Assembly: GCA_020621405.1 (NCBI GenBank)
Contig: JAHRYN010000002.1
Location: forward strand, 733,676-797,675
From: Betaproteobacteria bacterium
GTDB taxonomy: Bacteria; Pseudomonadota; Gammaproteobacteria; Burkholderiales; Rhodocyclaceae
Reading direction: 5' to 3'
Length of the DNA stretch: 64,000 nt
Part shown: piece after piece, positions 1-64,000 of the stretch
Layout of the letters: each line of letters opens with the position of its first letter
How positions within the stretch are numbered: the first letter of the stretch is position 1
Notes under the pieces: generated by a model
Databases searched by the model: none
The model's input: the letters and a program-made list of their open reading frames with translations, nothing else
What the model was told of the DNA's origin: nothing
Program-made: the position numbers and the translations under genes

Positions 1-31
1 GCCTGTCGCTCAGCGAGAAGGAAGAAGCGCA

Positions 32-1213
32 TTGAGGGAAATACCGCCGACCGCCGGACTGCCGCTCGAATGGCGTGACCTGTGGTCGTCGTCCGGCACC
101 TCGCTCGAGACCGGTCTGGCGGACTTTCTGCAGGTATCCGACGTGCAGATCACCTGCTCGGGCACCGCGGCGCAGATCGTCACGCTGACCGCGCTGCGGC
201 GGCAGAGCGCACGGCGCAAGGTCATCCTGCCCGGCTTCACCTGTCCGCTGGTCGCACTGGCCGTACTGCACTGCGGACTGCAGCCGGTACTGTGCGACCT
301 GCTGCCCGGCCATTTCGACCTCGATCCGGATCACCTGGCCCGGCTGTGCGACGAGGACACGCTGGCCATCGTCGCGACCCATCTCGGCGGGCGCGTCGCC
401 AATCTGGCACCGCTGCTCGCCATCGCGCGCCGCACGGGCGCCAGCGTCATCGAGGATGCCGCCCAGTCGCTGGGGGCGCGCTGGCAGGGCGTGCCGGTCG
501 GTCTGGCAGGCGACGCCGGTTTCCACAGTCTGGCGGTCGGCAAAGGTCTGACGACCTTCGAAGGCGGCGTGCTGCTGACGCGCGACGCGCCGCTGCGCCA
601 GCGGCTGCTCGATACCGCGGCCGACATCGCCCCCTTCAGCTGGCGCTGGGAACTGCAGCGCAGCGCCGAACTGCTGGGTTACGCCGCGCTGTACCGCCCC
701 TGCGGGCTGTCACTCGCCTACGGCTGGCCACTGCGCCGGGCAATCCGGCGCGGCCGGCTGATTGAGGCGGTCGGCGACGACTTCAGCGACGACATCCCGC
801 TGCATCGGCCCGGCCGCTGGCGCAAGTCGGTTGGCGCCCGTGCGCTGCAGCGTCTGCCGGCCTTTCTCGGCCTGCTCAAGCGGCAAGCGGAAACACGATT
901 GCAACGGCTGGCCGCCATGCCTGGCATCACGGTCATGCGCGATGCGGCAGGTGACGAAGGCACCTGGCCCTTCCTGATGGTGCTGATGCCGGACCGGGCG
1001 GCGCGCGACGCGGCGCTGGACCGGCTGTGGCAGCGCGGCCTGGGCGTGAGCCGCCTGTACATCCATGCGCTGTCGGACTATCCCTATCTGGCCGGACGCC
1101 TGAGCTCCGAACAGACGCCGAACGCACGCGACTTCGCCAGCCGCCTGCTGACCCTCTCGAACAGCCCCTGGCTCGACGACGACGCCTTCGACACCGTCTG
1201 CGCCGCTTTGTAA
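32..1213 (+). CDS. DegT/DnrJ/EryC1/StrS-family PLP aminotransferase (5' end possibly outside window)
   Basis: The 393-residue frame has the layout of sugar or small-molecule aminotransferases of the DegT/StrS fold. An N-terminal substrate and cofactor region is followed by the motif IEDAAQSLGA, the usual Asp that contacts the pyridine nitrogen. Next comes FHSLAVGKGLTTFEGG, in which Lys171 is the expected Schiff-base lysine. The family transfers an amino group from glutamate or glutamine to a keto substrate, often a nucleotide keto-sugar but also small keto compounds. The start given is a TTG codon. The frame stays open to the window edge, so the true start may lie further left. The gene converges on the arginase-fold gene with 4 bases between stops. 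Its position beside an ACP/ketoacyl-synthase operon suggests a non-sugar substrate, but that is inference. Confidence 0.8.
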   Translation: MREIPPTAGLPLEWRDLWSSSGTSLETGLADFLQVSDVQITCSGTAAQIVTLTALRRQSARRKVILPGFTCPLVALAVLHCGLQPVLCDLLPGHFDLDPDHLARLCDEDTLAIVATHLGGRVANLAPLLAIARRTGASVIEDAAQSLGARWQGVPVGLAGDAGFHSLAVGKGLTTFEGGVLLTRDAPLRQRLLDTAADIAPFSWRWELQRSAELLGYAALYRPCGLSLAYGWPLRRAIRRGRLIEAVGDDFSDDIPLHRPGRWRKSVGARALQRLPAFLGLLKRQAETRLQRLAAMPGITVMRDAAGDEGTWPFLMVLMPDRAARDAALDRLWQRGLGVSRLYIHALSDYPYLAGRLSSEQTPNARDFASRLLTLSNSPWLDDDAFDTVCAAL

Positions 1214-1217
1214 GCGT

Positions 1218-2087
1218 TCATTGCGCGAGCGCGTGCAGGATGGCGAGGTTGACCGAACGGTGTTCGGCCTGCCAGCGCTGCAGATCGGCCTCGGCAATGT
1301 CGGGCTGACCGTCCAGACCGCTCAGCATCCGCTTGAACCGGCTGTCGTAACGATAGACCGACACTTCGCCGGTCACGTCGGCACCGACCACACGCTGGCG
1401 CAGCGCTCCGATGACGGACTGCATTTCGCTCAGACGCATCACGCCCTGATCCCAGTTGGTGTGGGCGTCATCGGCCGACAGTACGTCCTTGTCGACTGAC
1501 AGATAGACCGGCTCGGTGCGTGCCGCCGATGCGCTGCCAAAGGCGTCGGCCAGTTCGCCGACCGAGGCGAAGGAACGGCTGTGCGTAATGCCCAACCAGC
1601 GCATCCAGCCCAGGTCGCGACCGACACACCAGTAGCGCACCCTGCCTGACTTAAGGTTGCGCAGGTGGTTCTCCCAGCCGTGAGCACGCTCGACATCGGT
1701 GGACGTGATGCCCAGGACGTCGATCTGCGCCACGAAGGGCAGGCGGCTCGCATGCCACACCCAGGAGCCGCAGTGGATGCCCCACGGATAGCGCATGTTG
1801 TCAGGGTGGTTGTCGAACACCACGACATGCAGCGGCCGGCCCAGCGCGCGGTAGCGCTCCAGCAGCAGGCAGGTGACATGGTGATAGTCGCCGCTGCCCA
1901 TGAACACCACGCCGGGCTGCCGGACCAGCGCCGGCGCCAGCGAATCGCCCAGCGCACGCAGCTGGCCGAGCGGACAGCCGAAGCGGATCGCTTCCTGCCA
2001 GCGACCCAGTTCGATCGACTCGCTACCCGGCAGCGGCAGCACCGAGCGGTCGAAATCGAGGATCAGCGGGTTTGCTGTCGGTGCCAT
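1218..2087 (-). CDS. arginase/agmatinase-fold metallohydrolase, divergent
   Basis: This 289-residue protein carries recognisable ureohydrolase-fold metal motifs in order: GSGDYHHVT in place of GGDHS, FDNHPDN in place of DAHxD, and LSVDKDVLSADD in place of SxDxDxxDP. All expected Asp/His metal ligands are present although the surrounding residues differ from true arginases. A two-metal amidinohydrolase or related C-N hydrolase is therefore likely, with unknown substrate. The ATG at 2087 was chosen because the fold begins shortly after it; it overlaps the end of the upstream GNAT gene by 25 bases, so the two are probably translated together. It is the last gene of the ACP/ketoacyl-synthase operon. 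In that setting it could deguanidinate or deacylate an intermediate, or supply ornithine or another amine. Confidence 0.72.
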   Translation of the reverse strand: MAPTANPLILDFDRSVLPLPGSESIELGRWQEAIRFGCPLGQLRALGDSLAPALVRQPGVVFMGSGDYHHVTCLLLERYRALGRPLHVVVFDNHPDNMRYPWGIHCGSWVWHASRLPFVAQIDVLGITSTDVERAHGWENHLRNLKSGRVRYWCVGRDLGWMRWLGITHSRSFASVGELADAFGSASAARTEPVYLSVDKDVLSADDAHTNWDQGVMRLSEMQSVIGALRQRVVGADVTGEVSVYRYDSRFKRMLSGLDGQPDIAEADLQRWQAEHRSVNLAILHALAQ

Positions 2088-3127
2088 GAGGCGTCGGCTT
2101 CGAACAGGCGCTTGAACGGCTTCAGCAAGGTGCGGAGCACCGGATTGCGCACATGCACGGCGTGCTGCGTCAGCGTGAACGAGGCGCCGAGCGCGCGCTT
2201 GATCTCCGGATCGGTCCAGCCCGCCACGTAGTGCGTCAGGCCGTTGTCGAGCGCGTACTGCAGGTTCTGGAACCAGCTCACCATGTACAGGTTGTGTTCC
2301 CTCGCCTGTGGGTAACGGAAGCCGACGTACTTGTCGAGCAGCATGCCGTTGTGCACGAAGCACAGGTTGTAGCCGATCAGCTCGCCCTGCGCGCGATAGC
2401 TGAACACCACGCCGCCGAGCGTGCCGTCCTGCAGCACGGCGCGGAAGAATTCCGGCGTCAGCAGATCGAAGTGGATTTCGCTCTGCCGGTACACCTCGAG
2501 ATACATCTCGTAGTGCAGCAGCAGCGTGGCTTCGTCGAAGAAACGGGCGTCACCGGTATGGACAATGTCGATGACGAGGTCTTCGCGCGACTTCAGCTTG
2601 CGCCGCAGATCCTTGCGCCGCGACTTGGACAGCCGTTCGAAATACGCGTCGATGCTGGCGAAATCAAGCGCCACATACGCCAGCGCCTGCCCTTCGACCA
2701 GGATGAAGCCGTGCCGGCCGCACGCTTCCCGTACGGCCTGACTGCTGGCGAAGGCGGCGTCGCCGACCAGCGTCGCTTCGGTCGGAATGTCCTTGACGAT
2801 GACGAAGCTGTGCTCCGGCAGCGTACGGCGCAGCAGATCCTCCAGAAAGGCATCCGCCGACCCGTCGGGCAGCGGCGCGTACTCGGTGCAGGTGGCGCCG
2901 ACAAAGCAGGTGTAGGGCACGCACCAGCGCCGCCAGACGCGCGACAACGGCAGCGCTTCGAGCTTGCGCCGGTCGGGTGGATCAACCGTGGTCAACAGGT
3001 CGAACGGCGCCGAAAACGCGGGCACACCGCGGTCGAGTTCGCGGGTGCTGAATCCCTGCGGCGGGTAGTCGAGAAAGTGCCGGATCAGGCCGGGCGGCTC
3101 GATCAGATTGTGCAGAGACGCGCGCAT
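2063..3127 (-). CDS. GNAT/FemAB-like acyl- or aminoacyl-transferase
   Basis: A protein of 354 residues whose C-terminal half resembles the FemAB/BioF2-like GNAT group. It has a basic helix SKSRRKDLRRKLK, then YEMYLEVYRQ, a beta-rich stretch with GELIGYNLCFVHNG, then DKYVGFRYPQARE and a C-terminal helix. Members move acyl or aminoacyl groups from CoA, ACP or tRNA onto amines; the substrate here is not known. The ATG at 3127 shares its first base with the TGA of the ketoacyl synthase gene (TGATG), which argues for translational coupling and for this start over in-frame codons further up. Coupling to an ACP and a condensing enzyme makes an acyl-ACP donor plausible. Confidence 0.7.
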   Translation of the reverse strand: MRASLHNLIEPPGLIRHFLDYPPQGFSTRELDRGVPAFSAPFDLLTTVDPPDRRKLEALPLSRVWRRWCVPYTCFVGATCTEYAPLPDGSADAFLEDLLRRTLPEHSFVIVKDIPTEATLVGDAAFASSQAVREACGRHGFILVEGQALAYVALDFASIDAYFERLSKSRRKDLRRKLKSREDLVIDIVHTGDARFFDEATLLLHYEMYLEVYRQSEIHFDLLTPEFFRAVLQDGTLGGVVFSYRAQGELIGYNLCFVHNGMLLDKYVGFRYPQAREHNLYMVSWFQNLQYALDNGLTHYVAGWTDPEIKRALGASFTLTQHAVHVRNPVLRTLLKPFKRLFEADASWHRQQTR

Positions 3128-4356
3128 CAGGGCTTGCGCGCGATGAGAACCCCGCAGGTACCGCCGAACGCGAAGGAATTCGACATAACCGTATTCACCC
3201 GGACGTTCTCCCGGCCGATGTTGGGTATGTAGTCCAGATCGCATTCCGGGTCGGGCTGCACCAGATGCGCAGTAGGCGGCAGCGCCTGCTTTTCCAGCGC
3301 CATCAGGCAGGCGACGAATTCCACGGCGCCCGCCGCGCCCATCAGGTGACCATGCATGGATTTGGTAGAGCTCACCGGAATGGCCGAACCGCAGACCTGC
3401 TTGATGGCCGCCGTTTCGGTGACGTCATTGAGCTTGGTGCCGGTGCCATGGGCGTTGATGTAGTCCAGCTGATCGGCCGTAATGCCGGCATCGGCGAGCG
3501 CACGGCGCATCGCGCGGGCCTGGCCTTCGACCGACGGCTGGGTGATGTGCGACGAGTCGTTGCTGCTGCCATAGCCGATTATTTCGGCGTAGATGCGGGC
3601 ACCGCGGGCAAGCGCGCTCTCCATGTCCTCGAGCACCACCATGGCCGCCCCCTCACCCAGCACCAGACCGCTGCGATCCGCGGAAAACGGCTTGCACGAG
3701 GCGGACGGATTGTCCGCATCTTCGTTGGCCAGCGTACGCAGCGCTTCCCAGGCCTTGATCGTGCCGTAGGTCAGCAAGGCTTCCGAACCGCCCGCCAGCA
3801 TCACGTCGGCGTAGCCATGACGGATCTGGCGCGCCGCTTCGCCAATGGCGACCGCGGACGACGAACAGGCCGTGCAGAAAGTCAGGTCCGGGCCGGTGAG
3901 GCCGAATTCGAGGGCCACCTGGGAACCGGCGGCATTGTTCATGGCCATCAGCACGGTGAAGGGCTTCAGGCGGCTCGCATTATCGCGATACAGGCGCACA
4001 TAGCCTTCCTCGATCGAGCTCGAACCACCCATGCCGGTGCCGAGATAGACGCCCACACGTTCGCGGTCCATCATCTCCAGATCGAGACCGGCGTCGGCAA
4101 TGGCCTGCTGGCTGGCCACGACGGCAAACTGCGTGACGCGATCCATCGCGCCCGCCTTGCTCCTGGACATGTGGGCCAGCGGATCGAAATCGGGGATCCA
4201 GGCCGCAATCCTGGTGTCGAGCGCATCGACGAACGCCGATTCCAGCCGCCGGATGCCCGACTGCCCTGCCATCAGGGTCGAGAAGAAGGTTTCACGATCA
4301 TTGCCTACCGGCGACAGTATCCCCGCGCCGGTGACGACGACACGCCTGGCCGGCAT
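3127..4356 (-). CDS. beta-ketoacyl-ACP synthase, FabF-like (KS)
   Basis: The protein is 409 residues, the usual length of KAS II enzymes. It begins RRVVVTGAGILSPVGN, typical of the family. The condensing triad is intact: nucleophile Cys in FCTACSSSAVAIG, first His in NAHGTGTKLND, second His in KSMHGHLMGAAGAVE. It should catalyse decarboxylative condensation of an acyl group with a malonyl-ACP type extender. The start overlaps the stop of the ACP gene by one base (TAATG), so the KS is translated directly after its probable carrier protein. No ketoreductase, dehydratase or malonyltransferase lies nearby, so either a single condensation occurs or general fatty-acid enzymes are borrowed. It is unlikely to be the housekeeping fabF because the usual fab neighbours are absent. 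Confidence 0.9.
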   Translation of the reverse strand: MPARRVVVTGAGILSPVGNDRETFFSTLMAGQSGIRRLESAFVDALDTRIAAWIPDFDPLAHMSRSKAGAMDRVTQFAVVASQQAIADAGLDLEMMDRERVGVYLGTGMGGSSSIEEGYVRLYRDNASRLKPFTVLMAMNNAAGSQVALEFGLTGPDLTFCTACSSSAVAIGEAARQIRHGYADVMLAGGSEALLTYGTIKAWEALRTLANEDADNPSASCKPFSADRSGLVLGEGAAMVVLEDMESALARGARIYAEIIGYGSSNDSSHITQPSVEGQARAMRRALADAGITADQLDYINAHGTGTKLNDVTETAAIKQVCGSAIPVSSTKSMHGHLMGAAGAVEFVACLMALEKQALPPTAHLVQPDPECDLDYIPNIGRENVRVNTVMSNSFAFGGTCGVLIARKP

Positions 4357-4598
4357 TACTTGCCCTGCTCGGCACGCAGTCGGTCGATCAGCGAGACGAC
4401 ATCCTGCACCGTCTTGATCGCGACTTCGTCATTCGACACCACGATGCCGAATTTTTCTTCCGCTTCGAAAATGATGTCGAAAGTGTCTAGCGAATCGATT
4501 TCCAGCGACTCCAGCGCGGATTCGAGAGTGATGTCTTCCGCCTTCTTCTCGAATTTCCTGACGATGATTTCACGCAGCGTCTCGAAGGTATCCAACAT
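4356..4598 (-). CDS. dedicated acyl carrier protein
   Basis: An 80-residue acidic protein with the four-helix ACP pattern. The phosphopantetheine attachment serine lies in LEIDSLDTFDIIFEAEEKF, matching the DSL signature at the start of helix II. It would carry acyl intermediates as thioesters on the prosthetic arm. It sits 6 bases after the alpha/beta hydrolase gene and overlaps the ketoacyl synthase gene by one base. That tight coupling indicates a pathway-specific carrier rather than housekeeping acpP, which is normally found with fabD-fabG-fabF. No phosphopantetheinyl transferase is present in the window. Confidence 0.9.
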   Translation of the reverse strand: MLDTFETLREIIVRKFEKKAEDITLESALESLEIDSLDTFDIIFEAEEKFGIVVSNDEVAIKTVQDVVSLIDRLRAEQGK

Positions 4599-4604
4599 GG
4601 CCCC

Positions 4605-5471
4605 CTATACCGCAGCAACCGCAACCGCTTCGTGCGCGGAACATTCACTGAAAAAATCAGCCAGGCGATACGCCACGTCTTCCTTTCGCTTGTCGAGAGT
4701 CAATACGTGATAGGTATCGTCGACGAAGAACATTTCAACCTTGCGCGATGATATGCGCTGCGCCACGAAATGGGCATTCCTGACGCTCGCCATGTCATCC
4801 TCGGTCGAATGCACGATGAGGGCCGGCGAACGCACGTTTGGCAGTGCCTTGCGCGCCGCCTCGATCAGCCTCAGGCTTTCCCGGATCGTCACCGCCGGTG
4901 TGCGGAAGATGCCGACCTTTTCAGCCGCCTTTGCATCGCGATTGGTCAGCACGGCGTGCACGAGCGCGCGTGTGCGCTCGCACTTGATGCCATAGGGCGG
5001 CGTTTCTTCCCACGACATGAAGTGCTTGAGTGGCGTGTGCAGCACGACGGGCAGCAGGAACTTGCGCCTCAGCTGCGGCATGTTCCAGCCGTCGTAGAAG
5101 AAGGTTGTCGACAGAAGGCCAAGCCCGCTCACGCGTTCGCCCTTCTGTTCCGCGAGTTTCAGCGCGATCAGCGCGCCCATGGACAGGCCGGACACGAAGA
5201 CACGTTCATGCTGTGCCTTCAGCGCCTCGAAAGTACGTTCGACCGAGCCGTACCATTCCTGCCATGTGGATCGCTTGAGGTCACCTTCACTGGCACAGTG
5301 TCCGGCAAGCTGGGGGCAGGCCACGCTGCAACCGCGCCGCATCAGGCTTTTTCCCACATGCCTCATCTCGGCCGGGGTACCGGTCAGACCATGGACCAGC
5401 AAAACTACGTCATCCCCTCGTCTGTCGTAAAAACCGGACGGGCCGAGGCAATCCTGTAATGTCTGAGTCAT
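4605..5471 (-). CDS. alpha/beta hydrolase (esterase/lysophospholipase/thioesterase-like)
   Basis: This 288-residue protein has the serine hydrolase fold. It shows the oxyanion region LLVHGLTGTPAEM, nucleophile elbow SGLSMGALIALK, acid residue in IVHSTEDDMAS and catalytic His in VDDTYHVLTLDKRKED. The pattern resembles monoacylglycerol lipase and carboxylesterase members of the S33/Est30 type. As first gene of the operon ahead of the ACP and ketoacyl synthase it may release the product from the carrier protein, but an editing or deacylase role is equally possible. No signal peptide is seen, so the enzyme is probably cytoplasmic. Confidence 0.8.
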   Translation of the reverse strand: MTQTLQDCLGPSGFYDRRGDDVVLLVHGLTGTPAEMRHVGKSLMRRGCSVACPQLAGHCASEGDLKRSTWQEWYGSVERTFEALKAQHERVFVSGLSMGALIALKLAEQKGERVSGLGLLSTTFFYDGWNMPQLRRKFLLPVVLHTPLKHFMSWEETPPYGIKCERTRALVHAVLTNRDAKAAEKVGIFRTPAVTIRESLRLIEAARKALPNVRSPALIVHSTEDDMASVRNAHFVAQRISSRKVEMFFVDDTYHVLTLDKRKEDVAYRLADFFSECSAHEAVAVAAV

Positions 5472-5764
5472 ATGTAGGATGTTTTGTTGCAGTCTTCAGC
5501 GCTCATGAAATACGCAGGTTGCAGGCCGGATGGCAAAAACTTCAAGGACTCCATGCAACCTTGCCCGACATCGGGAAAAGTCCTGGCGTTTATCCCGTCG
5601 ACACCAGCCGGCCAACTGCGCCAGCCACCCGACGAAACAACTTTCCATGGCACATTGTCACACCAGCAGGCTGTCATTTACCTTTCATCTGGCGGTGGAG
5701 CGTTTCCGCCGGATCTGGATCCCAGTAACGCATCTCATCGACTGCAGGCTGACACCAGAACTGC

Positions 5765-7138
5765 CTACTCTGCGCCGCAACGACGCAGCAGCATCTCGAA
5801 CAGGTGGATGCCGAGGTCAATTTCCTCTTCCGTGATCAGCAACGACGGTGCCAGCGTGATGACGTTCTTCTGGTAGCCCCCGATATCGAGCACCAGACCG
5901 TACTTCTTGTCACCGACAACCAGATCGCCCTTGAGACCCTCATTGAACATCCGGTCGGCAAGCGCGCGGCTCGCAGTGTACCCATCCTTCTCGCAGAGTT
6001 CTATCCGCAGCGCGAGTCCGAGGCCGCTGACGTCGCCAACCACCTTCCAACGGGACTTCAGTTCCTGGATGCGCTTCAGGAAGTAGGCGCCACGATTGCG
6101 GACGTGCGGTTCGAAGTCCGCTTCCTGGGTCATCTTCAGCACTTCGAGCGCCACCGAGGTTCCGAGCGGATTCGACGCAAAGGTGGAGTGCGTCGAGCCG
6201 GGCGGGAATTTCTGCGGGCTGATCAGTTCCTCGCGCGCCCAGATGCCGGACAGCGGATTGAGGCCGTTCGTGATCGCCTTGCCGAACACGAACACATCGG
6301 GAACGATGTCGAAGTTCTCCCAGGACCACAGCTTGCCGGTGCGATAGACCCCCATCTGGATCTCGTCGGCCACCAGCAGCACGTTGCGCTTCTTCAGCGA
6401 TTCCTGGAGCTTGCGCATGTAGCCGGCCGGCGGAACGATGTAGCCGCCCGTGCCCTGCATCGGCTCGATGTAGAACGCACCGAATTCGCACTGGCCCGAC
6501 TTCTCGTCCCAGAAAGACTGGTATTCAGTCTCGAACAGCTTCTCGAATTCCTTGTGGCAGTAGGTGTCACAGGTTTCGACCTTCATGTCGTACGGGCAGC
6601 GGAAGCAGTACGGGTAGGGCACGAAGTGCGCGCGATCGGAGAAATTGCCGAAACGGCGGCGATAGCGATAGCTGGAAGTGATCGCCGAAGCGCCCAGCGT
6701 CCGTCCGTGATAGCCACCCATGAAGGCGAACTGGTGCGTCTTGCCGGTGTGGTTGCGCACCAGCTTCAGCGAATCCTCGACCGCCTGCGCACCGCCGACA
6801 TTGAAATGCACACGACCCTTGACGCCGTACTTGTCCTCGACGTACTTGCAGATCAGCTCCGCCAGATCGACCTTTTCCTTATGCAGATACTGGCTGGCCA
6901 GCTGCGGCAGCGTGTCGATCTGTTTTTTCAGTACGTCGGCAATCCGCTTGTTCTTGTAGCCGAAATTGACCGCCGAGTACCACATCTGCCAGTCAAGGTA
7001 GGACGTACCGTTCTCGTCGAACAGAAAGCTGCCGTCGCAACCTTCGAAAACCTTGGGCGGATCAGCGTAGTTGACCGTGTCGCCATGCGAGCAGTACTGA
7101 TCGTTCTTGGCCAGAATTTCGATTATTTTTTGATTCAT
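5765..7138 (-). CDS. class III aminotransferase with Cys-rich insertion
   Basis: The protein has 457 residues and the full class III (GABA/ornithine aminotransferase) pattern. Visible are NVGGAQAVEDSLKL, YHGRTLGAS, the Asp of LLVADEIQMGVYRTGK and the PLP lysine in VFGKAITNGLNPLSG. Between the YHGRT region and the EPMQGTGGY region is a cysteine cluster, PYCFRCPYDMKVETCDTYC (CX2CX8CX3C). Related clusters occur in some archaeal and bacterial omega-aminotransferases. The enzyme would exchange a terminal amino group with 2-oxoglutarate or pyruvate. It lies 37 bases after the HAD phosphatase gene and is probably cotranscribed with it. Base composition looks lower in GC than the flanking genes. Confidence 0.88.
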   Translation of the reverse strand: MNQKIIEILAKNDQYCSHGDTVNYADPPKVFEGCDGSFLFDENGTSYLDWQMWYSAVNFGYKNKRIADVLKKQIDTLPQLASQYLHKEKVDLAELICKYVEDKYGVKGRVHFNVGGAQAVEDSLKLVRNHTGKTHQFAFMGGYHGRTLGASAITSSYRYRRRFGNFSDRAHFVPYPYCFRCPYDMKVETCDTYCHKEFEKLFETEYQSFWDEKSGQCEFGAFYIEPMQGTGGYIVPPAGYMRKLQESLKKRNVLLVADEIQMGVYRTGKLWSWENFDIVPDVFVFGKAITNGLNPLSGIWAREELISPQKFPPGSTHSTFASNPLGTSVALEVLKMTQEADFEPHVRNRGAYFLKRIQELKSRWKVVGDVSGLGLALRIELCEKDGYTASRALADRMFNEGLKGDLVVGDKKYGLVLDIGGYQKNVITLAPSLLITEEEIDLGIHLFEMLLRRCGAE

Positions 7139-7175
7139 GTTCAGTTGAATTCGATTCGGAATTGCTGCAGGACCT

Positions 7176-7844
7176 TCAGGCGCTCAATCCAGCACGACGC
7201 GGCGGCACCTTGTACGGCCACGCTCTGACCTTGGACAGCACGTCCGCAAAGGTCTGGAATTTGAAATGGGGGATGTCGTTCTTTTCACAGAACTTGATCA
7301 GCGATCCCTTGGCGAAGACGATGTCGGCCTGCCGCGCAAGGCATTCGTCGGACTTGCCGTCACCGACGAGAATCACCCGCTTGTCGCTGCCGGACAGGTC
7401 GCGCGCGACCGCACACTTGCACACACCGTTGCCACCGACACAGGCCGCGTTCTTGTGCGGCCATGAGATGTCGATGCCGTCAGGCACGAAGTGGAGCTTG
7501 TTGGCGTAAACCGGCACTTCCGGCAGTTCTGCATTCTTTATTGCCACCTTGATCGCGTGGTCCAGACCATCGCTGACGATGGCGACCGACGCAAACTGGC
7601 TGACATGCTTGTAGAACGGCAGGAAGCTGGCATCCAGCTGGATGCCCCTGAAGAAGTTCTCTATCGTCACATGGTCGGATTTGACCATCCGGAGCTGCTT
7701 CTGCATGCACTCCACCGCAGTGATGTGGCCGTCCAGCCACTCCTGCTCAACCTCTTCCCACTCCGGCCCTGCAAAACGTTCCAGCATCGCGTCGACCGTA
7801 TCGTGGACCGACAGCGTTCCATCAAAATCAATTAAGAAGAGCAT
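7176..7844 (-). CDS. HAD-superfamily (IB-type) phosphatase, PSP/MtnX-like
   Basis: This 222-residue protein starts at the ATG immediately before LFLIDFDGTLSVHDT, which is HAD motif I with both catalytic Asp residues. Motif II is in VAIVSDGLD and motif IV in VILVGDGKSDECLA. The size and helical cap after motif I fit phosphoserine phosphatase and MtnX-type enzymes. A short Cys-containing loop, ACVGGNGVCKCAV, sits before motif IV. It probably dephosphorylates a small phosphate ester. In-frame start codons exist up to 7916, but the catalytic core begins at residue 4 of the chosen start. The downstream aminotransferase suggests a two-step phosphatase and transamination branch. Confidence 0.8.
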   Translation of the reverse strand: MLFLIDFDGTLSVHDTVDAMLERFAGPEWEEVEQEWLDGHITAVECMQKQLRMVKSDHVTIENFFRGIQLDASFLPFYKHVSQFASVAIVSDGLDHAIKVAIKNAELPEVPVYANKLHFVPDGIDISWPHKNAACVGGNGVCKCAVARDLSGSDKRVILVGDGKSDECLARQADIVFAKGSLIKFCEKNDIPHFKFQTFADVLSKVRAWPYKVPPRRAGLSA

Positions 7845-8263
7845 ATGTTGGCCATTCAAGCCCAAAAAGTTCAGCGCGATCATCAGGTTGAAACACTCGC
7901 CTGATTTAGTCCGCATCCTCGACCCGTCGTTCCACCCACCTGCCGCTCACATGTAACAGGGCGTTCCGAGCCGTCGTTTTCCCCCTCGCGGCCGCGCCAA
8001 TTGGTACATCCAGACACGGAATCACGCGCACTGCGGCACGACAGGCTCGCCGCCGCCGGAGGTTAAAGTGCGAGATGCTACTCCATTGCGGGGTGATTCA
8101 CATTGTCGCCACAAGGCGACACAAAAGTGTTTTCCCCGAAAGCCTTCTTTGTGCTAGGTCAACGTCACCCATCTCCAGCAAGATCCGACGCTGCATGCGG
8201 AGCCGCCCGAAAAGGGAAAGCCGCCCGTAAGGCGGCTTTCCCCAACTGCAGAACTGCGCGGAA
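7845..8263. other. intergenic region, 419 bases, with one terminator
   Basis: No convincing coding sequence. The right part holds the strong hairpin terminator of the transporter operon (8210-8242). The left part must contain the promoter of the phosphatase-aminotransferase pair, but no clear -35/-10 pair was recognised. Two short open frames here lack ribosome binding sites and family resemblance. Confidence 0.6.
8210..8242 (-). terminator. Rho-independent terminator of the MHS transporter operon
   Basis: A perfect 12-bp stem, GGGAAAGCCGCC / GGCGGCTTTCCC, closes on a 5-base loop (8226-8230). On the minus strand it is followed directly by TTTTC. It lies 21 bases beyond the stop of the small membrane protein gene, the expected place to end that transcript. 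Confidence 0.88.
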
Positions 8264-8401
8264 TCAGTGCTTGGCGTCTGACTCGGTGTGGGTTGCTTCG
8301 CTGCCGTGCTTCTCACCCGACATATCGATGTCCCCGCCCTTGGAGAGTATGAACAACGCCAGGGCCGCGAACACGATGAAGCCAATCGCTATCTTCCACA
8401 T
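8264..8401 (-). CDS. 45-residue single-span membrane protein, transporter partner
   Basis: A short protein, 45 residues, starting MWKIAIGFIVFAALALFIL, which is one membrane helix with the N terminus at the membrane edge. A hydrophilic tail follows, rich in Asp, Glu, Ser and His (GEKHGSEATHTESDAKH). The ATG has a good AAAGGA ribosome site 9 bases upstream and lies 5 bases after the stop of the transporter gene. A terminator follows the gene. It is probably a real protein and may assemble with or regulate the transporter. No function is known to me. Possible metal binding by the His-containing tail is speculation. Confidence 0.72.
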   Translation of the reverse strand: MWKIAIGFIVFAALALFILSKGGDIDMSGEKHGSEATHTESDAKH

Positions 8402-8406
8402 GCTGG

Positions 8407-10080
8407 TCAATCCTTTGCAAAAATATCGACATCCTTGGTTTCCGGCAGGAATATCAGGCCGATGACGAAGGTCATCAGCGCGATACCGATCGGGTACCAC
8501 AGGCCGTTGTACATATTGCCCGTCTGGGCGACGATGGCGAACGCAGTCGTCGGCAGCAGGCCGCCGAACCAGCCGTTGCCGATGTGATACGGCAGGCTCA
8601 TCGACGTATAGCGGATGCGCGTCGGGAACAGTTCGACCAGTGCCGCTGCGATCGGACCGTACACCATGGTCACGTAGATCACCAGGATGGTCAGGATGCC
8701 GACGATGAGCGGCTTGTTCACCTTGGCCGGATCTGCCTTGGCGGGATAACCGGCTGCCTTCAGCGCTTCGGCGACCGACTTCTTGAACGCCGCTTCCTTC
8801 GCCTTGGCGTCGTCCGCCGACAGGCCTGCGGCGCTGTAGCCTTCGATCACCGTTTCACCGACCGCAATCTTCGCGGTGCCGGTCGCTTCCACGTTGTCAT
8901 AGCTCACCGAACTGGCGGCCAGTACCTGCTTCGCGATATCGCAGGAACTGGTGAACTTCTTCGTGCCGGTCGGATTGAACTGGAACGAGCACTCCGCCGG
9001 GTCAGACGTGATCACCACCTTGGCATTCGCCTGGGCATGCGCCAGATCCGGATTCGCCGCCTTGGTCAGGGCGTTGAACAGCGGGAAGTAGGTTGCAGCG
9101 GCCAGCAGGCAGCCGAGCAGGATGATGGGCTTGCGGCCGATCTTGTCGGACAGCGAGCCAAACACGATGAAGAACGGCGTACCGATGATCAGCGACATCG
9201 CGATCAGCACGTTGGCCGTCGGGCCATCGACCTTGAGCGCCTGCGTCAGGAAGAACAGGGCGTAGAACTGGCCCGTGTACCAGACGACAGCCTGACCGGC
9301 GGTGAGGCCGACCAGCGCGATGATGACGATCTTCAGGTTGGCCCACTTGCCGAAGGACTCGGTCAGCGGCGCCTTCGAGGTCTTGCCCTCTTCCTTCATC
9401 TTCTTGAAGGCCGGGGACTCGTTCATCGACAGACGGATCCACACCGAAACGGCCAGCAGCAGGATGGACACCAGGAACGGAACGCGCCAGCCCCAGTCGG
9501 CGAACGCATCCTCACCGATGATGGTACGGGTACCCAGAATCACCATCAGCGACAGGAACAGGCCGAGGGTCGCAGTCGTCTGGATCCACGCCGTATAGGC
9601 ACCGCGCTTGCCGTGCGGCGCATGTTCCGCCACGTAAGTGGCTGCACCGCCGTACTCGCCGCCGAGCGCCAGGCCCTGCAGCAGCCGCAGCACGATCAGG
9701 ATGATCGGAGCCGCCGCGCCGATCGCCGCATAACTAGGCAGCAGACCGACGCCGAAGGTCGACGCACCCATGATCAGGATGGTCACCAGGAAGGTGTACT
9801 TGCGACCGATCATGTCGCCGAGGCGTCCGAACACCAGCGCACCGAACGGGCGCACGATGAAGCCGGCCGCGAACGCGAGCAGCGCAAAGATGAATGCCGA
9901 TGTGGGATCCAGGCCAGAGAAGAACTGCTTGGCGATGATGGCCGCCAGCGATCCGTACAGATAGAAGTCGTACCACTCGAAGACCGTGCCGAGGGAAGAA
10001 GCGAAAATGACCTTCTTCTCCTCCGCGCTCATGGGGCGCGCCTTCGCGGCTGCACCGGATGCAATGTTTGCTGTGGTCAC
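8407..10080 (-). CDS. MFS transporter, metabolite:H+ symporter (MHS) family, with large extra loop
   Basis: A 557-residue major facilitator with MHS signatures: FEWYDFYLYGSLA in TM1, GRLGDMIGRKYTF between TM2 and TM3, RLLQGLALGGEYGGA in TM4, and a second copy of the loop motif, GSLSDKIGRKPII. Typical MHS proteins (ProP, KgtP, ShiA) are about 430-500 residues. The excess is a hydrophilic insert of roughly 110 residues between the TM8 and TM9 regions, containing two Cys (ECSFQF and SSCDIA) and an Ala/Lys-rich stretch. The GTG at 10080 was chosen because AGGAGG lies 9 bases before it; a second GTG at 10089 falls inside that ribosome site. Substrate unknown; organic acid or osmolyte uptake is typical of the family. 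Confidence 0.88.
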   Translation of the reverse strand: MTTANIASGAAAKARPMSAEEKKVIFASSLGTVFEWYDFYLYGSLAAIIAKQFFSGLDPTSAFIFALLAFAAGFIVRPFGALVFGRLGDMIGRKYTFLVTILIMGASTFGVGLLPSYAAIGAAAPIILIVLRLLQGLALGGEYGGAATYVAEHAPHGKRGAYTAWIQTTATLGLFLSLMVILGTRTIIGEDAFADWGWRVPFLVSILLLAVSVWIRLSMNESPAFKKMKEEGKTSKAPLTESFGKWANLKIVIIALVGLTAGQAVVWYTGQFYALFFLTQALKVDGPTANVLIAMSLIIGTPFFIVFGSLSDKIGRKPIILLGCLLAAATYFPLFNALTKAANPDLAHAQANAKVVITSDPAECSFQFNPTGTKKFTSSCDIAKQVLAASSVSYDNVEATGTAKIAVGETVIEGYSAAGLSADDAKAKEAAFKKSVAEALKAAGYPAKADPAKVNKPLIVGILTILVIYVTMVYGPIAAALVELFPTRIRYTSMSLPYHIGNGWFGGLLPTTAFAIVAQTGNMYNGLWYPIGIALMTFVIGLIFLPETKDVDIFAKD

Positions 10081-10745
10081 TGTCGCCACCTCCTCTGTTT
10101 ATATGATCGGTTTATGAATAGGGTCCGCAGACACTATGCGGGGCGGAGCATGACCGGAGAACCTTACTTGTCGCTTACTCGACCCGCTCCGCTCAAACCG
10201 GCGCCAGACGCCGCTTCCGGCTCGATCCGGCACCCACAGACCGATGTCGCACCGCACCATTCAATGCGATTTTTGTGCTCGTCTTCCTCACAGGGAAAAT
10301 GGTCGCGGCAACTTCCGCACCGCACCAACCAACCGTATCCGCGGCAGCTCGAGGGACATTTGGGAGAACAGGAGACTTGCACCTGGATCTGACGGCGATC
10401 ATCGCCCGTCAGCAGAATCCGGCACCTGGTTGCTGGCGCCGGCGTGCCGGATCGACAGCCCCCCCCGACCTGCATCGCACAGGAAATGTCGGTGGAGCAA
10501 AACCTCGCCAGTGGGGTCTACGAAACCCCGGCCCGGCGTTTCAGTAGCCGGACCGGGACGGTGTATCGAGAAAGAGGCCGGATGCCCGCGACCCGCCGGC
10601 ACAGCGGGAAGACGTCATTGACCGGAGGAACCGGCCTTCACCACGGCGGCAGCACCGACGCCGCGCACGTCATGGACCGAACCCGAACCGGGATCGACGG
10701 ACCCCGATAACCTGCGCCGGCGCAGGTGACGCCCCGAGGGCGGAC
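10081..10745. other. intergenic region, 665 bases, GC-rich and hairpin-rich
   Basis: Several overlapping open frames exist but none has a ribosome site or a recognisable protein. Hairpins are visible: GGGGT/ACCCC at 10513-10529, a CCCGGC/GCCGG element at 10532-10557, and a perfect 16-base palindrome at 10711-10726 just beyond the NMO-type gene. A C8 run is at 10459-10466. The right end should end the flavoprotein transcript and the left end must hold the transporter promoter. Confidence 0.5.
10711..10726 (-). terminator. palindrome after the nitronate monooxygenase-like gene, possible terminator
   Basis: CCTGCGCCGGCGCAGG is a perfect palindrome 20 bases beyond the stop codon on the minus strand. 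It can form a short GC-rich stem. There is no T run after it, so intrinsic termination is uncertain. Confidence 0.35.
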
Positions 10746-11960
10746 TCAGGCAAGCGCGGGGGTCAGCAGGAATTCGATCAGCGCACGCACGCTGCGTATC
10801 TGATTGCCGAAGGGCAGCGCGCCCCGGCCGCGGAAAAACAGGCCGCTCTTCAGATCACCGCGCAACGCGGCCGCCAGCTGATGGTCGATGCAGAACTGGC
10901 CCCAGCCGACCAGACCATCGCGCAAGCCGCACTGCGCCAGGCAGTCGAAACTCTTGGCGCAGCGCTTCTTGGCATGCGCGGAGGCCTGCGTCTTGTCCAG
11001 CACCGCCAGGTATTTCTGGATCCAGGGCGTACGCACCGCACGCGCCGGCAATCCGGCCACGCTGGTGAATTCGACCAGATCGTCGTCGCTGGCGTCCGCC
11101 AGCACGTGCTTGAACGCTTCTGCCGCGTCACATTCCTCGGTCACGGCAAACGCGGTGCCGAACTGCACCGCCGCCGCGCCGAGCGACTGCATGCGGCGGA
11201 TGTCGTCATGCGTGCGCAGTCCGCCAGCGGCGATCACCGGCACCTGGCCTTCCAGCCCGGCGCTGCGCAGATAGGCCAGCGTTTCCGGAATGACGCGTTC
11301 GAAGTCGAAGCGGCTGTCGCCCGTATCGGCGACCTTGGCCGCACCGAGGTGGCCACCGGCCCAACCGGGATTCTCCAGCACGATGGCGTCCGGCACGCGC
11401 TGCTTGCGCTCCCACTTGCGCACGACCAGCTGCACGCCGCGGGCATCCGACAGGATGGGGATCAGCGCCGCCTTCGGGTGCTCGCGCGCCAGATCAGGCA
11501 GGTCGAGTGGCAGACCGGCGCCGACCACCACCGCGTCGATGCCGCTCTCGAGCGCCGTACGCACATGCTCGGCGTAACTGCTGACCGCGCGCATGACATT
11601 CACGGCAAGCAGGCCGCACCCGGCCGATATCCGCTTCGCCGCCGATATCTCGCGCTGCAGCGCTTCGAGGTTGGCAGCGTCGATGACCGCCTTCGCCGCA
11701 TCGCCGTGCAGGCCGCGCGTGCGGTCCATCAGGTCCGGGTGGCAGCGACGCAGATCGACCGATGAAATCGTGCCCACCGCCCCGCAGGCTGCCACGCTGC
11801 CCGCCAGCCGGTGCGCCGACACGCCGACCCCCATGCCGCCCTGTACGATCGGCAGCAGCGTCTTGCCGGCCAGCACCAGCGGCTTCAGGCCGCTGCGGGC
11901 AAGGGGTGCGGAAAACAATTCGGGAACTGCATCGGGAAGCGCAAACTGGGCAAGCATCAT
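10746..11960 (-). CDS. nitronate monooxygenase / 2-nitropropane dioxygenase-like flavoprotein
   Basis: About 404 residues folding as an FMN TIM barrel of the NMO/NPD family. Early motif LLPIVQGGMGVGVSAHRLA binds the flavin phosphate. The later stretch AIVLENPGWAGGHLGA supplies the GGH active-site loop, and VIAAGGLRTHDDIRRMQSLGAAAVQFGTAF forms the C-terminal phosphate-binding strand pair in two adjoining parts. Family members oxidise alkyl nitronates or act as enoyl reductases of related type. A Cys-containing segment (KKRCAKSFDCLAQCGL) follows, as in the longer NMO-like subgroup. Two consecutive ATG codons occur at 11960 and 11957, and a more distal in-frame start at 11990 is possible; no strong ribosome site decides. 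It appears monocistronic. Confidence 0.8.
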   Translation of the reverse strand: MMLAQFALPDAVPELFSAPLARSGLKPLVLAGKTLLPIVQGGMGVGVSAHRLAGSVAACGAVGTISSVDLRRCHPDLMDRTRGLHGDAAKAVIDAANLEALQREISAAKRISAGCGLLAVNVMRAVSSYAEHVRTALESGIDAVVVGAGLPLDLPDLAREHPKAALIPILSDARGVQLVVRKWERKQRVPDAIVLENPGWAGGHLGAAKVADTGDSRFDFERVIPETLAYLRSAGLEGQVPVIAAGGLRTHDDIRRMQSLGAAAVQFGTAFAVTEECDAAEAFKHVLADASDDDLVEFTSVAGLPARAVRTPWIQKYLAVLDKTQASAHAKKRCAKSFDCLAQCGLRDGLVGWGQFCIDHQLAAALRGDLKSGLFFRGRGALPFGNQIRSVRALIEFLLTPALA

Positions 11961-12055
11961 GACTGACCGGACGGGTGACTCGCGCACCATAGTCGTCCGC
12001 TCGCTCGCCGGGCTTGAGCGAGGTCAAGCCCTGGCGAGCATTCGCACCGACCGTC

Positions 12056-13627
12056 TTACTTCGCGGCGCGACGACGCGCCGCCAGGCCGATCATGCCGAT
12101 CATGCCGATGCCGGCCAGCATCAGCGCCCAGCTTTCCGGCTCGGGAACCGGGGCCAGCTGGAACACCGAGGTGGTATTCGAGACTTCGTTGGAATAGGCG
12201 AGGTAGTGCATGCCGTCCAGCGCATAGCCCTTCAGTCCTTCCGGCGCCATGTCGCCGTCGGTCTTGAGCATGCGCACGAAGCTGCTGTTGGCCGGATCCG
12301 TGATGTCGAACACGGCGATCGCGGCAACCCGCTTGCTCACGGTCGAATCGTCGTTGCTGTAGGCCGTGCGCTCGAGACCGACAAAGGCGAAGCTTTTGCC
12401 GCCGATGGAAATGACTTCGACGCTTTCCGGTTCGACGCCCTTGTCGCGGCTGCGCGCATCGTTGTAGATGCCCAGCGTCATGGCTTCACGGTCGAGAATC
12501 TCACCGCTGTCGTAGATGATCGTGCCGTCTTCGGCGCGAATCGAGAACGAGCGACCGCCCGCGGCGTACAGATCGCCAGCGGACGAATCGGTGTTGGAAA
12601 CGCGCAGATTGGCCAGCGTGCCGGTGGCGCCGAGCGTACTGGCAGCCGAACGGTCACCGTCGTCCTCGCGGAAATCACCCTCGTTGGCCATCAGGATGTA
12701 GGTCTGGCCACCCTTTTCATAGGTTGCCATTCCATCGGGCATGTACAGCCCCTTGACGTTGGGCGAAATCAGGTCGTAGCCGCTCGTTCCCGTCTTGTTG
12801 CCATTGTTCAGCGGATCGATGCGGTTGCCCGGCTGGCTGAAGTCCTTGGCGCCGAGACCGACCACCTTCTCGAACTGGCCGCTCTGCAGGTTCAGCACAC
12901 CCATGGCGTTGGCTTCCTGCAGCGACACGTAGGCCTTGGTGCCGGCAGCATTGACGGCAATGTACTCGGGCTCGAAATCCATGCCGGTGTTGGTGCGGAT
13001 GTGGCTACCGCTCTGCGCGACGCCCGCCAGCGTGGCGGTCGAGGTGACGCTGCGGGTGTTCATGTCGATGATGCTCACGCTGCCGACCGGATCGTTCGGC
13101 GAAGCGCCGTTGATGCGAGGCACCGTGGTGCCGATGCGGCTGCCGTAGACGGTCGGCGTGGCTTCGTTGGCGACCAGCAGCTTGCTGCCGTCCCTGGTGA
13201 AGGTGAGCATGTCGGGCAGCGCGCCGACGGAGATCGTGTTCGTGCCGCTGGCGAGCGTGCGGGTCGCGGTGTCGAACAGCTTCACGACACCCGGCTGCGT
13301 GCGGTCGACCGTGTTCTCGATGGCGAAGGCGGCGATGCCGTTGCTGATCGACACGCTGTTGATGGAACCAAAGGACGTGACGTCGATGCGCTGCAGAAAG
13401 CTGCCGTTCGCAGCATCGAGCACGTCCACGCCAGTGACACCCGCCACCCACAGCGTCCGGGTCGCGCTGTCGAAAGTGACGATTTCGGAGAGGAAGCCAC
13501 CGTCGGCGTGCGAATAGGTCCACGCCTTCGTGGCGCCGTCGATCAGGCTGGCCGCAGCGGCCGGGGTCGTGGCCAGCGTCAGCGCGAAGGCGGACGCAAG
13601 CGCGGCAGAAAGAATCTTTTTATTCAT
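12056..13627 (-). CDS. PEP-CTERM sorted exported protein with choice-of-anchor I-type beta-propeller
   Basis: A 523-residue exported protein. The ATG at 13627 opens a clear signal peptide (KKILSAALASAFALTLATT, cleavage near AAAA-SL). The body has repeated propeller-like strands with surface-protein character: TLWVAGVTGVDVLDAANG, DMLTFTRDGSKLLVANE, YILMANEGDFRED and GVEPESVEVISIGGK. This matches the choice-of-anchor I family, often mislabelled alkaline phosphatase. The C terminus is a canonical PEP-CTERM tail: VPEPESWALM, a hydrophobic helix, then AARRRAAK. Such tails are recognised by exosortase, which is not encoded in this window. The mature protein should be processed at the membrane and released or surface-displayed, usually in exopolysaccharide-producing bacteria. 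Confidence 0.9.
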   Translation of the reverse strand: MNKKILSAALASAFALTLATTPAAAASLIDGATKAWTYSHADGGFLSEIVTFDSATRTLWVAGVTGVDVLDAANGSFLQRIDVTSFGSINSVSISNGIAAFAIENTVDRTQPGVVKLFDTATRTLASGTNTISVGALPDMLTFTRDGSKLLVANEATPTVYGSRIGTTVPRINGASPNDPVGSVSIIDMNTRSVTSTATLAGVAQSGSHIRTNTGMDFEPEYIAVNAAGTKAYVSLQEANAMGVLNLQSGQFEKVVGLGAKDFSQPGNRIDPLNNGNKTGTSGYDLISPNVKGLYMPDGMATYEKGGQTYILMANEGDFREDDGDRSAASTLGATGTLANLRVSNTDSSAGDLYAAGGRSFSIRAEDGTIIYDSGEILDREAMTLGIYNDARSRDKGVEPESVEVISIGGKSFAFVGLERTAYSNDDSTVSKRVAAIAVFDITDPANSSFVRMLKTDGDMAPEGLKGYALDGMHYLAYSNEVSNTTSVFQLAPVPEPESWALMLAGIGMIGMIGLAARRRAAK

Positions 13628-13768
13628 TGTGGAAATCCATCCGGTTCGGTGAATGAGCGGCCACGCCAGAAGCGTGGCCGGCATGTCCGCATGAGAGCCG
13701 GATGAGATTTCCCGGGCGTTACAGGAAGATTGCGACACATAAATTTGCAATCTTTCCGTAACGCCGGC

Positions 13769-16684
<2,916 letters not shown>

Positions 16685-16784
16685 GGTTCAACAGTCCTTG
16701 CTCGGCCGCTTGTGGCGGCCCGTGTTTGAAGGTACCGGTCCGGCCCCGTTTGGGGGGCTTTGTCCGGAGTCGAGGTCCGGCGCG

Positions 16785-17909
16785 TCAGCGCCGGTAACGT
16801 GTGGGCACGAAGGGCATGGTCGCGATGGCGACCGGCACCTTCTGCCCGCGTGATTCGATGTGCAGTGCTTCGCCCGACAGCTTCACCGAGCGTTCGACAT
16901 AGCCCATCGCGACCGGCTTGCCGAGCGAGGGGCTGTGGTTGCCGCTGGTGATGACGCCGACTTCGCGGCCGTCGGCAGCAAGGATTTTCGTGCCGGCGCG
17001 CTGCGGTGCGCGGCCTTCCGGCAGCAGGCCGACGCGCACACGTGCCGGCGGCGCCGAAAATTCACCCAGTATCACGGCCGCGCCCGGAAATCCGCCAGCG
17101 CGGGCGCCACCGGCGCGACGGGCGGCGCCGATCGCCCAGCCGATCGAGGCCGAAACAGGCGTCGTCGTCTCGTCGATGTCGTTGCCGTACAGACACATGC
17201 CGGCTTCCAGACGCAGCGTGTCGCGCGCACCGAGGCCGGTCCAGCGCACATCGGAATGCGCCAGCAGTCGGTCGGCGAAAGCCGCCGCCGAGGCCACCGG
17301 CAGCGAAATCTCGAAACCGTCCTCGCCGGTGTAGCCGCTGCGGCTGATGCGCAGCGGCAGGCCGCCTGCGTCCAGACTGCGCACATCGAGGAAGCGCATG
17401 CCGGCGACGTCGGCCAGCGGCTGCAGCACGGTCTCGGCCAGCGGTCCCTGCAGCGCGAGCAGCGCCAGATCCTCGCGCAGCGCATACGTGCAGTCGCCGG
17501 TCGGCGCGTGCGCCGCCAGCTGCGCCATCACGTCGGCCAGACGCGAAGCGTTGCAGACCACGTGGAAGTCGTCGCCGAGGCGCTGGATCATCAGGTCGTC
17601 GATGATGCCACCTGCGCTGTTCGGCAGCAGCGCGTAGGTCTGCCGACCGCTCGCCAGACCGGCCAGGTCGGCGGTGGTCAGCGATTCCAGCCAGGCACAG
17701 GCCGCCGGGCCGCGAACGTCGATCTGACCCATGTGAGACACATCGAACAGCCCGGCATGGCTGCGCGTGTGCAGGTGTTCCTGAATGATGCCCGCGGGGT
17801 ACTGGATGGGCATCGAATAGCCGGCAAACGGCACCATCTTGGCGCCTGCAGCAAGGTGTTGCGGGTGAAACGGAGTGCGGCGCAGCACCGCCTGATCTGG
17901 GGTTTCCAT
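16785..17909 (-). CDS. gcvT: aminomethyltransferase, glycine cleavage T protein
   Basis: A 374-residue T protein. It begins METPDQAVLRRTPFH and shows FAGYSMPIQYPAGIIQEH, SHAGLFDVSHMGQ, the folate-binding region and SGYTGEDGFEIS. It transfers the methylene group from the aminomethyl-lipoyl GcvH to tetrahydrofolate with release of ammonia. The ATG at 17909 is preceded by AAGGAACTGACG, a good ribosome site. The upstream 228 bases are shared with the divergent PCMT-like gene. I looked for a tandem glycine riboswitch on the minus strand there and saw none of its conserved sequence. Confidence 0.95.
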   Translation of the reverse strand: METPDQAVLRRTPFHPQHLAAGAKMVPFAGYSMPIQYPAGIIQEHLHTRSHAGLFDVSHMGQIDVRGPAACAWLESLTTADLAGLASGRQTYALLPNSAGGIIDDLMIQRLGDDFHVVCNASRLADVMAQLAAHAPTGDCTYALREDLALLALQGPLAETVLQPLADVAGMRFLDVRSLDAGGLPLRISRSGYTGEDGFEISLPVASAAAFADRLLAHSDVRWTGLGARDTLRLEAGMCLYGNDIDETTTPVSASIGWAIGAARRAGGARAGGFPGAAVILGEFSAPPARVRVGLLPEGRAPQRAGTKILAADGREVGVITSGNHSPSLGKPVAMGYVERSVKLSGEALHIESRGQKVPVAIATMPFVPTRYRR

Positions 17910-18137
17910 CGTCAGTTCCTTGTGAATCGTGACGCCGGTGGGCGTTCGAGCGGCGGGATGATGCCATGCAACACGCCGATCGCCGCCAACTTCGTCGATA
18001 CACGATGCGCCGCAGCAGCGCCGGCCAGCACGACGGAAAGTGCCCGGCGGATCCCACGGACTGCCCCATGCGTGCCACCAGGCTGTCTGACGCACTGCGG
18101 CACGCTACAATTGCGGCTTCTCTCGAGGGACGGACAC

Positions 18138-18791
18138 ATGGATATCGAACAGGCTCGCTTCAACATGGTGGAACAGCAGATCAGGCCGTGGGACGTGCTT
18201 GATCAGGACATACTGGATCTGCTCTTCGTCGTCAGGCGAGAAATCTTCGTGCCGGCGCCGCTGCGCGAGCTGGCCTTCGTCGACGCGGCGATACCGCTGA
18301 GCGACAGTGCCGCCATGCTGGAACCGAAGATCGAGGCGCGCGTGCTGCAGGAGCTGCATGTGCGCAGCACCGACACCGTACTCGAGATCGGGACAGGGTC
18401 CGGCTACATGGCCGCCCTGCTGGGCGCCCGCGCAAGCCAGGTCACGACGGTCGAGATCGATCCCGCGCTGGCCGAGCGCGCCCGCGAAAACCTGGTCGCT
18501 GCCGGCGCGCTGAACGTGCGCGTCGAGGTCGGTGACGCCGCCCAGGGCTGGCCGGCGCATGCGCCGTACGACGCCATCGTGGTGTCGGGCGGTCTGCCGG
18601 TACTGCCGCCGGAACTGCTGGCACAGTTGCGTCCGGGCGGCCGCATCATCGCCTTCATCGGCGAGGCGCCGATGATGAATGCGACCCTGTTCAAGCTGAA
18701 CGCCGACGGCAGCCAGTCGCAGGAAATCCTGTTCGAAACGCTGGTGCCGACGCTGCGTAATGCACGCGGCGCACAGCGCTTCGTGTTCTGA
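18138..18791 (+). CDS. protein-L-isoaspartate O-methyltransferase-like protein
   Basis: A 217-residue class I SAM methyltransferase with PCMT layout: start MDIEQARFNMVEQQIRPW, SAM-binding loop VLEIGTGSGYMAALLG, acidic motif TTVEIDPALAE, and YDAIVVSGGLP as motif II. It would methylate isoaspartyl residues, although these short TolC-linked PCMT members have not been shown to do so to my knowledge. GAGGGA is placed 8 bases before the ATG. It is first in an operon with a rhodanese (10-base gap) and a TolC-family gene (3-base gap), an arrangement common in beta- and gammaproteobacteria. Confidence 0.87.
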   Translation: MDIEQARFNMVEQQIRPWDVLDQDILDLLFVVRREIFVPAPLRELAFVDAAIPLSDSAAMLEPKIEARVLQELHVRSTDTVLEIGTGSGYMAALLGARASQVTTVEIDPALAERARENLVAAGALNVRVEVGDAAQGWPAHAPYDAIVVSGGLPVLPPELLAQLRPGGRIIAFIGEAPMMNATLFKLNADGSQSQEILFETLVPTLRNARGAQRFVF

Positions 18792-18801
18792 GATTTCGCC
18801 G

Positions 18802-19125
18802 ATGCAGCAGCTCCCGGTCACCGATCTTGCCGCCTGGCTCGCTGACGACAGCCGTCCAAAGCCCCAGGTGCTCGACGTGAGGGAAGAGCGCGAATGGGAG
18901 GTGTGCCATCTGGCGGGCAGCCTGCACATGCCGATGAACACCGTGCCGGCGCGGCTCGGGGAACTCGACCCCGGGCGTCCGCTGGTCTGCGTGTGCCACC
19001 ACGGCGGTCGTTCGATGCAGGTCGCGATCTTCCTCGAGCGCAACGGCTTCGACGACGTCTATAACCTGGCCGGCGGCGTGGATGCCTGGGCGCTGCAGGT
19101 CGATGGCACGATGGCCCGGTACTGA
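18802..19125 (+). CDS. rhodanese-like domain protein, single domain
   Basis: The 107-residue chain is a single rhodanese domain. It has PQVLDVREEREWEVCHLAGS at the start of the fold and the active loop VCHHGGRSM, whose Cys would carry the persulfide. The end is NLAGGVDAWALQVD. GlpE/PspE-type proteins of this size move sulfane sulfur. It is embedded between the PCMT-like gene and the TolC-family gene. Its role in that operon is unknown. Confidence 0.9.
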   Translation: MQQLPVTDLAAWLADDSRPKPQVLDVREEREWEVCHLAGSLHMPMNTVPARLGELDPGRPLVCVCHHGGRSMQVAIFLERNGFDDVYNLAGGVDAWALQVDGTMARY

Positions 19126-19128
19126 CCC

Positions 19129-20463
19129 ATGACCCTGCGGCGCCGTGTGCTGACGAAGGCGCTCCTGTCGGCCGGTCTCGTCCTGTCGATGACCGGACTG
19201 CATGCTGCGGACGACCTGCTGTCGATCGCGCGTGACGCGATCGGCAACGATGCACAGTTCCAGTCGGCGCGTGCGCAGCGGCTGGCCACTGGCGAGAAGC
19301 TGCCGCAGGCCCGGGCCGGCCTGCTGCCCAGCCTGTCGCTGAGCGGCACCACGCAGTGGAACGACGTACAGGTCAGGAAGCCGACCGACCGCGACGCGCA
19401 GTACAACTCGCACAATTTCAATTTCCAGCTGACCCAGCCGCTGTTCCGCTGGGGCAACTGGGTGCAGTTCGAGCAGGGGCAACTGCAGGTCGCCGCGGCC
19501 GAGACGCAGCTGGCGCTGGCTCGGCAGGACGTGCTGCTGCGCGCTGCCCAGGCCTATTTCGACCTGCTGTACGCCACCGACGTACTGACCTCGATCGAGG
19601 CGCAGAAGGGTGCCGCCGCGGAACAGCGCGAACTGGCACGGCGAAGCTTCGAGGTCGGCACGGTGACCATCACCGACGTGCATGAGGCACAGGCGCGCCT
19701 GGACCTCGCCACCGCCCAGGAAATCGCCGCCCGCAGTGACATCGAGTTCAAGCGTCACGCGCTGGCGCTGATCACCGGGCGCGTGCCGGACGCACTGCGC
19801 GGGCTGCGTACCGACGTCCGCTTCTCGCTGCCGGAACCCGCCCGCATGGAAGACTGGGTCGAGCGCGCGCAGACCGATGGACTGGGTGTGCTGATCCAGC
19901 TGAGCAATCGGGAAATCGCCAGCCGCGAGATCGAGCGGCAGCGCGCCGGCCACTATCCGAACGTCGATCTGGTTGCGACCTATGGCCAGAACAAGACGGT
20001 CATCACCTTCGCCGGCAATCCGCTGGCGAACGAAACCACCAGCGGCACCGTGGGCGTGCAGGTGACCGTACCGCTGTTCCAGGGTCTGGGTCAGGAATCA
20101 CGCGTGCACGAGTCGGCCTACCTGCTCGACCGCGCGCACGCCGAACTCGACCTGGCGCGGCGCAATGCCAGCCTGCAGGCGCGTCAGGCATGGCTCGGCG
20201 TGGTCAACGGCATCGCGCAGTCGGCCGCACTACGTGCCGCGCAACTGTCTTCGCAATCGTCACTGGATGCCAACAAGCTCGGCTACGAGGTCGGCGTGCG
20301 GATCAACATCGACGTGCTCAACGCACAGCAGCAGCTGTACGTGACGCGGCGCGACCTGGCGCGCTCCAACTACGACACGCTGATGTCGCAGCTCAGGCTC
20401 AAGGCCGCCGCCGGCCAGCTCGGCGACGACGAGATCGCTGCCGTCAACGCGCTGCTGGAGTAG
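19129..20463 (+). CDS. TolC-family outer membrane efflux/secretion protein
   Basis: 444 residues beginning with a signal peptide (LLSAGLVLSMTGLHA, cleavage before ADD). Two similar halves of long amphipathic helices follow, as in outer-membrane factors. Typical stretches are RAQRLATGEKLPQARAGLLP, FNFQLTQPLFRWG in the first beta segment and VGVQVTVPLFQGLGQES in the second. It should form a trimeric channel through the outer membrane and periplasm for a type I secretion or RND/ABC pump. No inner membrane partner is adjacent. It is slightly shorter than E. coli TolC and lacks a long C-terminal tail. Confidence 0.9.
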   Translation: MTLRRRVLTKALLSAGLVLSMTGLHAADDLLSIARDAIGNDAQFQSARAQRLATGEKLPQARAGLLPSLSLSGTTQWNDVQVRKPTDRDAQYNSHNFNFQLTQPLFRWGNWVQFEQGQLQVAAAETQLALARQDVLLRAAQAYFDLLYATDVLTSIEAQKGAAAEQRELARRSFEVGTVTITDVHEAQARLDLATAQEIAARSDIEFKRHALALITGRVPDALRGLRTDVRFSLPEPARMEDWVERAQTDGLGVLIQLSNREIASREIERQRAGHYPNVDLVATYGQNKTVITFAGNPLANETTSGTVGVQVTVPLFQGLGQESRVHESAYLLDRAHAELDLARRNASLQARQAWLGVVNGIAQSAALRAAQLSSQSSLDANKLGYEVGVRINIDVLNAQQQLYVTRRDLARSNYDTLMSQLRLKAAAGQLGDDEIAAVNALLE

Positions 20464-20506
20464 GCGCGACCCGGCGGAGAGCCGGATCCGCGCCCGTCAG
20501 GAAGAA

Positions 20507-20866
20507 TTACTTCTTGCGCGTGGCCTTGAACGGGAAGTCGAGGCCGGACACCCACATCGCGCCGTTGATCTCCTCGTCGGCCTGGACGGCGTCGAACTTG
20601 ACCAGCATGCCGGAGAAGGTGAACTCGCCGAGCATCTTCTTGGTGTCTTCGTCATAGACGAACTTGTCCATCGCCAGCTCGCTGCCATTGGACTGCATCA
20701 CCGCGGCAAACGACTTGCCGTCCTTCGGCGCAATGGTCATCACGCCCTTGACGTCACCTTCCGGCGTCCCCTCGACCGAATAGTCCCACACGCCTGCGGG
20801 CGTCGGCTTCGTGGCACAGGCCGCCATCAGTAACGTACAGAGAATCAGGCTCAGCAGTGTCTTCAT
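20507..20866 (-). CDS. small predicted lipoprotein
   Basis: A 119-residue protein with a type II signal peptide: MKTLLSLILCTLLMAAC, lipobox LMAAC, acylated Cys at residue 17. The mature part starts ATKPTPAGVWDYSVEGTPEG and looks like a small beta-rich fold; no enzyme motif is seen. The end KATRKK is basic. It is monocistronic and convergent with the TolC-family gene. The function is not recognised. Confidence 0.75.
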   Translation of the reverse strand: MKTLLSLILCTLLMAACATKPTPAGVWDYSVEGTPEGDVKGVMTIAPKDGKSFAAVMQSNGSELAMDKFVYDEDTKKMLGEFTFSGMLVKFDAVQADEEINGAMWVSGLDFPFKATRKK

Positions 20867-21015
20867 GGTGGGTGGTCTCCGTTGATCTTGGTTTCACGCA
20901 GGGCCGGCCGTTACGGGCCCGCCGACGGTGTGCCCGCTGTCGGGGATGCTGATATTGCCGCAGCAGCCAAGCGTCGGCAAGCACACGCTACAAACCGTTT
21001 CAACACACGCCCCGG

Positions 21016-21477
21016 TCAGCCCAGCGCGACGATCACTTCCGGCGGCGCCTGCACCAGTTCTATCAGCACCCCTTCGCCACACAGCGGGAACTGTTCGTTG
21101 CCCTTCGGATGTACGAAAACGATGTCGTAGCCGGCGGCGCCACGCCGGATGCCGCCCGGAGCGAAGCGCATGCCCTGGGCGGTCAGCCACTCGACCGCCA
21201 CCGCAAGATTGTCGACCCACAGGCCGATGTGGTTCAGCGGCGGCTCGTCCACACGCGGCTTCTTGGCCGGATCGAGCGGCTGCATCAGATCGACCTCGAC
21301 CCGGTGCGGGCCGGAACCGAGCACGGCGATGTCTTCGACCACGTTCTCGCGCTCGGACGTGAAATCGCCGTCCAGACCGAGACCCAGCAGATCCACCCAG
21401 AGACGGCGCAGTTTCATGCGGTCGGGACCGCCGATGGCGATCTGTTGCAGGCCGAGGATGCGGAAGGGGCGGGTCAT
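21016..21477 (-). CDS. glyoxalase/VOC-family metalloprotein
   Basis: A 153-residue VOC protein with two beta-alpha-beta-beta-beta modules. Candidate metal ligands are Gln in [10 protein letters not shown], Glu in [10 protein letters not shown], His in [10 protein letters not shown] and Glu in VLIELVQAP. The Gln at the first ligand position is a variation seen in some glyoxalase I types. The ATG at 21477 overlaps the last 4 bases of lgt (ATGA), so it is translated with lgt. The substrate is unknown. Confidence 0.8.
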
Positions 21478-22304
21478 GCGGGTTCTCCATGGGTTGAGGG
21501 TTGGCGGCGGTAGGCCAGAATCATCATCACGATGCCGGCCAGGACCATGGGCAGGCTGAGCCACTGGCCCATCGACAGGCCTCCGGCCAGCAAGCCGAGA
21601 AAATCATCCGGTTCGCGGCCGAATTCCGCGATGAAGCGGAAACTGCCATAGCCGATCAGGAACAGCGCGCTGACCGCCGAAGACGGCCGCGGCTTGCGCG
21701 AGAACCACCACAGCAGCGCGAACAGGCCGAGCCCTTCGAGCGAGAACTGGTACAGCTGCGACGGATGGCGCGGCTGCATGTCCACGGTCGGAAAGATCAT
21801 TGCCCAAGGCACGTCGGTCACGCGTCCGACCAGTTCGGCATTGATGAAATTGCCCATGCGCCCGGCCGCCAGCCCGAGCGGCACCAGCGGTGCGATGAAG
21901 TCGGTCAGCTGGAAGAAGCGCCAGTCCATGCGCCGCGCAAACAGCGCCGCCGCGATCAGCACGCCGAGAAAGCCGCCATGGAAGCTCATGCCGCCCGACC
22001 AGATCGCCGGAATCTCCTGCCAGTGCTCGAGGTAGTACATCGGCTTGTAGAAAAGAACGTAGCCGAGCCGCCCGCCCAGCACCACGCCGAGCACGCCGTA
22101 GAACAGCAGGTCGTCGACCTGCTTCACGTCCGGCACTGCCGCACCGGCCGCCGCCAGCCGGCGCGCATGCACGCGCCCGAGCAGCATGAACGCGACGAAG
22201 GCCAGCAAATACATCAGGCCATACCAGCGCACCGCCAGCGGACCGATGCCGAAGTAGGGACCGATCTGGATCGCGATCGGGGAAATCGTGGGGTGTATGA
22301 ACAC
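21474..22304 (-). CDS. lgt: prolipoprotein diacylglyceryl transferase
   Basis: A 276-residue polytopic membrane protein with the Lgt signature [14 protein letters not shown] and the conserved N-terminal [11 protein letters not shown] and [11 protein letters not shown] elements. Lgt attaches diacylglycerol from phosphatidylglycerol to the lipobox cysteine of prolipoproteins, the first step of lipoprotein maturation in the inner membrane. The C-terminal span ends [17 protein letters not shown]. The gene heads a two-gene unit with the VOC protein. Confidence 0.96.
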
Positions 22305-22416
22305 GGTGGGGACGGTTTGCTGCAGACCGGGCGCAGTTTAGCCGACCTGCAGGGCGACCGCGATGCGTAGCGTTACGCTGGCGCTGCCCATGACCGCGGA
22401 CAGCAGGCAGTGTTCG

Positions 22417-23106
22417 TCATCCTCGCGCCCCGAACAACGCCGTGCCGACACGGACGATGGTTGCACCCTCGGCGATCGCCGCTTCCAGATCCTGCGACAT
22501 GCCCATCGAAAGCGTGTCGAGATTGTGTCCACGCGCGTTCAGATCGTCGCGCAGCTGCCGTAAATGGGCAAAACGTGTCCGCTGGAGGGCGACATCATCG
22601 GTCGGTTCGGGAATGGCCATCAGGCCGCGCAGGCGAAGCCGTGGCAGGCGGGCAAGCGCATCGGCCAGTGCCTCCAGTTCTCCGGGGGCAATGCCGCTCT
22701 TCGAGGCCTCGCCGCTGACGTTGACCTGTATACATATGTTCAGCGGCGGTTTTGCGATGTCGCGCTGTTCGGACAAGCGCTGCGCAATTTTTTCCCGGTC
22801 GATCGAATGCACCCAGTCGAACCATGTCGCGACCTGCCGTGTCTTGTTGCTCTGCAGCGGACCGATGAAGTGCCAGTCGAGCCGGTAGCCGGCGGCGGCG
22901 AGACGTTGCGCCTTGTCGCATCCTTCCTGGACATAGTTTTCGCCGAAGGCGAGCTGGCCGGCTGCAACGGCCGCGATGATGGAATCATCGGGCTTGGTCT
23001 TGCTGACCGCCAGCAGCGTGATGCCCGCCGGATCGCGCCCGCAAGCGTGCGCAACGTCCGCAATGCGGTGCCGAACTGCTTGCAGGTTGTCTGAAATGCT
23101 CATCAT
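22417..23106 (-). CDS. yggS: YggS-family PLP homeostasis protein
   Basis: The 229-residue protein has the type III fold PLP barrel. The PLP lysine is in LLAVSKTKPDD, followed by FGENYVQEG, WHFIGPLQSNKTRQV and the phosphate-binding end MSQDLEAAIAEGATIVRVG. YggS/PLPBP proteins buffer pyridoxal phosphate and have no known enzyme activity. Two ATG codons at 23106 and 23103 both fit. It is divergent from pilT, the usual position in proteobacteria, where yggS and pilT are neighbours. Confidence 0.95.
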   Translation of the reverse strand: MMSISDNLQAVRHRIADVAHACGRDPAGITLLAVSKTKPDDSIIAAVAAGQLAFGENYVQEGCDKAQRLAAAGYRLDWHFIGPLQSNKTRQVATWFDWVHSIDREKIAQRLSEQRDIAKPPLNICIQVNVSGEASKSGIAPGELEALADALARLPRLRLRGLMAIPEPTDDVALQRTRFAHLRQLRDDLNARGHNLDTLSMGMSQDLEAAIAEGATIVRVGTALFGARG

Positions 23107-23126
23107 AATGCCCTGAATTTCATCGA

Positions 23127-23132
23127 ATTATA
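23127..23132 (-). promoter_or_regulatory. candidate -10 hexamer for the yggS transcript
   Basis: On the minus strand the sequence reads TATAAT, a perfect sigma-70 -10 match, about 21 bases before the yggS start. The surrounding AT-rich stretch is unusual for this region. No -35 element at the ideal 17-base spacing was recognised, so the assignment is tentative. Confidence 0.35.
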
Positions 23133-23194
23133 TTTGGCCGGAAACACGTCAGGCGCCTGCTCCGGCACGCCACACCACCGCTCCGAGGTCACGC

Positions 23195-24238
23195 ATGGAC
23201 ATCACCGAACTGCTCGCGTTTTCCGTCAAGAACAAGGCTTCCGACCTTCACCTGTCGTCCGGCCTGCCACCGATGATCCGGGTGCACGGCGACGTGCGCC
23301 GCATCAACCTGCCGCCGATGGAGCACAAGGACGTGCACGGCATGATCTACGACATCATGAACGACACCCAGCGCAAGGTGTATGAAGAGCACCTCGAGTG
23401 CGACTTCTCGTTCGCGGTGCCCAATCTGGCGCGCTTCCGGGTCAATGCCTTCGTGCAGAACCGTGGTGCCGGCGCGGTGTTCCGTACCATTCCGAGCAAG
23501 GTGCTGACACTGGAAGAACTGAAGGCACCGAAGATCTTCCAGGAAATCTCGAACACGCCGCGCGGCATCGTGCTGGTGACCGGTCCGACCGGCTCCGGCA
23601 AGTCGACCACGCTGGCCGCCATGGTCGATTACATCAATGAAAACGACTACGGCCACATCCTGACGGTCGAGGATCCGATCGAATTCGTGCATGAATCCAA
23701 GCGCTGCCTGATCAACCAGCGCGAGGTCGGACCGCACACGCTGAGCTTTTCCAACGCGCTGCGCTCGGCGCTGCGCGAGGATCCGGACGTGATCCTGGTC
23801 GGCGAAATGCGCGACCTGGAAACCATCCGCCTGGCCCTGACCGCCGCCGAAACCGGTCACCTGGTATTCGGCACGCTGCACACCTCGAGCGCCGCCAAGA
23901 CCATCGACCGTATCGTGGACGTGTTCCCGGCGGAGGAAAAGGAGATGGTGCGAGCGATGCTGTCCGAATCGCTGCGCGCGGTCATCTCGCAGACGCTGCT
24001 GAAGACCAAGGACGGCAACGGCCGCGTGGCGGCACACGAAATCATGGTGGGCACGCCGGCCATCCGGAACCTGATCCGCGAGAACAAGATCGCCCAGATG
24101 TATTCGGCGATCCAGACCGGCCAGAACGTGGGCATGCAGACGCTGGATCAGAATCTGACCGAACTGGTGCGCCGCAACGTCATCTCGAACGCCGAAGCCC
24201 GTACCCGCGCCCAGAACAAGGACGCGTTCATAGGCTGA
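23195..24238 (+). CDS. pilT: type IV pilus retraction ATPase PilT
   Basis: The 347-residue protein has the PilT layout: N-terminal PAS-like domain beginning MDITELLAFSVKNKASDLHL, Walker A GPTGSGKST, Asp box TVEDPIEFVHE, Walker B region DVILVGEMRDLET and the His box FGTLHTSSAAKTIDR. It hydrolyses ATP as a hexamer to retract pili in twitching motility. It is followed by pilU after 110 bases, the normal order. Confidence 0.97.
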   Translation: MDITELLAFSVKNKASDLHLSSGLPPMIRVHGDVRRINLPPMEHKDVHGMIYDIMNDTQRKVYEEHLECDFSFAVPNLARFRVNAFVQNRGAGAVFRTIPSKVLTLEELKAPKIFQEISNTPRGIVLVTGPTGSGKSTTLAAMVDYINENDYGHILTVEDPIEFVHESKRCLINQREVGPHTLSFSNALRSALREDPDVILVGEMRDLETIRLALTAAETGHLVFGTLHTSSAAKTIDRIVDVFPAEEKEMVRAMLSESLRAVISQTLLKTKDGNGRVAAHEIMVGTPAIRNLIRENKIAQMYSAIQTGQNVGMQTLDQNLTELVRRNVISNAEARTRAQNKDAFIG

Positions 24239-24247
24239 CGGAACACG

Positions 24248-24265
24248 GCCGGCCTGCTGGCCGGC
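24248..24265 (+). repeat. hairpin between pilT and pilU
   Basis: GCCGGCC (24248-24254) pairs with GGCCGGC (24259-24265) around a TGCT loop, 9 bases after the pilT stop. There is no T run, so it may attenuate or stabilise the transcript end rather than terminate. Confidence 0.45.
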
Positions 24266-24348
24266 TACACTGAAAATCGCTGGCGACGCAGCAGTGCCGG
24301 TGCATTGCCGCCGGAAGCCAGTCATGCAGATCGCCGCGGAGAGCGCAG

Positions 24349-25482
24349 ATGGAACGAGATCAGGCCCTGAAATTCATGTACGACCTGCTGCGCCTGATGG
24401 CGACCAAGCGCGGGTCGGACCTTTTCGTGACTGCCGGCTTCCCGCCGGCGATCAAGGTCGACGGCCGCATCGTGCCGCAGTCCAACCAGTCGCTGACCCC
24501 GCAGCACACGGCGGAACTGGCGCGCGCCATCATGAACGACCGCCAGGCGGCGGAGTTCGAATCGACCAAGGAATGCAACTTCGCGATTTCGCCGGCCGGC
24601 ATCGGCCGCTTCCGCGTCAATGCCTTCGTGCAGCAGGGCAAGATCGGCTGCGTGCTGCGCACCATCAACGCCAAGATTCCGACGCTCGACGATCTGGGTC
24701 TGCCGACGGTGCTCAAGGACGTGGCGATGAGCAAGCGCGGCCTGACCATCTTCGTCGGCGGCACCGGCACCGGCAAGACGACCTCGCTGGCCGCGCTGGT
24801 CGACTGGCGCAATACCAACAGCTACGGCCACATCATCACGATCGAGGATCCGATCGAGTATGTGCACGAACACAAGAACTGCGTCGTGACGCAGCGCGAG
24901 GTCGGGCTGGACACCGCCGACTGGGAAATCGCGCTGAAGAACACGCTGCGACAGGCACCCGACGTCATCCTGATGGGTGAAATCCGTGACCGCGAAACGA
25001 TGGAACACGCAATCCAGTTCGCCGAGACCGGTCACCTGTGCCTGGCCACGCTGCACGCCAACAGCTCGAACCAGGCGATCGACCGCATCATCAACTTCTT
25101 CCCGGAAAACAAGCGCGAGCAGTTGCTGATGGACCTTTCGCTGAACCTGCGCGCGATGATTTCGCAGCGTCTGGTGCCGCTGAAGGAGGGCAAGGGCCGC
25201 GCCGCGGCGATCGAGGTCATGCTCAATTCACCGCTGATCGCCGACCACATCTTCAAGGGCAATATCGGCGAGATCAAGGACGTGATGAAGCGCTCGCGCG
25301 AACTGGGCATGCAGACCTTCGACCAGGCGCTGTTCGACCTGTACGAAGCGGGTCGCATCAACTACGAGGACGCGCTGCGCAACGCCGATTCGGTCAACGA
25401 CCTGCGCCTGCAGATCAAGCTCAACAGCAAGGAAGCGCAGGACCGCAACCTGAACGTGACCTCGGGCCTGGATCTGGTCTGA
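24349..25482 (+). CDS. pilU: PilT-like ATPase PilU
   Basis: A 377-residue paralogue of PilT with Walker A GGTGTGKTTS, Asp box TIEDPIEYVHEHKN, Walker B VILMGEIRDRETM and His box LATLHANSSNQAIDRI. PilU differs from PilT by its longer C terminus (ends NVTSGLDLV) and supports forceful retraction together with PilT. The position directly downstream of pilT fits. Confidence 0.95.
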   Translation: MERDQALKFMYDLLRLMATKRGSDLFVTAGFPPAIKVDGRIVPQSNQSLTPQHTAELARAIMNDRQAAEFESTKECNFAISPAGIGRFRVNAFVQQGKIGCVLRTINAKIPTLDDLGLPTVLKDVAMSKRGLTIFVGGTGTGKTTSLAALVDWRNTNSYGHIITIEDPIEYVHEHKNCVVTQREVGLDTADWEIALKNTLRQAPDVILMGEIRDRETMEHAIQFAETGHLCLATLHANSSNQAIDRIINFFPENKREQLLMDLSLNLRAMISQRLVPLKEGKGRAAAIEVMLNSPLIADHIFKGNIGEIKDVMKRSRELGMQTFDQALFDLYEAGRINYEDALRNADSVNDLRLQIKLNSKEAQDRNLNVTSGLDLV

Positions 25483-25489
25483 CCCTTCG

Positions 25490-25505
25490 CCGGCACGCGT
25501 GCCGG
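25490..25505. repeat. perfect 16-base palindrome between convergent genes
   Basis: CCGGCACGCGTGCCGG lies in the 24-base gap between the convergent stops of pilU and the small exported protein gene. It can form a hairpin in either transcript, but no T tract follows. A bidirectional terminator is possible. Confidence 0.4.
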
Positions 25506-25506
25506 T

Positions 25507-25878
25507 TCAGAAGCAGCTGGATTCCGCCATGCCCAGCCGGCAGCTCCACTGGAACTGTTCGCGCTGGTGCTTGGCGGAACGCTGGAACATCACGGTGGGT
25601 TCGTTCAGGACGGCGTCCGGCAGCGGAAAGTCGAGCTTCGCACCCGTGCTGTTGGTGAAGAAGCGCACGAAGCAGGACGCCACCTTGTCGGCACACACCT
25701 CGTCGATGATGCGCCGGTAGTAGTCACCTTCGCGTGCGAACGCCTCCGGCACGACCACGAACTGCAGCAGCCCGAGCCGCCCGGCCAGCGCCCAGTTGTC
25801 CGGGCCGTCGGCACGTGTCGCTGCCGGCAGCAGACACGCTGCCAGCAGCGCACAGCACACCGTCCTTACCGCCCGCAT
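25507..25878 (-). CDS. small exported protein of unknown function
   Basis: A 123-residue protein. From the ATG at 25878 it shows an export signal (MRAVRTVCCALLAACLLPAA, cleavage near TRA-DG). The mature part contains several Cys (EVCADKVASCFV, FQWSCRLGM, SSCF), suggesting disulfides in the periplasm. No domain is recognised. It lies 16 bases after the rRNA methyltransferase gene and may be its operon partner. Longer starts up to 25959 would overlap that gene. Confidence 0.65.
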   Translation of the reverse strand: MRAVRTVCCALLAACLLPAATRADGPDNWALAGRLGLLQFVVVPEAFAREGDYYRRIIDEVCADKVASCFVRFFTNSTGAKLDFPLPDAVLNEPTVMFQRSAKHQREQFQWSCRLGMAESSCF

Positions 25879-25894
25879 CTTCACTGACGTCTCC

Positions 25895-27157
25895 TCACTC
25901 CTCGGACGACACTCCGGCACGCGGCGCGCGCAAGCTGCCTTCCACCATGCGGTATTCATAGAGCCGGCATTCCAGCGCGCCGTTGTACAGCGGCGTGCGG
26001 CGGCTGGCCTTCAGCTTGATCAGCTTGGGGAAATCGGTATCCGCCGTGATGAACAGACAGCGCCAGCCGCTGTAGCGCTGCTTCAGCAGGTCGCCCAGCT
26101 TCGGATAGAAGGCGGCCAGTTCCTGCTTCTCGCCGATCCGCTCGCCATAGGGCGGATTGGTCACCATCACGCCACCGTCGGCCGGCGGATCGCGCTCCAG
26201 CATGTCTGCGCCTTCGACCCGCACCACCCAGGGCAGTTTCGCCGCCTGCAGGTTTTCCTTGCAGCGCGCGACTTCGCGGCCGGCGATGTCCGAACCGTAG
26301 ATCGGCAGTTCGCGTGGCGGCTGCGCGCGCGCGGCAGCGGCGTCGCGCACCGACGCCCACACGGTCGGACTGAAGGTATCGAGCTTTTCGAAGCCGAAGC
26401 TGCGGCCCAGCCCGGGCGCGATGTCCAGCGCCATCTGTGCCGCCTCGATCAGGAAGGTGCCGCTGCCGCACATCGGATCGAAGAAAGGTTCGACCTTGTC
26501 CCAGCCGGACAGCATGATGATGCCGGCGGCGAGGTTCTCCTTCAGCGGCGCCTCGACATGAGCGACCTTGAAGCCGCGCTTGTACAGCGGATCGCCCGAG
26601 GTATCGAGATAGAGCGTGACGTCGCGGTCAGTCAGGAACACGTGCGCACGCACGTCCGGGTTGGCGGTGTCGATGCTCGGACGCGAGCGTGTCTGTTCGC
26701 GCATGCGGTCGCAGATCGCGTCCTTGACGCGCAAGGTGACGAAATCGACGCTCTTAAGCGGCGAGCGCACCGCCGTGGTGTAGACGCGCAAGGTGCGGCG
26801 CGGCGAAAACCAGCGCTCCCACGGCAGGCCGTAGGCCAGCTTGAAGATGTCGTCTTCCTTGCGGTAGGGGCCGTGCCCGACCCGCCACAGCACGCGGGTG
26901 GCGATGCGGCTTTCCAGATTGACCGCATAGACCAGCTTCCAGTCGCCCTGGAAGGCGACGCCGCCGGGCACCACCTTGACGTCCTGCGCGCCGAGGCGGG
27001 TCAGCTCGTCGGCCAGCACGGCTTCGAGGCCGCGCGGACAGGGCGAGAAGAATTGCTGGCCGGACAGCGGCAGCGCCTGTGGCTCCTGTCCGTTGCGCGC
27101 AACGCGGCGGACCGCGCGCACGCCGGGCCTGGGAGAGGGGGAATTCGGATTCGTCAT
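25895..27157 (-). CDS. rlmL: THUMP-domain class I SAM RNA methyltransferase, RlmL/YcbY N-half type
   Basis: A 420-residue protein with the order of the RlmL half of YcbY. An N-terminal ferredoxin-like and THUMP region (PCPRGLEAVLADELTRLGAQ) is followed by the methyltransferase with PMCGSGTFLIEAAQMA as SAM loop and the N6-type motif VTNPPYGERIG. It should make an N2-methylguanosine in 23S rRNA (G2445 in E. coli). The RlmK half found in the gammaproteobacterial fusion is missing, as is usual in betaproteobacteria. The start ATG at 27157 precedes a Pro-rich lead-in. It is followed 4 bases upstream by hemJ. Confidence 0.88.
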   Translation of the reverse strand: MTNPNSPSPRPGVRAVRRVARNGQEPQALPLSGQQFFSPCPRGLEAVLADELTRLGAQDVKVVPGGVAFQGDWKLVYAVNLESRIATRVLWRVGHGPYRKEDDIFKLAYGLPWERWFSPRRTLRVYTTAVRSPLKSVDFVTLRVKDAICDRMREQTRSRPSIDTANPDVRAHVFLTDRDVTLYLDTSGDPLYKRGFKVAHVEAPLKENLAAGIIMLSGWDKVEPFFDPMCGSGTFLIEAAQMALDIAPGLGRSFGFEKLDTFSPTVWASVRDAAAARAQPPRELPIYGSDIAGREVARCKENLQAAKLPWVVRVEGADMLERDPPADGGVMVTNPPYGERIGEKQELAAFYPKLGDLLKQRYSGWRCLFITADTDFPKLIKLKASRRTPLYNGALECRLYEYRMVEGSLRAPRAGVSSEE

Positions 27158-27161
27158 GGCG

Positions 27162-27590
27162 TCAGAAAGGTTTGAGCACGACCAGCAGCACGACGGCAAA
27201 CAGCACCATGACCGGCGCCTCGTTGAACCAGCGGTACCAGACGTGGCTGCGTGCGTTGCGGCCGGCTTCGAAGTCGCGCAGCAGGCGCGCGCAGTAATGG
27301 TGATAACCCACCAGCAGCAACACCAGCGTCAGCTTGGCGTGCAGCCAGCCACCGGAAATGTGTTCACCCAGCCACAGCCACGTGCCGAAGCCGATCGCCA
27401 GCCCGGCGAGCGGTCCCATGAAGCGCAGCAGCTTGCGCGACATCAGCAGCAGGCGGTCGCGCACCGCCGTCTCGTCCGGGCCGAGCATCGCCAGATTGAC
27501 GAAGATGCGAGGCAGATAGAACAGGCCGGCGAACCAGCTGGTGACAAAAACGATGTGCAGGGCCTTGGCCCACAGATAGGAGCTTTGCAT
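27162..27590 (-). CDS. hemJ: HemJ-type protoporphyrinogen oxidase (CopD-like membrane protein)
   Basis: The 142-residue membrane protein has four predicted spans and the HemJ signature. His is in WAKALHIVFVTSWFAGLFYL and Lys in GGWLHAKLTLVLLLVGYHHY. HemJ oxidises protoporphyrinogen IX to protoporphyrin IX in haem synthesis in bacteria without HemG/HemY. Length and motif order match. The downstream gene is the rRNA methyltransferase; cotranscription is likely given the 4-base gap. Confidence 0.85.
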   Translation of the reverse strand: MQSSYLWAKALHIVFVTSWFAGLFYLPRIFVNLAMLGPDETAVRDRLLLMSRKLLRFMGPLAGLAIGFGTWLWLGEHISGGWLHAKLTLVLLLVGYHHYCARLLRDFEAGRNARSHVWYRWFNEAPVMVLFAVVLLVVLKPF

Positions 27591-27604
27591 GACGGGACGG
27601 AGGG

Positions 27605-28537
27605 TCAGGAAGGGTGGAGGTGACGGGCCAGCGCAAGCACGGCATCGACGTCGGGACAGCGCAGCGGCAGGCGCAGTTCGCGCTTCATGCGGCGATTGTC
27701 GAGCACACGCGATTCGCCCATGAAGGAAAGCGTCATCGGACTCAGGCGTGACCGCGCCTCGGCGCGCGTGACGCGCGGTGGCCGCGGCAGCGCGAAGGCG
27801 TCGGCGACCCGGTCGAAATAGTCGCCCATCTTCAGCCGCGTATCGTCGCAGGCATTGAAGGTACGGCCGCCGCGCGCACGATGCAGCGCCGCCCAGGCAA
27901 GCCGGGCGAGATCGACCGCATCGATGTGGTTGGTGTGCACGTCCTCGTCCGCACGCAGTACCGGATCACCACGGCCGAGCCGCTCCAGCGGCAGGCGATC
28001 GGCACCGTAGATGCCCGGCGCACGCAGGATCGACACCGCGACGCCACGGCGGGCGAGCGCACGGACCGCGCGTTCCGCATCGACGCGGCGTGCGGCGCGT
28101 GCGCTGGCGGCGCGCAGCGGGCGCGTCTCGGGCACCAGCGCGCCGGCGCAGTCACCATAGACGCCGCTGGTGCTGATGTAGCACAGCCGGCGAACGCGCC
28201 GCGTGCGCCGCAGCGCCTGCACCAGACGGCGGCTGCGCATGTCGCGCCCGTCGCCGCTGGCCGGTGGTGGCGCGAAATGCCAGACCCAGGGCGCGAGCGC
28301 AGCAACCCGGCGCAGGCTGGCTGCGTCATCGAGATCGGCACGCACGCAGCGCACGCCGAATGCGCGCAGTTCGGCCGCCGCCTGCGCGCTGCGCGCCACT
28401 GCCCACACGCTCACGCGGCGCGCGAGCCATGGCAATGCGCGCCGCGCGACGTCGCCACAGCCTACAATCACGAGCCTTGACCGTCTGCCGCACCACCCAG
28501 TCGGGGCCGTGCGGCGTGGTCGCTTTACCTTGTTCAT
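27605..28537 (-). CDS. NAD(P)-dependent SDR/epimerase-like protein (YeeZ type)
   Basis: A 310-residue extended-SDR-like protein. The Rossmann loop appears as LVIVGCGDVARRALPWL, an atypical GxGxxA form as in YeeZ-like atypical SDRs. A Ser/Tyr active site pattern is in YISTSGVYGDCAGA, and FNACDDTRLKMGDYFD is typical of this subgroup. It is Arg-rich and ends LARHLHPS. The N-terminal start overlaps no feature; in-frame starts nearer the Rossmann strand are not evident. Substrate unknown; the divergent neighbour is a flavin reductase gene that starts 22 bases away. Confidence 0.75.
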   Translation of the reverse strand: MNKVKRPRRTAPTGWCGRRSRLVIVGCGDVARRALPWLARRVSVWAVARSAQAAAELRAFGVRCVRADLDDAASLRRVAALAPWVWHFAPPPASGDGRDMRSRRLVQALRRTRRVRRLCYISTSGVYGDCAGALVPETRPLRAASARAARRVDAERAVRALARRGVAVSILRAPGIYGADRLPLERLGRGDPVLRADEDVHTNHIDAVDLARLAWAALHRARGGRTFNACDDTRLKMGDYFDRVADAFALPRPPRVTRAEARSRLSPMTLSFMGESRVLDNRRMKRELRLPLRCPDVDAVLALARHLHPS

Positions 28538-28559
28538 TACCGGATTGTCTCACGCTGCC

Positions 28560-29576
28560 ATGTCCTACCAGGTCACCCTGCAACCCAGCCAGCACAGCTT
28601 CACCACCGACGCCGAAACCCGCCTGCTCGATGCAGCGCTGTCAGCCGGCTTCACCCTGCCCTACGGTTGCCGCAACGGCGCCTGCGGATCCTGCAAGGGC
28701 CGGATCCTGTCCGGCACCGTCGACTACGGAAAATACCAGGCAGCCAAGCTGACCGACGAGGAGAAGGCGCAGGGATTCGCACTGTTCTGCTGCGCCACCG
28801 CGCGCTCCGATCTGGCCATCGAATGTCGCGAAGTCGGCGGCCTGAAGGACATCGCCGTGCGCACGCTGCCGACCCGCGTGCAGAAGCTGGAACGGGTGGC
28901 CCCCGACGTGATGGTGCTCAGCCTCAAGCTGCCGGCCAACGAGCGCCTGCAGTACCTGGCCGGGCAGTACATCGATTTCCTGCTGCGCGACGGCAAGCGG
29001 CGCAGCTTCTCGATCGCGAATGCGCCGCACGACGACGAGTTCATCACGCTGCACATCCGCGAAGTACCGGGCGGCCAGTTCACCGGCCACGTGTTCGGCG
29101 CGATGAAGGAACGCGACATCCTGCGCTTCGAAGGGCCTCTGGGCAGCTTCTTCCTGCGCGAGGACGTAGAACGTCCGGTCGTGCTGCTGGCCGGCGGCAC
29201 CGGCTTCGCGCCGATCAAGGCCATCGTCGAGCACATGATGGAAACCGGCTACCGGCAGCCGGTCACCCTGTACTGGGGTGCCCGCACGAAGCAGGATCTG
29301 TACATGCACGATCTGGCAAGCAGCTGGGTGGAGCGGCTGCCGGGCCTGCGCTATGTCCCGGTACTGTCGGAGCCGGCAGCGGACGACGCGTGGACCGGCC
29401 GCACCGGTTTCGTGCATCAGGCGGTGATGGCCGACCTGCCCGACCTGTCCGGGCATCAGGTGTATGCCTGTGGCGGTCCGGCGATGATTGACGCCGCAAA
29501 GGCCGACTTCACCCAGCGCTGCAATCTGCCGATAGAACATTTTCACGCCGATTCATTTACCTATTCCCCGCAATGA
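28560..29576 (+). CDS. 2Fe-2S ferredoxin / flavin reductase (CDP-6-deoxy-delta-3,4-glucoseen reductase-like)
   Basis: A 338-residue electron-transfer protein. The N-terminal plant-type [2Fe-2S] domain has CRNGACGSCKG and the fourth cysteine in FCCATARSD. A ferredoxin-NADP reductase module follows with the FAD motif RRSFSIANAP and the NAD motif LLAGGTGFAPIKAIVEHMM, ending in YACGGPAMIDAAK. It passes electrons from NAD(P)H through FAD and FeS to an unknown acceptor. Proteins of this type are named after AscD but in betaproteobacteria they often lack deoxysugar context. Its stop overlaps the next gene by 4 bases (ATGA), so the two are coupled. Confidence 0.85.
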   Translation: MSYQVTLQPSQHSFTTDAETRLLDAALSAGFTLPYGCRNGACGSCKGRILSGTVDYGKYQAAKLTDEEKAQGFALFCCATARSDLAIECREVGGLKDIAVRTLPTRVQKLERVAPDVMVLSLKLPANERLQYLAGQYIDFLLRDGKRRSFSIANAPHDDEFITLHIREVPGGQFTGHVFGAMKERDILRFEGPLGSFFLREDVERPVVLLAGGTGFAPIKAIVEHMMETGYRQPVTLYWGARTKQDLYMHDLASSWVERLPGLRYVPVLSEPAADDAWTGRTGFVHQAVMADLPDLSGHQVYACGGPAMIDAAKADFTQRCNLPIEHFHADSFTYSPQ

Positions 29577-30709
29577 GCCAGGACGTCTTTTTCACCCGCG
29601 AACCGGTCATCAACAAGCAGCGCGCCATCACGGCGACGCGGCTGCGCGTGCATGCGCCGTCGTGCGCCGACGCGGTCGCCGCGCTGGACGCCATCGGCGA
29701 GGACTGGCCTCCGGCCCGCCCGGTATTCGTCGGCCTGGAAGGCTGCGCGCCCGACAGCAGCCTGGCCGACTGGATCGCGCCGGAAGGCGCGATGATGGAA
29801 ATCGCCGCCAGGCAGCTTGCCGACCAGAACTGCGCCGATGCGTCGCTGCAGCTGGCGCAGGCCGGCACGCCGCTGGTGCTGGCCGACTACAAGGTCGGCA
29901 CCGAAATACCGGCCGGCCTGAGTTTCCGATTCGTGATGGCCGACGCGCGCGTGCAGCCGGTCACCATCCGCGTGCCGGGTATCCTGCTGGCCACCGGCGT
30001 CGCCGATCCGGTCGCATTCGATGTCGCGGTCAAGGCCGGCTATGGCGGCGCGACCGGCTGGTTCTTCAAGGCCAACCAGACCACGGCCAAGAAGCTGGCA
30101 CCGGCGCACGCGCAGATCGTGCGCGTGCTCAACCTGGTGCGCCGCAACGCCGACCCGAAGCAGATCGAGGACGCACTCAAGCAGGACGTGGCGCTGTCCT
30201 TCAAGCTGCTGCGCTACATCAATTCGGCCGGCTTCGGCCTGATGTGCCAGGTACAGTCCTTCCGCCACGCGGTGGTGATACTGGGCTACGAGAAACTGAA
30301 CAAGTGGCTGTCGCTGCTGCTGGTGACTGCCGGCAAGGATCCGTCTGCGCCGGCGCTGATGCAGGCGGCGATCGCCCGCGGACGGTTGATGGAAGTGCTG
30401 GGACAGGAGTTCTTCCCGCGCGAGGAGCACGACAACCTGTTCATCACCGGCGCCTTCTCGCTGCTCGACAAGCTGCTCGGCGCACCGATGGACAAGGTAC
30501 TCGAGGAAATGACGCTGCCAGACACGATCAGCGATGCGCTGCTCGGCCAGGACGGCGCCTACACGCCCTTCCTGAAGTTGGCCTGCGCCTGTGAGGAAGC
30601 CACCGCGGCTTCGCTGGCAGCCCTGACCCATTCGCTCGGCCTGACCGCCGATGCGGTCAACCGCGCGCAGATGTCGGCGCTTAAGTTCGCCGACACGCTG
30701 GAATTCTGA
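29573..30709 (+). CDS. degenerate EAL plus HDOD domain signalling protein
   Basis: A 378-residue protein related to the YuxH group. The N-terminal third begins FFTREPVINKQRAITATRLR, the pattern of EAL-like domains in these proteins. The catalytic EAL and metal-binding residues are not visible, so it is unlikely to hydrolyse cyclic di-GMP. The C-terminal HDOD domain follows with ALKQDVALSFKLLRYINSAGF and QSFRHAVVILGYEKLNKWLS. HDOD proteins act as signalling scaffolds. It is coupled to the flavin reductase gene and followed by a good terminator. Redox-linked signalling would be a guess. Confidence 0.85.
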   Translation: MSQDVFFTREPVINKQRAITATRLRVHAPSCADAVAALDAIGEDWPPARPVFVGLEGCAPDSSLADWIAPEGAMMEIAARQLADQNCADASLQLAQAGTPLVLADYKVGTEIPAGLSFRFVMADARVQPVTIRVPGILLATGVADPVAFDVAVKAGYGGATGWFFKANQTTAKKLAPAHAQIVRVLNLVRRNADPKQIEDALKQDVALSFKLLRYINSAGFGLMCQVQSFRHAVVILGYEKLNKWLSLLLVTAGKDPSAPALMQAAIARGRLMEVLGQEFFPREEHDNLFITGAFSLLDKLLGAPMDKVLEEMTLPDTISDALLGQDGAYTPFLKLACACEEATAASLAALTHSLGLTADAVNRAQMSALKFADTLEF

Positions 30710-30714
30710 ACATT

Positions 30715-30753
30715 GCGCCGCCGGCCTGGCCGGCGTGCGCCGCCCCGTTTTTT
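30715..30753 (+). terminator. Rho-independent terminator after the HDOD gene
   Basis: CGCCGG (30719-30724) and CCGGCG (30730-30735) pair around a CCTGG loop, extended by GCGC at both bases. A T6 run follows at 30748-30753. It lies 6 bases after the stop codon and ends the plus-strand transcript before convergent ruvA. Confidence 0.75.
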
Positions 30754-30797
30754 GCAGAAGCGAGCACGGCCAGCGCAAGGCCGCCACTTCCTCGCAA

Positions 30798-31373
30798 TCA
30801 GGCCTTCGACAGCGCCTTCAGCGCCTGGCGGATGCCGTCGGACACGCCAACGCCGTCCGGCAGCGTGCGCAGCGCGGCCTGCGCCTCGCGGTCGCTGTAG
30901 CCGAGTGCCATCAGCGCGTTCAGGATGTCGGCGCCGGCATCCGGCGCCACCGTGCTGGCCAGCGAAACGGTCGGCAGCAGCTTGTCGCGCAGTTCCAGCA
31001 GCAGCCGTTCCGCGGTCTTCTTGCCGATGCCCGGTATCTTGGTCAGCCGTCCGGCTTCCTGGGTCGCGACCACGCGCGCCAGCTCGTCGACCGACATGCC
31101 GGACAGCACGGCCAGCGCCATGCGCGGGCCGATGCCGCTGATCTTCACCAGCTGGCGGAAAGCCGCCAGCTCGGCCTGGGCGCCGAAACCGAACAGGAAG
31201 TGGCCGTCTTCGCGCACGACGAAGTGCGTGTGCAGCGTCACCCGCTCGCCGAGCGCCGGCAGGTTGTAGAAGGTGCTCATCGGCACATCGACTTCATAGC
31301 CCACGCCCTGCACGTCGAGCAGGATGCGCGGCGGATTCTTTTCCAGCAGCGTGCCGGTGAGGCGACCGATCAT
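30798..31373 (-). CDS. ruvA: Holliday junction DNA helicase RuvA
   Basis: A 191-residue protein with the RuvA order: N-terminal OB fold ([20 protein letters not shown]), helix-hairpin-helix elements ([18 protein letters not shown] and [16 protein letters not shown]) and a C-terminal domain III ([15 protein letters not shown]). RuvA binds four-way junctions and recruits RuvB. It is preceded by ruvC. No ruvB follows; the next gene converges. Confidence 0.96.
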
Positions 31374-31423
31374 GGGGACTCCGGGAGGGAAACGCGGACA
31401 GGACGACCGGACACGGCAGCGCG

Positions 31424-31960
31424 TCAGGCCGGGCGACGCGCGATGATACGCCCGCCGCGGCGCCGGCTGCCGGGGCCGGCCAGCGCGCCGATGCCGCGCG
31501 CGCCGTGTGCGTGGCAGATGGCGCAGGCCAGCGCATCGGCCGCATCGGTGCCGGGCGCGACCGCCAGCGCCAGCAGGCGCGCGACCATGAACTGCACCTG
31601 CTCCTTGTTCGCCTTGCCGTTGCCGACCACCGCCTGCTTGACCTGCAGCGCCGTGTATTCGGCCACCGGCAGGCCGCCCGCGGTCAGCGCCGACAGCGCG
31701 GCACCGCGCGCCTGACCGAGCAGCAGCGTCGATTGCGGATTGACATTCACGAACACGATTTCGACCGCCGAGTGCGTCGGTTGCCAGGTGTCGACCACTT
31801 CGCGTATGCCCTCGAACAGGCTGGCGATGCGCGCCGGCAGCGGATCGCGCTCATTGGACGTGATGCGCCCGCTGGCCACGTAGCGCAGCTTCGAGCCATC
31901 GGCTTCGAGCACGCCGAAACCGGTCACGCGCAGCCCGGGATCGATGCCGAGTATGCGCAT
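31424..31960 (-). CDS. ruvC: crossover junction endodeoxyribonuclease RuvC
   Basis: The 178-residue protein starts [16 protein letters not shown], where the Asp is the first catalytic residue, and shows [20 protein letters not shown] and [15 protein letters not shown] with the other acidic residues. RuvC cuts Holliday junctions symmetrically. A GTG codon at 31972 preceded by AAGGAC is an alternative start adding four residues (MSGP). ruvC is followed by ruvA after 50 bases and preceded by ptsI. Confidence 0.95.
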
Positions 31961-31988
31961 CGGTCCGCTCACGTCCGTCCTTCGATGG

Positions 31989-33737
31989 TCATTGCAGCGT
32001 CGAGCTGCCGAGGTTGATGCGCTCGAGCTGTTCGCGGATGCGCATCGGGTCGTCCGAGCGCAGCAGCTTGAGCACGCGCGGCGCGATGTCGCCGCAGTCG
32101 CAGCGCAGCACCTCGCGCTTGACCTCCAGCAACTGGGACGGATGCATCGAGAACTGGCGCAGCCCCATGCCGAGCAGCAGGCGCGCGAACTGCGGCTCGC
32201 CGGCCATCTCGCCGCACACCGCGACCGGCAGTCCGGCGCGCTTGGCCTGGGCGATCACCTGCTGCACCAGCCGCAGCACGGCCGGATGCAGCGGATCGTA
32301 GAGGTGGGCGACCGCCTCGTCGGCGCGGTCGATCGCCAGCGTGTACTGGATCAGGTCGTTGGTGCCGATCGACAGGAAGTTGAAGTGGTTCATCAGCGTG
32401 CCGAGCGCCAGCGCCGCCGCCGGAATCTCGACCATGGCGCCGATCTCGACGCGTTCGTCGAACTTGCGGCCGGCATCGCGCAGCTGCTGGCGTGCCAGCG
32501 CGATCATGGCCAGCGCCGACTCGATCTCGTGCTGGAATGCCACCATGGGCAGCAGTATCCGTACGCGGCCGTAATGCGACGCGCGCAGGATGGCGCGCAG
32601 CTGCGTGACGAACATGCGCGGCTCGGCCAGGCAGTAGCGGATCGCGCGCAGGCCGAGCGCCGGGTTGGCTTCGCTGCGCTGGGCACCGCGCAGCGCCTTG
32701 TCGGCCCCGATGTCCAGCGTGCGCAGCGTCACCGGCTTGCCCTTCATCGCCTGCACCACGCTGCGATAGGCCTCGAACTGTTCGTCCTCGTCCGGCAGGT
32801 TGTCGCGGTTCAGGAACAGGAATTCGGTGCGGAACAGGCCGATGCCGTCGGCTTCGACCTCCTTGACCTGCTCGACGTCCTGCGGCAATTCGATGTTGGC
32901 GTACAGCTGCACCACCTCGCCATCCAGCGTGGTGGCGACACCGCCGGCCAGACGCTTGAGCTTGGAGCGCTCGATCTCGATCTCTCTCGCGCGCAGCCGG
33001 TATTCGTCGAGGATGCGCTCGTCCGGATTGATGATCAGCACGCCGCGCAGGCCATCGACGATGAGCATGTCCTCGTCCTGGATCAGCGTGCGCGCGTGAT
33101 GCATGCCGACCAGCGCCGGAATGGCCAGACTGCGGGCGACGATCGCGGTATGCGAGGTGGCACCGCCGAGATCGGTGACGAAGGCGGCGATGCGCTGTGC
33201 CTTGAACTGTATCGTGTCGGCCGGCGACAGGTCATGCGCAACCACGATGCTGTCGGTGTCGCGCCGGCGCGTGCTCATGCGGTTGCGCTTGCCGACCAGC
33301 GCCTTGACCACACGCTCGACCACCTGCACCACGTCGGCACTGCGGCTGCGCAGATAGGCGTCGTCGATCTGGTCGAACTGTTCGACCAGACGGTCCATCT
33401 GGCGCTTGATCGCCCATTCGGCATTGCAGCGGCGGGTACGGATGAATTCACCGGCCTCGTCGAGCAGCATCGGATCGTCGAGAATCATGCTGTGCAGATC
33501 GACGAAAGCCAGCAACTCGCTGCGCGCCTCGGTACTTTCGGTCAGCACGCTGCCGCGCAGTTCCACCAGTTCGGCGCGCACCGTGTCGAACGCGCGCCCG
33601 AGCCGGGTCACCTCGTCCTCGACCCGGCGACGCTGTATGCCGTAATGGGCGACCTCCAGCGTGGCGTGCGACACCAGATAGGCGTGGCCGATCGCGATGC
33701 CGCCCGATACGGCCAGGCCGTGCAGCGTGAAGGTCAC
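31989..33737 (-). CDS. ptsI: phosphoenolpyruvate-protein phosphotransferase, enzyme I
   Basis: The 582-residue enzyme I begins [17 protein letters not shown]. The phospho-accepting His is in [15 protein letters not shown], the PEP-binding Arg regions are in [13 protein letters not shown], and the C terminus contains [14 protein letters not shown] and VCGEMAGEP. It takes phosphate from PEP and passes it to HPr. It follows ptsH with a 1-base gap. As no sugar EIIB/EIIC genes are adjacent, the phosphorelay is probably regulatory, as in other betaproteobacteria. Confidence 0.97.
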
Positions 33738-33738
33738 G

Positions 33739-34008
33739 TCATTCGCCCTCGCCGAACTTGTCCTCGATCAGCGCGACCAGCTCGCTCATGGCGGCATCCG
33801 CGTCGGCACCTTCGGTCTCTATCGTGATCGTGCTGCCCTTGGCCGCCGCCAGCATCATCACGCCCATGATGCTCTTGGCGTTGATGCGCCGGCCGTTGCG
33901 CTCCAGCCAGACCTCGCAGCCATGGCGGCTGGCGATCTGGGTCAGCTTGGCGGACGCCCGGGCATGCAGACCGAGCTTGTTGGTGATTTCTATGTCACGT
34001 CTTGGCAT
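33739..34008 (-). CDS. ptsH: phosphocarrier protein HPr
   Basis: An 89-residue HPr with active His in NKLGLHARASAKLT and the regulatory-serine region NAKSIMGVMMLAAAKG. The protein relays phosphate between enzyme I and EIIA. The ATG follows an AGGTGGGG ribosome site and lies 14 bases inside the end of the EIIA gene. The conserved serine leaves HPr kinase control possible, but no hprK is in the window. Confidence 0.96.
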   Translation of the reverse strand: MPRRDIEITNKLGLHARASAKLTQIASRHGCEVWLERNGRRINAKSIMGVMMLAAAKGSTITIETEGADADAAMSELVALIEDKFGEGE

Positions 34009-34402
34009 CGCGCCCCACCTTTATGGCCATCACTCCGTCCCGTCCGCCGCTGACCGCCCTGTTGACCAGACCGGGCAGGGTTTCGCGCTCGCGGTAGGTC
34101 AGGGTACGCAACAGCATCGGAAGATTCACGCCGGCAACCGCCTCGACCTTGCCCGGCTCGCACAGCTTGAGCGCGAGGTTGGACGGGGTGGCACCGAATA
34201 TGTCGGTCAGCAGCAGCACGCCTTCGCCGCTGTCGACCACCGAAAGCCAGCGCCGGGCCAGCGGCAGCAGGTCGAGCGGATCGTCCTGGCCGGACACGCC
34301 GAGCTGCGCCATCTGCACCGGCCGCGAGTTGAGCACGTGGCAGGCGCACTGGATCAGCGATTCACCGTAGCTGCTGTGTGTGATCAGAAACAATCCGATC
34401 AT
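33995..34402 (-). CDS. PTS EIIA of mannose family, stand-alone
   Basis: The 135-residue protein has the EIIA-Man fold with the phosphorylated His in MIGLFLITHSSYGESL and LLLTDIFGATPSNLALKL. It would receive phosphate from HPr. With no EIIB, EIIC or EIID gene nearby it probably has a regulatory output, such as sensing PEP or nitrogen state. Gene order EIIA-HPr-EI is conserved in many betaproteobacteria. Confidence 0.93.
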   Translation of the reverse strand: MIGLFLITHSSYGESLIQCACHVLNSRPVQMAQLGVSGQDDPLDLLPLARRWLSVVDSGEGVLLLTDIFGATPSNLALKLCEPGKVEAVAGVNLPMLLRTLTYRERETLPGLVNRAVSGGRDGVMAIKVGRDAKT

Positions 34403-34468
34403 TCTTTGTCCCCTTGTAGAGACCGCATTCTATGCGGAGCAGACACGCTGCGCGCCGGCTCGCGGCAT

Positions 34469-35284
34469 TCAGTCGCGTGCGCAACGCTCGCACGGCACCT
34501 GGAACACGGCGCGATCCTCCAGCCGCACGGCGGTCAGTTCGCCGCCCCACAGGCAGCCGGAGTCGAGCGAGATCAGCCCGTTACCGGCGCGATAGCCCAG
34601 CGCCGACCAGTGTCCGCACACCACGGTATGGGTGCGCCAGCGCGCACCGGCGACGTCGAACCACGGCATGTAGCCCTCGGGCGGCTCCTCGGGCGCACCC
34701 TTGCTGCGGAATTCCATATGTCCATCCGCCGTGCAGAAGCGCATGCGGGTCAACGCGTTGACCACGACGCGCAGGCGGTCCCAGCCATGCAGCCCGTCCT
34801 GCCACGACGACGGCTCGCTGCCCCACATCCGGCGCATGAATTCGTCGTGCTCCGGCCCGCGCAGCGCAGCCTCGACTTCCCGCGCCAGCGCCAGCGCCTG
34901 CGGCACCTGCCACTGCGGCAGCAGCCCGGCATGCACCATGGCGTATCCGCCCTCGACATGCATCATCGGCCGCTCGCGCAGCCAGTCGATCAGTTCCGCA
35001 CCGTCGGGCGCATCGAGCACATGGTGGAAGGTGTCCAGCCGGTGCAGCTTGCCGTGGCCGGCGGCGATCATCAGCAGCGACAGGTCATGGTTGCCGAGCA
35101 CGACCACCGCCGCATCGCCGAGGTCGCGCACGAAGCGCAGTGTCTCCAGCGACTTCGGGCCGCGATTGACCAGATCGCCGACAAACCACAGCCGGTCGCG
35201 CGTACGGTCGAAGGCACAGCGTTCGAGCAGCTCCTCGAGCGGATCGAAGCAACCCTGCAGGTCGCCGATGGCGTAGGTACTCAT
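34469..35284 (-). CDS. apaH: bis(5'-nucleosyl)-tetraphosphatase, symmetrical
   Basis: A 271-residue calcineurin-like phosphoesterase starting MSTYAIGDLQGCFDPLEELL, with metal-binding DLQGC, FVGDLVNRGP and VLGNHDLSLL, and a C-terminal His in VVCGHWSALGY. It hydrolyses Ap4A to two ADP. The ATG overlaps the stop of the upstream 4,6-dehydratase by 4 bases, placing apaH at the end of the polysaccharide operon. This is an odd companion for a glycan locus, though such adjacency can be incidental. Confidence 0.95.
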   Translation of the reverse strand: MSTYAIGDLQGCFDPLEELLERCAFDRTRDRLWFVGDLVNRGPKSLETLRFVRDLGDAAVVVLGNHDLSLLMIAAGHGKLHRLDTFHHVLDAPDGAELIDWLRERPMMHVEGGYAMVHAGLLPQWQVPQALALAREVEAALRGPEHDEFMRRMWGSEPSSWQDGLHGWDRLRVVVNALTRMRFCTADGHMEFRSKGAPEEPPEGYMPWFDVAGARWRTHTVVCGHWSALGYRAGNGLISLDSGCLWGGELTAVRLEDRAVFQVPCERCARD

Positions 35285-37167
35285 GCGTGATCGTTCCTGC
35301 GTCCGTCCGCCTGCGACTCGGCCGACACGGGCGGCGGCCCGTCATTCTGCGGCTTGTATTCGGGCACCCATTGCGCCAGTTCGCTGCGCAGCGCCGCGGC
35401 CTCCGCCGGCAGCTGCCCGGACAGCCAGCGCTCCAGCCGTGCCAGCCACAGCGCATCGTCAAGCACGCGCGCCCGCGCAATGCGCACCTTCGGGTGGTGC
35501 GTCGGGCGGGTCGTCTCGTCGCTGGCCAGCAGCTCCTCGTACAGCTTCTCGCCCGGACGCAGGCCGGTGAACTCGACCTTCACCTCGGTCTCCGACGCGC
35601 CGGACAGCCGGATCATGTCGCGCGCCAGATCGGCGATGCGCACCGGCTCGCCCATGTCGAGCACGAATATCTCGCCGCCCTCGCCCATCAGGGCCGCCTG
35701 CAGCACCAGCTGCGCCGCCTCGGGAATCGACATGAAGTAGCGGATGATGTCCGGATGGGTGACCGTGACCGGCCCGCCGCGTGCAATCTGTTCCTGGAAC
35801 TTCGGGATGACGCTGCCGGCGCTGCCCAGCACGTTGCCGAAGCGCACCGTACTGAACGCCGTGCCGCCGCCACGTGCCGCCAGCGCCTGACAGGCCATTT
35901 CGGCCAGCCGCTTGGTCGCCCCCATCACATTGACCGGATTGACCGCCTTGTCGGTGGACACCAGCACGAAGCGCGGCACGCCGCAGGCCTGCGCGGCGCG
36001 CGCCGCCGCCAGCGTGCCGCCGACGTTGTTGCGCACCGCTTCCATCGCATTGGCGTCTTCCATCAGGGGCACATGCTTGTAGGCTGCGGCATGGAACACC
36101 ACGACCGGCCGGAAGCGCTGCATCACAGCGGTCAGCCGCGCCTCGTCGCGCACGTCACCGATCACCGGTTCGACGCGCACCTGCGGAAACACCTCGGAAA
36201 ACTCCTCGACCAGCGTGTACAGGAAGAACTCGCCGCGCTCGAAAGCCACGATGGCGGACGGCGCGAAGCGCGCGATCTGCCGGCACAGCTCCGAACCGAT
36301 GGAACCGCCGGCGCCGGTCACCATCACCACCTGACCTTCGATCAGCTGGCGCAGCCGCGGCGCATCGATCTTCACCGCGTCACGCCCGAGCAGATCCTCG
36401 ACCTGCACCTCACGCACCGCCGCCACCGCAACCTTGCCGCTGATCAGGTCGTCGAACGACGGCACCGTCATCGGCTTCACGCCGGCGCGCACGCAGGCAT
36501 TTGCGGCATCGCGCCGTGCTTCGTGCGAAGCCGACGGCATCGCGATGATGGCGTACGACACCTTGAGCTCGCGCGCGACCCGCTCCAGATCGCGCACCGC
36601 ACCGAGCACGCGCAGGCCGTACAGCGTGCGGTCGTGCTTGCGCACGTTGTCGTCGAGCAGCCCCACCACGCGCCACTGTCCAGAGTGGCCGATCTCGCGC
36701 AGCAGCCGTGCCGCCGTCTCGCCGGCGCCGAGCACCAGCACCGGCTTGCCCTTGGCCATCAGCGAACCGAATTCGCGATGTTCCCGCCAGGCGCGGTAGG
36801 TGAAGCGCACGCCGCCCATCAGCATGATCAGCAGTATCGGATCGAGCACATAGACCGAACGCGGCACGACCACCGGCATCAGCAACAGGATCAGCAGCGG
36901 CGCGCACAGCGCGGCCACCGCAACCGAGCGCACCAGCTGCTGCAGGTCAGGCAGGCTGGCAAAGCGCCAGATGCCCTGGTACAGGCCGAGCAGCCGGAAC
37001 ACCACGGCCTGCGCCGCGATCACCCAGGGCAGCGTGACGAACAGCGAATGCGTGAATTCCGGCGGAATGGAAAAGTTGAAGCGCAGAAGGAAGGACAGGT
37101 ACCAGGCCATGCCGGCCAGCACGATGTCGCACAGAAACACGATGGTGGAACGCGACAGCAGCTTCAT
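35281..37167 (-). CDS. membrane-bound nucleotide-sugar 4,6-dehydratase, WbpM/CapD/PglF-like
   Basis: The 628-residue protein has several N-terminal membrane spans (VFLCDIVLAGMAWYLSFLL onward), a first Rossmann domain with LVLGAGETAARLLRE and a catalytic SDR domain with VTGAGGSIGSELCRQI. Its active site is STDKAVNPVNVMGATKRLAE, in which Met replaces the usual Tyr, as in inverting UDP-GlcNAc 4,6-dehydratases. It probably makes a UDP-4-keto-6-deoxy sugar, the precursor of QuiNAc/FucNAc-type residues. The ATG at 37167 overlaps the end of the upstream sugar transferase gene by 4 bases. Confidence 0.92.
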   Translation of the reverse strand: MKLLSRSTIVFLCDIVLAGMAWYLSFLLRFNFSIPPEFTHSLFVTLPWVIAAQAVVFRLLGLYQGIWRFASLPDLQQLVRSVAVAALCAPLLILLLMPVVVPRSVYVLDPILLIMLMGGVRFTYRAWREHREFGSLMAKGKPVLVLGAGETAARLLREIGHSGQWRVVGLLDDNVRKHDRTLYGLRVLGAVRDLERVARELKVSYAIIAMPSASHEARRDAANACVRAGVKPMTVPSFDDLISGKVAVAAVREVQVEDLLGRDAVKIDAPRLRQLIEGQVVMVTGAGGSIGSELCRQIARFAPSAIVAFERGEFFLYTLVEEFSEVFPQVRVEPVIGDVRDEARLTAVMQRFRPVVVFHAAAYKHVPLMEDANAMEAVRNNVGGTLAAARAAQACGVPRFVLVSTDKAVNPVNVMGATKRLAEMACQALAARGGGTAFSTVRFGNVLGSAGSVIPKFQEQIARGGPVTVTHPDIIRYFMSIPEAAQLVLQAALMGEGGEIFVLDMGEPVRIADLARDMIRLSGASETEVKVEFTGLRPGEKLYEELLASDETTRPTHHPKVRIARARVLDDALWLARLERWLSGQLPAEAAALRSELAQWVPEYKPQNDGPPPVSAESQADGRRNDHA

Positions 37168-38147
37168 TGCGACTCCTTCTCCGGGCCGGCTGCAAAGGCC
37201 TGCCAGCGCCGATCCACGCGTCTTCCCAGCATGACGAACAGCACGCACCATGCGAGCAGCAGCACGGCACCGAGCTGCGGTGCGAGCAGCTGCACCAGGG
37301 CGGCCGACGCCGAACAGCCGGCCATCGCGGCAAAGTACAGGCGCGCGGTTCCGGCGTGGCCGAGCCCCATGCGCACCAGCCGCTGATAGTAATGCGTGCG
37401 GTGCGCCTGCCAGACCCTTTCGCCGCGCCGCAGGCGGCGCAGCAGGGTCACCGACGCATCGGCAATGAACACCAGGAACATCATGACCGGCACCCACGCC
37501 CCCCACAGCCCACGCTCGATGCCGATCAGGCCGATCGCCGCCGCCAGGAAACCGAGCGGAATGGAGCCGGTGTCACCCATGAATACGCTGGCCGGATGCA
37601 GGTTGCGCAGCAGGAAGGCGATCGCCGCGCCGCACACGGCAAGACAGACGACGGCCAGCTGCGCGTCGCCCGCCTGCAGCGCCAGTAAGGCATAGCCGCC
37701 GAAGCCGGCCAGCGCCATCGAACCGGCCAGGCCGTCGGAACCATCCATGAAGTTGTACAGATTGGTCATCCAGACCATCGCGAACACCACCGGCAGCAGC
37801 AGCCAGGAGACACCGAGCAGCCCCGCCGCGAACACGCCGGCCACCGCGATCTGCAGCGCGAAACGCGGCACGGCCGGCAGCGTGACGAAGTCGTCGATCA
37901 GCGAGACGGCCGCCAGCAGCGGCACCGGCCACAGCCAGCGCGCCACCGGCGGCCCGGCCAGCAACAGCGCCAGCGCGCCGCCGGCGAGTATCGCCAGACC
38001 GCCGAAACGGGGCACCGGGCGGGTATGCAGCGAGCGCTCGTTCGGGTGATCGACCGGCAGGAAACGGTTGCCCCACATCAGCAGCTGCAGCAGCACGGCG
38101 GTCAGGCCGAACGCCAGCAGTGCGGGAACGACGGATTCGAAGGACAT
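37164..38147 (-). CDS. undecaprenyl-phosphate sugar-1-phosphate transferase, WbpL/WecA family
   Basis: A 327-residue polytopic membrane protein. The family motifs are FGGLAILAGGALALL, the Mg-binding NLYNFMDGSDGLAGS, FMGDTGSIPLGF and the cytosolic HRTHYYQRLVRMG loop. It moves a sugar-1-phosphate (GlcNAc, FucNAc or QuiNAc) from UDP onto undecaprenyl phosphate, starting glycan assembly on the inner membrane. ATG at 38147 gives the proper N terminus. Coupled to the dehydratase by a 4-base overlap. Confidence 0.93.
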   Translation of the reverse strand: MSFESVVPALLAFGLTAVLLQLLMWGNRFLPVDHPNERSLHTRPVPRFGGLAILAGGALALLLAGPPVARWLWPVPLLAAVSLIDDFVTLPAVPRFALQIAVAGVFAAGLLGVSWLLLPVVFAMVWMTNLYNFMDGSDGLAGSMALAGFGGYALLALQAGDAQLAVVCLAVCGAAIAFLLRNLHPASVFMGDTGSIPLGFLAAAIGLIGIERGLWGAWVPVMMFLVFIADASVTLLRRLRRGERVWQAHRTHYYQRLVRMGLGHAGTARLYFAAMAGCSASAALVQLLAPQLGAVLLLAWCVLFVMLGRRVDRRWQAFAAGPEKESQ

Positions 38148-38216
38148 GGAATGCGGCTGGGCACGCGGATCGCGTCTGGCCGGCATTTTATCAAGCGCCG
38201 TGCGGCCGGCTCCGGA

Positions 38217-39158
38217 TTAAATGTCAGCAGATTTGCCGGCCGCCTGTGCACAGCGCAGCAATCCCTGATCCAGGGTCAGCGGCGGATGCCATTCCAGTTG
38301 CTCACAGGTCGGCCCGATATCGACCGTCAGCGTGCTGCACAGACGCTGGACCATTGCACTCTTTCCGGCCAGCGCCGCGCCCATACGCAGCACGCCGACC
38401 GGCAGCGGCCACAGGCGCGCCGGCACGCCGAGCGCCACTGCGAGGCGGCGCAACAGGCCGGCGGTGGACACATCCTCGCCATCGCTGGCCATCCACACCC
38501 GCCCGGCCGCGGCCGGATGCGTCAGACACAGCACGATCAGGCTGACCAGATTGTCCACGCCGACCAGCGAGCGCCGGTTGCCGGTGAGCGTAGCCAGCGG
38601 CAGCGGCACGCCGCACCGCAGCCAGCGCATCAGTGCCAGAAAGTTGCCGCCGACGCCGGGGCCGTACACCAGCGGCGGACGGATGATCACGATCTCCATG
38701 GCACTGCCGGCGGCGAGCGCGAGCAGACCCGCCTCGGCAGCCGCCTTCGACCGGCCGTAGGCATCGACCGGCGCGGGTGGATCATCGGCGCGATAGGGCG
38801 AAGTCCGTCCTTCGCCATTGACCTTCACGCTGCTCAGGAAGACAAAGCGCCGCACGCCGCGCGCGGCTGCCCGCTGCGCCAGCGCCATCGTGCCTTCGGT
38901 ATTGGCGATGCGATGCCGCGTCTCCGCCTGCGACGGATCCTCGTTCATCTGGTGCACGCGCGCCGCCAGGTGCACGATCACGTCCGGGCAGGCGATGCCG
39001 TCGAACCAGGCGCAGTCCGGCCCGAGTTCGCCGGTGACTACGGCGCCCGGCCCCTGCGCATGCCGTCCGCCGCGCATCACCTGATGACCGGCGGACTGCA
39101 GCGCCGCGCAGAGCGCGCGGCCGACCAGACCCGAGGCACCGGTGACGAGGACGCGCAC
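38217..39158 (-). CDS. nucleotide-sugar epimerase/reductase, WbpV-like SDR
   Basis: The 313-residue extended SDR starts at a GTG with MRVLVTGASGLVGRALCAAL. The Ser of VFLSSVKVNGEGR and the Tyr/Lys of DAYGRSKAAAE form the catalytic set. The SSVKVNGE pattern is typical of the WbpV/WbpK 4-reductase group that acts after WbpM. Together with the dehydratase and the sugar transferase it should give UDP-D-QuiNAc or UDP-D-FucNAc. The start follows the stop of the glycosyltransferase gene by two bases. Confidence 0.87.
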   Translation of the reverse strand: MRVLVTGASGLVGRALCAALQSAGHQVMRGGRHAQGPGAVVTGELGPDCAWFDGIACPDVIVHLAARVHQMNEDPSQAETRHRIANTEGTMALAQRAAARGVRRFVFLSSVKVNGEGRTSPYRADDPPAPVDAYGRSKAAAEAGLLALAAGSAMEIVIIRPPLVYGPGVGGNFLALMRWLRCGVPLPLATLTGNRRSLVGVDNLVSLIVLCLTHPAAAGRVWMASDGEDVSTAGLLRRLAVALGVPARLWPLPVGVLRMGAALAGKSAMVQRLCSTLTVDIGPTCEQLEWHPPLTLDQGLLRCAQAAGKSADI

Positions 39159-39160
39159 GG

Positions 39161-40336
39161 TCAGGACACCGCGCCGTACAGCGCCAGCGTCTCGCCGACG
39201 ATGCGTCCGGTGGAAAACTCGGCCAGCGCCCGTTCGCGGCCGCGCGCACCCATGCGCGCGCGCAGCGCCGGGTCGGTGATCAGCCGCTCGAGCGCATCCG
39301 CCAGCGCCACCGGATCGCGGGCCGGCACCAGCAGACCATTGTCGCCGTCGCGCACGACCTCGCGGCAGCCCTGCACATCGCAGGTCACGATCGGACGTCC
39401 GCAGGCGGCGGCTTCGGTCAGCGCGGTCGGCAGCCCTTCGCGATAGGACGGCAGGCAGACGATGTGAGCGGCGCGCAGGACGGCAGCCATGTCGCCCTGC
39501 CAACCGAGGAATTCGACGACGCCCTCGCCGGACCAGGCCTCGACCTGCTGCTCCGGCACCGAACCCGGATTCTGCGGATCGCGGTCGCCGGCAATCGCGA
39601 ACCGGGCCGCTACGCCGCGTTCGCGCAGCAGCCGCGCCGCCGCGACGAATTCGGCAACGCCCTTGTCGCGCAGCAGGCGCGCCGGCAGCAGCGCAAGCGG
39701 CACGCCCGAAGGTTCGGGCACCGGCGAGAAGCGCGCTGTATCGACGCCGACGCCGCGGATCACGTGCGCGCGCCTTCTGTCCACACCGGCATGGCTGACG
39801 AAGAATTCGAGGTCATCGCCATTCTGTACCACCAGATGATGACGCCGGGGCGCGAGCGCCACGCGGTAGCCGAAGGCGACGAACGGCCGCAGCAGGCGCG
39901 CGAGCAGCTCCGACGACGAGAACACGTAGCCCAGTCCGGCCACGGTGTTCACCACCGCCGGCACACCGGCCAGCCGCGCGGCGACCGAACCGTACAGCAC
40001 CGGTTTCACCGCGATGTGCTGCACCACGTCCGGCCGCAGCCGCCGGTACAGACGCGTCAGGCGGACCATGGTGGCGAGATCGCGCAGCGGGTTGGTGCCG
40101 CTGCGGCCCAGATCGATCGGGACCAGATCCAGTCCGGCTTCGCGTATCCGCTCGCCGTGCGCCGACACCCGCGTGAGCACGGTCACATGATGACCGGCAG
40201 CACGCGCGGCCACCGCGATATGCATCCAGTGCAGGCAGAAGTACCAGTCTTCGGTCACCAGCACGAGCAGCCGCCGGGCGCGCGGCGACCCCGACGCCTG
40301 ACTTGCGGCGCGGCCTGCCACCTCAACGCCCGCCAT
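39161..40336 (-). CDS. glycosyltransferase family 4
   Basis: A 391-residue GT-B protein. The N-terminal domain holds LLVLVTEDWYFCLHWMHIA and VQHIAVKPVLYGSVAARLAG. The C-terminal donor site includes LLPARLLRDKGVAEFVAAAR and the EX7E-like motif SYREGLPTALTEAAACGRP. The sequence resembles transferases using N-acetylated 6-deoxy sugars next to WbpV/WbpL genes, but the exact linkage cannot be derived. It sits within the operon between the amidotransferase and the SDR. Confidence 0.92.
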   Translation of the reverse strand: MAGVEVAGRAASQASGSPRARRLLVLVTEDWYFCLHWMHIAVAARAAGHHVTVLTRVSAHGERIREAGLDLVPIDLGRSGTNPLRDLATMVRLTRLYRRLRPDVVQHIAVKPVLYGSVAARLAGVPAVVNTVAGLGYVFSSSELLARLLRPFVAFGYRVALAPRRHHLVVQNGDDLEFFVSHAGVDRRRAHVIRGVGVDTARFSPVPEPSGVPLALLPARLLRDKGVAEFVAAARLLRERGVAARFAIAGDRDPQNPGSVPEQQVEAWSGEGVVEFLGWQGDMAAVLRAAHIVCLPSYREGLPTALTEAAACGRPIVTCDVQGCREVVRDGDNGLLVPARDPVALADALERLITDPALRARMGARGRERALAEFSTGRIVGETLALYGAVS

Positions 40337-42269
40337 GCCAGTGCTCCAGCCAGGACTGGAAGATCAGCGCATTCCAGATCGAATACTCCCAGTTGCGCCG
40401 GCCCGACAGGTGTTCCTCCCAGCGCGTGCGCACCAGATCCGCGTCCAGATGGCCGTCGGCCTTCAGCCGCACCGGGTCGAGCAGCGCGTCGGCCCAGTCG
40501 CGCAGCGGGCCGCGCAGCCAGTCGCCGACCGGAATGCCGAAACCCATCTTCGGCCGGTCGGTCAGCGCGGTCGGCACGTGGCGCGCCAGCACTTCGCGCA
40601 GCACGCGCTTGCCGACGCCGCCGGACGCCCGCGCCGTGGCCGGCAGTCGCCACGCGAATTCGACGATGCGGTGGTCGAGCATGGGCACGCGCGACTCGAG
40701 GCTGACCGCCATCGACGCACGATCCACCTTGACCAGGATGTCGTCGGGCAGATAGCTCACCGTGTCGCAGAACATCATCGCGTCGCCGAAATCGTCGAAA
40801 TGCGCCCAGCCTGCGTCGTCCGCCATCGCGGCTGGCGCAGCGACGCCGGGGCAGATGTCCCATTCCCAGAAGCGCACCAGGCGGTCGTACAGCGCGCGCG
40901 GCTCGGCCAGCGCCAGTACCTCGGCCAGCTTGTGCAGCTTGTCGCCCGGATTGGCGTAACGGTGCTGCGCCGGCAGCAGCGGCACGAAGGGCTTCAGCAG
41001 CAGCGACCAGGTGGCCGGACGCAGCGCACGGATCATGCGGGCCGCCTGCACGCGCAATGGCGCCGGCAGGCGGGACAGCCGGCGCCACAGCGCCTGCGCG
41101 ATGAAGTAGCGGGTATAGCCGCCGAACAGCTCGTCGCCGCCGTCGCCCGACAGGCTCACGGTCACGTGCCGGCGCGCAAGTTTCGACACCAGATAAGTGG
41201 GAATCTGCGACGAGTCGCCGAACGGTTCGTCGTACATCTGCGGCAGCAGCGGAATGACGGCACGCGCCTCGTCGGCGCTGACATACAGCTCGGTGTGCTG
41301 CGTGCCCAGATGACGCGCCACCGCAGCCGCGTGCCGCGCCTCGTCGTAGCCTTCCTCGTTGAAGCCGATGCTGAAGGTGCGCACCGGCGCGCCGCCCAGC
41401 TTCTGCATCAGCGCCACCACCGTGGACGAGTCGATGCCGCCCGACAGGAAGGCGCCGAGCGGCACATCGGCCATGCTCTGCAGGCGGATGGCGTCGCCGA
41501 GCAGTGTCTCGAGCGCGTCGGCGGCATCGGCGAGCGAACCGGAAAACGGGTTTTCGCGTGCTGCGCGGATCGCGCCCAGCGCGTCCCAGTAACGCCCGGC
41601 GACCGGCTCGCCGCCGGCACAGTCGAAGCGCACCGTGGCGCCTGGCTCGAGCTTGCGGATGCCGCGATAGATCGACCACGGCGCCGGCACATAGGCGTAG
41701 CGCATGAACAGCGACACCGCCTGGCGATCGATCGCGGGCGACCAGCCGGGCAGCGCCGCGAATGCCTTCAGTTCCGACGCGAACACCAGATCGCCGCCGA
41801 CATGGCCGTAGTACAGCGGCTTCTCGCCCAGCCGGTCACGTGCCAGCGTCAGCGCACGCGCCTGCCGGTCCCACAATGCCAGCGCGAACATGCCGACGCA
41901 GCGGCGCAGCGTGGCATCGACGCCCCAGTGCGCGAATGCCTCAAGCAGGGTTTCGGTGTCGGAATGGCCGCGCCACGGCGTGACCGCACCGCGCTGTCCG
42001 TCCAGTTCCGCGCGCAGCGCGCCGTGGTTGTAGATCTCGCCGTTGAACACCAGTGCGTAGCGGTCGCAACGCGACAGCATGGGCTGGTGGCCGGCCGGCG
42101 ACAGGTCGACGATGGCCAGACGCCGGTGCGCCAGCCCGAGGCCGGTGCCGGCATCGACCCAGCTGCCTCCATCGTCCGGCCCGCGGTGAACCATGGCCAG
42201 CGCCATGGCGTTCAGCAGGGGTTCGCCCGGATCGGCGGTCGGCGACCACAGCCCCGCGATTGCGCACAT
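40323..42269 (-). CDS. asparagine synthase (glutamine-hydrolysing)-like amidotransferase
   Basis: A 648-residue protein with the catalytic N-terminal Cys2 (MCAIAGLWSP) of a class II glutaminase and a C-terminal synthetase domain with PP-loop AFLSGGIDSSTVVALMQ and SLSGDGGDELFGGY. Asparagine-synthase-like enzymes in O-antigen loci (WbpS in Pseudomonas) probably amidate uronic acids, so the target here may be a sugar carboxyl rather than aspartate. The stop overlaps the next gene by 14 bases. The GT2 gene ends 8 bases upstream. Confidence 0.9.
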   Translation of the reverse strand: MCAIAGLWSPTADPGEPLLNAMALAMVHRGPDDGGSWVDAGTGLGLAHRRLAIVDLSPAGHQPMLSRCDRYALVFNGEIYNHGALRAELDGQRGAVTPWRGHSDTETLLEAFAHWGVDATLRRCVGMFALALWDRQARALTLARDRLGEKPLYYGHVGGDLVFASELKAFAALPGWSPAIDRQAVSLFMRYAYVPAPWSIYRGIRKLEPGATVRFDCAGGEPVAGRYWDALGAIRAARENPFSGSLADAADALETLLGDAIRLQSMADVPLGAFLSGGIDSSTVVALMQKLGGAPVRTFSIGFNEEGYDEARHAAAVARHLGTQHTELYVSADEARAVIPLLPQMYDEPFGDSSQIPTYLVSKLARRHVTVSLSGDGGDELFGGYTRYFIAQALWRRLSRLPAPLRVQAARMIRALRPATWSLLLKPFVPLLPAQHRYANPGDKLHKLAEVLALAEPRALYDRLVRFWEWDICPGVAAPAAMADDAGWAHFDDFGDAMMFCDTVSYLPDDILVKVDRASMAVSLESRVPMLDHRIVEFAWRLPATARASGGVGKRVLREVLARHVPTALTDRPKMGFGIPVGDWLRGPLRDWADALLDPVRLKADGHLDADLVRTRWEEHLSGRRNWEYSIWNALIFQSWLEHWHGGR

Positions 42270-42277
42270 GGCTCCGC

Positions 42278-43165
42278 TCAGCTCCCTGCCGCGTCGAGCT
42301 GCGCCGACAGCCGCGACCACTGTTCGCGCAAGGCCTCGGGCAAGGCATCGCCGCGGCGCCGGATGACGCTGCGGTCGCGGCCGCTCGCCATCGCCAGCAG
42401 GTCGCGCAAGGCGGCGGCAGCGTGCACTGCGGTCGCCGCGCAGGCGTGCAGCAGCGGACCGTGCGACCACACTGCGCGCAGGAAGTGATAGCGCCCCTGC
42501 AACGTCTTGCGTACCGACAGCCGCGCATAGCGGTAGGCCAGCAGCGGTTCTTCGATTGCTGCGAAGCGGCTGTCGCGCCAGGTGCGGTAGAGCAGATGCT
42601 GGTCCTGCGCCTTGATCGCGTGCTCGTCGTACGGATGGGCGCGGAACCATTCCGCCCGCCCCATCCAGGTCGGGTGCGGCATCGGAAAGCGCAGCGCGGC
42701 GCGCCGCACCAGCTGCTCGTGCGTCGGCGGGCTGCGCGTCAAGCCGATCGGCTGACCGGCGTCGTCGATCATCAGTACCGAACTGGCCAGCAGGTCGACG
42801 TCGGGATGGGCGTCGAGATAGTCGGCCTGCACGCGCAGGCGCTGCGGAAAGGCAATGTCGTCGGCGTCCATGCGCGCAATGTACCGCCCGCGGGCCGCGC
42901 GCACACCTTCATTGAGTCGCACCGCCAGTCCGGCACTGTCGGCGTGACGGATCAGGTGGATGCGCGGATCGGCGAGCAGACGCGGCAGTTCGGCCGAACC
43001 GTCGCGCGAACCGTCGTCAATCGCGATCAGTTCCCAGTCTTCCTCGGTCTGCCACTGCAGCGACGCGAGCGCTTTATCGAGATGCTTGCTCGCATTCCAG
43101 AAAGACATGATGACACTGACCCGGGGTGTTTTCCCGTGACGAACGCGTTCATTAAAAAAATCCAT
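42278..43165 (-). CDS. glycosyltransferase family 2
   Basis: The 295-residue GT-A enzyme starts MDFFNERVRHGK and contains VSVIMSFWNASKHLDKALAS, ELIAIDDGSRDGS and the DXD motif in YIARMDADDIAFPQRL. The C-terminal part varies as expected for acceptor specificity. A homopolymer T7 lies within the first codons (43154-43160 on the plus strand as A7). It would add a sugar to the lipid-linked repeat unit. Confidence 0.92.
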   Translation of the reverse strand: MDFFNERVRHGKTPRVSVIMSFWNASKHLDKALASLQWQTEEDWELIAIDDGSRDGSAELPRLLADPRIHLIRHADSAGLAVRLNEGVRAARGRYIARMDADDIAFPQRLRVQADYLDAHPDVDLLASSVLMIDDAGQPIGLTRSPPTHEQLVRRAALRFPMPHPTWMGRAEWFRAHPYDEHAIKAQDQHLLYRTWRDSRFAAIEEPLLAYRYARLSVRKTLQGRYHFLRAVWSHGPLLHACAATAVHAAAALRDLLAMASGRDRSVIRRRGDALPEALREQWSRLSAQLDAAGS

Positions 43166-43199
43166 CTACTCGAATACGTCGGTTGACGAAGAACGAAAA

Positions 43200-43227
43200 G
43201 GTGTCGCAGACAGGGTGTCGCAGACAG
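43200..43227. repeat. 14-base exact tandem duplication
   Basis: The unit GGTGTCGCAGACAG is present twice head to tail in the spacer upstream of the GT2 gene. Nothing indicates a function; it looks like a recent slippage or duplication. Confidence 0.8.
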
Positions 43228-43324
43228 GTGCGAACTTCGATGAACGCGCCAGCTCGCTGCTGCAACCGAACTCCGCCGCAGCATACACCTGCCTGCATGC
43301 AGGCTTTTACCGGGGGCTATCCAT

Positions 43325-44710
43325 TCATCTGCCTCGCCTGTTGCGACGCCAGGAGCACGCCCGCACGGACAGATCGCATATCGACGCCAGGCCAAGGCAG
43401 ACAAGGAGCATCCAGAACGGATACCGGTATCGGTACAGCGCGCCCATGAACGGCGTGCTCATTCCATAGACGGTCATTGCCAGAACAGCGGCAAACACGG
43501 GAATCAGCACGAGCCAGTTGCCGGTCAGCCACAACCAGATCAGCAGGGCGCACATGCCAGCGTAAAGCAACAGCGCCTCGGCAGGCACGACCCCATAGAA
43601 AAACGATCTCTGTTCCGAGAGAACCGTCATCCACTCCCCTGGTGACGGCAAAAAGACACCCAGCTGCAGTGCCCGCGGAATATACGCAATCGCTTCGGCT
43701 GTGCCTCCGGGCAATACGTCGGCATCGACAATCGCTCGCAGCGTAGTCGGGTTTGAATCGGAGTAAAGGATCGTGAAGACGAAACAGCGCTGGCCCATCA
43801 TCGCTTTCAATTTTTCATTTACATAGTCCGGGAGGCGTTCTTCGCGCAGCCACACGGCGTCGCCCAGTTTGTGGATGCATGCGTCAGCCGCCGTACCCGC
43901 AGGAATGACGTCCTTGTAATCCGCGGCACTGAATCCGGAAAACCTGGTGAGGGTCTCATCCGACGCCGCTCCCACGCCAAGAGCCGACATCGCCAGCAGC
44001 AGGACGGACACCGCCACCGGAAAGAACAGACGCGGCGCCCGCCACTGAAACGACGCCCTCGTCCATCGGCACGCAGCAAAGACCAGAGCCGAAATCAGCG
44101 CTGCCGGCAGCAGAACCTGATTCAGGTAGGGCCGTACGATCCAGACAAGAAGCACGCCGCCGATCGCAAGCATGAAATGACCTACGGCATATTTTCCCTT
44201 CGATTCCGCGAGGGTCATGCCCGAGAAACCGGAGATGAACATCAGGACACCGGCCGTGGCGAAGCTATCCTTGTTCAGCTGCGAGAACCAGACAATCATG
44301 TAGGGCGAAAGGACAAAAGGAAGGATGGAAAAGACGGCCGTGCGGCGCGAAAACCACTGCCGCAGACATGCCAGCAGACAGCACGCGGCGCCCGCGTGGA
44401 GTGCTGCATTGAGCAACAACACCACAAAGGGGCTTTGCCATAGCAGGTAAAGCAGACTCGCCACCCCTGCAGGTCCCTGGCCTTGCGGCCTGAGTTCGAA
44501 ACGCGTCAGGCCGTACGCCTTCATCTCTGCCGTTTTGGCGAGTGCAATGCTCTGGTAGTAGAGGGGATCTCCATGGATGATTCCGTCGGTCGACGAGAGA
44601 AATTCCGGGATCAGCACCGCACGGGCGACCAGCATGGCCAGCAGCGCGTAGATGAATACGGCCGCATATACGCCCACAGGGAACCGGACCCGTCCTGCCC
44701 ACGCAACCAT
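43325..44710 (-). CDS. polytopic membrane protein, possible Wzy-like polymerase or glycosyltransferase
   Basis: The 461-residue protein has roughly ten hydrophobic spans starting at GVYAAVFIYALLAMLVARAV, with two longer non-membrane loops (FSGFSAADYKDVIPAGTA and the NEKLKAMMGQRCF to LQLGVFLPS region). Wzy polymerases and PMT-like glycosyltransferases share such layouts with little sequence identity. It is the only long polytopic protein in the locus besides the flippase and initiating transferase, so Wzy is an attractive guess. GGAGGG before the ATG at 44710 supports that start over a GTG at 44731. Confidence 0.65.
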   Translation of the reverse strand: MVAWAGRVRFPVGVYAAVFIYALLAMLVARAVLIPEFLSSTDGIIHGDPLYYQSIALAKTAEMKAYGLTRFELRPQGQGPAGVASLLYLLWQSPFVVLLLNAALHAGAACCLLACLRQWFSRRTAVFSILPFVLSPYMIVWFSQLNKDSFATAGVLMFISGFSGMTLAESKGKYAVGHFMLAIGGVLLVWIVRPYLNQVLLPAALISALVFAACRWTRASFQWRAPRLFFPVAVSVLLLAMSALGVGAASDETLTRFSGFSAADYKDVIPAGTAADACIHKLGDAVWLREERLPDYVNEKLKAMMGQRCFVFTILYSDSNPTTLRAIVDADVLPGGTAEAIAYIPRALQLGVFLPSPGEWMTVLSEQRSFFYGVVPAEALLLYAGMCALLIWLWLTGNWLVLIPVFAAVLAMTVYGMSTPFMGALYRYRYPFWMLLVCLGLASICDLSVRACSWRRNRRGR

Positions 44711-44975
44711 GACGTCAGACCCTCCACTCACGGACGCTTCCGAGACACACTGAAATCATCAATCAAGGCAACCATCACAGCTGGTTCGCCCACCGTCCGA
44801 TGCCTGCACCCGCAGCAGCCAGCGGAAACCGATGCCTCCGGCACACAGACCCAATCATTCGCTCCGCGCCCAGTCCGTGCCGCACGCATCGTCGGGGCAA
44901 CGATCGGCCCCGTCCTTGCCCGTCACCTCCCACGGGGCACCGCACTCGAACACGTGCCCGGTCACTGACGCCCGG

Positions 44976-46190
44976 CTAGCTTTCCCGGTAGAACAGCCGT
45001 CCCGGTAGTCCAGATGCCTTGTAGGTCGCACGACCGCAGAGACGCCAGCTCAATTCGAAAAGCAGTCGCCGCGCAGCACGAGCACCACGACGCTCGCCCC
45101 AGATCTGCTGCATGGGCCACACCATGACCTCGCGCAGGAACCGCAGGCCCGCATCGGTCCGGTGAGCCGCCAGCGCACTCATGAACAGGTCCCGGTCGAG
45201 CATGCGACAAGGCGCCGCGTCGGCATTCCGCACCTCGGGCTCACTCAGCAGGGCACCAAAGCGGCCCTCATACAGGTGTTCGCGAATGGTTCGGCGGTAG
45301 CCCGCCCAGGCCATCGCATCGCGTCGCTCCGGCTCTGCAATCAGCGCGCGCGCGCGGTCGATCAGAGCGTCTTCGTCCGCGAAGGTATCCACCTCGACGC
45401 CGCACTCATAGTAGTCGCTCAGGCGATCGGCCTGCTCGGTCAGCAGGCAGCCTCCGGCGGCCGGAACTTCGAATACGCGCGCCTTGATCTGGCGACTGCG
45501 ATAGGGCACCAGACCGCGCCACTGCAGGCCGGAATCCCCGAAATTCAGACTGACGCGCGAACAGCGATAGATCTCGGGAATGCGTGCCGCATCCACTGGC
45601 CCGTTCGGCCACCCCTGGCCGAAGCACTCGACATGCAGACCACGCGCCTTGAGCCGCGCGATCCATCGACCCCGGTTTCCGTAGGCAGACCCGATAAAAC
45701 TGACGTCATGCCTGCACTGTTCCGATGTCAACGGTTCCGCCGTCCGGGACCCACTGGCCGCCCACTGGCTGAGGCGCACATTCTGCAGACCGTCGGCCCG
45801 GGCCCGTTCGAGCGCAAGGTGCGAGGTGGTCGCCCAAAGATCGACCTCAGGAGCGACGTGGCGTGAGAACTGCGGATACTTCCAGGAATCGTCCGTACCC
45901 CAGTTCAGAACCCGCACGCCGCCCTGGCGCAACGTACGCAAGGTTTCGGTCCATATCTCGTAACCCATCAACACGCAGAACACGAGATCCGGACGCAGGG
46001 CATCGACCCTGTCGAGCAAGGCAAGGTTAAGCGCGGCGAAATCGGCGTGGGCATTGCGATCCCAGGACTCGAAATGATGAACCTCGTGCCCGAGCGCCCG
46101 AAGCGCTGGCAGGAAATTGCTGTACTCGTAGCCCTCGCCGCGCGCCGGGTCGCCGTAATTGTGTCGTCCGAATACGCAGAGCAGCTTCAT
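44976..46190 (-). CDS. CgeB-type glycosyltransferase
   Basis: A 404-residue GT-B protein that starts MKLLCVFGRHNYGDP. It has VLNWGTDDSWKYPQFSRHVA and DLWATTSHLALERARADG in the N-terminal half, and a CgeB-like end with RQIKARVFEVPAAGGCLLT and LSDYYECGVEVDTFADEDAL. Such proteins transfer sugars in spore, capsule or O-antigen synthesis. The enzyme is 3 bases from the next methyltransferase gene, indicating cotranscription. Confidence 0.85.
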   Translation of the reverse strand: MKLLCVFGRHNYGDPARGEGYEYSNFLPALRALGHEVHHFESWDRNAHADFAALNLALLDRVDALRPDLVFCVLMGYEIWTETLRTLRQGGVRVLNWGTDDSWKYPQFSRHVAPEVDLWATTSHLALERARADGLQNVRLSQWAASGSRTAEPLTSEQCRHDVSFIGSAYGNRGRWIARLKARGLHVECFGQGWPNGPVDAARIPEIYRCSRVSLNFGDSGLQWRGLVPYRSRQIKARVFEVPAAGGCLLTEQADRLSDYYECGVEVDTFADEDALIDRARALIAEPERRDAMAWAGYRRTIREHLYEGRFGALLSEPEVRNADAAPCRMLDRDLFMSALAAHRTDAGLRFLREVMVWPMQQIWGERRGARAARRLLFELSWRLCGRATYKASGLPGRLFYRES

Positions 46191-46193
46191 ACA

Positions 46194-46922
46194 TCAGCCA
46201 CGACGACGCACAGCCGTTACGTGGTAACCGACGGTAAAGCGCTGTTCGTGGTCGTGACGATCGAGAAGCGATGCAGCAACAGGAATCAGGCCGCCGAGAA
46301 TTGGCACGAGAAGCAGCCAGAACGGTGTCCAGAACAGGCTCGACCAGATAGGCAGACCGCGGAACGGCATCGTCGTGACAAGAAACCGGATCGATTCTTG
46401 CGAAAAGAAGCGATAGGAGCCGGCATTGGCCTCCACATGGATGTCGTCGAATCCGCAGTCAGCCAGAAACCGCCGGTACCACCAGGGCGTGAAGCCGCCG
46501 TAGTAATGATGCGGTTCCTGATGCACGCCCGATCCGAGCGGTGCGGTCAGCAGCAATCTGCCACCGGGCTTGAGCAAACGCGCGAACTCCCGCACCACCT
46601 GTTCGGGTTGCGGAACATGCTCAATGACCTCGGTGCACAGCAGCGCGTCGAAACTTGCGTCCGGCGCCGGAATCGCAGTCGCATCGCACACATAATCGAT
46701 CTGTCCGTAGCCGCCATGACGCAATTGCCGGCCCTGCAGGCCCGTGAAATCCTGCGTGCGGTACTCGCAGTGTGCGAACAGTCGCCGATAGGGACAGGAC
46801 CCGGCCCCCACATCGAGAACACGACTACCCTCCGGCAACGACGCGGCCTGACGCGCCACCCAGCGGTCGCGGAACACAAGATTAAATGCAAACAGCGGGC
46901 TCTTTTTCAGAAGCGATAGCAT
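46194..46922 (-). CDS. class I SAM methyltransferase (first of four)
   Basis: A 242-residue methyltransferase. The SAM loop is RVLDVGAGSCPYRRLFAH, the acidic position is in DYVCDATAIPAPD and the post-motif is LLCTEVIEHVPQPEQVV with LLKPGGRLLLTAPLG. The C terminus is hydrophobic (LFWTPFWLLLVPILGGLIP), suggesting membrane association. The substrate is unknown; glycan O-methylation is a likely role. The ATG at 46922 precedes LSLLKKSPLFAFNLVF. Part of a right-to-left operon. Confidence 0.85.
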   Translation of the reverse strand: MLSLLKKSPLFAFNLVFRDRWVARQAASLPEGSRVLDVGAGSCPYRRLFAHCEYRTQDFTGLQGRQLRHGGYGQIDYVCDATAIPAPDASFDALLCTEVIEHVPQPEQVVREFARLLKPGGRLLLTAPLGSGVHQEPHHYYGGFTPWWYRRFLADCGFDDIHVEANAGSYRFFSQESIRFLVTTMPFRGLPIWSSLFWTPFWLLLVPILGGLIPVAASLLDRHDHEQRFTVGYHVTAVRRRG

Positions 46923-46947
46923 GGGAAGAACCAGAGGTTTCGGAAAT

Positions 46948-47859
46948 TCATCGCCGCACGGAACGGCAATCGCTATTTTTTCGCACCAGACCATCAACCT
47001 TATTGGCCAGCAGATAACAAACGGAATCTCCGGTCCCCTGCTGCCAGTGCGTTTTCTGCAGTTCGAACCCGCAGGATTCGACCAGAAGTACCAGTTCAGC
47101 ATGAGTCGGATGCCAGACATGGTAATCCCTGAATCGTTTGAATCCGGCGAAATACAGTACCTCGCGAGCCACCTCTTTCAGCGTGGAGGCAATGCCTGCA
47201 CGTCCGGACCGCCCCCCTTCGACCGAAAGACCTATGATCAATGCCCCACCCGGCCGAAGCACGCGATATGCCTCGTTCAACGCAAGTTCAGGCGACAGGA
47301 AATGGTCGATCACCGAACGCATGTGTACGGTATCGAAAACACCCGAAACAAAGGGAAGAAACTCTGCCTGACAACATACGAAATTTACCGGCCCAGCAAG
47401 GAACGGGTAGACCTGGAGCAGGTTCTTCTGCGTGGAAAGGCCATCGAAAACACTCAGGAACGGATCGCATGTAATGTAGGGCTGGTCTGTCTCCAAGAAT
47501 TTTCTCAATCTGCCTTGATGTCCTCCGACATCAAGACACCGGCCCTTGACCGCAATTTCCTTGTAAACCTCCCTTACGCTTTCCACCTCATCGACATATC
47601 GCTGCAGTGAATCGTTTCCAGAAAGACTGGCGCTCCATTTCTCGTATGCACGCTGTCCTTCCGACCAGACACGCTGATCCTTGGTGCAGTCGTTGTTCAA
47701 CAAACGGAGATCCGGAACACCGTTCCTGATCGGATATTTCCGGCCATAGCCAGACAGCACAAAGCCGGCGTCACCGTCCAGCGAGACCGGCTCTTTGCTC
47801 AACGGATCCGCAAGCAGACTTGTCGCCCACGCATCCAGAGAAATATTTTCTTTCATCAT
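46948..47859 (-). CDS. class I SAM methyltransferase with Trm112-like N terminus (second of four)
   Basis: The 303-residue protein starts with a segment like a Trm112/UPF0434 module (LLADPLSKEPVSLDG, YGRKYPIRNGVPDLRL), then the SAM loop GRCLDVGGHQGRLRKFLE, FDTVHMRSVIDHFLSPELAL and LRPGGALIIGLSVEGG. Fusion of the small Trm112-type module to methyltransferases is common in surface-glycan clusters. Base composition is lower in GC than average for the window. Two adjacent ATG codons (47859 and 47856) fit the start. Confidence 0.82.
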   Translation of the reverse strand: MMKENISLDAWATSLLADPLSKEPVSLDGDAGFVLSGYGRKYPIRNGVPDLRLLNNDCTKDQRVWSEGQRAYEKWSASLSGNDSLQRYVDEVESVREVYKEIAVKGRCLDVGGHQGRLRKFLETDQPYITCDPFLSVFDGLSTQKNLLQVYPFLAGPVNFVCCQAEFLPFVSGVFDTVHMRSVIDHFLSPELALNEAYRVLRPGGALIIGLSVEGGRSGRAGIASTLKEVAREVLYFAGFKRFRDYHVWHPTHAELVLLVESCGFELQKTHWQQGTGDSVCYLLANKVDGLVRKNSDCRSVRR

Positions 47860-47990
47860 TTCCGGCCAAACCCCTGACAGCAATAAATTTCAATTCCGAC
47901 ACATCGTCATCGTCGCCTTGCCAACGGAATCGGCAACAAATCAGCCGGGTTCAGAACCTGCCCGGAGCAATGACATGACAACCAGCGGCA

Positions 47991-48728
47991 TCAACTCCTC
48001 GCAAACACGAACATACCGCACCCATATTCAAATCCGTTGCAAGAATCAATGTCACAGGCGTCAAGGTATTCGCCATGATCATCCACTGCCGACATTTTCA
48101 GCAGACTGAGTTCCGGCAAGGCATCCAAAATCGTTCTTGGCGAAAAAACGCGATGGGCATTGAAACATACGCGCTCGCGACCTATCGGCACCGAAATGTA
48201 GAGTCGCCCGCCCGGAGCCAGCACGCGCTGCAGTTCCGACAAGGCCCGCACACTGCCATCGATGTCCAGCGGATCTCCGTAACGACCGAGACCCACGTGC
48301 TCGATCACATGCAGACAGGACAAGGATTCTAGCGATCCGCTGGCGAACTCCAGTGCGGTCAGATTGCCCGCGATGCACTGAAGCCCGTCAAGGCGCGTCT
48401 GCAGCGGCCGGAAGTCGACGAACGAAACATCAACAAAGGCAGACAGCACTCCGATCATGCGCACATCGGATCCTACGTCGGTATGGCGTCCCGGCTTGGC
48501 ATGTGCGATTTGCCGGGCCAACCACGCCGACTGATAAAAATAGTGAGGATCGAAGGGTGTCGACTGCACCCAATCCGCAAGACAGGGATAGCTGTCCCGC
48601 ACGCTGAAATCGGAAGGTTTCAGCGATTTGAGGCGCCGCCACTGAATCAAGTAGCGCGGCAGGCCTGCCAAGCCCGCCAGGGGGATGGGGGTCAGAAATG
48701 CGCTCACCCACCTCAGGAATGTTTTCAC
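47991..48728 (-). CDS. DUF268-like SAM-dependent methyltransferase (third of four)
   Basis: A 245-residue protein. The region HTDVGSDVRMIGVLSAFVDV is a variant SAM loop, followed by SFVDFRPLQTRLDGLQ and ESLSCLHVIEHVGLGRYGD, then VLAPGGRLYISVPIGRER. This order matches DUF268 proteins, which occur in polysaccharide loci and are distantly related to methyltransferases. The N terminus is hydrophobic and basic (WVSAFLTPIPLAGLAGLP). The SAM loop lacks the usual GxGxG, so activity is uncertain. Confidence 0.75.
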   Translation of the reverse strand: MKTFLRWVSAFLTPIPLAGLAGLPRYLIQWRRLKSLKPSDFSVRDSYPCLADWVQSTPFDPHYFYQSAWLARQIAHAKPGRHTDVGSDVRMIGVLSAFVDVSFVDFRPLQTRLDGLQCIAGNLTALEFASGSLESLSCLHVIEHVGLGRYGDPLDIDGSVRALSELQRVLAPGGRLYISVPIGRERVCFNAHRVFSPRTILDALPELSLLKMSAVDDHGEYLDACDIDSCNGFEYGCGMFVFARS

Positions 48729-48838
48729 GATTACCGCCTCGACAAGCCACCGGCATGGGTTTGCCAGCGGGGTGTTGAATCACATTTTGCGGGATGAAGA
48801 CAGTCGGAAACCCGCTTCAACCCGGCCCCGCTCTCGAA

Positions 48839-49510
48839 TCAGATTCTCAGCCAGTTCAAGCACCCGACGACAAACCATCTGATGCGTGATTTCCGAACGA
48901 TCTTTCCCTCAGAAGGCAGCAGATCTTCAATTCTTTCGGCTCTGACGATGGACAAGGGGCGGGCAAACTCGAACCCTTCAAAAAAAAGCTCCTTGTTGGT
49001 TGATGTCAAATCATCCCAGCCCTTCTCCAAAGTCTTGTGGAACAGGGCGCTCACCGGTGAAAAAACGCTAAGCGGCGTATCGCACTTGCGAATGAATTTC
49101 AACACCTGATCCTTTTCGTCGAATTTGACGAGATTCAGATGCACATCGAAGTTATAGAGGTATTCGCATGTCACCAACGGGTATTCCAGATACCCCTGTC
49201 CGCCCGATACCCGATTCAATTCATTCACGAACAGCTCAGGATCCGACACATGCTCGATTACATGGGAGCAGATGACATAGTCGAACTGTCCGTCTTCGAA
49301 CGGAAACACCCCTCCGTCGTAATAATGAACCGGTTTGGCACCAAAATTCGGCTCCCCGGCAGTGCCACCGCGTTGTGCAAGGCGCTGATCTTCAGCCACA
49401 AAGGACAGTTCAAGAAATTCATCGCTCCGGGAATGGGGGCTTGATCCGGGGCCAATCTCAAGCACCCGGTATTCCGGCTTTATTGATTTGATCCTGCTGG
49501 CAAAGAACAT
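48839..49510 (-). CDS. class I SAM methyltransferase (fourth of four)
   Basis: The 223-residue protein has RVLEIGPGSSPHSRSDEFLE as the SAM loop and FDYVICSHVIEHVSDPELFV as the later motif. The C-terminal extension has many Phe/Leu residues and a T8 run at the codons for Leu-Phe-Phe (A8 at 48980-48987 on the plus strand). The ATG at 49510 is chosen; a TTG at 49540 is a weaker option. It follows the flippase gene by 69 bases. Confidence 0.82.
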   Translation of the reverse strand: MFFASRIKSIKPEYRVLEIGPGSSPHSRSDEFLELSFVAEDQRLAQRGGTAGEPNFGAKPVHYYDGGVFPFEDGQFDYVICSHVIEHVSDPELFVNELNRVSGGQGYLEYPLVTCEYLYNFDVHLNLVKFDEKDQVLKFIRKCDTPLSVFSPVSALFHKTLEKGWDDLTSTNKELFFEGFEFARPLSIVRAERIEDLLPSEGKIVRKSRIRWFVVGCLNWLRI

Positions 49511-49579
49511 CTGTTTTTCTCTTACCCGTCCGGAACACAAGATTCATCAAAACAAACAACACGGAAAACCATCGGCAAA

Positions 49580-50881
49580 TCAACCCGGCCAGCTTCTTTT
49601 TGCCCATTCAAGACTAAGAAGAAGACCAATCAGATTTATGCACAGCCACCCTGCTGCCGCACCCGTTGCACCGTACGAGAGGATGAACAATGGGATCAGC
49701 GTCACCGCCAAACACAGAGAAAGGGCATTTACAAGCAGGATTTTCCGCGTCTCCCCGCTGCAGATCCAGTTCATGTAGCCAACATTGTAGAAAGCATTCA
49801 GCGCAGTCCCGGCCAACAGGATCGAAAGAATCGGGTGAACGATGCGAACGGCCTCATCATTCTTCAGCCAGAGACGTAAGGCCGCCTCACCGGCCAGGAC
49901 AAAAAAAACGGCGCACAAGCCCACCGTCAGCGCAACGAGCCCCACCAGACGGAGATTCATTTTCCGCAGCGCCAGCGCATTCTCCCTGATCTGGATGGCC
50001 CGCGGCAGAAACGTCTGGATCAACGGGCTGATCAGCTGCGCCGATCCCACAGCAACCGTCGCCGCGATCGAGTAATAGCCAAACTGTTCGATCGCGATCA
50101 TCCGGCTGAGCAGGATGCGGTCCATCTGCACCGTCAAGGCCCCCAACAGCGTTGCGCCGGACATCGTCGCAAACAGGCGCCACACGGATCCGAATTCCTG
50201 CGCATCCCACCTCAGGCTGGCACGCCGGATTCCGAGGTTGCCCCACGCGTATTTCGCACGGAGCACCGTTTCACAAAGCGCTGTCGCCGCATGCCAGCCA
50301 AGATAGGCCGGCAGCGTCGGCCAGAGCGCCACAACCACCACCCCCCCGAGGTGCCGAACAAGCATGCATGACGAAAGAATCGAATTGAGGACTACTTGCT
50401 CTTGGGCGCCGGTCAACAGGCTGCGATAGACAGAACCGGGAAACTGGACGGCAAAGATGACGGCCGCGCCAAGCACCGCGACGGTACCCCACGACTCCGG
50501 CAGTCCGTCGAGATTCAGCCAGTATCTGGTCACGGGACCGGACACCAGGATGGTCAGAACGCCCGCGGACAGGGCAAACAGCCAATAAATGCGTTCAAAT
50601 CCGAAAAGCAGCCTGGCCGCCCTGTGACGGCCGGGCTCGCCACCAGCGAGGCGAACTGCAAACTCGCGCACCAGCGCCTGACCAAGGCCCGCGTCCAAGA
50701 GCCCGAGTATCGTCTGCAGAAGCGCAACAAAGCCAACGAGACCGAACTGCCTGGCCCCAAGCGCCGACAGATACCATGGCAGGGCAAGAATCGGCGTCAG
50801 GATGACAACGCCCGTGCCAAGGTAGTTGGCGATGATGTTTTTCTTCACCTGCACTGGATCCGTCTGGGGTCTGGGAGCCAT
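49580..50881 (-). CDS. Wzx-like polysaccharide flippase (MATE/MOP superfamily)
   Basis: A 433-residue protein with about 12-14 spans, starting KKNIIANYLGTGVVILTPIL, with GFVALLQTILGLLDAGLGQA and DRILLSRMIAIEQFGYYSIA. This is the layout of polysaccharide transporters in the MOP superfamily. It should flip the lipid-linked repeat to the periplasm. It is the first gene of the right-to-left operon; the 244-base region before it should hold the promoter. A T8 run lies in the coding sequence (A8 at 49902-49909 on the plus strand). Confidence 0.88.
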   Translation of the reverse strand: MAPRPQTDPVQVKKNIIANYLGTGVVILTPILALPWYLSALGARQFGLVGFVALLQTILGLLDAGLGQALVREFAVRLAGGEPGRHRAARLLFGFERIYWLFALSAGVLTILVSGPVTRYWLNLDGLPESWGTVAVLGAAVIFAVQFPGSVYRSLLTGAQEQVVLNSILSSCMLVRHLGGVVVVALWPTLPAYLGWHAATALCETVLRAKYAWGNLGIRRASLRWDAQEFGSVWRLFATMSGATLLGALTVQMDRILLSRMIAIEQFGYYSIAATVAVGSAQLISPLIQTFLPRAIQIRENALALRKMNLRLVGLVALTVGLCAVFFVLAGEAALRLWLKNDEAVRIVHPILSILLAGTALNAFYNVGYMNWICSGETRKILLVNALSLCLAVTLIPLFILSYGATGAAAGWLCINLIGLLLSLEWAKRSWPG

Positions 50882-51125
50882 ATGTATTCAGAGGCTCCAG
50901 ACCAATTGCAGGACACACCGGAACGCCGGAATCACCCGGAAGGTGTGCAGGCGGAGCATATTCGGTTTGACGACCGGAGTTCCATACAGCCCGCTTGGCA
51001 GCAGCCATGCATTCACGCCGAACAGACATGTCGAGCGTCCCCGCGAAGGGCTCCGCATTGTCTCACGCGGGTACGGCGTGCCACTGGACCGACAGTCTGT
51101 TGTTATCCTTGGCTGACAGCGGACT

Positions 51126-52448
51126 TTGTCAGTTCTTTTTTCGGCATCCTTGATCAGCGCTCGATTGGCCCGGACTCTATACACACTTCTCTGGCTTCTT
51201 GCACTCCCCTTCGTGCTGCTGCGGCTGCTCTGGCGGGCACGTGCGGAGCCTGCCTATGCAGAACAGGTCGATCAACGACTGGGGCTTTTTCCCGTCGTTG
51301 CCGCTGCACCGACCATCTGGCTTCATGCCGTTTCCGTAGGCGAGACGCGCGCAGCAGAGCCACTGGTCAGGGCATTGAAGGCCCGATGGCCGCACGCCCG
51401 CATCCTGTTGACCCAGACAACTGCCACCGGGCGCGCCACGGCGCGCGCGCTGTTCGACAAACACGTCGTCCTCGCCTGGCTGCCCTGGGACTTGCCGTGG
51501 ACACAACGTGCCTTTTTCAAGCGTTGGAAGCCGGCCATCGGCATTCTGATGGAAACCGAACTGTGGCCCAATCTCGTCGCCGAGGGCGCGCGCGCGCATG
51601 TACCGATTTCGCTGATCAACGCGCGGCTGTCGCCCCGCTCGGCTCGAGGCTATGCGCGGTTGTCGGCATTGGTTCATCCGATGCTCGACAATCTTTCGGT
51701 CATCGCCGCACAGACACAGGCCGATGCACACCGACTGAAGGCGCTCGGTGCCCGAAATGTTGCAGTCACCGGCAACCTGAAGTTCGATGTGGCTTTTCCG
51801 GATGGACAATTGGCGCAGAGCACCCGCTGGAGGACATCCATCGGTTCGCGACGCGTCGTGCTTCTGGCGAGCACCCGTGAGGGCGAGGAAGCGATTCTTC
51901 TGCCGGCACTTCTGGCCCGGCTGCCACCGGACGTACTCATTGCACTGGTGCCGCGCCACCCCCAGCGCTTTGACGAGGTTGCCCGCCTTGCCGACAGACA
52001 TGGAATCAGGTTTGCCCGGCGAAGCTCCGCCCCCCCTCCCGACGCCGCAATCCAGCTCTGGCTCGGAGATTCAATGGGCGAAATGTTCGCCTGGTATGCG
52101 CTTGCGGACGTCGCGGTGATCGGCGGCAGCTGGCTGCCGCTGGGCGGGCAGAACCTGATAGAGGCCTGCGCGGTCGGCTGCCCCGTCGTCGTCGGACCGC
52201 ATACCTTCAATTTCGCCCAGGCGACCGACGATGCCGTGGCGGCAGGCGCCGCATTGCGCGCGACCGACGCACAGGACATGGCGTCTGCGGTGGCGGCCCT
52301 GCTCGACGACGACAAGAAGCGGCAGGCAATGTCCGAGGCCGGACTGGCGTTTGCCGAAGCACACCGCGGTGCGACTGCCCGCTGCATGGCACTGATCGAG
52401 CCGCTGCTGCGCGGCCGGATTGAAGGAGCGGCGGGCAACCATCAGTGA
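51126..52448 (+). CDS. waaA: 3-deoxy-D-manno-octulosonic acid (Kdo) transferase
   Basis: The 440-residue protein has an N-terminal membrane anchor ([19 protein letters not shown]) and the Kdo transferase domain. Motifs are [46 protein letters not shown] and the donor-side [20 protein letters not shown]. WaaA adds Kdo to lipid IVA in LPS inner core synthesis. The start is uncertain: TTG codons at 51126, 51150 and 51165 are in frame, with no clear ribosome site. E. coli WaaA begins close to the membrane anchor, which favours a start near 51165. Confidence 0.92.
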
Positions 52449-52482
52449 TAATGCGGGCACCTCGACAGTCCAGCCCGAAATC

Positions 52483-53598
52483 ATGACCAAGATCGCACTC
52501 ATCACCGGCGTCACCGGCCAGGACGGCGCCTATCTGGCGGAGTTTCTGCTGAAGAAGGGCTACGAGGTGCACGGCATCAAGCGCCGCTCGTCGCTGTTCA
52601 ACACCGACCGCATCGACCACCTGTACGAAGATCCGCACGTCGACAACCGCAAGTTCATCCTGCACTACGGTGACCTGACCGACTCGACCAGCCTGGTGCG
52701 CATCATCCAGGCGGTGCAGCCCGACGAGATCTACAACCTGGCCGCTCAGTCGCACGTGGCCGTGAGCTTCGAGGAACCGGAATACACCGCCAACGCCGAC
52801 GGCATCGGCGCGCTGCGCATCCTCGAAGCGATCCGCATCCTGAAGCTGGAGAAGAAGACGCGTTTCTACCAGGCCTCGACCTCCGAACTCTACGGTCTGG
52901 CGCAGGAGATTCCGCAGAAGGAAACCACGCCCTTCTATCCGCGCAGCCCCTACGCGGTGGCCAAGCTCTACGCCTACTGGATCACCGTCAATTACCGCGA
53001 GGCCTACGGCATCTACGCCTGCAACGGCATCCTGTTCAACCACGAGTCGCCGGTGCGCGGCGAAACCTTCGTCACGCGCAAGATCACGCGCGCCATCGCA
53101 CGCATCGCGCTCGGGCTGCAGGACTGCCTGTACCTGGGCAACATGAGCGCGCTGCGCGACTGGGGCCATGCGCGCGACTACATCGAGATGCAGTGGCTGA
53201 TGCTGCAGCAGCAGCAGGCCGAGGATTTCGTGATCGCCACCGGCGTGCAGTACAGCGTGCGTCAGTTCGTCGAATTCGCCGCCGCCGAGCTGGGCATCAC
53301 GGTGCGCTTCGAAGGCGAGGGCGAGGCCGAGGTCGGCATCGTCGCCGCCGTGACCGGCAAGGACGTGAAGGCCAAGGTGGGCGACGTGATCGTCAAGGTC
53401 GATCCGCGCTACTACCGGCCGACCGAGGTCGAGACACTGCTGGGCGACCCGACCCGGGCGCGTGAGAAGCTGGGCTGGACGCCGAAGACCACGCTGCGCG
53501 AACTGGTCAAGGAAATGGTCCAGGCCGACTACACCAGCGCCAAGCGCGACGCACTGGTCAAGATGGCCGGCTTCAAGGCCTACGACCATTTCGAGTAG
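52483..53598 (+). CDS. gmd: GDP-mannose 4,6-dehydratase
   Basis: The 371-residue protein begins [20 protein letters not shown], the Gmd Rossmann motif. It shows [15 protein letters not shown] and [15 protein letters not shown] with the catalytic Ser/Tyr/Lys, [16 protein letters not shown], and [20 protein letters not shown] near the C terminus. It converts GDP-D-mannose to GDP-4-keto-6-deoxymannose. fcl follows, so GDP-L-fucose is the product of the pair. Confidence 0.96.
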
Positions 53599-53602
53599 GC
53601 GT

Positions 53603-53676
53603 TGTAGGAGCGAGCCATGCTCGCGAACGGCGCTGTGATTGACGCAGGGCATCGCGACCACGGGTCGCTCCTGCGA
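53603..53676. repeat. inverted pair of REP-like palindromic elements
   Basis: The left element (53603-53626) reads TGTAGGAGCGAGCCATGCTC plus GCGA. The right element (53652-53676) is its inverted counterpart, starting TCGCGACC and ending GGTCGCTCCTGCGA. Each has an internal stem (CGAGC/GCTCG or GCGACC/GGTCGC). This is the structure of bacterial REP/BIME elements. It lies in the spacer between gmd and fcl. Confidence 0.7.
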
Positions 53677-53752
53677 AGGCAGCACGACGTTTGAGCCGAA
53701 ACGGCATTTGCCGGTACGCAGAATTGGACGAACCCTTGTTTTCACCCCTGCC

Positions 53753-54736
53753 ATGAAGCCTGATTCACGCATCTACATCGCCGGCCACCGCGGGCTGGTC
53801 GGCTCGGCCATCGTCCGCAACCTGCGGGCGAAGGGCTACACGAATCTGCTGCTGCGCACGCACGCCGAGCTGGACCTGACCGACGCCGCGGCGACCGAAG
53901 CCTTCTTTGCCGAACACAAGCCGGAATACGTGTTCCTGGCCGCGGCCAGGGTGGGCGGCATCGTCGCCAACAACAGCTACCCGGCCGAATTCATCCGCGA
54001 CAATCTGGTGATCCAGAACAACGTGATCCACAGCGCGTGGCGCCACGGGGTGAAGCGGCTGATGTTTCTCGGTTCGAGCTGCATCTACCCGAAGATGGCG
54101 CCGCAGCCGATGCGCGAGGACTGTCTGCTGACCGGGCCGCTGGAGCCGACCAACCGGCCGTACGCGCTGGCCAAGATCGCCGGCATCGAAATGTGCTGGA
54201 GCTACAACCGCCAGTACGGCACGAAGTACCTGGCGGTGATGCCGACGAATCTGTACGGGCCGGGCGACAACTACCACCCGGAGAACAGCCACGTGATCCC
54301 GGCGCTGCTGCGCAAGTTCCACGAAGCGAAGCAGCGCGGCGACAGGACGGTGACGATCTGGGGAACGGGAACACCCCGGCGCGAATTCCTGTACAGCGAC
54401 GACATGGCCGACGCCTGCGTGTTCCTGATCAACCTGCCGGACGACAAATACGAAAGCCTGCTCGGCAGCGACGAATCCAAGACCGGCCGGTTCGAGCCGC
54501 CGCTGGTCAACGTCGGCGTGGGCGAGGACGTGACCATCCGCGAACTGGCGGAGCTGGTGGGCAAGGTCGTGGGCTTCGACGGCGATCTGGTGTTCGACAC
54601 GACCAAGCCGGATGGCACACCGAGAAAGCTGATGGATGTGTCGCGGATCAACGCCATCGGCTGGCGGGCGACGACGTCGCTCGAAGACGGACTGGCCAGC
54701 GCCTATCGCGATTTCCAGGCCGTGCGCACTACCTGA
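53753..54736 (+). CDS. fcl: GDP-L-fucose synthase
   Basis: A 327-residue SDR enzyme with the Rossmann motif [18 protein letters not shown], Ser region [13 protein letters not shown], and the catalytic pair in [21 protein letters not shown]-type binding region [20 protein letters not shown] follows. It epimerises and reduces GDP-4-keto-6-deoxymannose to GDP-L-fucose. The stop overlaps the convergent TIGR03790-like gene by 8 bases. Confidence 0.96.
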
Positions 54737-55910
54737 CCCGCACCACCGGCGCGTTGAGTCCGGGCAGCAGCTGGCGGGTATGGCCGGGCGGCAGCGTCAG
54801 CGCACGTACCGGACGGAACGGCCCGACCACGCCGGGGGCCGCCTCGATCACGATCTGCCTCCCCATCGCCGTACTGGCTTCCAGCCACAGCCCCTTGTCA
54901 TCGCGCACGACACGGGTGCCGTAAGGACGCGCCAGAGGCTCGCCGACAAACACCCCCTCCCCGGGCCACGCCACACTCTTCCAGTAGGCTTCGATCAGCG
55001 TGTCGCCATCGGCATAGTGGCCGAGCAGCACGCCGGGAAACGGGAACTTGCCGAGGTGGTTGCATGGCTCGACCACCGTCCCGTAGCTGGCGGTGGCACC
55101 GGCAGACAGCCAGGCCAGCACGCTCATCTGCGGACTGTCGATAAGCTGGCCGCCGAACGAGGTCAGGTGATCGGCCGGCGCACCGGGCAGGAACTTCAGC
55201 GACGACAGCTGCGGCACATGGGACGAGCCGGTGAAATAGCCGATCACATCCTGCTTGCCTGACGCGTCGATGGTGCTTGGCGTTTCGATCTTCAGACCCT
55301 TGAGGTTGGCCACCGTGTGCTCGAAATTGCGCGCACGCACGTTGCGCGCGGCATCCTCGGTACGCACCAGATAGGCGGTGCCGGCCGGATAGGAAAAGTC
55401 GGCGGCGACACCGCGGTCGATCAGCGCCCTGACCTGCGCGATCGATTCGCCGGCCAGCATCATCGCCGGCATGCCGGTCACCGCGTCATCGGCCACGCCG
55501 ACACCGCCATTGAACAGGCGGCTGGCGCGCGTCGGCCCACAGCTCGCCGAGCAGAAGGATTCGTCGTAGCCGAAGGCAAACGCCGACGTGATGCTCATGC
55601 ACCCGGCACGCCAGGGACGCGTCCACGCCAGCGCCAGCGCCCGGACGTGCGCCGGCAACCTGCGCACGACGTCCTCGCGCACGCGCTCGAACTCTTCGCG
55701 CGACAGCGCACCGCGATCATGTGGAAAGCTGACCTCGATGAGGTTGCCGTCCGGTATGCCTCGCCGGAGCTTGTAGTAACTCGCCGTCTCGACGCTGGCC
55801 GGATCGGCCGTGTTGACGATCACGGCAAGCTCGTTTGCGTTCAGCGCCATCGCCGGTGCAGCCCGCAGCAACAAGGCGAAAACGAACAGCAGTAGGTAAC
55901 TGGATTTCAT
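54729..55910 (-). CDS. TIGR03790-family exported protein (exosortase-associated)
   Basis: The 393-residue protein has a signal peptide ([18 protein letters not shown]). The mature part contains [19 protein letters not shown] and [15 protein letters not shown] near the N terminus, as in TIGR03790, then [20 protein letters not shown] and [20 protein letters not shown]. This family is of unknown function and, as far as I recall, is limited to genomes encoding exosortase. The ATG at 55910 gives the signal peptide the correct length. No PEP-CTERM tail is seen on this protein itself. Confidence 0.8.
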
Positions 55911-56131
55911 CGATGGGAGGGTCCGGGTGGCTCGATCACCGCGTGCAGCTTGCAGCAGCAAGGCGTCCGTATTCTAATGTTTGCGCCCCGGATCACCGCC
56001 TTCCGCGGTCCGTCCTGCGCGCAGCGTCAGCCCTGACAGAATGAGACAGGTGTACGCGCCACATCGTGGCACCATTGGCGATCGCACGGCGCATGGCGCC
56101 ATTCGACAACAACAACCACGGAGTCCCTGCA

Positions 56132-57142
56132 ATGCGTTACCAAGCCTTTAGCGAGCGCAACAACATTGACAGCCTGTCGCTGATCGAGTGCGACGTTCCC
56201 CGCCCCGGACCGGGTCAGGTACTGGTGCGCATGAAGGCAGCGTCGCTGAATTACCGCGATCTGCTGATCGTCACCGGCCGTTACCCCGGCATGGAATCAC
56301 AAGGCCTGATCCCGATGTCCGACGGCTCCGGCGAAGTGGTCGAGGTCGGATCGGGCGTCAGCCGCTTTGCCGCCGGCGCCCGCGTGATCGGCTGCTTCTT
56401 CGAAACCTGGCTCGGCGGACCGATGAATCCGGGCCACTATGCCGCATCGCTGGGCGGCACCGCGCCCGGCGTACTGACCGAATACCGCCTGTTCCCGGAA
56501 GAAGCGCTGGTCGACATGCCGGCCCACCTGAGCTTCGAGGAAGCCTCCACGCTGCCCTGCGCGGCCCTGACCGCATGGAACGCGATGTTCGAAGGCCCGG
56601 TGACGGTACGTCCCGGTCAGACGGTGCTGACGCTGGGCACCGGCGGCGTATCGATGTTCGCCATCCAGTTCGCCCGGGCAGCCGGCGCCGAGGTGATCGC
56701 CACCTCATCCAGCGACACCAAACTGGAGAAGGTGCGTGGTTTCGGCGCAAACAAGCTGATCAACTACCGCAACCATCCGGAGTGGGACGTGAAGGTGCGC
56801 GAACTGACCGGTGGCGTGGGTGTCGATCACGTGGTCGAGGTCGGCGGTCCGGGCACGCTGCAGCGTTCCATCGCGGCAGCGCGTCACGGCGGCTCGGTAC
56901 ATCTGATCGGCGTGCTCAGCGGCGGCGACATCAACCCGCTGCCCATCCTGTTCAACACCACGAATGTGCGCGGCGTGTTCGTCGGCTCGCGCGACATGTT
57001 CGAGTCCATGAACCGGCTCATCACATTGCACGGCATCAAGCCGGTCATCGACCGTGTGTTCGACTTCGCGGATGCACGCGCAGCACTGCATCACCTCGAA
57101 GGCGCCACCCACTTCGGCAAGGTGGTCGTCCGCATCGGTTGA
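56132..57142 (+). CDS. zinc-type alcohol dehydrogenase / quinone oxidoreductase family protein
   Basis: A 336-residue MDR protein starting MRYQAFSERNNIDSL. It has the GroES-like fold (VRMKAASLNYRDLLIVTGRY), the Rossmann domain TVLTLGTGGVSMFAIQFARA and HLIGVLSGGDINPLPIL. The usual catalytic zinc ligands (GHE and Cys cluster) are not evident, so it is probably a quinone- or enoyl-reductase type rather than a zinc alcohol dehydrogenase. GGAG precedes the ATG by about 11 bases. Confidence 0.85.
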   Translation: MRYQAFSERNNIDSLSLIECDVPRPGPGQVLVRMKAASLNYRDLLIVTGRYPGMESQGLIPMSDGSGEVVEVGSGVSRFAAGARVIGCFFETWLGGPMNPGHYAASLGGTAPGVLTEYRLFPEEALVDMPAHLSFEEASTLPCAALTAWNAMFEGPVTVRPGQTVLTLGTGGVSMFAIQFARAAGAEVIATSSSDTKLEKVRGFGANKLINYRNHPEWDVKVRELTGGVGVDHVVEVGGPGTLQRSIAAARHGGSVHLIGVLSGGDINPLPILFNTTNVRGVFVGSRDMFESMNRLITLHGIKPVIDRVFDFADARAALHHLEGATHFGKVVVRIG

Positions 57143-57156
57143 GGACGACGTTGGAG

Positions 57157-57180
57157 GCAGCGCGGCGGAATCCGCGCTGC
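57157..57180. repeat. hairpin 1 in the 57.1-57.3 kb spacer
   Basis: GCAGCGCGG (57157-57165) pairs with CCGCGCTGC (57172-57180) around a six-base loop, just after the oxidoreductase stop. There is no T run. It may be a REP-type or terminating structure. Confidence 0.55.
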
Positions 57181-57194
57181 TACGCCAGACATCA

Positions 57195-57243
57195 CGGGCA
57201 TGACCTGCTCCCGCAGATCTTCAGCGGGAGCAGGCCATGCCCG
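57195..57243. repeat. long REP-like inverted repeat
   Basis: Arms 57195-57214 and 57224-57243 are complementary over 20 bases with one mismatch, around a 9-base loop. The arm core GGGAGCAGGCCATGCCCGC resembles the element at 53603 (GGAGCGAGCCATGCTCGC). The pair probably belongs to the same REP family. Confidence 0.7.
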
Positions 57244-57309
57244 CTGCACTTGATTCATGCCGAACCCGCGTCCAGCCAAGGTGTGGAGCCGGTACTGGGG
57301 TCACTGCGC

Positions 57310-58182
57310 CTAGAGTGCCCTGGCCCCGAACGTGTCGCAGGACTTCAGTTCGCCACTTTCAAGCCCGCGCGAGAACCAGCGCATGCGCTGTTCGGCGCTG
57401 CCATGGGTGAAGCTTTCCGGCACCACATAGCCCTGCGCCTGCTTCTGCAGCGTGTCGTCGCCGATGGCCGATGCCGCACGCAGCGCCTCCTCGACGTCGC
57501 CCTGTTCGAGGATGGCTCGCGACCGGTTGGCGTGGTTTGCCCAGATGCCGGCGAAGCAATCCGCCTGCAGTTCCATGCGTACCTGCAGCTGATTGGCCCC
57601 GCGTTCGCCGGTGCGCGCCTTCGCGCGCTGCACCTTGTCGGCGATGCCCAGCTGGTTCTGCACATGATGGCCCACCTCGTGCGCGATCACGTAGGCCTGC
57701 GCGAAATCGCCCGGCGCATGAAAGCGTGCCTGCAGTGCGCGATAGAAGTCGAGATCCAGATACACGCGCTCGTCGCCCGGGCAGTAGAACGGTCCCATCG
57801 CCGCCTGACCGGCACCGCAGGCGGTCGGCGTGCCGCCGGTGTAGAGCACCAGGCGCGGCTGGCGATATTCCTTGCCGCCGGCGCGGAACAGTTCGCCCCA
57901 GGTGTCCTCGGTATCGGCCAGCACGCGTGACGTGAAATGCGCCAGCGCATCGTCGCCGCTGCGGCCGCTGTGCTGCACGCCGGTCGCAACCGACGCCTGC
58001 TGCTGCACATCCGGCCCGCCGGCACCCATATTGAGCACCACCGACGGATCGACGCCGAAATACATCGCAACCAGCGCCAGCACGATGGTACCTATGCCGA
58101 TGCTGCGTCCGCCACCCGGTATGCCGCCGCCACCGCGCCTGTCTTCGATGTTCTCGCTTTCCCGCCCGTCATCCAGCCGCAT
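57310..58182 (-). CDS. YpfJ-like putative neutral zinc metallopeptidase
   Basis: A 290-residue protein with a Gly-rich N terminus, one membrane span (IGIGTIVLALVAMYFGV) and the zinc site VIAHEVGHHVQNQLG with a distal Glu in RMELQADCFAGIWANH. Conserved features around it include YCPGDERVYLDLDFY. It fits the YpfJ/DUF family of membrane-anchored metalloproteases. The substrate is unknown. The gene converges on the oxidoreductase gene with two hairpins in between. Confidence 0.9.
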   Translation of the reverse strand: MRLDDGRESENIEDRRGGGGIPGGGRSIGIGTIVLALVAMYFGVDPSVVLNMGAGGPDVQQQASVATGVQHSGRSGDDALAHFTSRVLADTEDTWGELFRAGGKEYRQPRLVLYTGGTPTACGAGQAAMGPFYCPGDERVYLDLDFYRALQARFHAPGDFAQAYVIAHEVGHHVQNQLGIADKVQRAKARTGERGANQLQVRMELQADCFAGIWANHANRSRAILEQGDVEEALRAASAIGDDTLQKQAQGYVVPESFTHGSAEQRMRWFSRGLESGELKSCDTFGARAL

Positions 58183-58247
58183 GCCTCACTCCTGCCTGTT
58201 CTGAGCCGGGAATGCTAGAGACTGTCGACGTTCAAGTCGAGCGCGGA

Positions 58248-61166
58248 TCAGGTGGTCGCGGTGTCCATCACCGGCAGCCACAGCGTGACCGTCGTGCCTC
58301 GGCCCGACGCGCTGTCGACCTCGACCTCGCCGCCATGCATTTCCATGATTTCCTTGACCAGCGACATGCCCAGGCCGGTCCCCTGGATATTTCCGGACGG
58401 ATCTGCACGGTAGAAGCGTTCGAAGATGCGCGCCTGCTGTTCCGGCGTCATGCCGATGCCGTGGTCGGTGACGCGGATACCGGCCATCAGCCGGGACTTG
58501 CGCGATGCTTCGCATACGGTCAGCACGACCTCGCCGCCGTCGGGCGAGTACTTGAAGGCATTGGTGATGACGTTGGACAACGCACGCACCATCTTCTCGT
58601 GATCCACCCGGATGCGCGGCACGGCTGCCGGCATCTCCAGCGTCACCTGGCGCACCGGCTGGCCGGACTCATCCGGCATCGCGAGGCCTTCCAGCGTCGC
58701 CGTGACGATGCTTTTCACCGACAGGTCCTCGAGCCGGAACGCCTGTCCGGCACGCGCTTCGATGCGCGCAAGATCGAGCAGATCGTTGATCAGATTGACC
58801 AGCACCCGCGACTGACGGTGAATGATGGTGTGCATGCGCCGACGCGCTGCCTCGTCGTACTCGCGATTGATCAGCAGTTCGGCAAAGCCGAAGATGGACG
58901 CCAGCGGCGTGCGCAGTTCATGTGCGGCGGTACTGAGGAATTCGCTCTTCATGCGATCGACCTCGAACTGCTGCGTGATGTCGCGGAAGTACAGCACCGT
59001 CTCCGAACGCCCCTCGGGCGCCACACGCGCGCTGCGCTCGATGACCCGCACGTCGGGATGCAGCAGCCACAGACGCTGGGGTTCATCGGTCGACCTGTCG
59101 AGCACCAGCTCGGGCCAGGGTTTCGCGGGGTCGGCCAGACGCGAGATCATGCCGTCGAACTGCTCGGCCTTCAGCCCCAGCAGTTCGCGCTGCGACAGAT
59201 GCGTCATGCGCGCGAAGGCCGGATTGACGTTGGTCAGCGTACCGCTCTCGTCGAAGGTGACAAAGCCGTCGGGCGACAGCGAGAACACGGTATGCAGGCG
59301 GTTGGTGCGACGGATCAGCTTCTGCTCGAATTCGATGCGCTGCGTGACGTCGCCGAACACGTCGACATAGTGGGTGACACGACCATCGTTGTCGCGCACC
59401 GGAGACGACGACAGCGCGACCCACATCCGCCGGCCGTCGGCACTGCACACATCCACCGTCGTGCTGTACGGCTTTTCATGCACGATGGCCCAGCGCATCT
59501 CTTCGACGACGTGAACCGGGTTCAGCTCGTCCGATACCAGCGTGAACGGACGACCGACCACGTCGGTGGCACTGTGGCCGGTCAGGCGTTCGAACGCGCT
59601 GTTCACGTAGACGACCGGATAACTGCTGCTCTGCACGTCGCGGATGACGACCGCCTCGCTCGACGACGCGAGCGCGCGGTCATGCAGCCGCATGCGCGTC
59701 TGTGCCTCGATCTGCCCGGTAATGTCGCGCAGCAGCAGTACGTAGACCAGCCGGTCATGCAGGCTGAAGCGACTGGCGGAAACGGTGACCGGAAAGGTCC
59801 GCCTGCCCGCGAGTCCCTGCACGTCGCGCGACAGGCGCCAGCGTTCGACCGGTCCGGAATCCACGACCTGGCCGGCGAACCACTCGCCATCAAACGCCGG
59901 CAGCAGGCGCGCAAGCGGCAGACCGATGATGGAGTCGCCATCGATTTCGAAGATTTCGGCAGCCGACCGGTTGATGGTCAGCACCATGCCGGCCTGATCC
60001 GTGGTCACGATACCGTCAGGTGCCGTATCGAGCACCGCGCTCAGGCGCTTTTCGCCCAGCGCGAGCGCGTGGGCTGCAGCGCGCGTGCTGCTGTTCGCCC
60101 GCGCGGTCGATGCCAGCAGGCGCAGCAGGTAGAACAGCAGCGTGCTCAGTCCGCAGCCCATCACCGGCAGCAGCCACAGAACCAGATGGTCGGTGCCAAG
60201 TCCGGCAGGCGCACGGGTCCGCAGGGTCCACACATGACCGGCAATGCGGAGGGTACGCACATCCTCACGCACCGACACCGGACGACCGTGGCCATTGCTG
60301 TACAGCAGGGTCGCCGGGTCCGTACTCTCGCCGTCGTGGATATCAAGGACGACGTTGTCGGCATAACCGCGCAACGCGCTGCCGAAAAGGTCGTGCGCCC
60401 GATAGGGGCTGTACGTATAGCCGACAAGCGCCTGCCGGCGCTGCTCCGGCGTAGCCCGCGCCATGCCCTGCCGGTACAAAGGGAAATACAGCAGGAATCC
60501 GGGCTGAACCGGGCCGGTACCCTCCTGCACCAGGGTCACCCTGCCGGACAACGCGGCTTCGCCTGTATCGCGCGCCCGGCTCATCGCCGCCGAGCGCGTC
60601 GGTTCGGAGTTCATGTCATAGCCGATCGCCCTGAGATTGCGATCGTTCAGCGGCTCGAGATAGAGGATGCTGTGGTATTCGTCGCGCGGATCCGGCGGAC
60701 GGATGGCGTAAGCCGGCATGCCGCCGAGCCTGACTTGCCGTTCGTGTGCCTCGCGTTGCGGCGCCGGTATGCGCAACGACAGACCGACCCCCAGAATGCC
60801 CGGATAGTTGCGGTCAAGGCCGAGCTCGCTGACGTATCGATGCCAGGCCTCTCGCGTAACGTCGGGGGCGGCCTGAATCAGTCCGGCCGCTCCACGCAGT
60901 ATCTGTTCGTGAGCCATCATGCGGCGCGTCAGCTGGGTGACCACCTTGTCGACCTCGCCCTCGAAGCGCTGTTCCGCGCTGGCTGACAGCCGCTGCCACA
61001 GCACGAAGGTCACCACGACCGTCAGCAGCAGGCCGCACGCCAGCGCGGGCCAGGCCAGCAATTCGGGATCGACCGGCCAGAGCCCGGTCCGTCCGGCACG
61101 TCCGTTGCGCTGCACATCCGGGCGTTCGGGCGTATGTTCGACGCTCGCTACCGGATCGACATTCAT
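58248..61166 (-). CDS. CHASE-PAS hybrid-less sensor histidine kinase
   Basis: The 972-residue kinase has an N-terminal span (LLAWPALACGLLLTVVVTFV), a periplasmic CHASE domain (LGVGLSLRIPAPQREA, FLLYFPLYRQG), a second span (LVLWLLPVMGCGLSTLLFYL), then three PAS regions. The HisKA dimer has FLSTAAHELRTPLASIFG with the phospho-His, and the ATPase domain has NVITNAFKYSPDGGEV and GTGLGMSLVKEIM. The ligand for the CHASE domain is unknown. The start overlaps the stop of the upstream response regulator by 4 bases. Confidence 0.93.
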   Translation of the reverse strand: MNVDPVASVEHTPERPDVQRNGRAGRTGLWPVDPELLAWPALACGLLLTVVVTFVLWQRLSASAEQRFEGEVDKVVTQLTRRMMAHEQILRGAAGLIQAAPDVTREAWHRYVSELGLDRNYPGILGVGLSLRIPAPQREAHERQVRLGGMPAYAIRPPDPRDEYHSILYLEPLNDRNLRAIGYDMNSEPTRSAAMSRARDTGEAALSGRVTLVQEGTGPVQPGFLLYFPLYRQGMARATPEQRRQALVGYTYSPYRAHDLFGSALRGYADNVVLDIHDGESTDPATLLYSNGHGRPVSVREDVRTLRIAGHVWTLRTRAPAGLGTDHLVLWLLPVMGCGLSTLLFYLLRLLASTARANSSTRAAAHALALGEKRLSAVLDTAPDGIVTTDQAGMVLTINRSAAEIFEIDGDSIIGLPLARLLPAFDGEWFAGQVVDSGPVERWRLSRDVQGLAGRRTFPVTVSASRFSLHDRLVYVLLLRDITGQIEAQTRMRLHDRALASSSEAVVIRDVQSSSYPVVYVNSAFERLTGHSATDVVGRPFTLVSDELNPVHVVEEMRWAIVHEKPYSTTVDVCSADGRRMWVALSSSPVRDNDGRVTHYVDVFGDVTQRIEFEQKLIRRTNRLHTVFSLSPDGFVTFDESGTLTNVNPAFARMTHLSQRELLGLKAEQFDGMISRLADPAKPWPELVLDRSTDEPQRLWLLHPDVRVIERSARVAPEGRSETVLYFRDITQQFEVDRMKSEFLSTAAHELRTPLASIFGFAELLINREYDEAARRRMHTIIHRQSRVLVNLINDLLDLARIEARAGQAFRLEDLSVKSIVTATLEGLAMPDESGQPVRQVTLEMPAAVPRIRVDHEKMVRALSNVITNAFKYSPDGGEVVLTVCEASRKSRLMAGIRVTDHGIGMTPEQQARIFERFYRADPSGNIQGTGLGMSLVKEIMEMHGGEVEVDSASGRGTTVTLWLPVMDTATT

Positions 61167-61546
61167 TGAGCGCGCGGCTCCTTCAGCAGCCCGGATATGC
61201 GTTCGAGCAGCTCCATCGGGCTGAAGGGTTTGGTCAGATAGGCATCCGCACCCGCTTCCATACCGGCATCGATGTCGCTCTGCTGACTGCGCGCAGTCAG
61301 CAGCACGACCGGTACGGAATGGAACTCTGGATGCTGCCGCAGCTTGCGGCACAGCGCGAGACCGTCCATCGATCCCGGCATCATCACGTCGAGCAGTACC
61401 AGATCGGGCAGCTGTTTCTGGATCAGCGACCAGCCGGCATCGGCGTCAATCGCCTCACCGAGTTCGAAATCACCGAACTCCAGGGTCATCCGGATCAGCT
61501 GACGGATTTCGGGCTGATCCTCGACCAGTACAACGCGTGCACGCAT
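61163..61546 (-). CDS. single-domain response regulator (CheY-like receiver)
   Basis: A 127-residue receiver domain beginning MRARVVLVEDQPEIRQL, with the phosphorylated Asp in DLVLLDVMMPGSMDG, the Thr/Ser switch LLTARSQQ and the Lys of DAYLTKPFSPMELL. There is no output domain, so it must act by protein-protein contact, possibly in a phosphorelay. It heads the two-gene operon with the sensor kinase. Confidence 0.92.
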   Translation of the reverse strand: MRARVVLVEDQPEIRQLIRMTLEFGDFELGEAIDADAGWSLIQKQLPDLVLLDVMMPGSMDGLALCRKLRQHPEFHSVPVVLLTARSQQSDIDAGMEAGADAYLTKPFSPMELLERISGLLKEPRAQ

Positions 61547-61691
61547 GTCAGGCCACCCCGCCGGCAAGGTGGGCAGGAGCGCATGCGCGCGTCGTGACAA
61601 CGAAGTATGGGCGGGTGGTCATCAATGGTGGTGTCGTCAGGCCTGTAGGCAGCAAGCTTAACGGTGCCAGCCAAAGAAAACTTGAGTTCTG

Positions 61692-61724
61692 CCCCCTGAG
61701 CGGAGCCCTGCACCGCTCAGGGGG
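61692..61724 (-). terminator. hairpin after pccA, probable terminator
   Basis: A perfect 12-bp stem, CCCCCTGAGCGG (61692-61703) with CCGCTCAGGGGG (61713-61724), around a 9-base loop, begins 7 bases after the pccA stop on the minus strand. A T4 run follows only after 11 bases, so the terminator is of moderate quality. Confidence 0.6.
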
Positions 61725-61731
61725 TGTCACA

Positions 61732-63723
61732 TCACTCCGCGGCAAACACCAGGATGATCTGGTCGACCGCCAGGCTTTCGCCCTGCTCCGCCGACACCTT
61801 CTCGACCACACCGTCGCGCTCGGCGCGCAGGATGTTCTCCATCTTCATCGCCTCGATGACCGCCAGGCGCTCGCCCGCCTTGACCGACTGCCCTGGCTTC
61901 ACCGACACCTCGCGCAGCAGGCCGGGCATCGGCGACAGCAGGAATCGAGACAGATCGGGCGCAGCCTTCACCGGCATGCGCGCCAGCAGTTCGGCCGCAC
62001 GCGGGCTCATCACCTCGGCATCGACGCGAATGCCGCGATGCTGCAAGCGGTAGCGCAAGCCGATGCGCTCGACCTGCAGGGTGAACGGACGGCCGTCCAT
62101 TTCGCCTCGATAGACCGGATCGGACACGCGCCACTCGCTCACCATGCGATGGCGTGTGCCGTCGATGACCACCGCGTGATGGTCACCGTCGTTCTCGATC
62201 GCGACGCGATGCGCAACACCGCGCAGGCGCACCACCGCATCCGGGCTGACCTTGTATTCATGGCCCGGCAGCTGGCCGATGATGCGCGACGCACGCTCGA
62301 TGTAGCGCTGATGCACGGTGGCAGCGACCGCAACCAGCAGCGCTTCGTCCTCGTACGCTGCGGCAGCCGGATCGTAGCCCTGCGGATATTCCTCGGCGAT
62401 GAAGGCTGTCGTGAAGTTGCCGGCGGCAAAGCGCGGGTGACCGAGCACCGACGACACGAAGGCGATGTTGTGGTTCGGACCGCGGATGCAGAATGCGTCG
62501 AGCGCATCACGCAGTCGCGCGATCGCTTCGGCGCGGTTGGCGCCGTAGCAGATCAGCTTGGCGATCATCGAATCGTAGTGCATCGACACTTCGCCGCCTT
62601 CGAACACGCCGGTATCGACGCGCACATTGTCGCCCAGCACCGGCGGACGGTAGCGCACCAGCCGACCGACCGACGGCAGGAAGCCGCGCGCCGGATCTTC
62701 GGCGCAGATGCGCGCTTCCATCGCCCAGCCGTCCAGCTTCACCTCGGCCTGCGTGAAGGCGAGCTTCTCGCCGGCCGCGACGCGGATCATCTGCTCGACC
62801 AGATCGAGACCGGTGATCATTTCCGTCACCGGGTGCTCGACCTGCAGCCGGGTGTTCATTTCAAGGAAGTAGAAGGACTTGTCGCGTCCGACCACGAATT
62901 CGACCGTACCGGCCGACTGATACTGCACTGCCTTGGCCAGCCGCACCGCCTGCTCGCCCATCGCGCGCCGGGTGTCGGCGTCGATGAAGGGCGACGGCGC
63001 CTCCTCGATCACCTTCTGGTGACGGCGCTGGATCGAGCATTCACGCTCGTTCAGATACACCACGTTGCCATGACCGTCACCGAGCACCTGAATCTCGATG
63101 TGGCGCGGCTCCTCGACGAACTTCTCGATGAACACGCGATCGTCGTTGAAGGCGTTCTTCGCTTCGTTGACGCAGGACGCGAAGCCCTCGTGCGCCTCGG
63201 CATCGTTGAATGCCACGCGCAGACCCTTGCCACCGCCGCCGGCGCTGGCCTTGATCATCACCGGATAGCCGATGTCGCGCGCGATCTCGACAGCGCGTTC
63301 CGGACTTTCGATCGGATCGTTCCAGCCCGGAATCGTATTGACGCCGGCTTCCTTGGCCAGCTTCTTCGACGCGATCTTGTCGCCCATGGCACCGATGGCA
63401 TGCGGCTTCGGACCGATGAACACGATGCCCTCGCGCTCGAGCGCGGCACAGAATTCCTCGTTCTCGGACAGGAAGCCATAGCCCGGATGCACCGCCTGGG
63501 CGCCAGTTGCCTTGCACGCGGCAATGATCTTGTCGACCACCAGATAGGACTCGCGCGCCGGCGCCGGGCCGATGCACACGGCCTCGTCGGCCAGTTCCAC
63601 ATGCAGCGCGCTGCGGTCGGCTTCGGAATAGACGGCAACCGTCGCGATACCCATGCGACGTGCGGTACGGATGACGCGGCAAGCGATCTCGCCGCGGTTT
63701 GCGATCAGTATCTTTGTAAACAT
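61732..63723 (-). CDS. pccA: propionyl-CoA (acyl-CoA) carboxylase, biotin carboxylase/biotin carrier subunit
   Basis: The 663-residue alpha subunit starts MFTKILIANRGEIACRVIRT. The ATP-grasp biotin carboxylase domain has IKASAGGGGKGLRVAF and FLEMNTRLQVEHPVTE. The BT region follows, and the C-terminal biotinyl domain has VIEAMKMENILRAE with the biotinylated Lys. With PccB it carboxylates propionyl-CoA to methylmalonyl-CoA. The gene follows pccB, separated by a mini-ORF that duplicates its own start. Its ATG directly follows the mini-ORF stop (TGAATG). Confidence 0.95.
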   Translation of the reverse strand: MFTKILIANRGEIACRVIRTARRMGIATVAVYSEADRSALHVELADEAVCIGPAPARESYLVVDKIIAACKATGAQAVHPGYGFLSENEEFCAALEREGIVFIGPKPHAIGAMGDKIASKKLAKEAGVNTIPGWNDPIESPERAVEIARDIGYPVMIKASAGGGGKGLRVAFNDAEAHEGFASCVNEAKNAFNDDRVFIEKFVEEPRHIEIQVLGDGHGNVVYLNERECSIQRRHQKVIEEAPSPFIDADTRRAMGEQAVRLAKAVQYQSAGTVEFVVGRDKSFYFLEMNTRLQVEHPVTEMITGLDLVEQMIRVAAGEKLAFTQAEVKLDGWAMEARICAEDPARGFLPSVGRLVRYRPPVLGDNVRVDTGVFEGGEVSMHYDSMIAKLICYGANRAEAIARLRDALDAFCIRGPNHNIAFVSSVLGHPRFAAGNFTTAFIAEEYPQGYDPAAAAYEDEALLVAVAATVHQRYIERASRIIGQLPGHEYKVSPDAVVRLRGVAHRVAIENDGDHHAVVIDGTRHRMVSEWRVSDPVYRGEMDGRPFTLQVERIGLRYRLQHRGIRVDAEVMSPRAAELLARMPVKAAPDLSRFLLSPMPGLLREVSVKPGQSVKAGERLAVIEAMKMENILRAERDGVVEKVSAEQGESLAVDQIILVFAAE

Positions 63724-63840
63724 TCAGTGCTCCGCGACGAGGTCGCCGTCACACGCTGCGCGTGCGACACGAGTTGAAAGGATCGCTGCGCGACCGCGCA
63801 TCGAGTCGCCGCGGTTTGCAATCAGCATCTTTGTAAACAT
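63689..63840 (-). repeat. 35-base duplication of the pccA start
   Basis: Bases 63689-63723, the pccA start codon and first codons, recur at 63806-63840 with 33 of 35 positions identical (differences at 63703/63820 and 63709/63826). The copies are in direct orientation, 117 bases apart. Confidence 0.9.
63724..63840 (-). CDS. 38-codon mini-ORF created by duplication of the pccA start
   Basis: The frame starts MFTKMLIANRGDSMRGRA, whose first 11 residues copy the pccA N terminus with one change. It then runs into unrelated sequence and ends in a TGA followed at once by the pccA ATG. A good ribosome site (AAGGA) lies 10 bases before its ATG, so it is likely to be translated; termination at TGAATG could feed ribosomes to pccA. 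It is either a decayed duplicate or an upstream control ORF. No protein function is expected. Confidence 0.5.
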   Translation of the reverse strand: MFTKMLIANRGDSMRGRAAILSTRVARAACDGDLVAEH

Positions 63841-63861
63841 GTATGTGTGTCCTTCGCCCGA

Positions 63862-64000
63862 TTACAGGGGAATGTTCCCGTGCTTGCGCCACGGGTTTTC
63901 CAGCTGCTTGTCGCGCAGCATCGCCAGCGAACGGCAGATGCGCTTGCGCGTTTCGCTCGGCATGATGACGTCGTCGATGAAGCCACGCTTGCCTGCGATG
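63862..64000 (-). CDS. pccB: propionyl-CoA carboxylase beta subunit, 3' fragment
   Basis: The frame open to the window edge encodes the conserved C terminus of carboxyltransferase beta subunits: GKRGFIDDVIMPSETRKR, SLAMLRDKQLENPWRKHG and the end NIPL before TAA. PccB transfers the carboxyl group from biotin to propionyl-CoA. Only the last 45 or so residues are present. It is upstream of pccA in the same operon. Confidence 0.93.
   Translation of the reverse strand, partial: IAGKRGFIDDVIMPSETRKRICRSLAMLRDKQLENPWRKHGNIPL

Follow-up and report, generated by a model that had tools for sequence, protein, structure and literature searches.

The eight genes at positions 32 to 7844 of the window (the whole 64,000-nucleotide stretch of Rhodocyclaceae DNA analysed here), together with two EamA/SMR genes that start to its left, constitute, as judged from sequence comparison, a single conserved set of about ten genes that is co-inherited and moves horizontally. 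The set is tentatively interpreted as a route to an N-acylated amino-alcohol lipid that the cell would synthesise internally and then flip to the other side of its inner membrane, a possible reading that we prefer without great confidence. The earlier note, which had described an unassigned biosynthetic locus here, was right in its observation and understated it. The cluster is a concrete, transferable candidate that places a FemAB-like protein, an aminotransferase for which another family can stand in, a divergent ureohydrolase, and an EamA/SMR pair in one pathway, in which solving any step would guide the others.

Gene content and organization

All eight genes were confirmed to be present, and Pfam profile searches of the window proteins bore out the families named in the earlier note. 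A DegT/DnrJ/EryC1/StrS-family PLP aminotransferase (DegT; positions 32 to 1213, plus strand; PF01041, 162 bits) is followed on the minus strand by a divergent subfamily member of the ureohydrolase (arginase/agmatinase) fold (ARG; 1218 to 2087; PF00491, 29.6 bits, cut-off 22), a FemAB/GNAT-fold N-acyltransferase-like protein of the PF04339 type (FEM; 2063 to 3127; PF04339, 45 bits; PF13480, 42 bits), a FabF-type beta-ketoacyl-ACP synthase (KS; 3127 to 4356; NF005589, 478 bits, cut-off 387), an acyl carrier protein (ACP; 4356 to 4598; PF00550, 36.9 bits), an alpha/beta hydrolase (HYD; 4605 to 5471; PF12146, 86 bits), a class III PLP aminotransferase (AT3; 5765 to 7138; PF00202, 249 bits), and its partner, an MtnX-like HAD-IB phosphatase (HAD; 7176 to 7844; TIGR01489, 91 bits, cut-off 81.55). 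The genes are coupled as had been claimed: ACP and KS overlap by 1 base, KS and FEM by 1 base, and FEM and ARG by 25 bases, and a gap of 6 bases separates HYD from ACP.

The expectation that further genes, an adenylation enzyme among them, may lie further left was correct as to the genes and not as to the enzyme, since an EamA/SMR pair of membrane proteins was found there. SMR1 (119 aa; C2:732971-733330) lies to the left of SMR2 (127 aa; C2:733327-733710, plus strand; 3' end at window positions 1 to 35), and both match EamA (PF00892; 35.3 and 35.6 bits, respectively). SMR2 starts 349 bases left of the first base of the window and overlaps the start of DegT by 4 bases. No adenylation enzyme, NRPS, or modular PKS gene was recognised in the translations of the 20 kb left of the window, and the genes beyond the SMR pair were read from their translations as YedE-like, queC, and tol/pal-type genes.

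By alignment, the window copies retain their catalytic residues, which are also conserved among relatives. The PLP lysines of AT3 (K287) and DegT (K171) are found in 75 of 75 and 58 of 58 aligned sequences, HAD D30, D32, and D190 in 63 of 63, KS C164, H303, and K332 in 32 of 32, and ACP Ser36 in 22 of 22. The KS column labelled His2 holds the residue preceding the GH histidine and was left out of this evidence. The HYD nucleophile, S97, is Ser in 64 of 72 sequences and Cys in 8. The score of KS against the fabF equivalog (478.9) falls just under the cut-off of 493.75. A link to exosortase/PEP-CTERM systems was rejected, the hydr2_PEP match of HYD scoring 24 bits versus a cut-off of 203. A PEP-CTERM-like protein occurs at positions 12056-13750.

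Distribution, co-inheritance, and horizontal transfer

With FEM as the bait, 71 loci in other genomes, spanning Proteobacteria, Nitrospirae, and one spirochaete bin, were confirmed from 87 pattern matches; one of them (L094) is a partial FEM match with no part above threshold and was left out of the near/far neighbour counts. Gene calls in unannotated loci were made with our own codon model, and the score thresholds for part presence in the long loci and for the near/far counts were chosen by us. FEM directly adjoins ARG in 67 of the 71 loci. Among 121 relatives, FEM orthologues (E ≤ 5.3e-99) are present in 7, AT3 (E ≤ 1e-100) in the same 7 plus one, and ARG (E ≤ 1e-5) in 6 of the 7 FEM carriers and nowhere else. 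Among 398 genomes of the phylum, 22 carry FEM, 25 carry AT3, and 21 carry both, and all 34 plasmid records bearing AT3 also bear FEM. The four AT3-bearing phylum genomes from which FEM is absent at E ≤ 1e-20 are G123, G149, G262, and G279; no other part of the set was found within the 20 kb read around AT3 of G149, and G281 is the single phylum genome with FEM and without AT3. AT3 loci were fetched for 16 of the 25 AT3-bearing genomes, three being shorter than 8 kb because the contig ends. In G063, ARG was not found although the rest of the set is present. The carriers include environmental, plant-associated, and human-skin isolates, as well as Bartonella apis, a bee gut bacterium.

The distance matrices of the eight proteins correlate pairwise, with r ranging from 0.62 to 0.91 (0.89 for FEM and ARG), and 0 of 200 permutations reached the observed r in each of the 28 pairs. 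Recurrence of the set in distant genomes, and in differing orders, marks it as more than a chance association. The co-occurrence and adjacency in distant genomes support the proposal that these genes act as one functional locus. Scattering of homologues among relatives, which the earlier note named as evidence to the contrary, was seen to a limited extent: the parts are mostly kept together, and in some lineages they are split over two or more genome sites.

The housekeeping protein GcvP (gcvP) shares 90-91% identity with those of the 3 genus mates searched and 60% with that of Novimethylophilus. AT3 shares 62% identity with that of the one genus mate carrying it and 93% with that of Novimethylophilus, the corresponding values for FEM being 54% and 73%. 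The identity to Novimethylophilus of 93% for AT3 versus 60% for gcvP indicates that copies of the cluster move horizontally.

Widespread and optional parts of the set

From the loci compared, HAD, AT3, HYD, FEM, and the EamA/SMR pair are assigned as the most widespread parts, and KS/ACP, ARG, and DegT are assigned as optional. Part frequencies were counted in the 45 FEM loci of at least 18 kb, among which ARG was detected in 42, HYD in 39, DegT in 34, ACP in 17, and KS in 16. AT3 was scored in 29, an upper figure because the profile training set held class III paralogues (L047 and L051) as well as GSAM-like copies (L061, L119, L121, and L093); strict AT3 counts are those of the other tallies. 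These frequencies do not place ACP and KS at the centre of the pathway, as had been supposed. Since most FEM loci lack it, the KS/ACP pair looks like an optional acyl-supply module. In the clusters read from Rhizobium, Agrobacterium, Phyllobacterium, and Aureimonas, DegT is not among the annotated genes.

Of all members of the set, AT3 is conserved best: in 22 relatives picked for diversity, it is 56-81% identical to the window copy. It accompanies HAD rather than ACP, and transamination of an ACP-bound intermediate, as suggested in the earlier note, is therefore not indicated. When 15 genomes having a long FEM locus without AT3 were searched whole, AT3 was found elsewhere in 11, and in the remaining 4 HAD adjoins a GSAM-like aminotransferase; an enzyme of this kind is also found beside HAD in Roseomonas and Aureimonas. 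This distant family (about 24% identity) can, to judge from its position, replace AT3 beside the same phosphatase. The GSAM-like enzyme retains the arginine found in the NSxxR stretch of GSAM and may thus act on a carboxylate substrate, which counts against the amino-alcohol lipid.

Predicted folds of FEM and ARG

No solved chain matched FEM in the PDB sequence search or ARG in the phmmer search at E ≤ 1, and the folds were therefore compared instead; NCBIfam yielded no match for either protein. The predicted model of FEM (pLDDT, 92.0) gave FemX, streptothricin aminoacyl-tRNA-dependent peptide synthases, and an MprF domain as the top Foldseek matches, with TM scores of about 0.5-0.55. For the ARG model (pLDDT, 94.9), ureohydrolases account for all of the best 50 of 154 matches at E ≤ 0.001 (TM, about 0.5-0.6; best E, 2.6e-8), with proclavaminate amidinohydrolase and agmatinases at the top. 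The two-metal ligand set of ureohydrolases consists of one His, Asp-x-His-x-Asp, and Asp-x-Asp. In ARG, H68, H69, D91, H93, D95, D198, and D200 are invariant in 30 of 30 sequences. ARG thus has the predicted fold and the ligand set of a ureohydrolase, a family whose members hydrolyse a guanidine or amidine. The Asp-x-Asp pair is followed by TNWDQG where the usual ureohydrolase motif would stand.

Proposed route and alternative explanations

Comparison of sequences and models shows the make-up of the set, its joint inheritance and transfer, the intact catalytic residues, the folds, the division into widespread and optional parts, and the aminotransferase replacement; we infer every chemical step of the route. 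AT3 would aminate a small phosphorylated ketone or aldehyde, for which the conversion of dihydroxyacetone phosphate to serinol phosphate would be a first guess by analogy. FEM would place a fatty acyl chain from acyl-ACP on that amine, with KS and ACP of the cluster itself as the supply where they are present; the ACP donor is a proposal only, because KS and ACP are absent from most FEM loci. HAD would then take off the phosphate, and HYD, as a second acyltransferase or transacylase, would add or swap a further acyl chain and not simply cleave an ester. The FemX/MprF-type fold of FEM and the Ser or Cys nucleophile of HYD were counted in favour of the route. The optional DegT and ARG may decorate or deprotect the head, and the EamA/SMR pair may flip the lipid, which a neighbouring DevBCA-TolC-type exporter could carry onward in some species. 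An N-acyl or amino-lipid product, as the earlier note proposed, is still the best reading of the locus, with its chemistry deduced from the gene families. Several points count against the route: the nearest solved folds of the FEM model use aminoacyl-tRNA, which is the donor of MprF, and not acyl-ACP; the ureohydrolase metal ligands retained in ARG are not needed by a simple acyl-amino-alcohol route; and some phylum genomes carry AT3 without FEM or, in one case, FEM without AT3. It is unlikely, though conceivable, that the product represents a novel class of membrane lipid, in which a serinol-like aminated C3 alcohol would replace glycerol and one chain would be amide linked; the cluster would then hold a dedicated aminotransferase, N-acyltransferase, transacylase, and pair of flippases for this lipid and would spread horizontally across several phyla.

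Fatty acid tailoring genes recur near the cluster but in few loci. The Rhizobium cluster contains a fatty acid desaturase and a CFA synthase, and the same pair is annotated in the Phyllobacterium cluster; L163 has a CFA synthase near AT3, L029 has a fatty acid hydroxylase (Pfam) for which BLAST finds relatives in L026 and L035, and DAGK and a CDP-alcohol transferase follow the cluster in L128. DevC-like genes make up 14 of 698 near genes versus 0 of 331 far genes; devC is the sole NCBIfam match at E ≤ 1e-10 for three permeases, with a score below the cut-off. A histidine kinase is found near 21 of the 71 loci. A link to two-component regulation was rejected and left unused as evidence, because kinases are in excess near the cluster in one set (22 of 492 near versus 3 of 225 far) and not in the other (11 of 206 versus 6 of 106).

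An unlikely alternative is that the cluster makes a small bioactive compound for secretion, for instance a natural product of the N-acyl amine or amino-alcohol type exported by a DevBCA/HlyD/TolC pump. It would suit the patchy, horizontally moving distribution, plasmids included, and the DevC-like exporter genes that 14 loci carry no more than four genes away from the cluster; however, the exporter is not seen in most loci, none of the eight window proteins has an adenylation, NRPS, or modular PKS domain by Pfam, and the recurrent tailoring genes and the EamA/SMR pair suit a membrane lipid better. Genome-wide, there are nine PP-binding matches, and the frame holding several of them sits more than 100 kb from the locus. 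Synthesis of an ornithine- or putrescine-type lipid from arginine, in which FEM would acylate arginine or agmatine (or move arginine from tRNA to a lipid) and ARG would free urea, is improbable. The close linkage of FEM and ARG, the retained metal ligands and nearest folds of ARG, and the FemX/MprF fold of FEM all favour it, but HAD and AT3 would be left with no role, and three loci in which ARG was not detected (L081, L093, and L128) keep much of the remaining set.

An Arn-like envelope amino-sugar route, with DegT as ArnB and the EamA/SMR pair as ArnE/ArnF acting on a polyprenyl- or lipid A-linked sugar, has a similarly low probability. The closest solved relatives of DegT are mostly sugar aminotransferases, SMR1 and SMR2 give weak ArnE/ArnF matches (30.5 and 32.2 bits, far under the cut-offs of 92 and 99), and the near neighbours in one locus (L039) include an ArnT-like enzyme, a sensor kinase, and a distant DegT. 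Against this, no glycosyltransferase or nucleotide-sugar enzyme is among the conserved parts, and the Rhizobium and Agrobacterium clusters lack DegT, as do most loci retrieved with AT3 as the bait. The variable gene order and the opposite strand of DegT would fit unrelated neighbours gathered by chance, but the co-occurrence and adjacency counts across classes and on plasmids refute this explanation, to which we assign hardly any probability.

Relationship to known systems

The statement that no described pathway has this set held in open-licence PMC full text, including the serinol and aminolipid literature, where no description was found. A precedent for the order of steps in the proposed lipid route is found in Campylobacter jejuni, in which, according to the available portion of the source, Cj1437, Cj1438C, and Cj1435 carry out amination of dihydroxyacetone phosphate, amide formation, and then HAD dephosphorylation to provide a serinol decoration of the capsule (PMC11800397). 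The logic by which a phosphorylated C3 unit is first aminated, an amide is then formed, and a HAD enzyme removes the phosphate would be shared, whereas that system uses a sugar acid as the acyl partner and an ATP-dependent amide enzyme, as far as the same portion describes (PMC11800397); the locus here encodes a GNAT-fold protein in a lipid context, and a shared substrate is a guess. RtxA offers a further precedent for serinol in the part of its report available (PMC3222319).

FEM shares its fold with FemX and MprF but differs in having about 9-15% identity among these matches and no membrane domain. MprF makes aminoacylated membrane lipids. Likewise, ARG resembles agmatinase and proclavaminate amidinohydrolase in fold and metal ligand positions and differs from them in its sequence, as the phmmer result and the TNWDQG stretch indicate. 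Two small EamA/SMR membrane proteins that form a pair, and an aminotransferase of the DegT family, are also features of the Arn system, whereas no counterpart of ArnA, ArnC, ArnD, or ArnT was found in the locus and DegT is optional here. Membership in the Arn system was rejected, as ArnC, ArnT, and ArnA are missing from the eight window proteins (Pfam) and were not recognised in the left-side translations, and as DegT, whose counterpart ArnB is indispensable in that system, occurs in 34 of the 45 long loci.

The OlsB/OlsA aminolipids (ornithine, glutamine, and glycine lipids) are alike in an acyl-ACP-fed N-acyltransferase and a second acylation, both of which are proposed here, and in a phosphorus-free amino lipid, the proposed product, as far as the available part of the source extends (PMC11631085). 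The present set differs in its FemAB/GNAT and alpha/beta-hydrolase proteins and in its aminotransferase/phosphatase and EamA/SMR pairs. OlsB/OlsA-type membership was rejected: FEM matches PF04339 and PF13480 and not PF13444, which we take to be the OlsB family, and no PlsC-family protein (PF01553) is among the eight window proteins. Genes matching PF13444 are present elsewhere in the same genome, the best of them at C2:938800.

Gene content of the cluster

The positions, strands, and overlaps of the eight genes claimed in the earlier note (window 32-7844) all match the window sequence. Pfam searches assigned their products to the DegT aminotransferase (DegT), arginase (ARG; 29.6 bits with a cut-off of 22), FemAB-like/GNAT (FEM), ketoacyl synthase (KS), PP-binding (acyl carrier protein [ACP]), S33-type alpha/beta hydrolase (HYD), class III aminotransferase (AT3), and HAD/Put_Phosphatase (HAD) families. 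NCBIfam placed KS with FabF and HAD with the MtnX-like HAD-IB family and gave no matches for ARG and FEM. The host genome comprises 3.8 Mb in 12 contigs, with the window at positions 733676-797675 of contig C2. The earlier note saw no adenylation enzyme or acyl-CoA ligase in the window and supposed that genes might lie further left. In the 20 kb examined on that side, the closest genes encode two EamA/SMR membrane proteins, SMR1 (119 aa) and SMR2 (127 aa), which weakly resemble ArnE/ArnF, share the orientation of DegT, and have 4-base overlaps (SMR1/SMR2 and SMR2/DegT), but no adenylation enzyme was recognized in the translations of the cluster or of these 20 kb. Reading of translations identified queC-, tol/pal-, and YedE-type genes beyond SMR1. 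The cluster is thus composed of ten genes.

Distribution and gene order

A FEM search of 84,980 species genomes yielded 87 stretches matching a pattern, of which 71 were confirmed. By record title, they belong to Betaproteobacteria, Gammaproteobacteria (Dyella, Dokdonella, Rudaea, Pseudomonas luteola, Ignatzschineria, and Wohlfahrtiimonas), Bartonella apis and its relatives, Oxalobacter, and bins titled Nitrospira, Nitrospirae, Thermodesulfovibrionales, and Thermoanaerobaculia, as well as one spirochaete bin. ARG directly adjoins FEM in 67 of the 71 loci. Around FEM in the 45 loci that span 18 kb or more, ARG was found in 42, HYD in 39, an SMR protein in 38, DegT in 34, the AT3 profile in 29, HAD in 26, ACP in 17, and KS in 16. 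The gene order varies from lineage to lineage, which indicates that a cause other than shared descent of a single segment keeps the set together. One relative (G063, locus L127) has HAD, AT3, HYD, the SMR pair, DegT, and FEM, and ARG was not found after FEM. At L039:2756-13587, the FEM-ARG pair lies a few kilobases from an ArnT-like transferase and a distant DegT (26%), together with SMR proteins, a PAP2 phosphatase, a MipA protein, and a two-component system.

FEM matches (E ≤ 1e-5) were present in 13 of 121 relatives, including 7 orthologues (48-100% identity; E ≤ 5.3e-99) and 6 weak matches (24-29%). AT3 (E ≤ 1e-100) occurred in the same 7 relatives and in G028, whereas ARG was confined to 6 of the 7. 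The 18 kb read in G028 contains HAD, AT3 (82% identical), HYD, two small EamA-type proteins, KS, ACP, and a FEM of 25-26% identity; ARG and DegT were not found there. Among 398 genomes of the phylum, 22 had FEM (E ≤ 1e-20), 25 had AT3 (E ≤ 1e-120), and 21 had both, versus 1.4 expected under independence, uncorrected for relatedness. AT3 occurred without FEM at this threshold in G123, G149, G262, and G279, and AT3 was not found in one FEM-bearing genome (G281). In 72,556 plasmid records, FEM (E ≤ 1e-5) was matched in 48 and AT3 (E ≤ 1e-100) in 34, all of which belong to the 48. On a plasmid of a Bartonella bat isolate (L116:12460-18509), AT3, FEM, and ARG precede genes for an AlgX-like SGNH protein and an MBOAT O-acyltransferase, the latter by annotation; further cluster parts were not found in the 29 kb read.

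Two putative modules and horizontal transfer

Sixteen of the 25 AT3 loci of the phylum were fetched. HAD and HYD were each present in 15 of them, FEM, ARG, KS, and an SMR protein in 6 each, ACP in 5, and DegT in 3; in several of these genomes, FEM is sited elsewhere. Pairwise distances of all 28 protein pairs were correlated (r = 0.62-0.91; 0 of 200 permutations each), and agreement was highest inside two blocks, HAD-AT3-HYD (r = 0.88-0.91) and FEM-ARG-DegT (r = 0.87-0.90), which suggests two modules whose members are inherited together. Caution is needed here, since correlation also arises from the relatedness of the species by itself. The exception among the 16 loci is G149, with AT3 alone. 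This AT3 (L169:9912-11288) is the most distant found (53%), no other cluster part lies within 20 kb of it, and its neighbours might be a clue to its role.

In the genus of the window, own genome included, FEM was found in 2 of 13 genomes and AT3 in the same 2. The housekeeping protein GcvP of the window genome is 90-91% identical to those of three searched genus mates and 60% identical to that of Novimethylophilus, whereas AT3 and FEM are 62% and 54% identical to those of the genus mate G005 and 93% and 73% identical to those of Novimethylophilus. This reversal points to separate acquisitions through transfer.

Replacement of the aminotransferase

AT3 was searched for in the whole genomes of 16 FEM carriers. 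One (L044) already had AT3 beside FEM, and the other 15 represent all long FEM loci without a nearby AT3 except L094. AT3 is located elsewhere in 11 of the 15, and HAD adjoins this AT3 in the four of these genomes inspected (L175, L176, L177, and L180 = L187). In the remaining four (Rudaea L037 and L088, L036, and L052), the whole-genome search found no AT3; HAD is present with another class III aminotransferase beside it. This substitute is 86-91% identical to the copy in L061, 73-75% identical to a Roseomonas plasmid copy, and about 24% identical to AT3. It is related to glutamate-1-semialdehyde aminomutase (GSAM), with NF000818 above and hemL below the cut-off, and also occurs in Aureimonas. 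In the spirochaete locus L093, a non-AT3 class III aminotransferase adjoins HAD. The presence of two distantly related aminotransferases beside the same phosphatase is good evidence, from gene context, that amination and dephosphorylation would be two steps on one small molecule.

Protein features

The FEM model (pLDDT 92.0) has a double GNAT fold of the FemX/MprF kind. The ARG model (pLDDT 94.9) is that of a ureohydrolase whose lead structural matches are proclavaminate amidinohydrolase and agmatinases, and the residues at the metal ligand positions of the ureohydrolase motif are invariant in 30 of 30 sequences. The PLP lysine of AT3 is kept in all 75 sequences compared, some of which are paralogues. 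Thr is found in 69 of the 75 where the solved relatives 7vno, 2eo5, 9wqz, and 4ppm carry Arg; another solved relative, 3n5m, also has Thr. In GABA and ornithine aminotransferases, the carboxylate of the substrate is bound by this Arg. Its loss would be consistent with a substrate that lacks an alpha-carboxylate. The residue in the nucleophile elbow of HYD is Ser in 64 of 72 sequences and Cys in 8, from L071, three Nitrospirae or Thermodesulfovibrionales loci, the spirochaete locus, and Rhizobium, Agrobacterium, and Phyllobacterium plasmids. The GxCxG nucleophile is of the polyester synthase type, which suggests that HYD transfers acyl groups instead of simply cleaving esters.

Lipid-related neighbours and proposed pathway

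A fatty acid desaturase gene and a cyclopropane fatty acid synthase gene (by Pfam for the Rhizobium pair and by annotation for Phyllobacterium) are interspersed with or adjacent to the core genes in the clusters examined from Rhizobium leguminosarum and Phyllobacterium. The compact Rhizobium, Agrobacterium, and Phyllobacterium plasmid clusters (L117, L118, and L120) lack DegT, and two of them have both enzymes built in. A cyclopropane synthase lies two genes from HYD in L163, a fatty acid hydroxylase (Pfam) adjoins FEM in L029, with relatives near the L026 and L035 clusters, and the L128 cluster is followed by genes for a diacylglycerol kinase and a CDP-alcohol transferase. In 14 loci, an exporter is encoded no more than four genes from the cluster (14 of 698 near versus 0 of 331 far neighbouring genes); its permease matches only devC and its ATPase matches DevA best, all below the cut-off. 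Cyanobacterial DevBCA exports heterocyst glycolipids. Pfam confirmed MipA-family proteins in L039, L050, L072, L166, and L167, and the annotation of L117 and L120 lists them as well. Sensor kinases and response regulators are common near clusters, with no clear enrichment in the near/far comparison.

We propose that AT3 or its GSAM-like substitute would aminate a small phosphorylated carbonyl compound, that FEM would N-acylate the amine, and that HAD would then dephosphorylate it; HYD may transfer a second acyl group, DegT and ARG may optionally decorate the product, and the SMR pair may flip it. The serinol decoration of the Campylobacter jejuni capsule (PMC11800397) is a biochemical precedent with the step order proposed here (aminotransferase, amide formation, and HAD phosphatase), and RtxA is known to form serinol from DHAP (PMC3222319). 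Known aminolipid pathways run on OlsB- and OlsA/OlsF-type enzymes (PMC11631085), but Pfam found neither type among the eight window proteins; PF13444 genes occur elsewhere in the host genome. The locus has DegT and a candidate flippase pair of the same type in common with Arn, but the sugar-transfer enzymes of Arn were not found in it. The locus is therefore assigned to no known family; it appears to work most like an aminolipid pathway of new composition. The earlier note knew of no described pathway with this gene set, and likewise no recognizable description was found in open-licence PMC full text. Aminolipids can increase colistin tolerance in Acinetobacter (PMC11828411).

Other loci in the host genome

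About 12 kb left of SMR1, C2:716098-720759 (L009:2399-7060) may be another lipid locus: a phosphatidylserine decarboxylase-like gene is found there next to genes for a class III aminotransferase (553 aa) that fits no clear subfamily, an unassigned protein (221 aa), and, as read from the translation, a glycosyltransferase. The protein encoded at window 12056-13750 (minus strand) has a C-terminal PEP-CTERM-like anchor (VPEPESWALMLAG), which suggests an exosortase system in the host genome. C2:852892-861655, which is separated from the cluster by more than 100 kb, resembles an NRPS or PKS locus and contains four carrier-protein domains, three within one 3055-aa frame.
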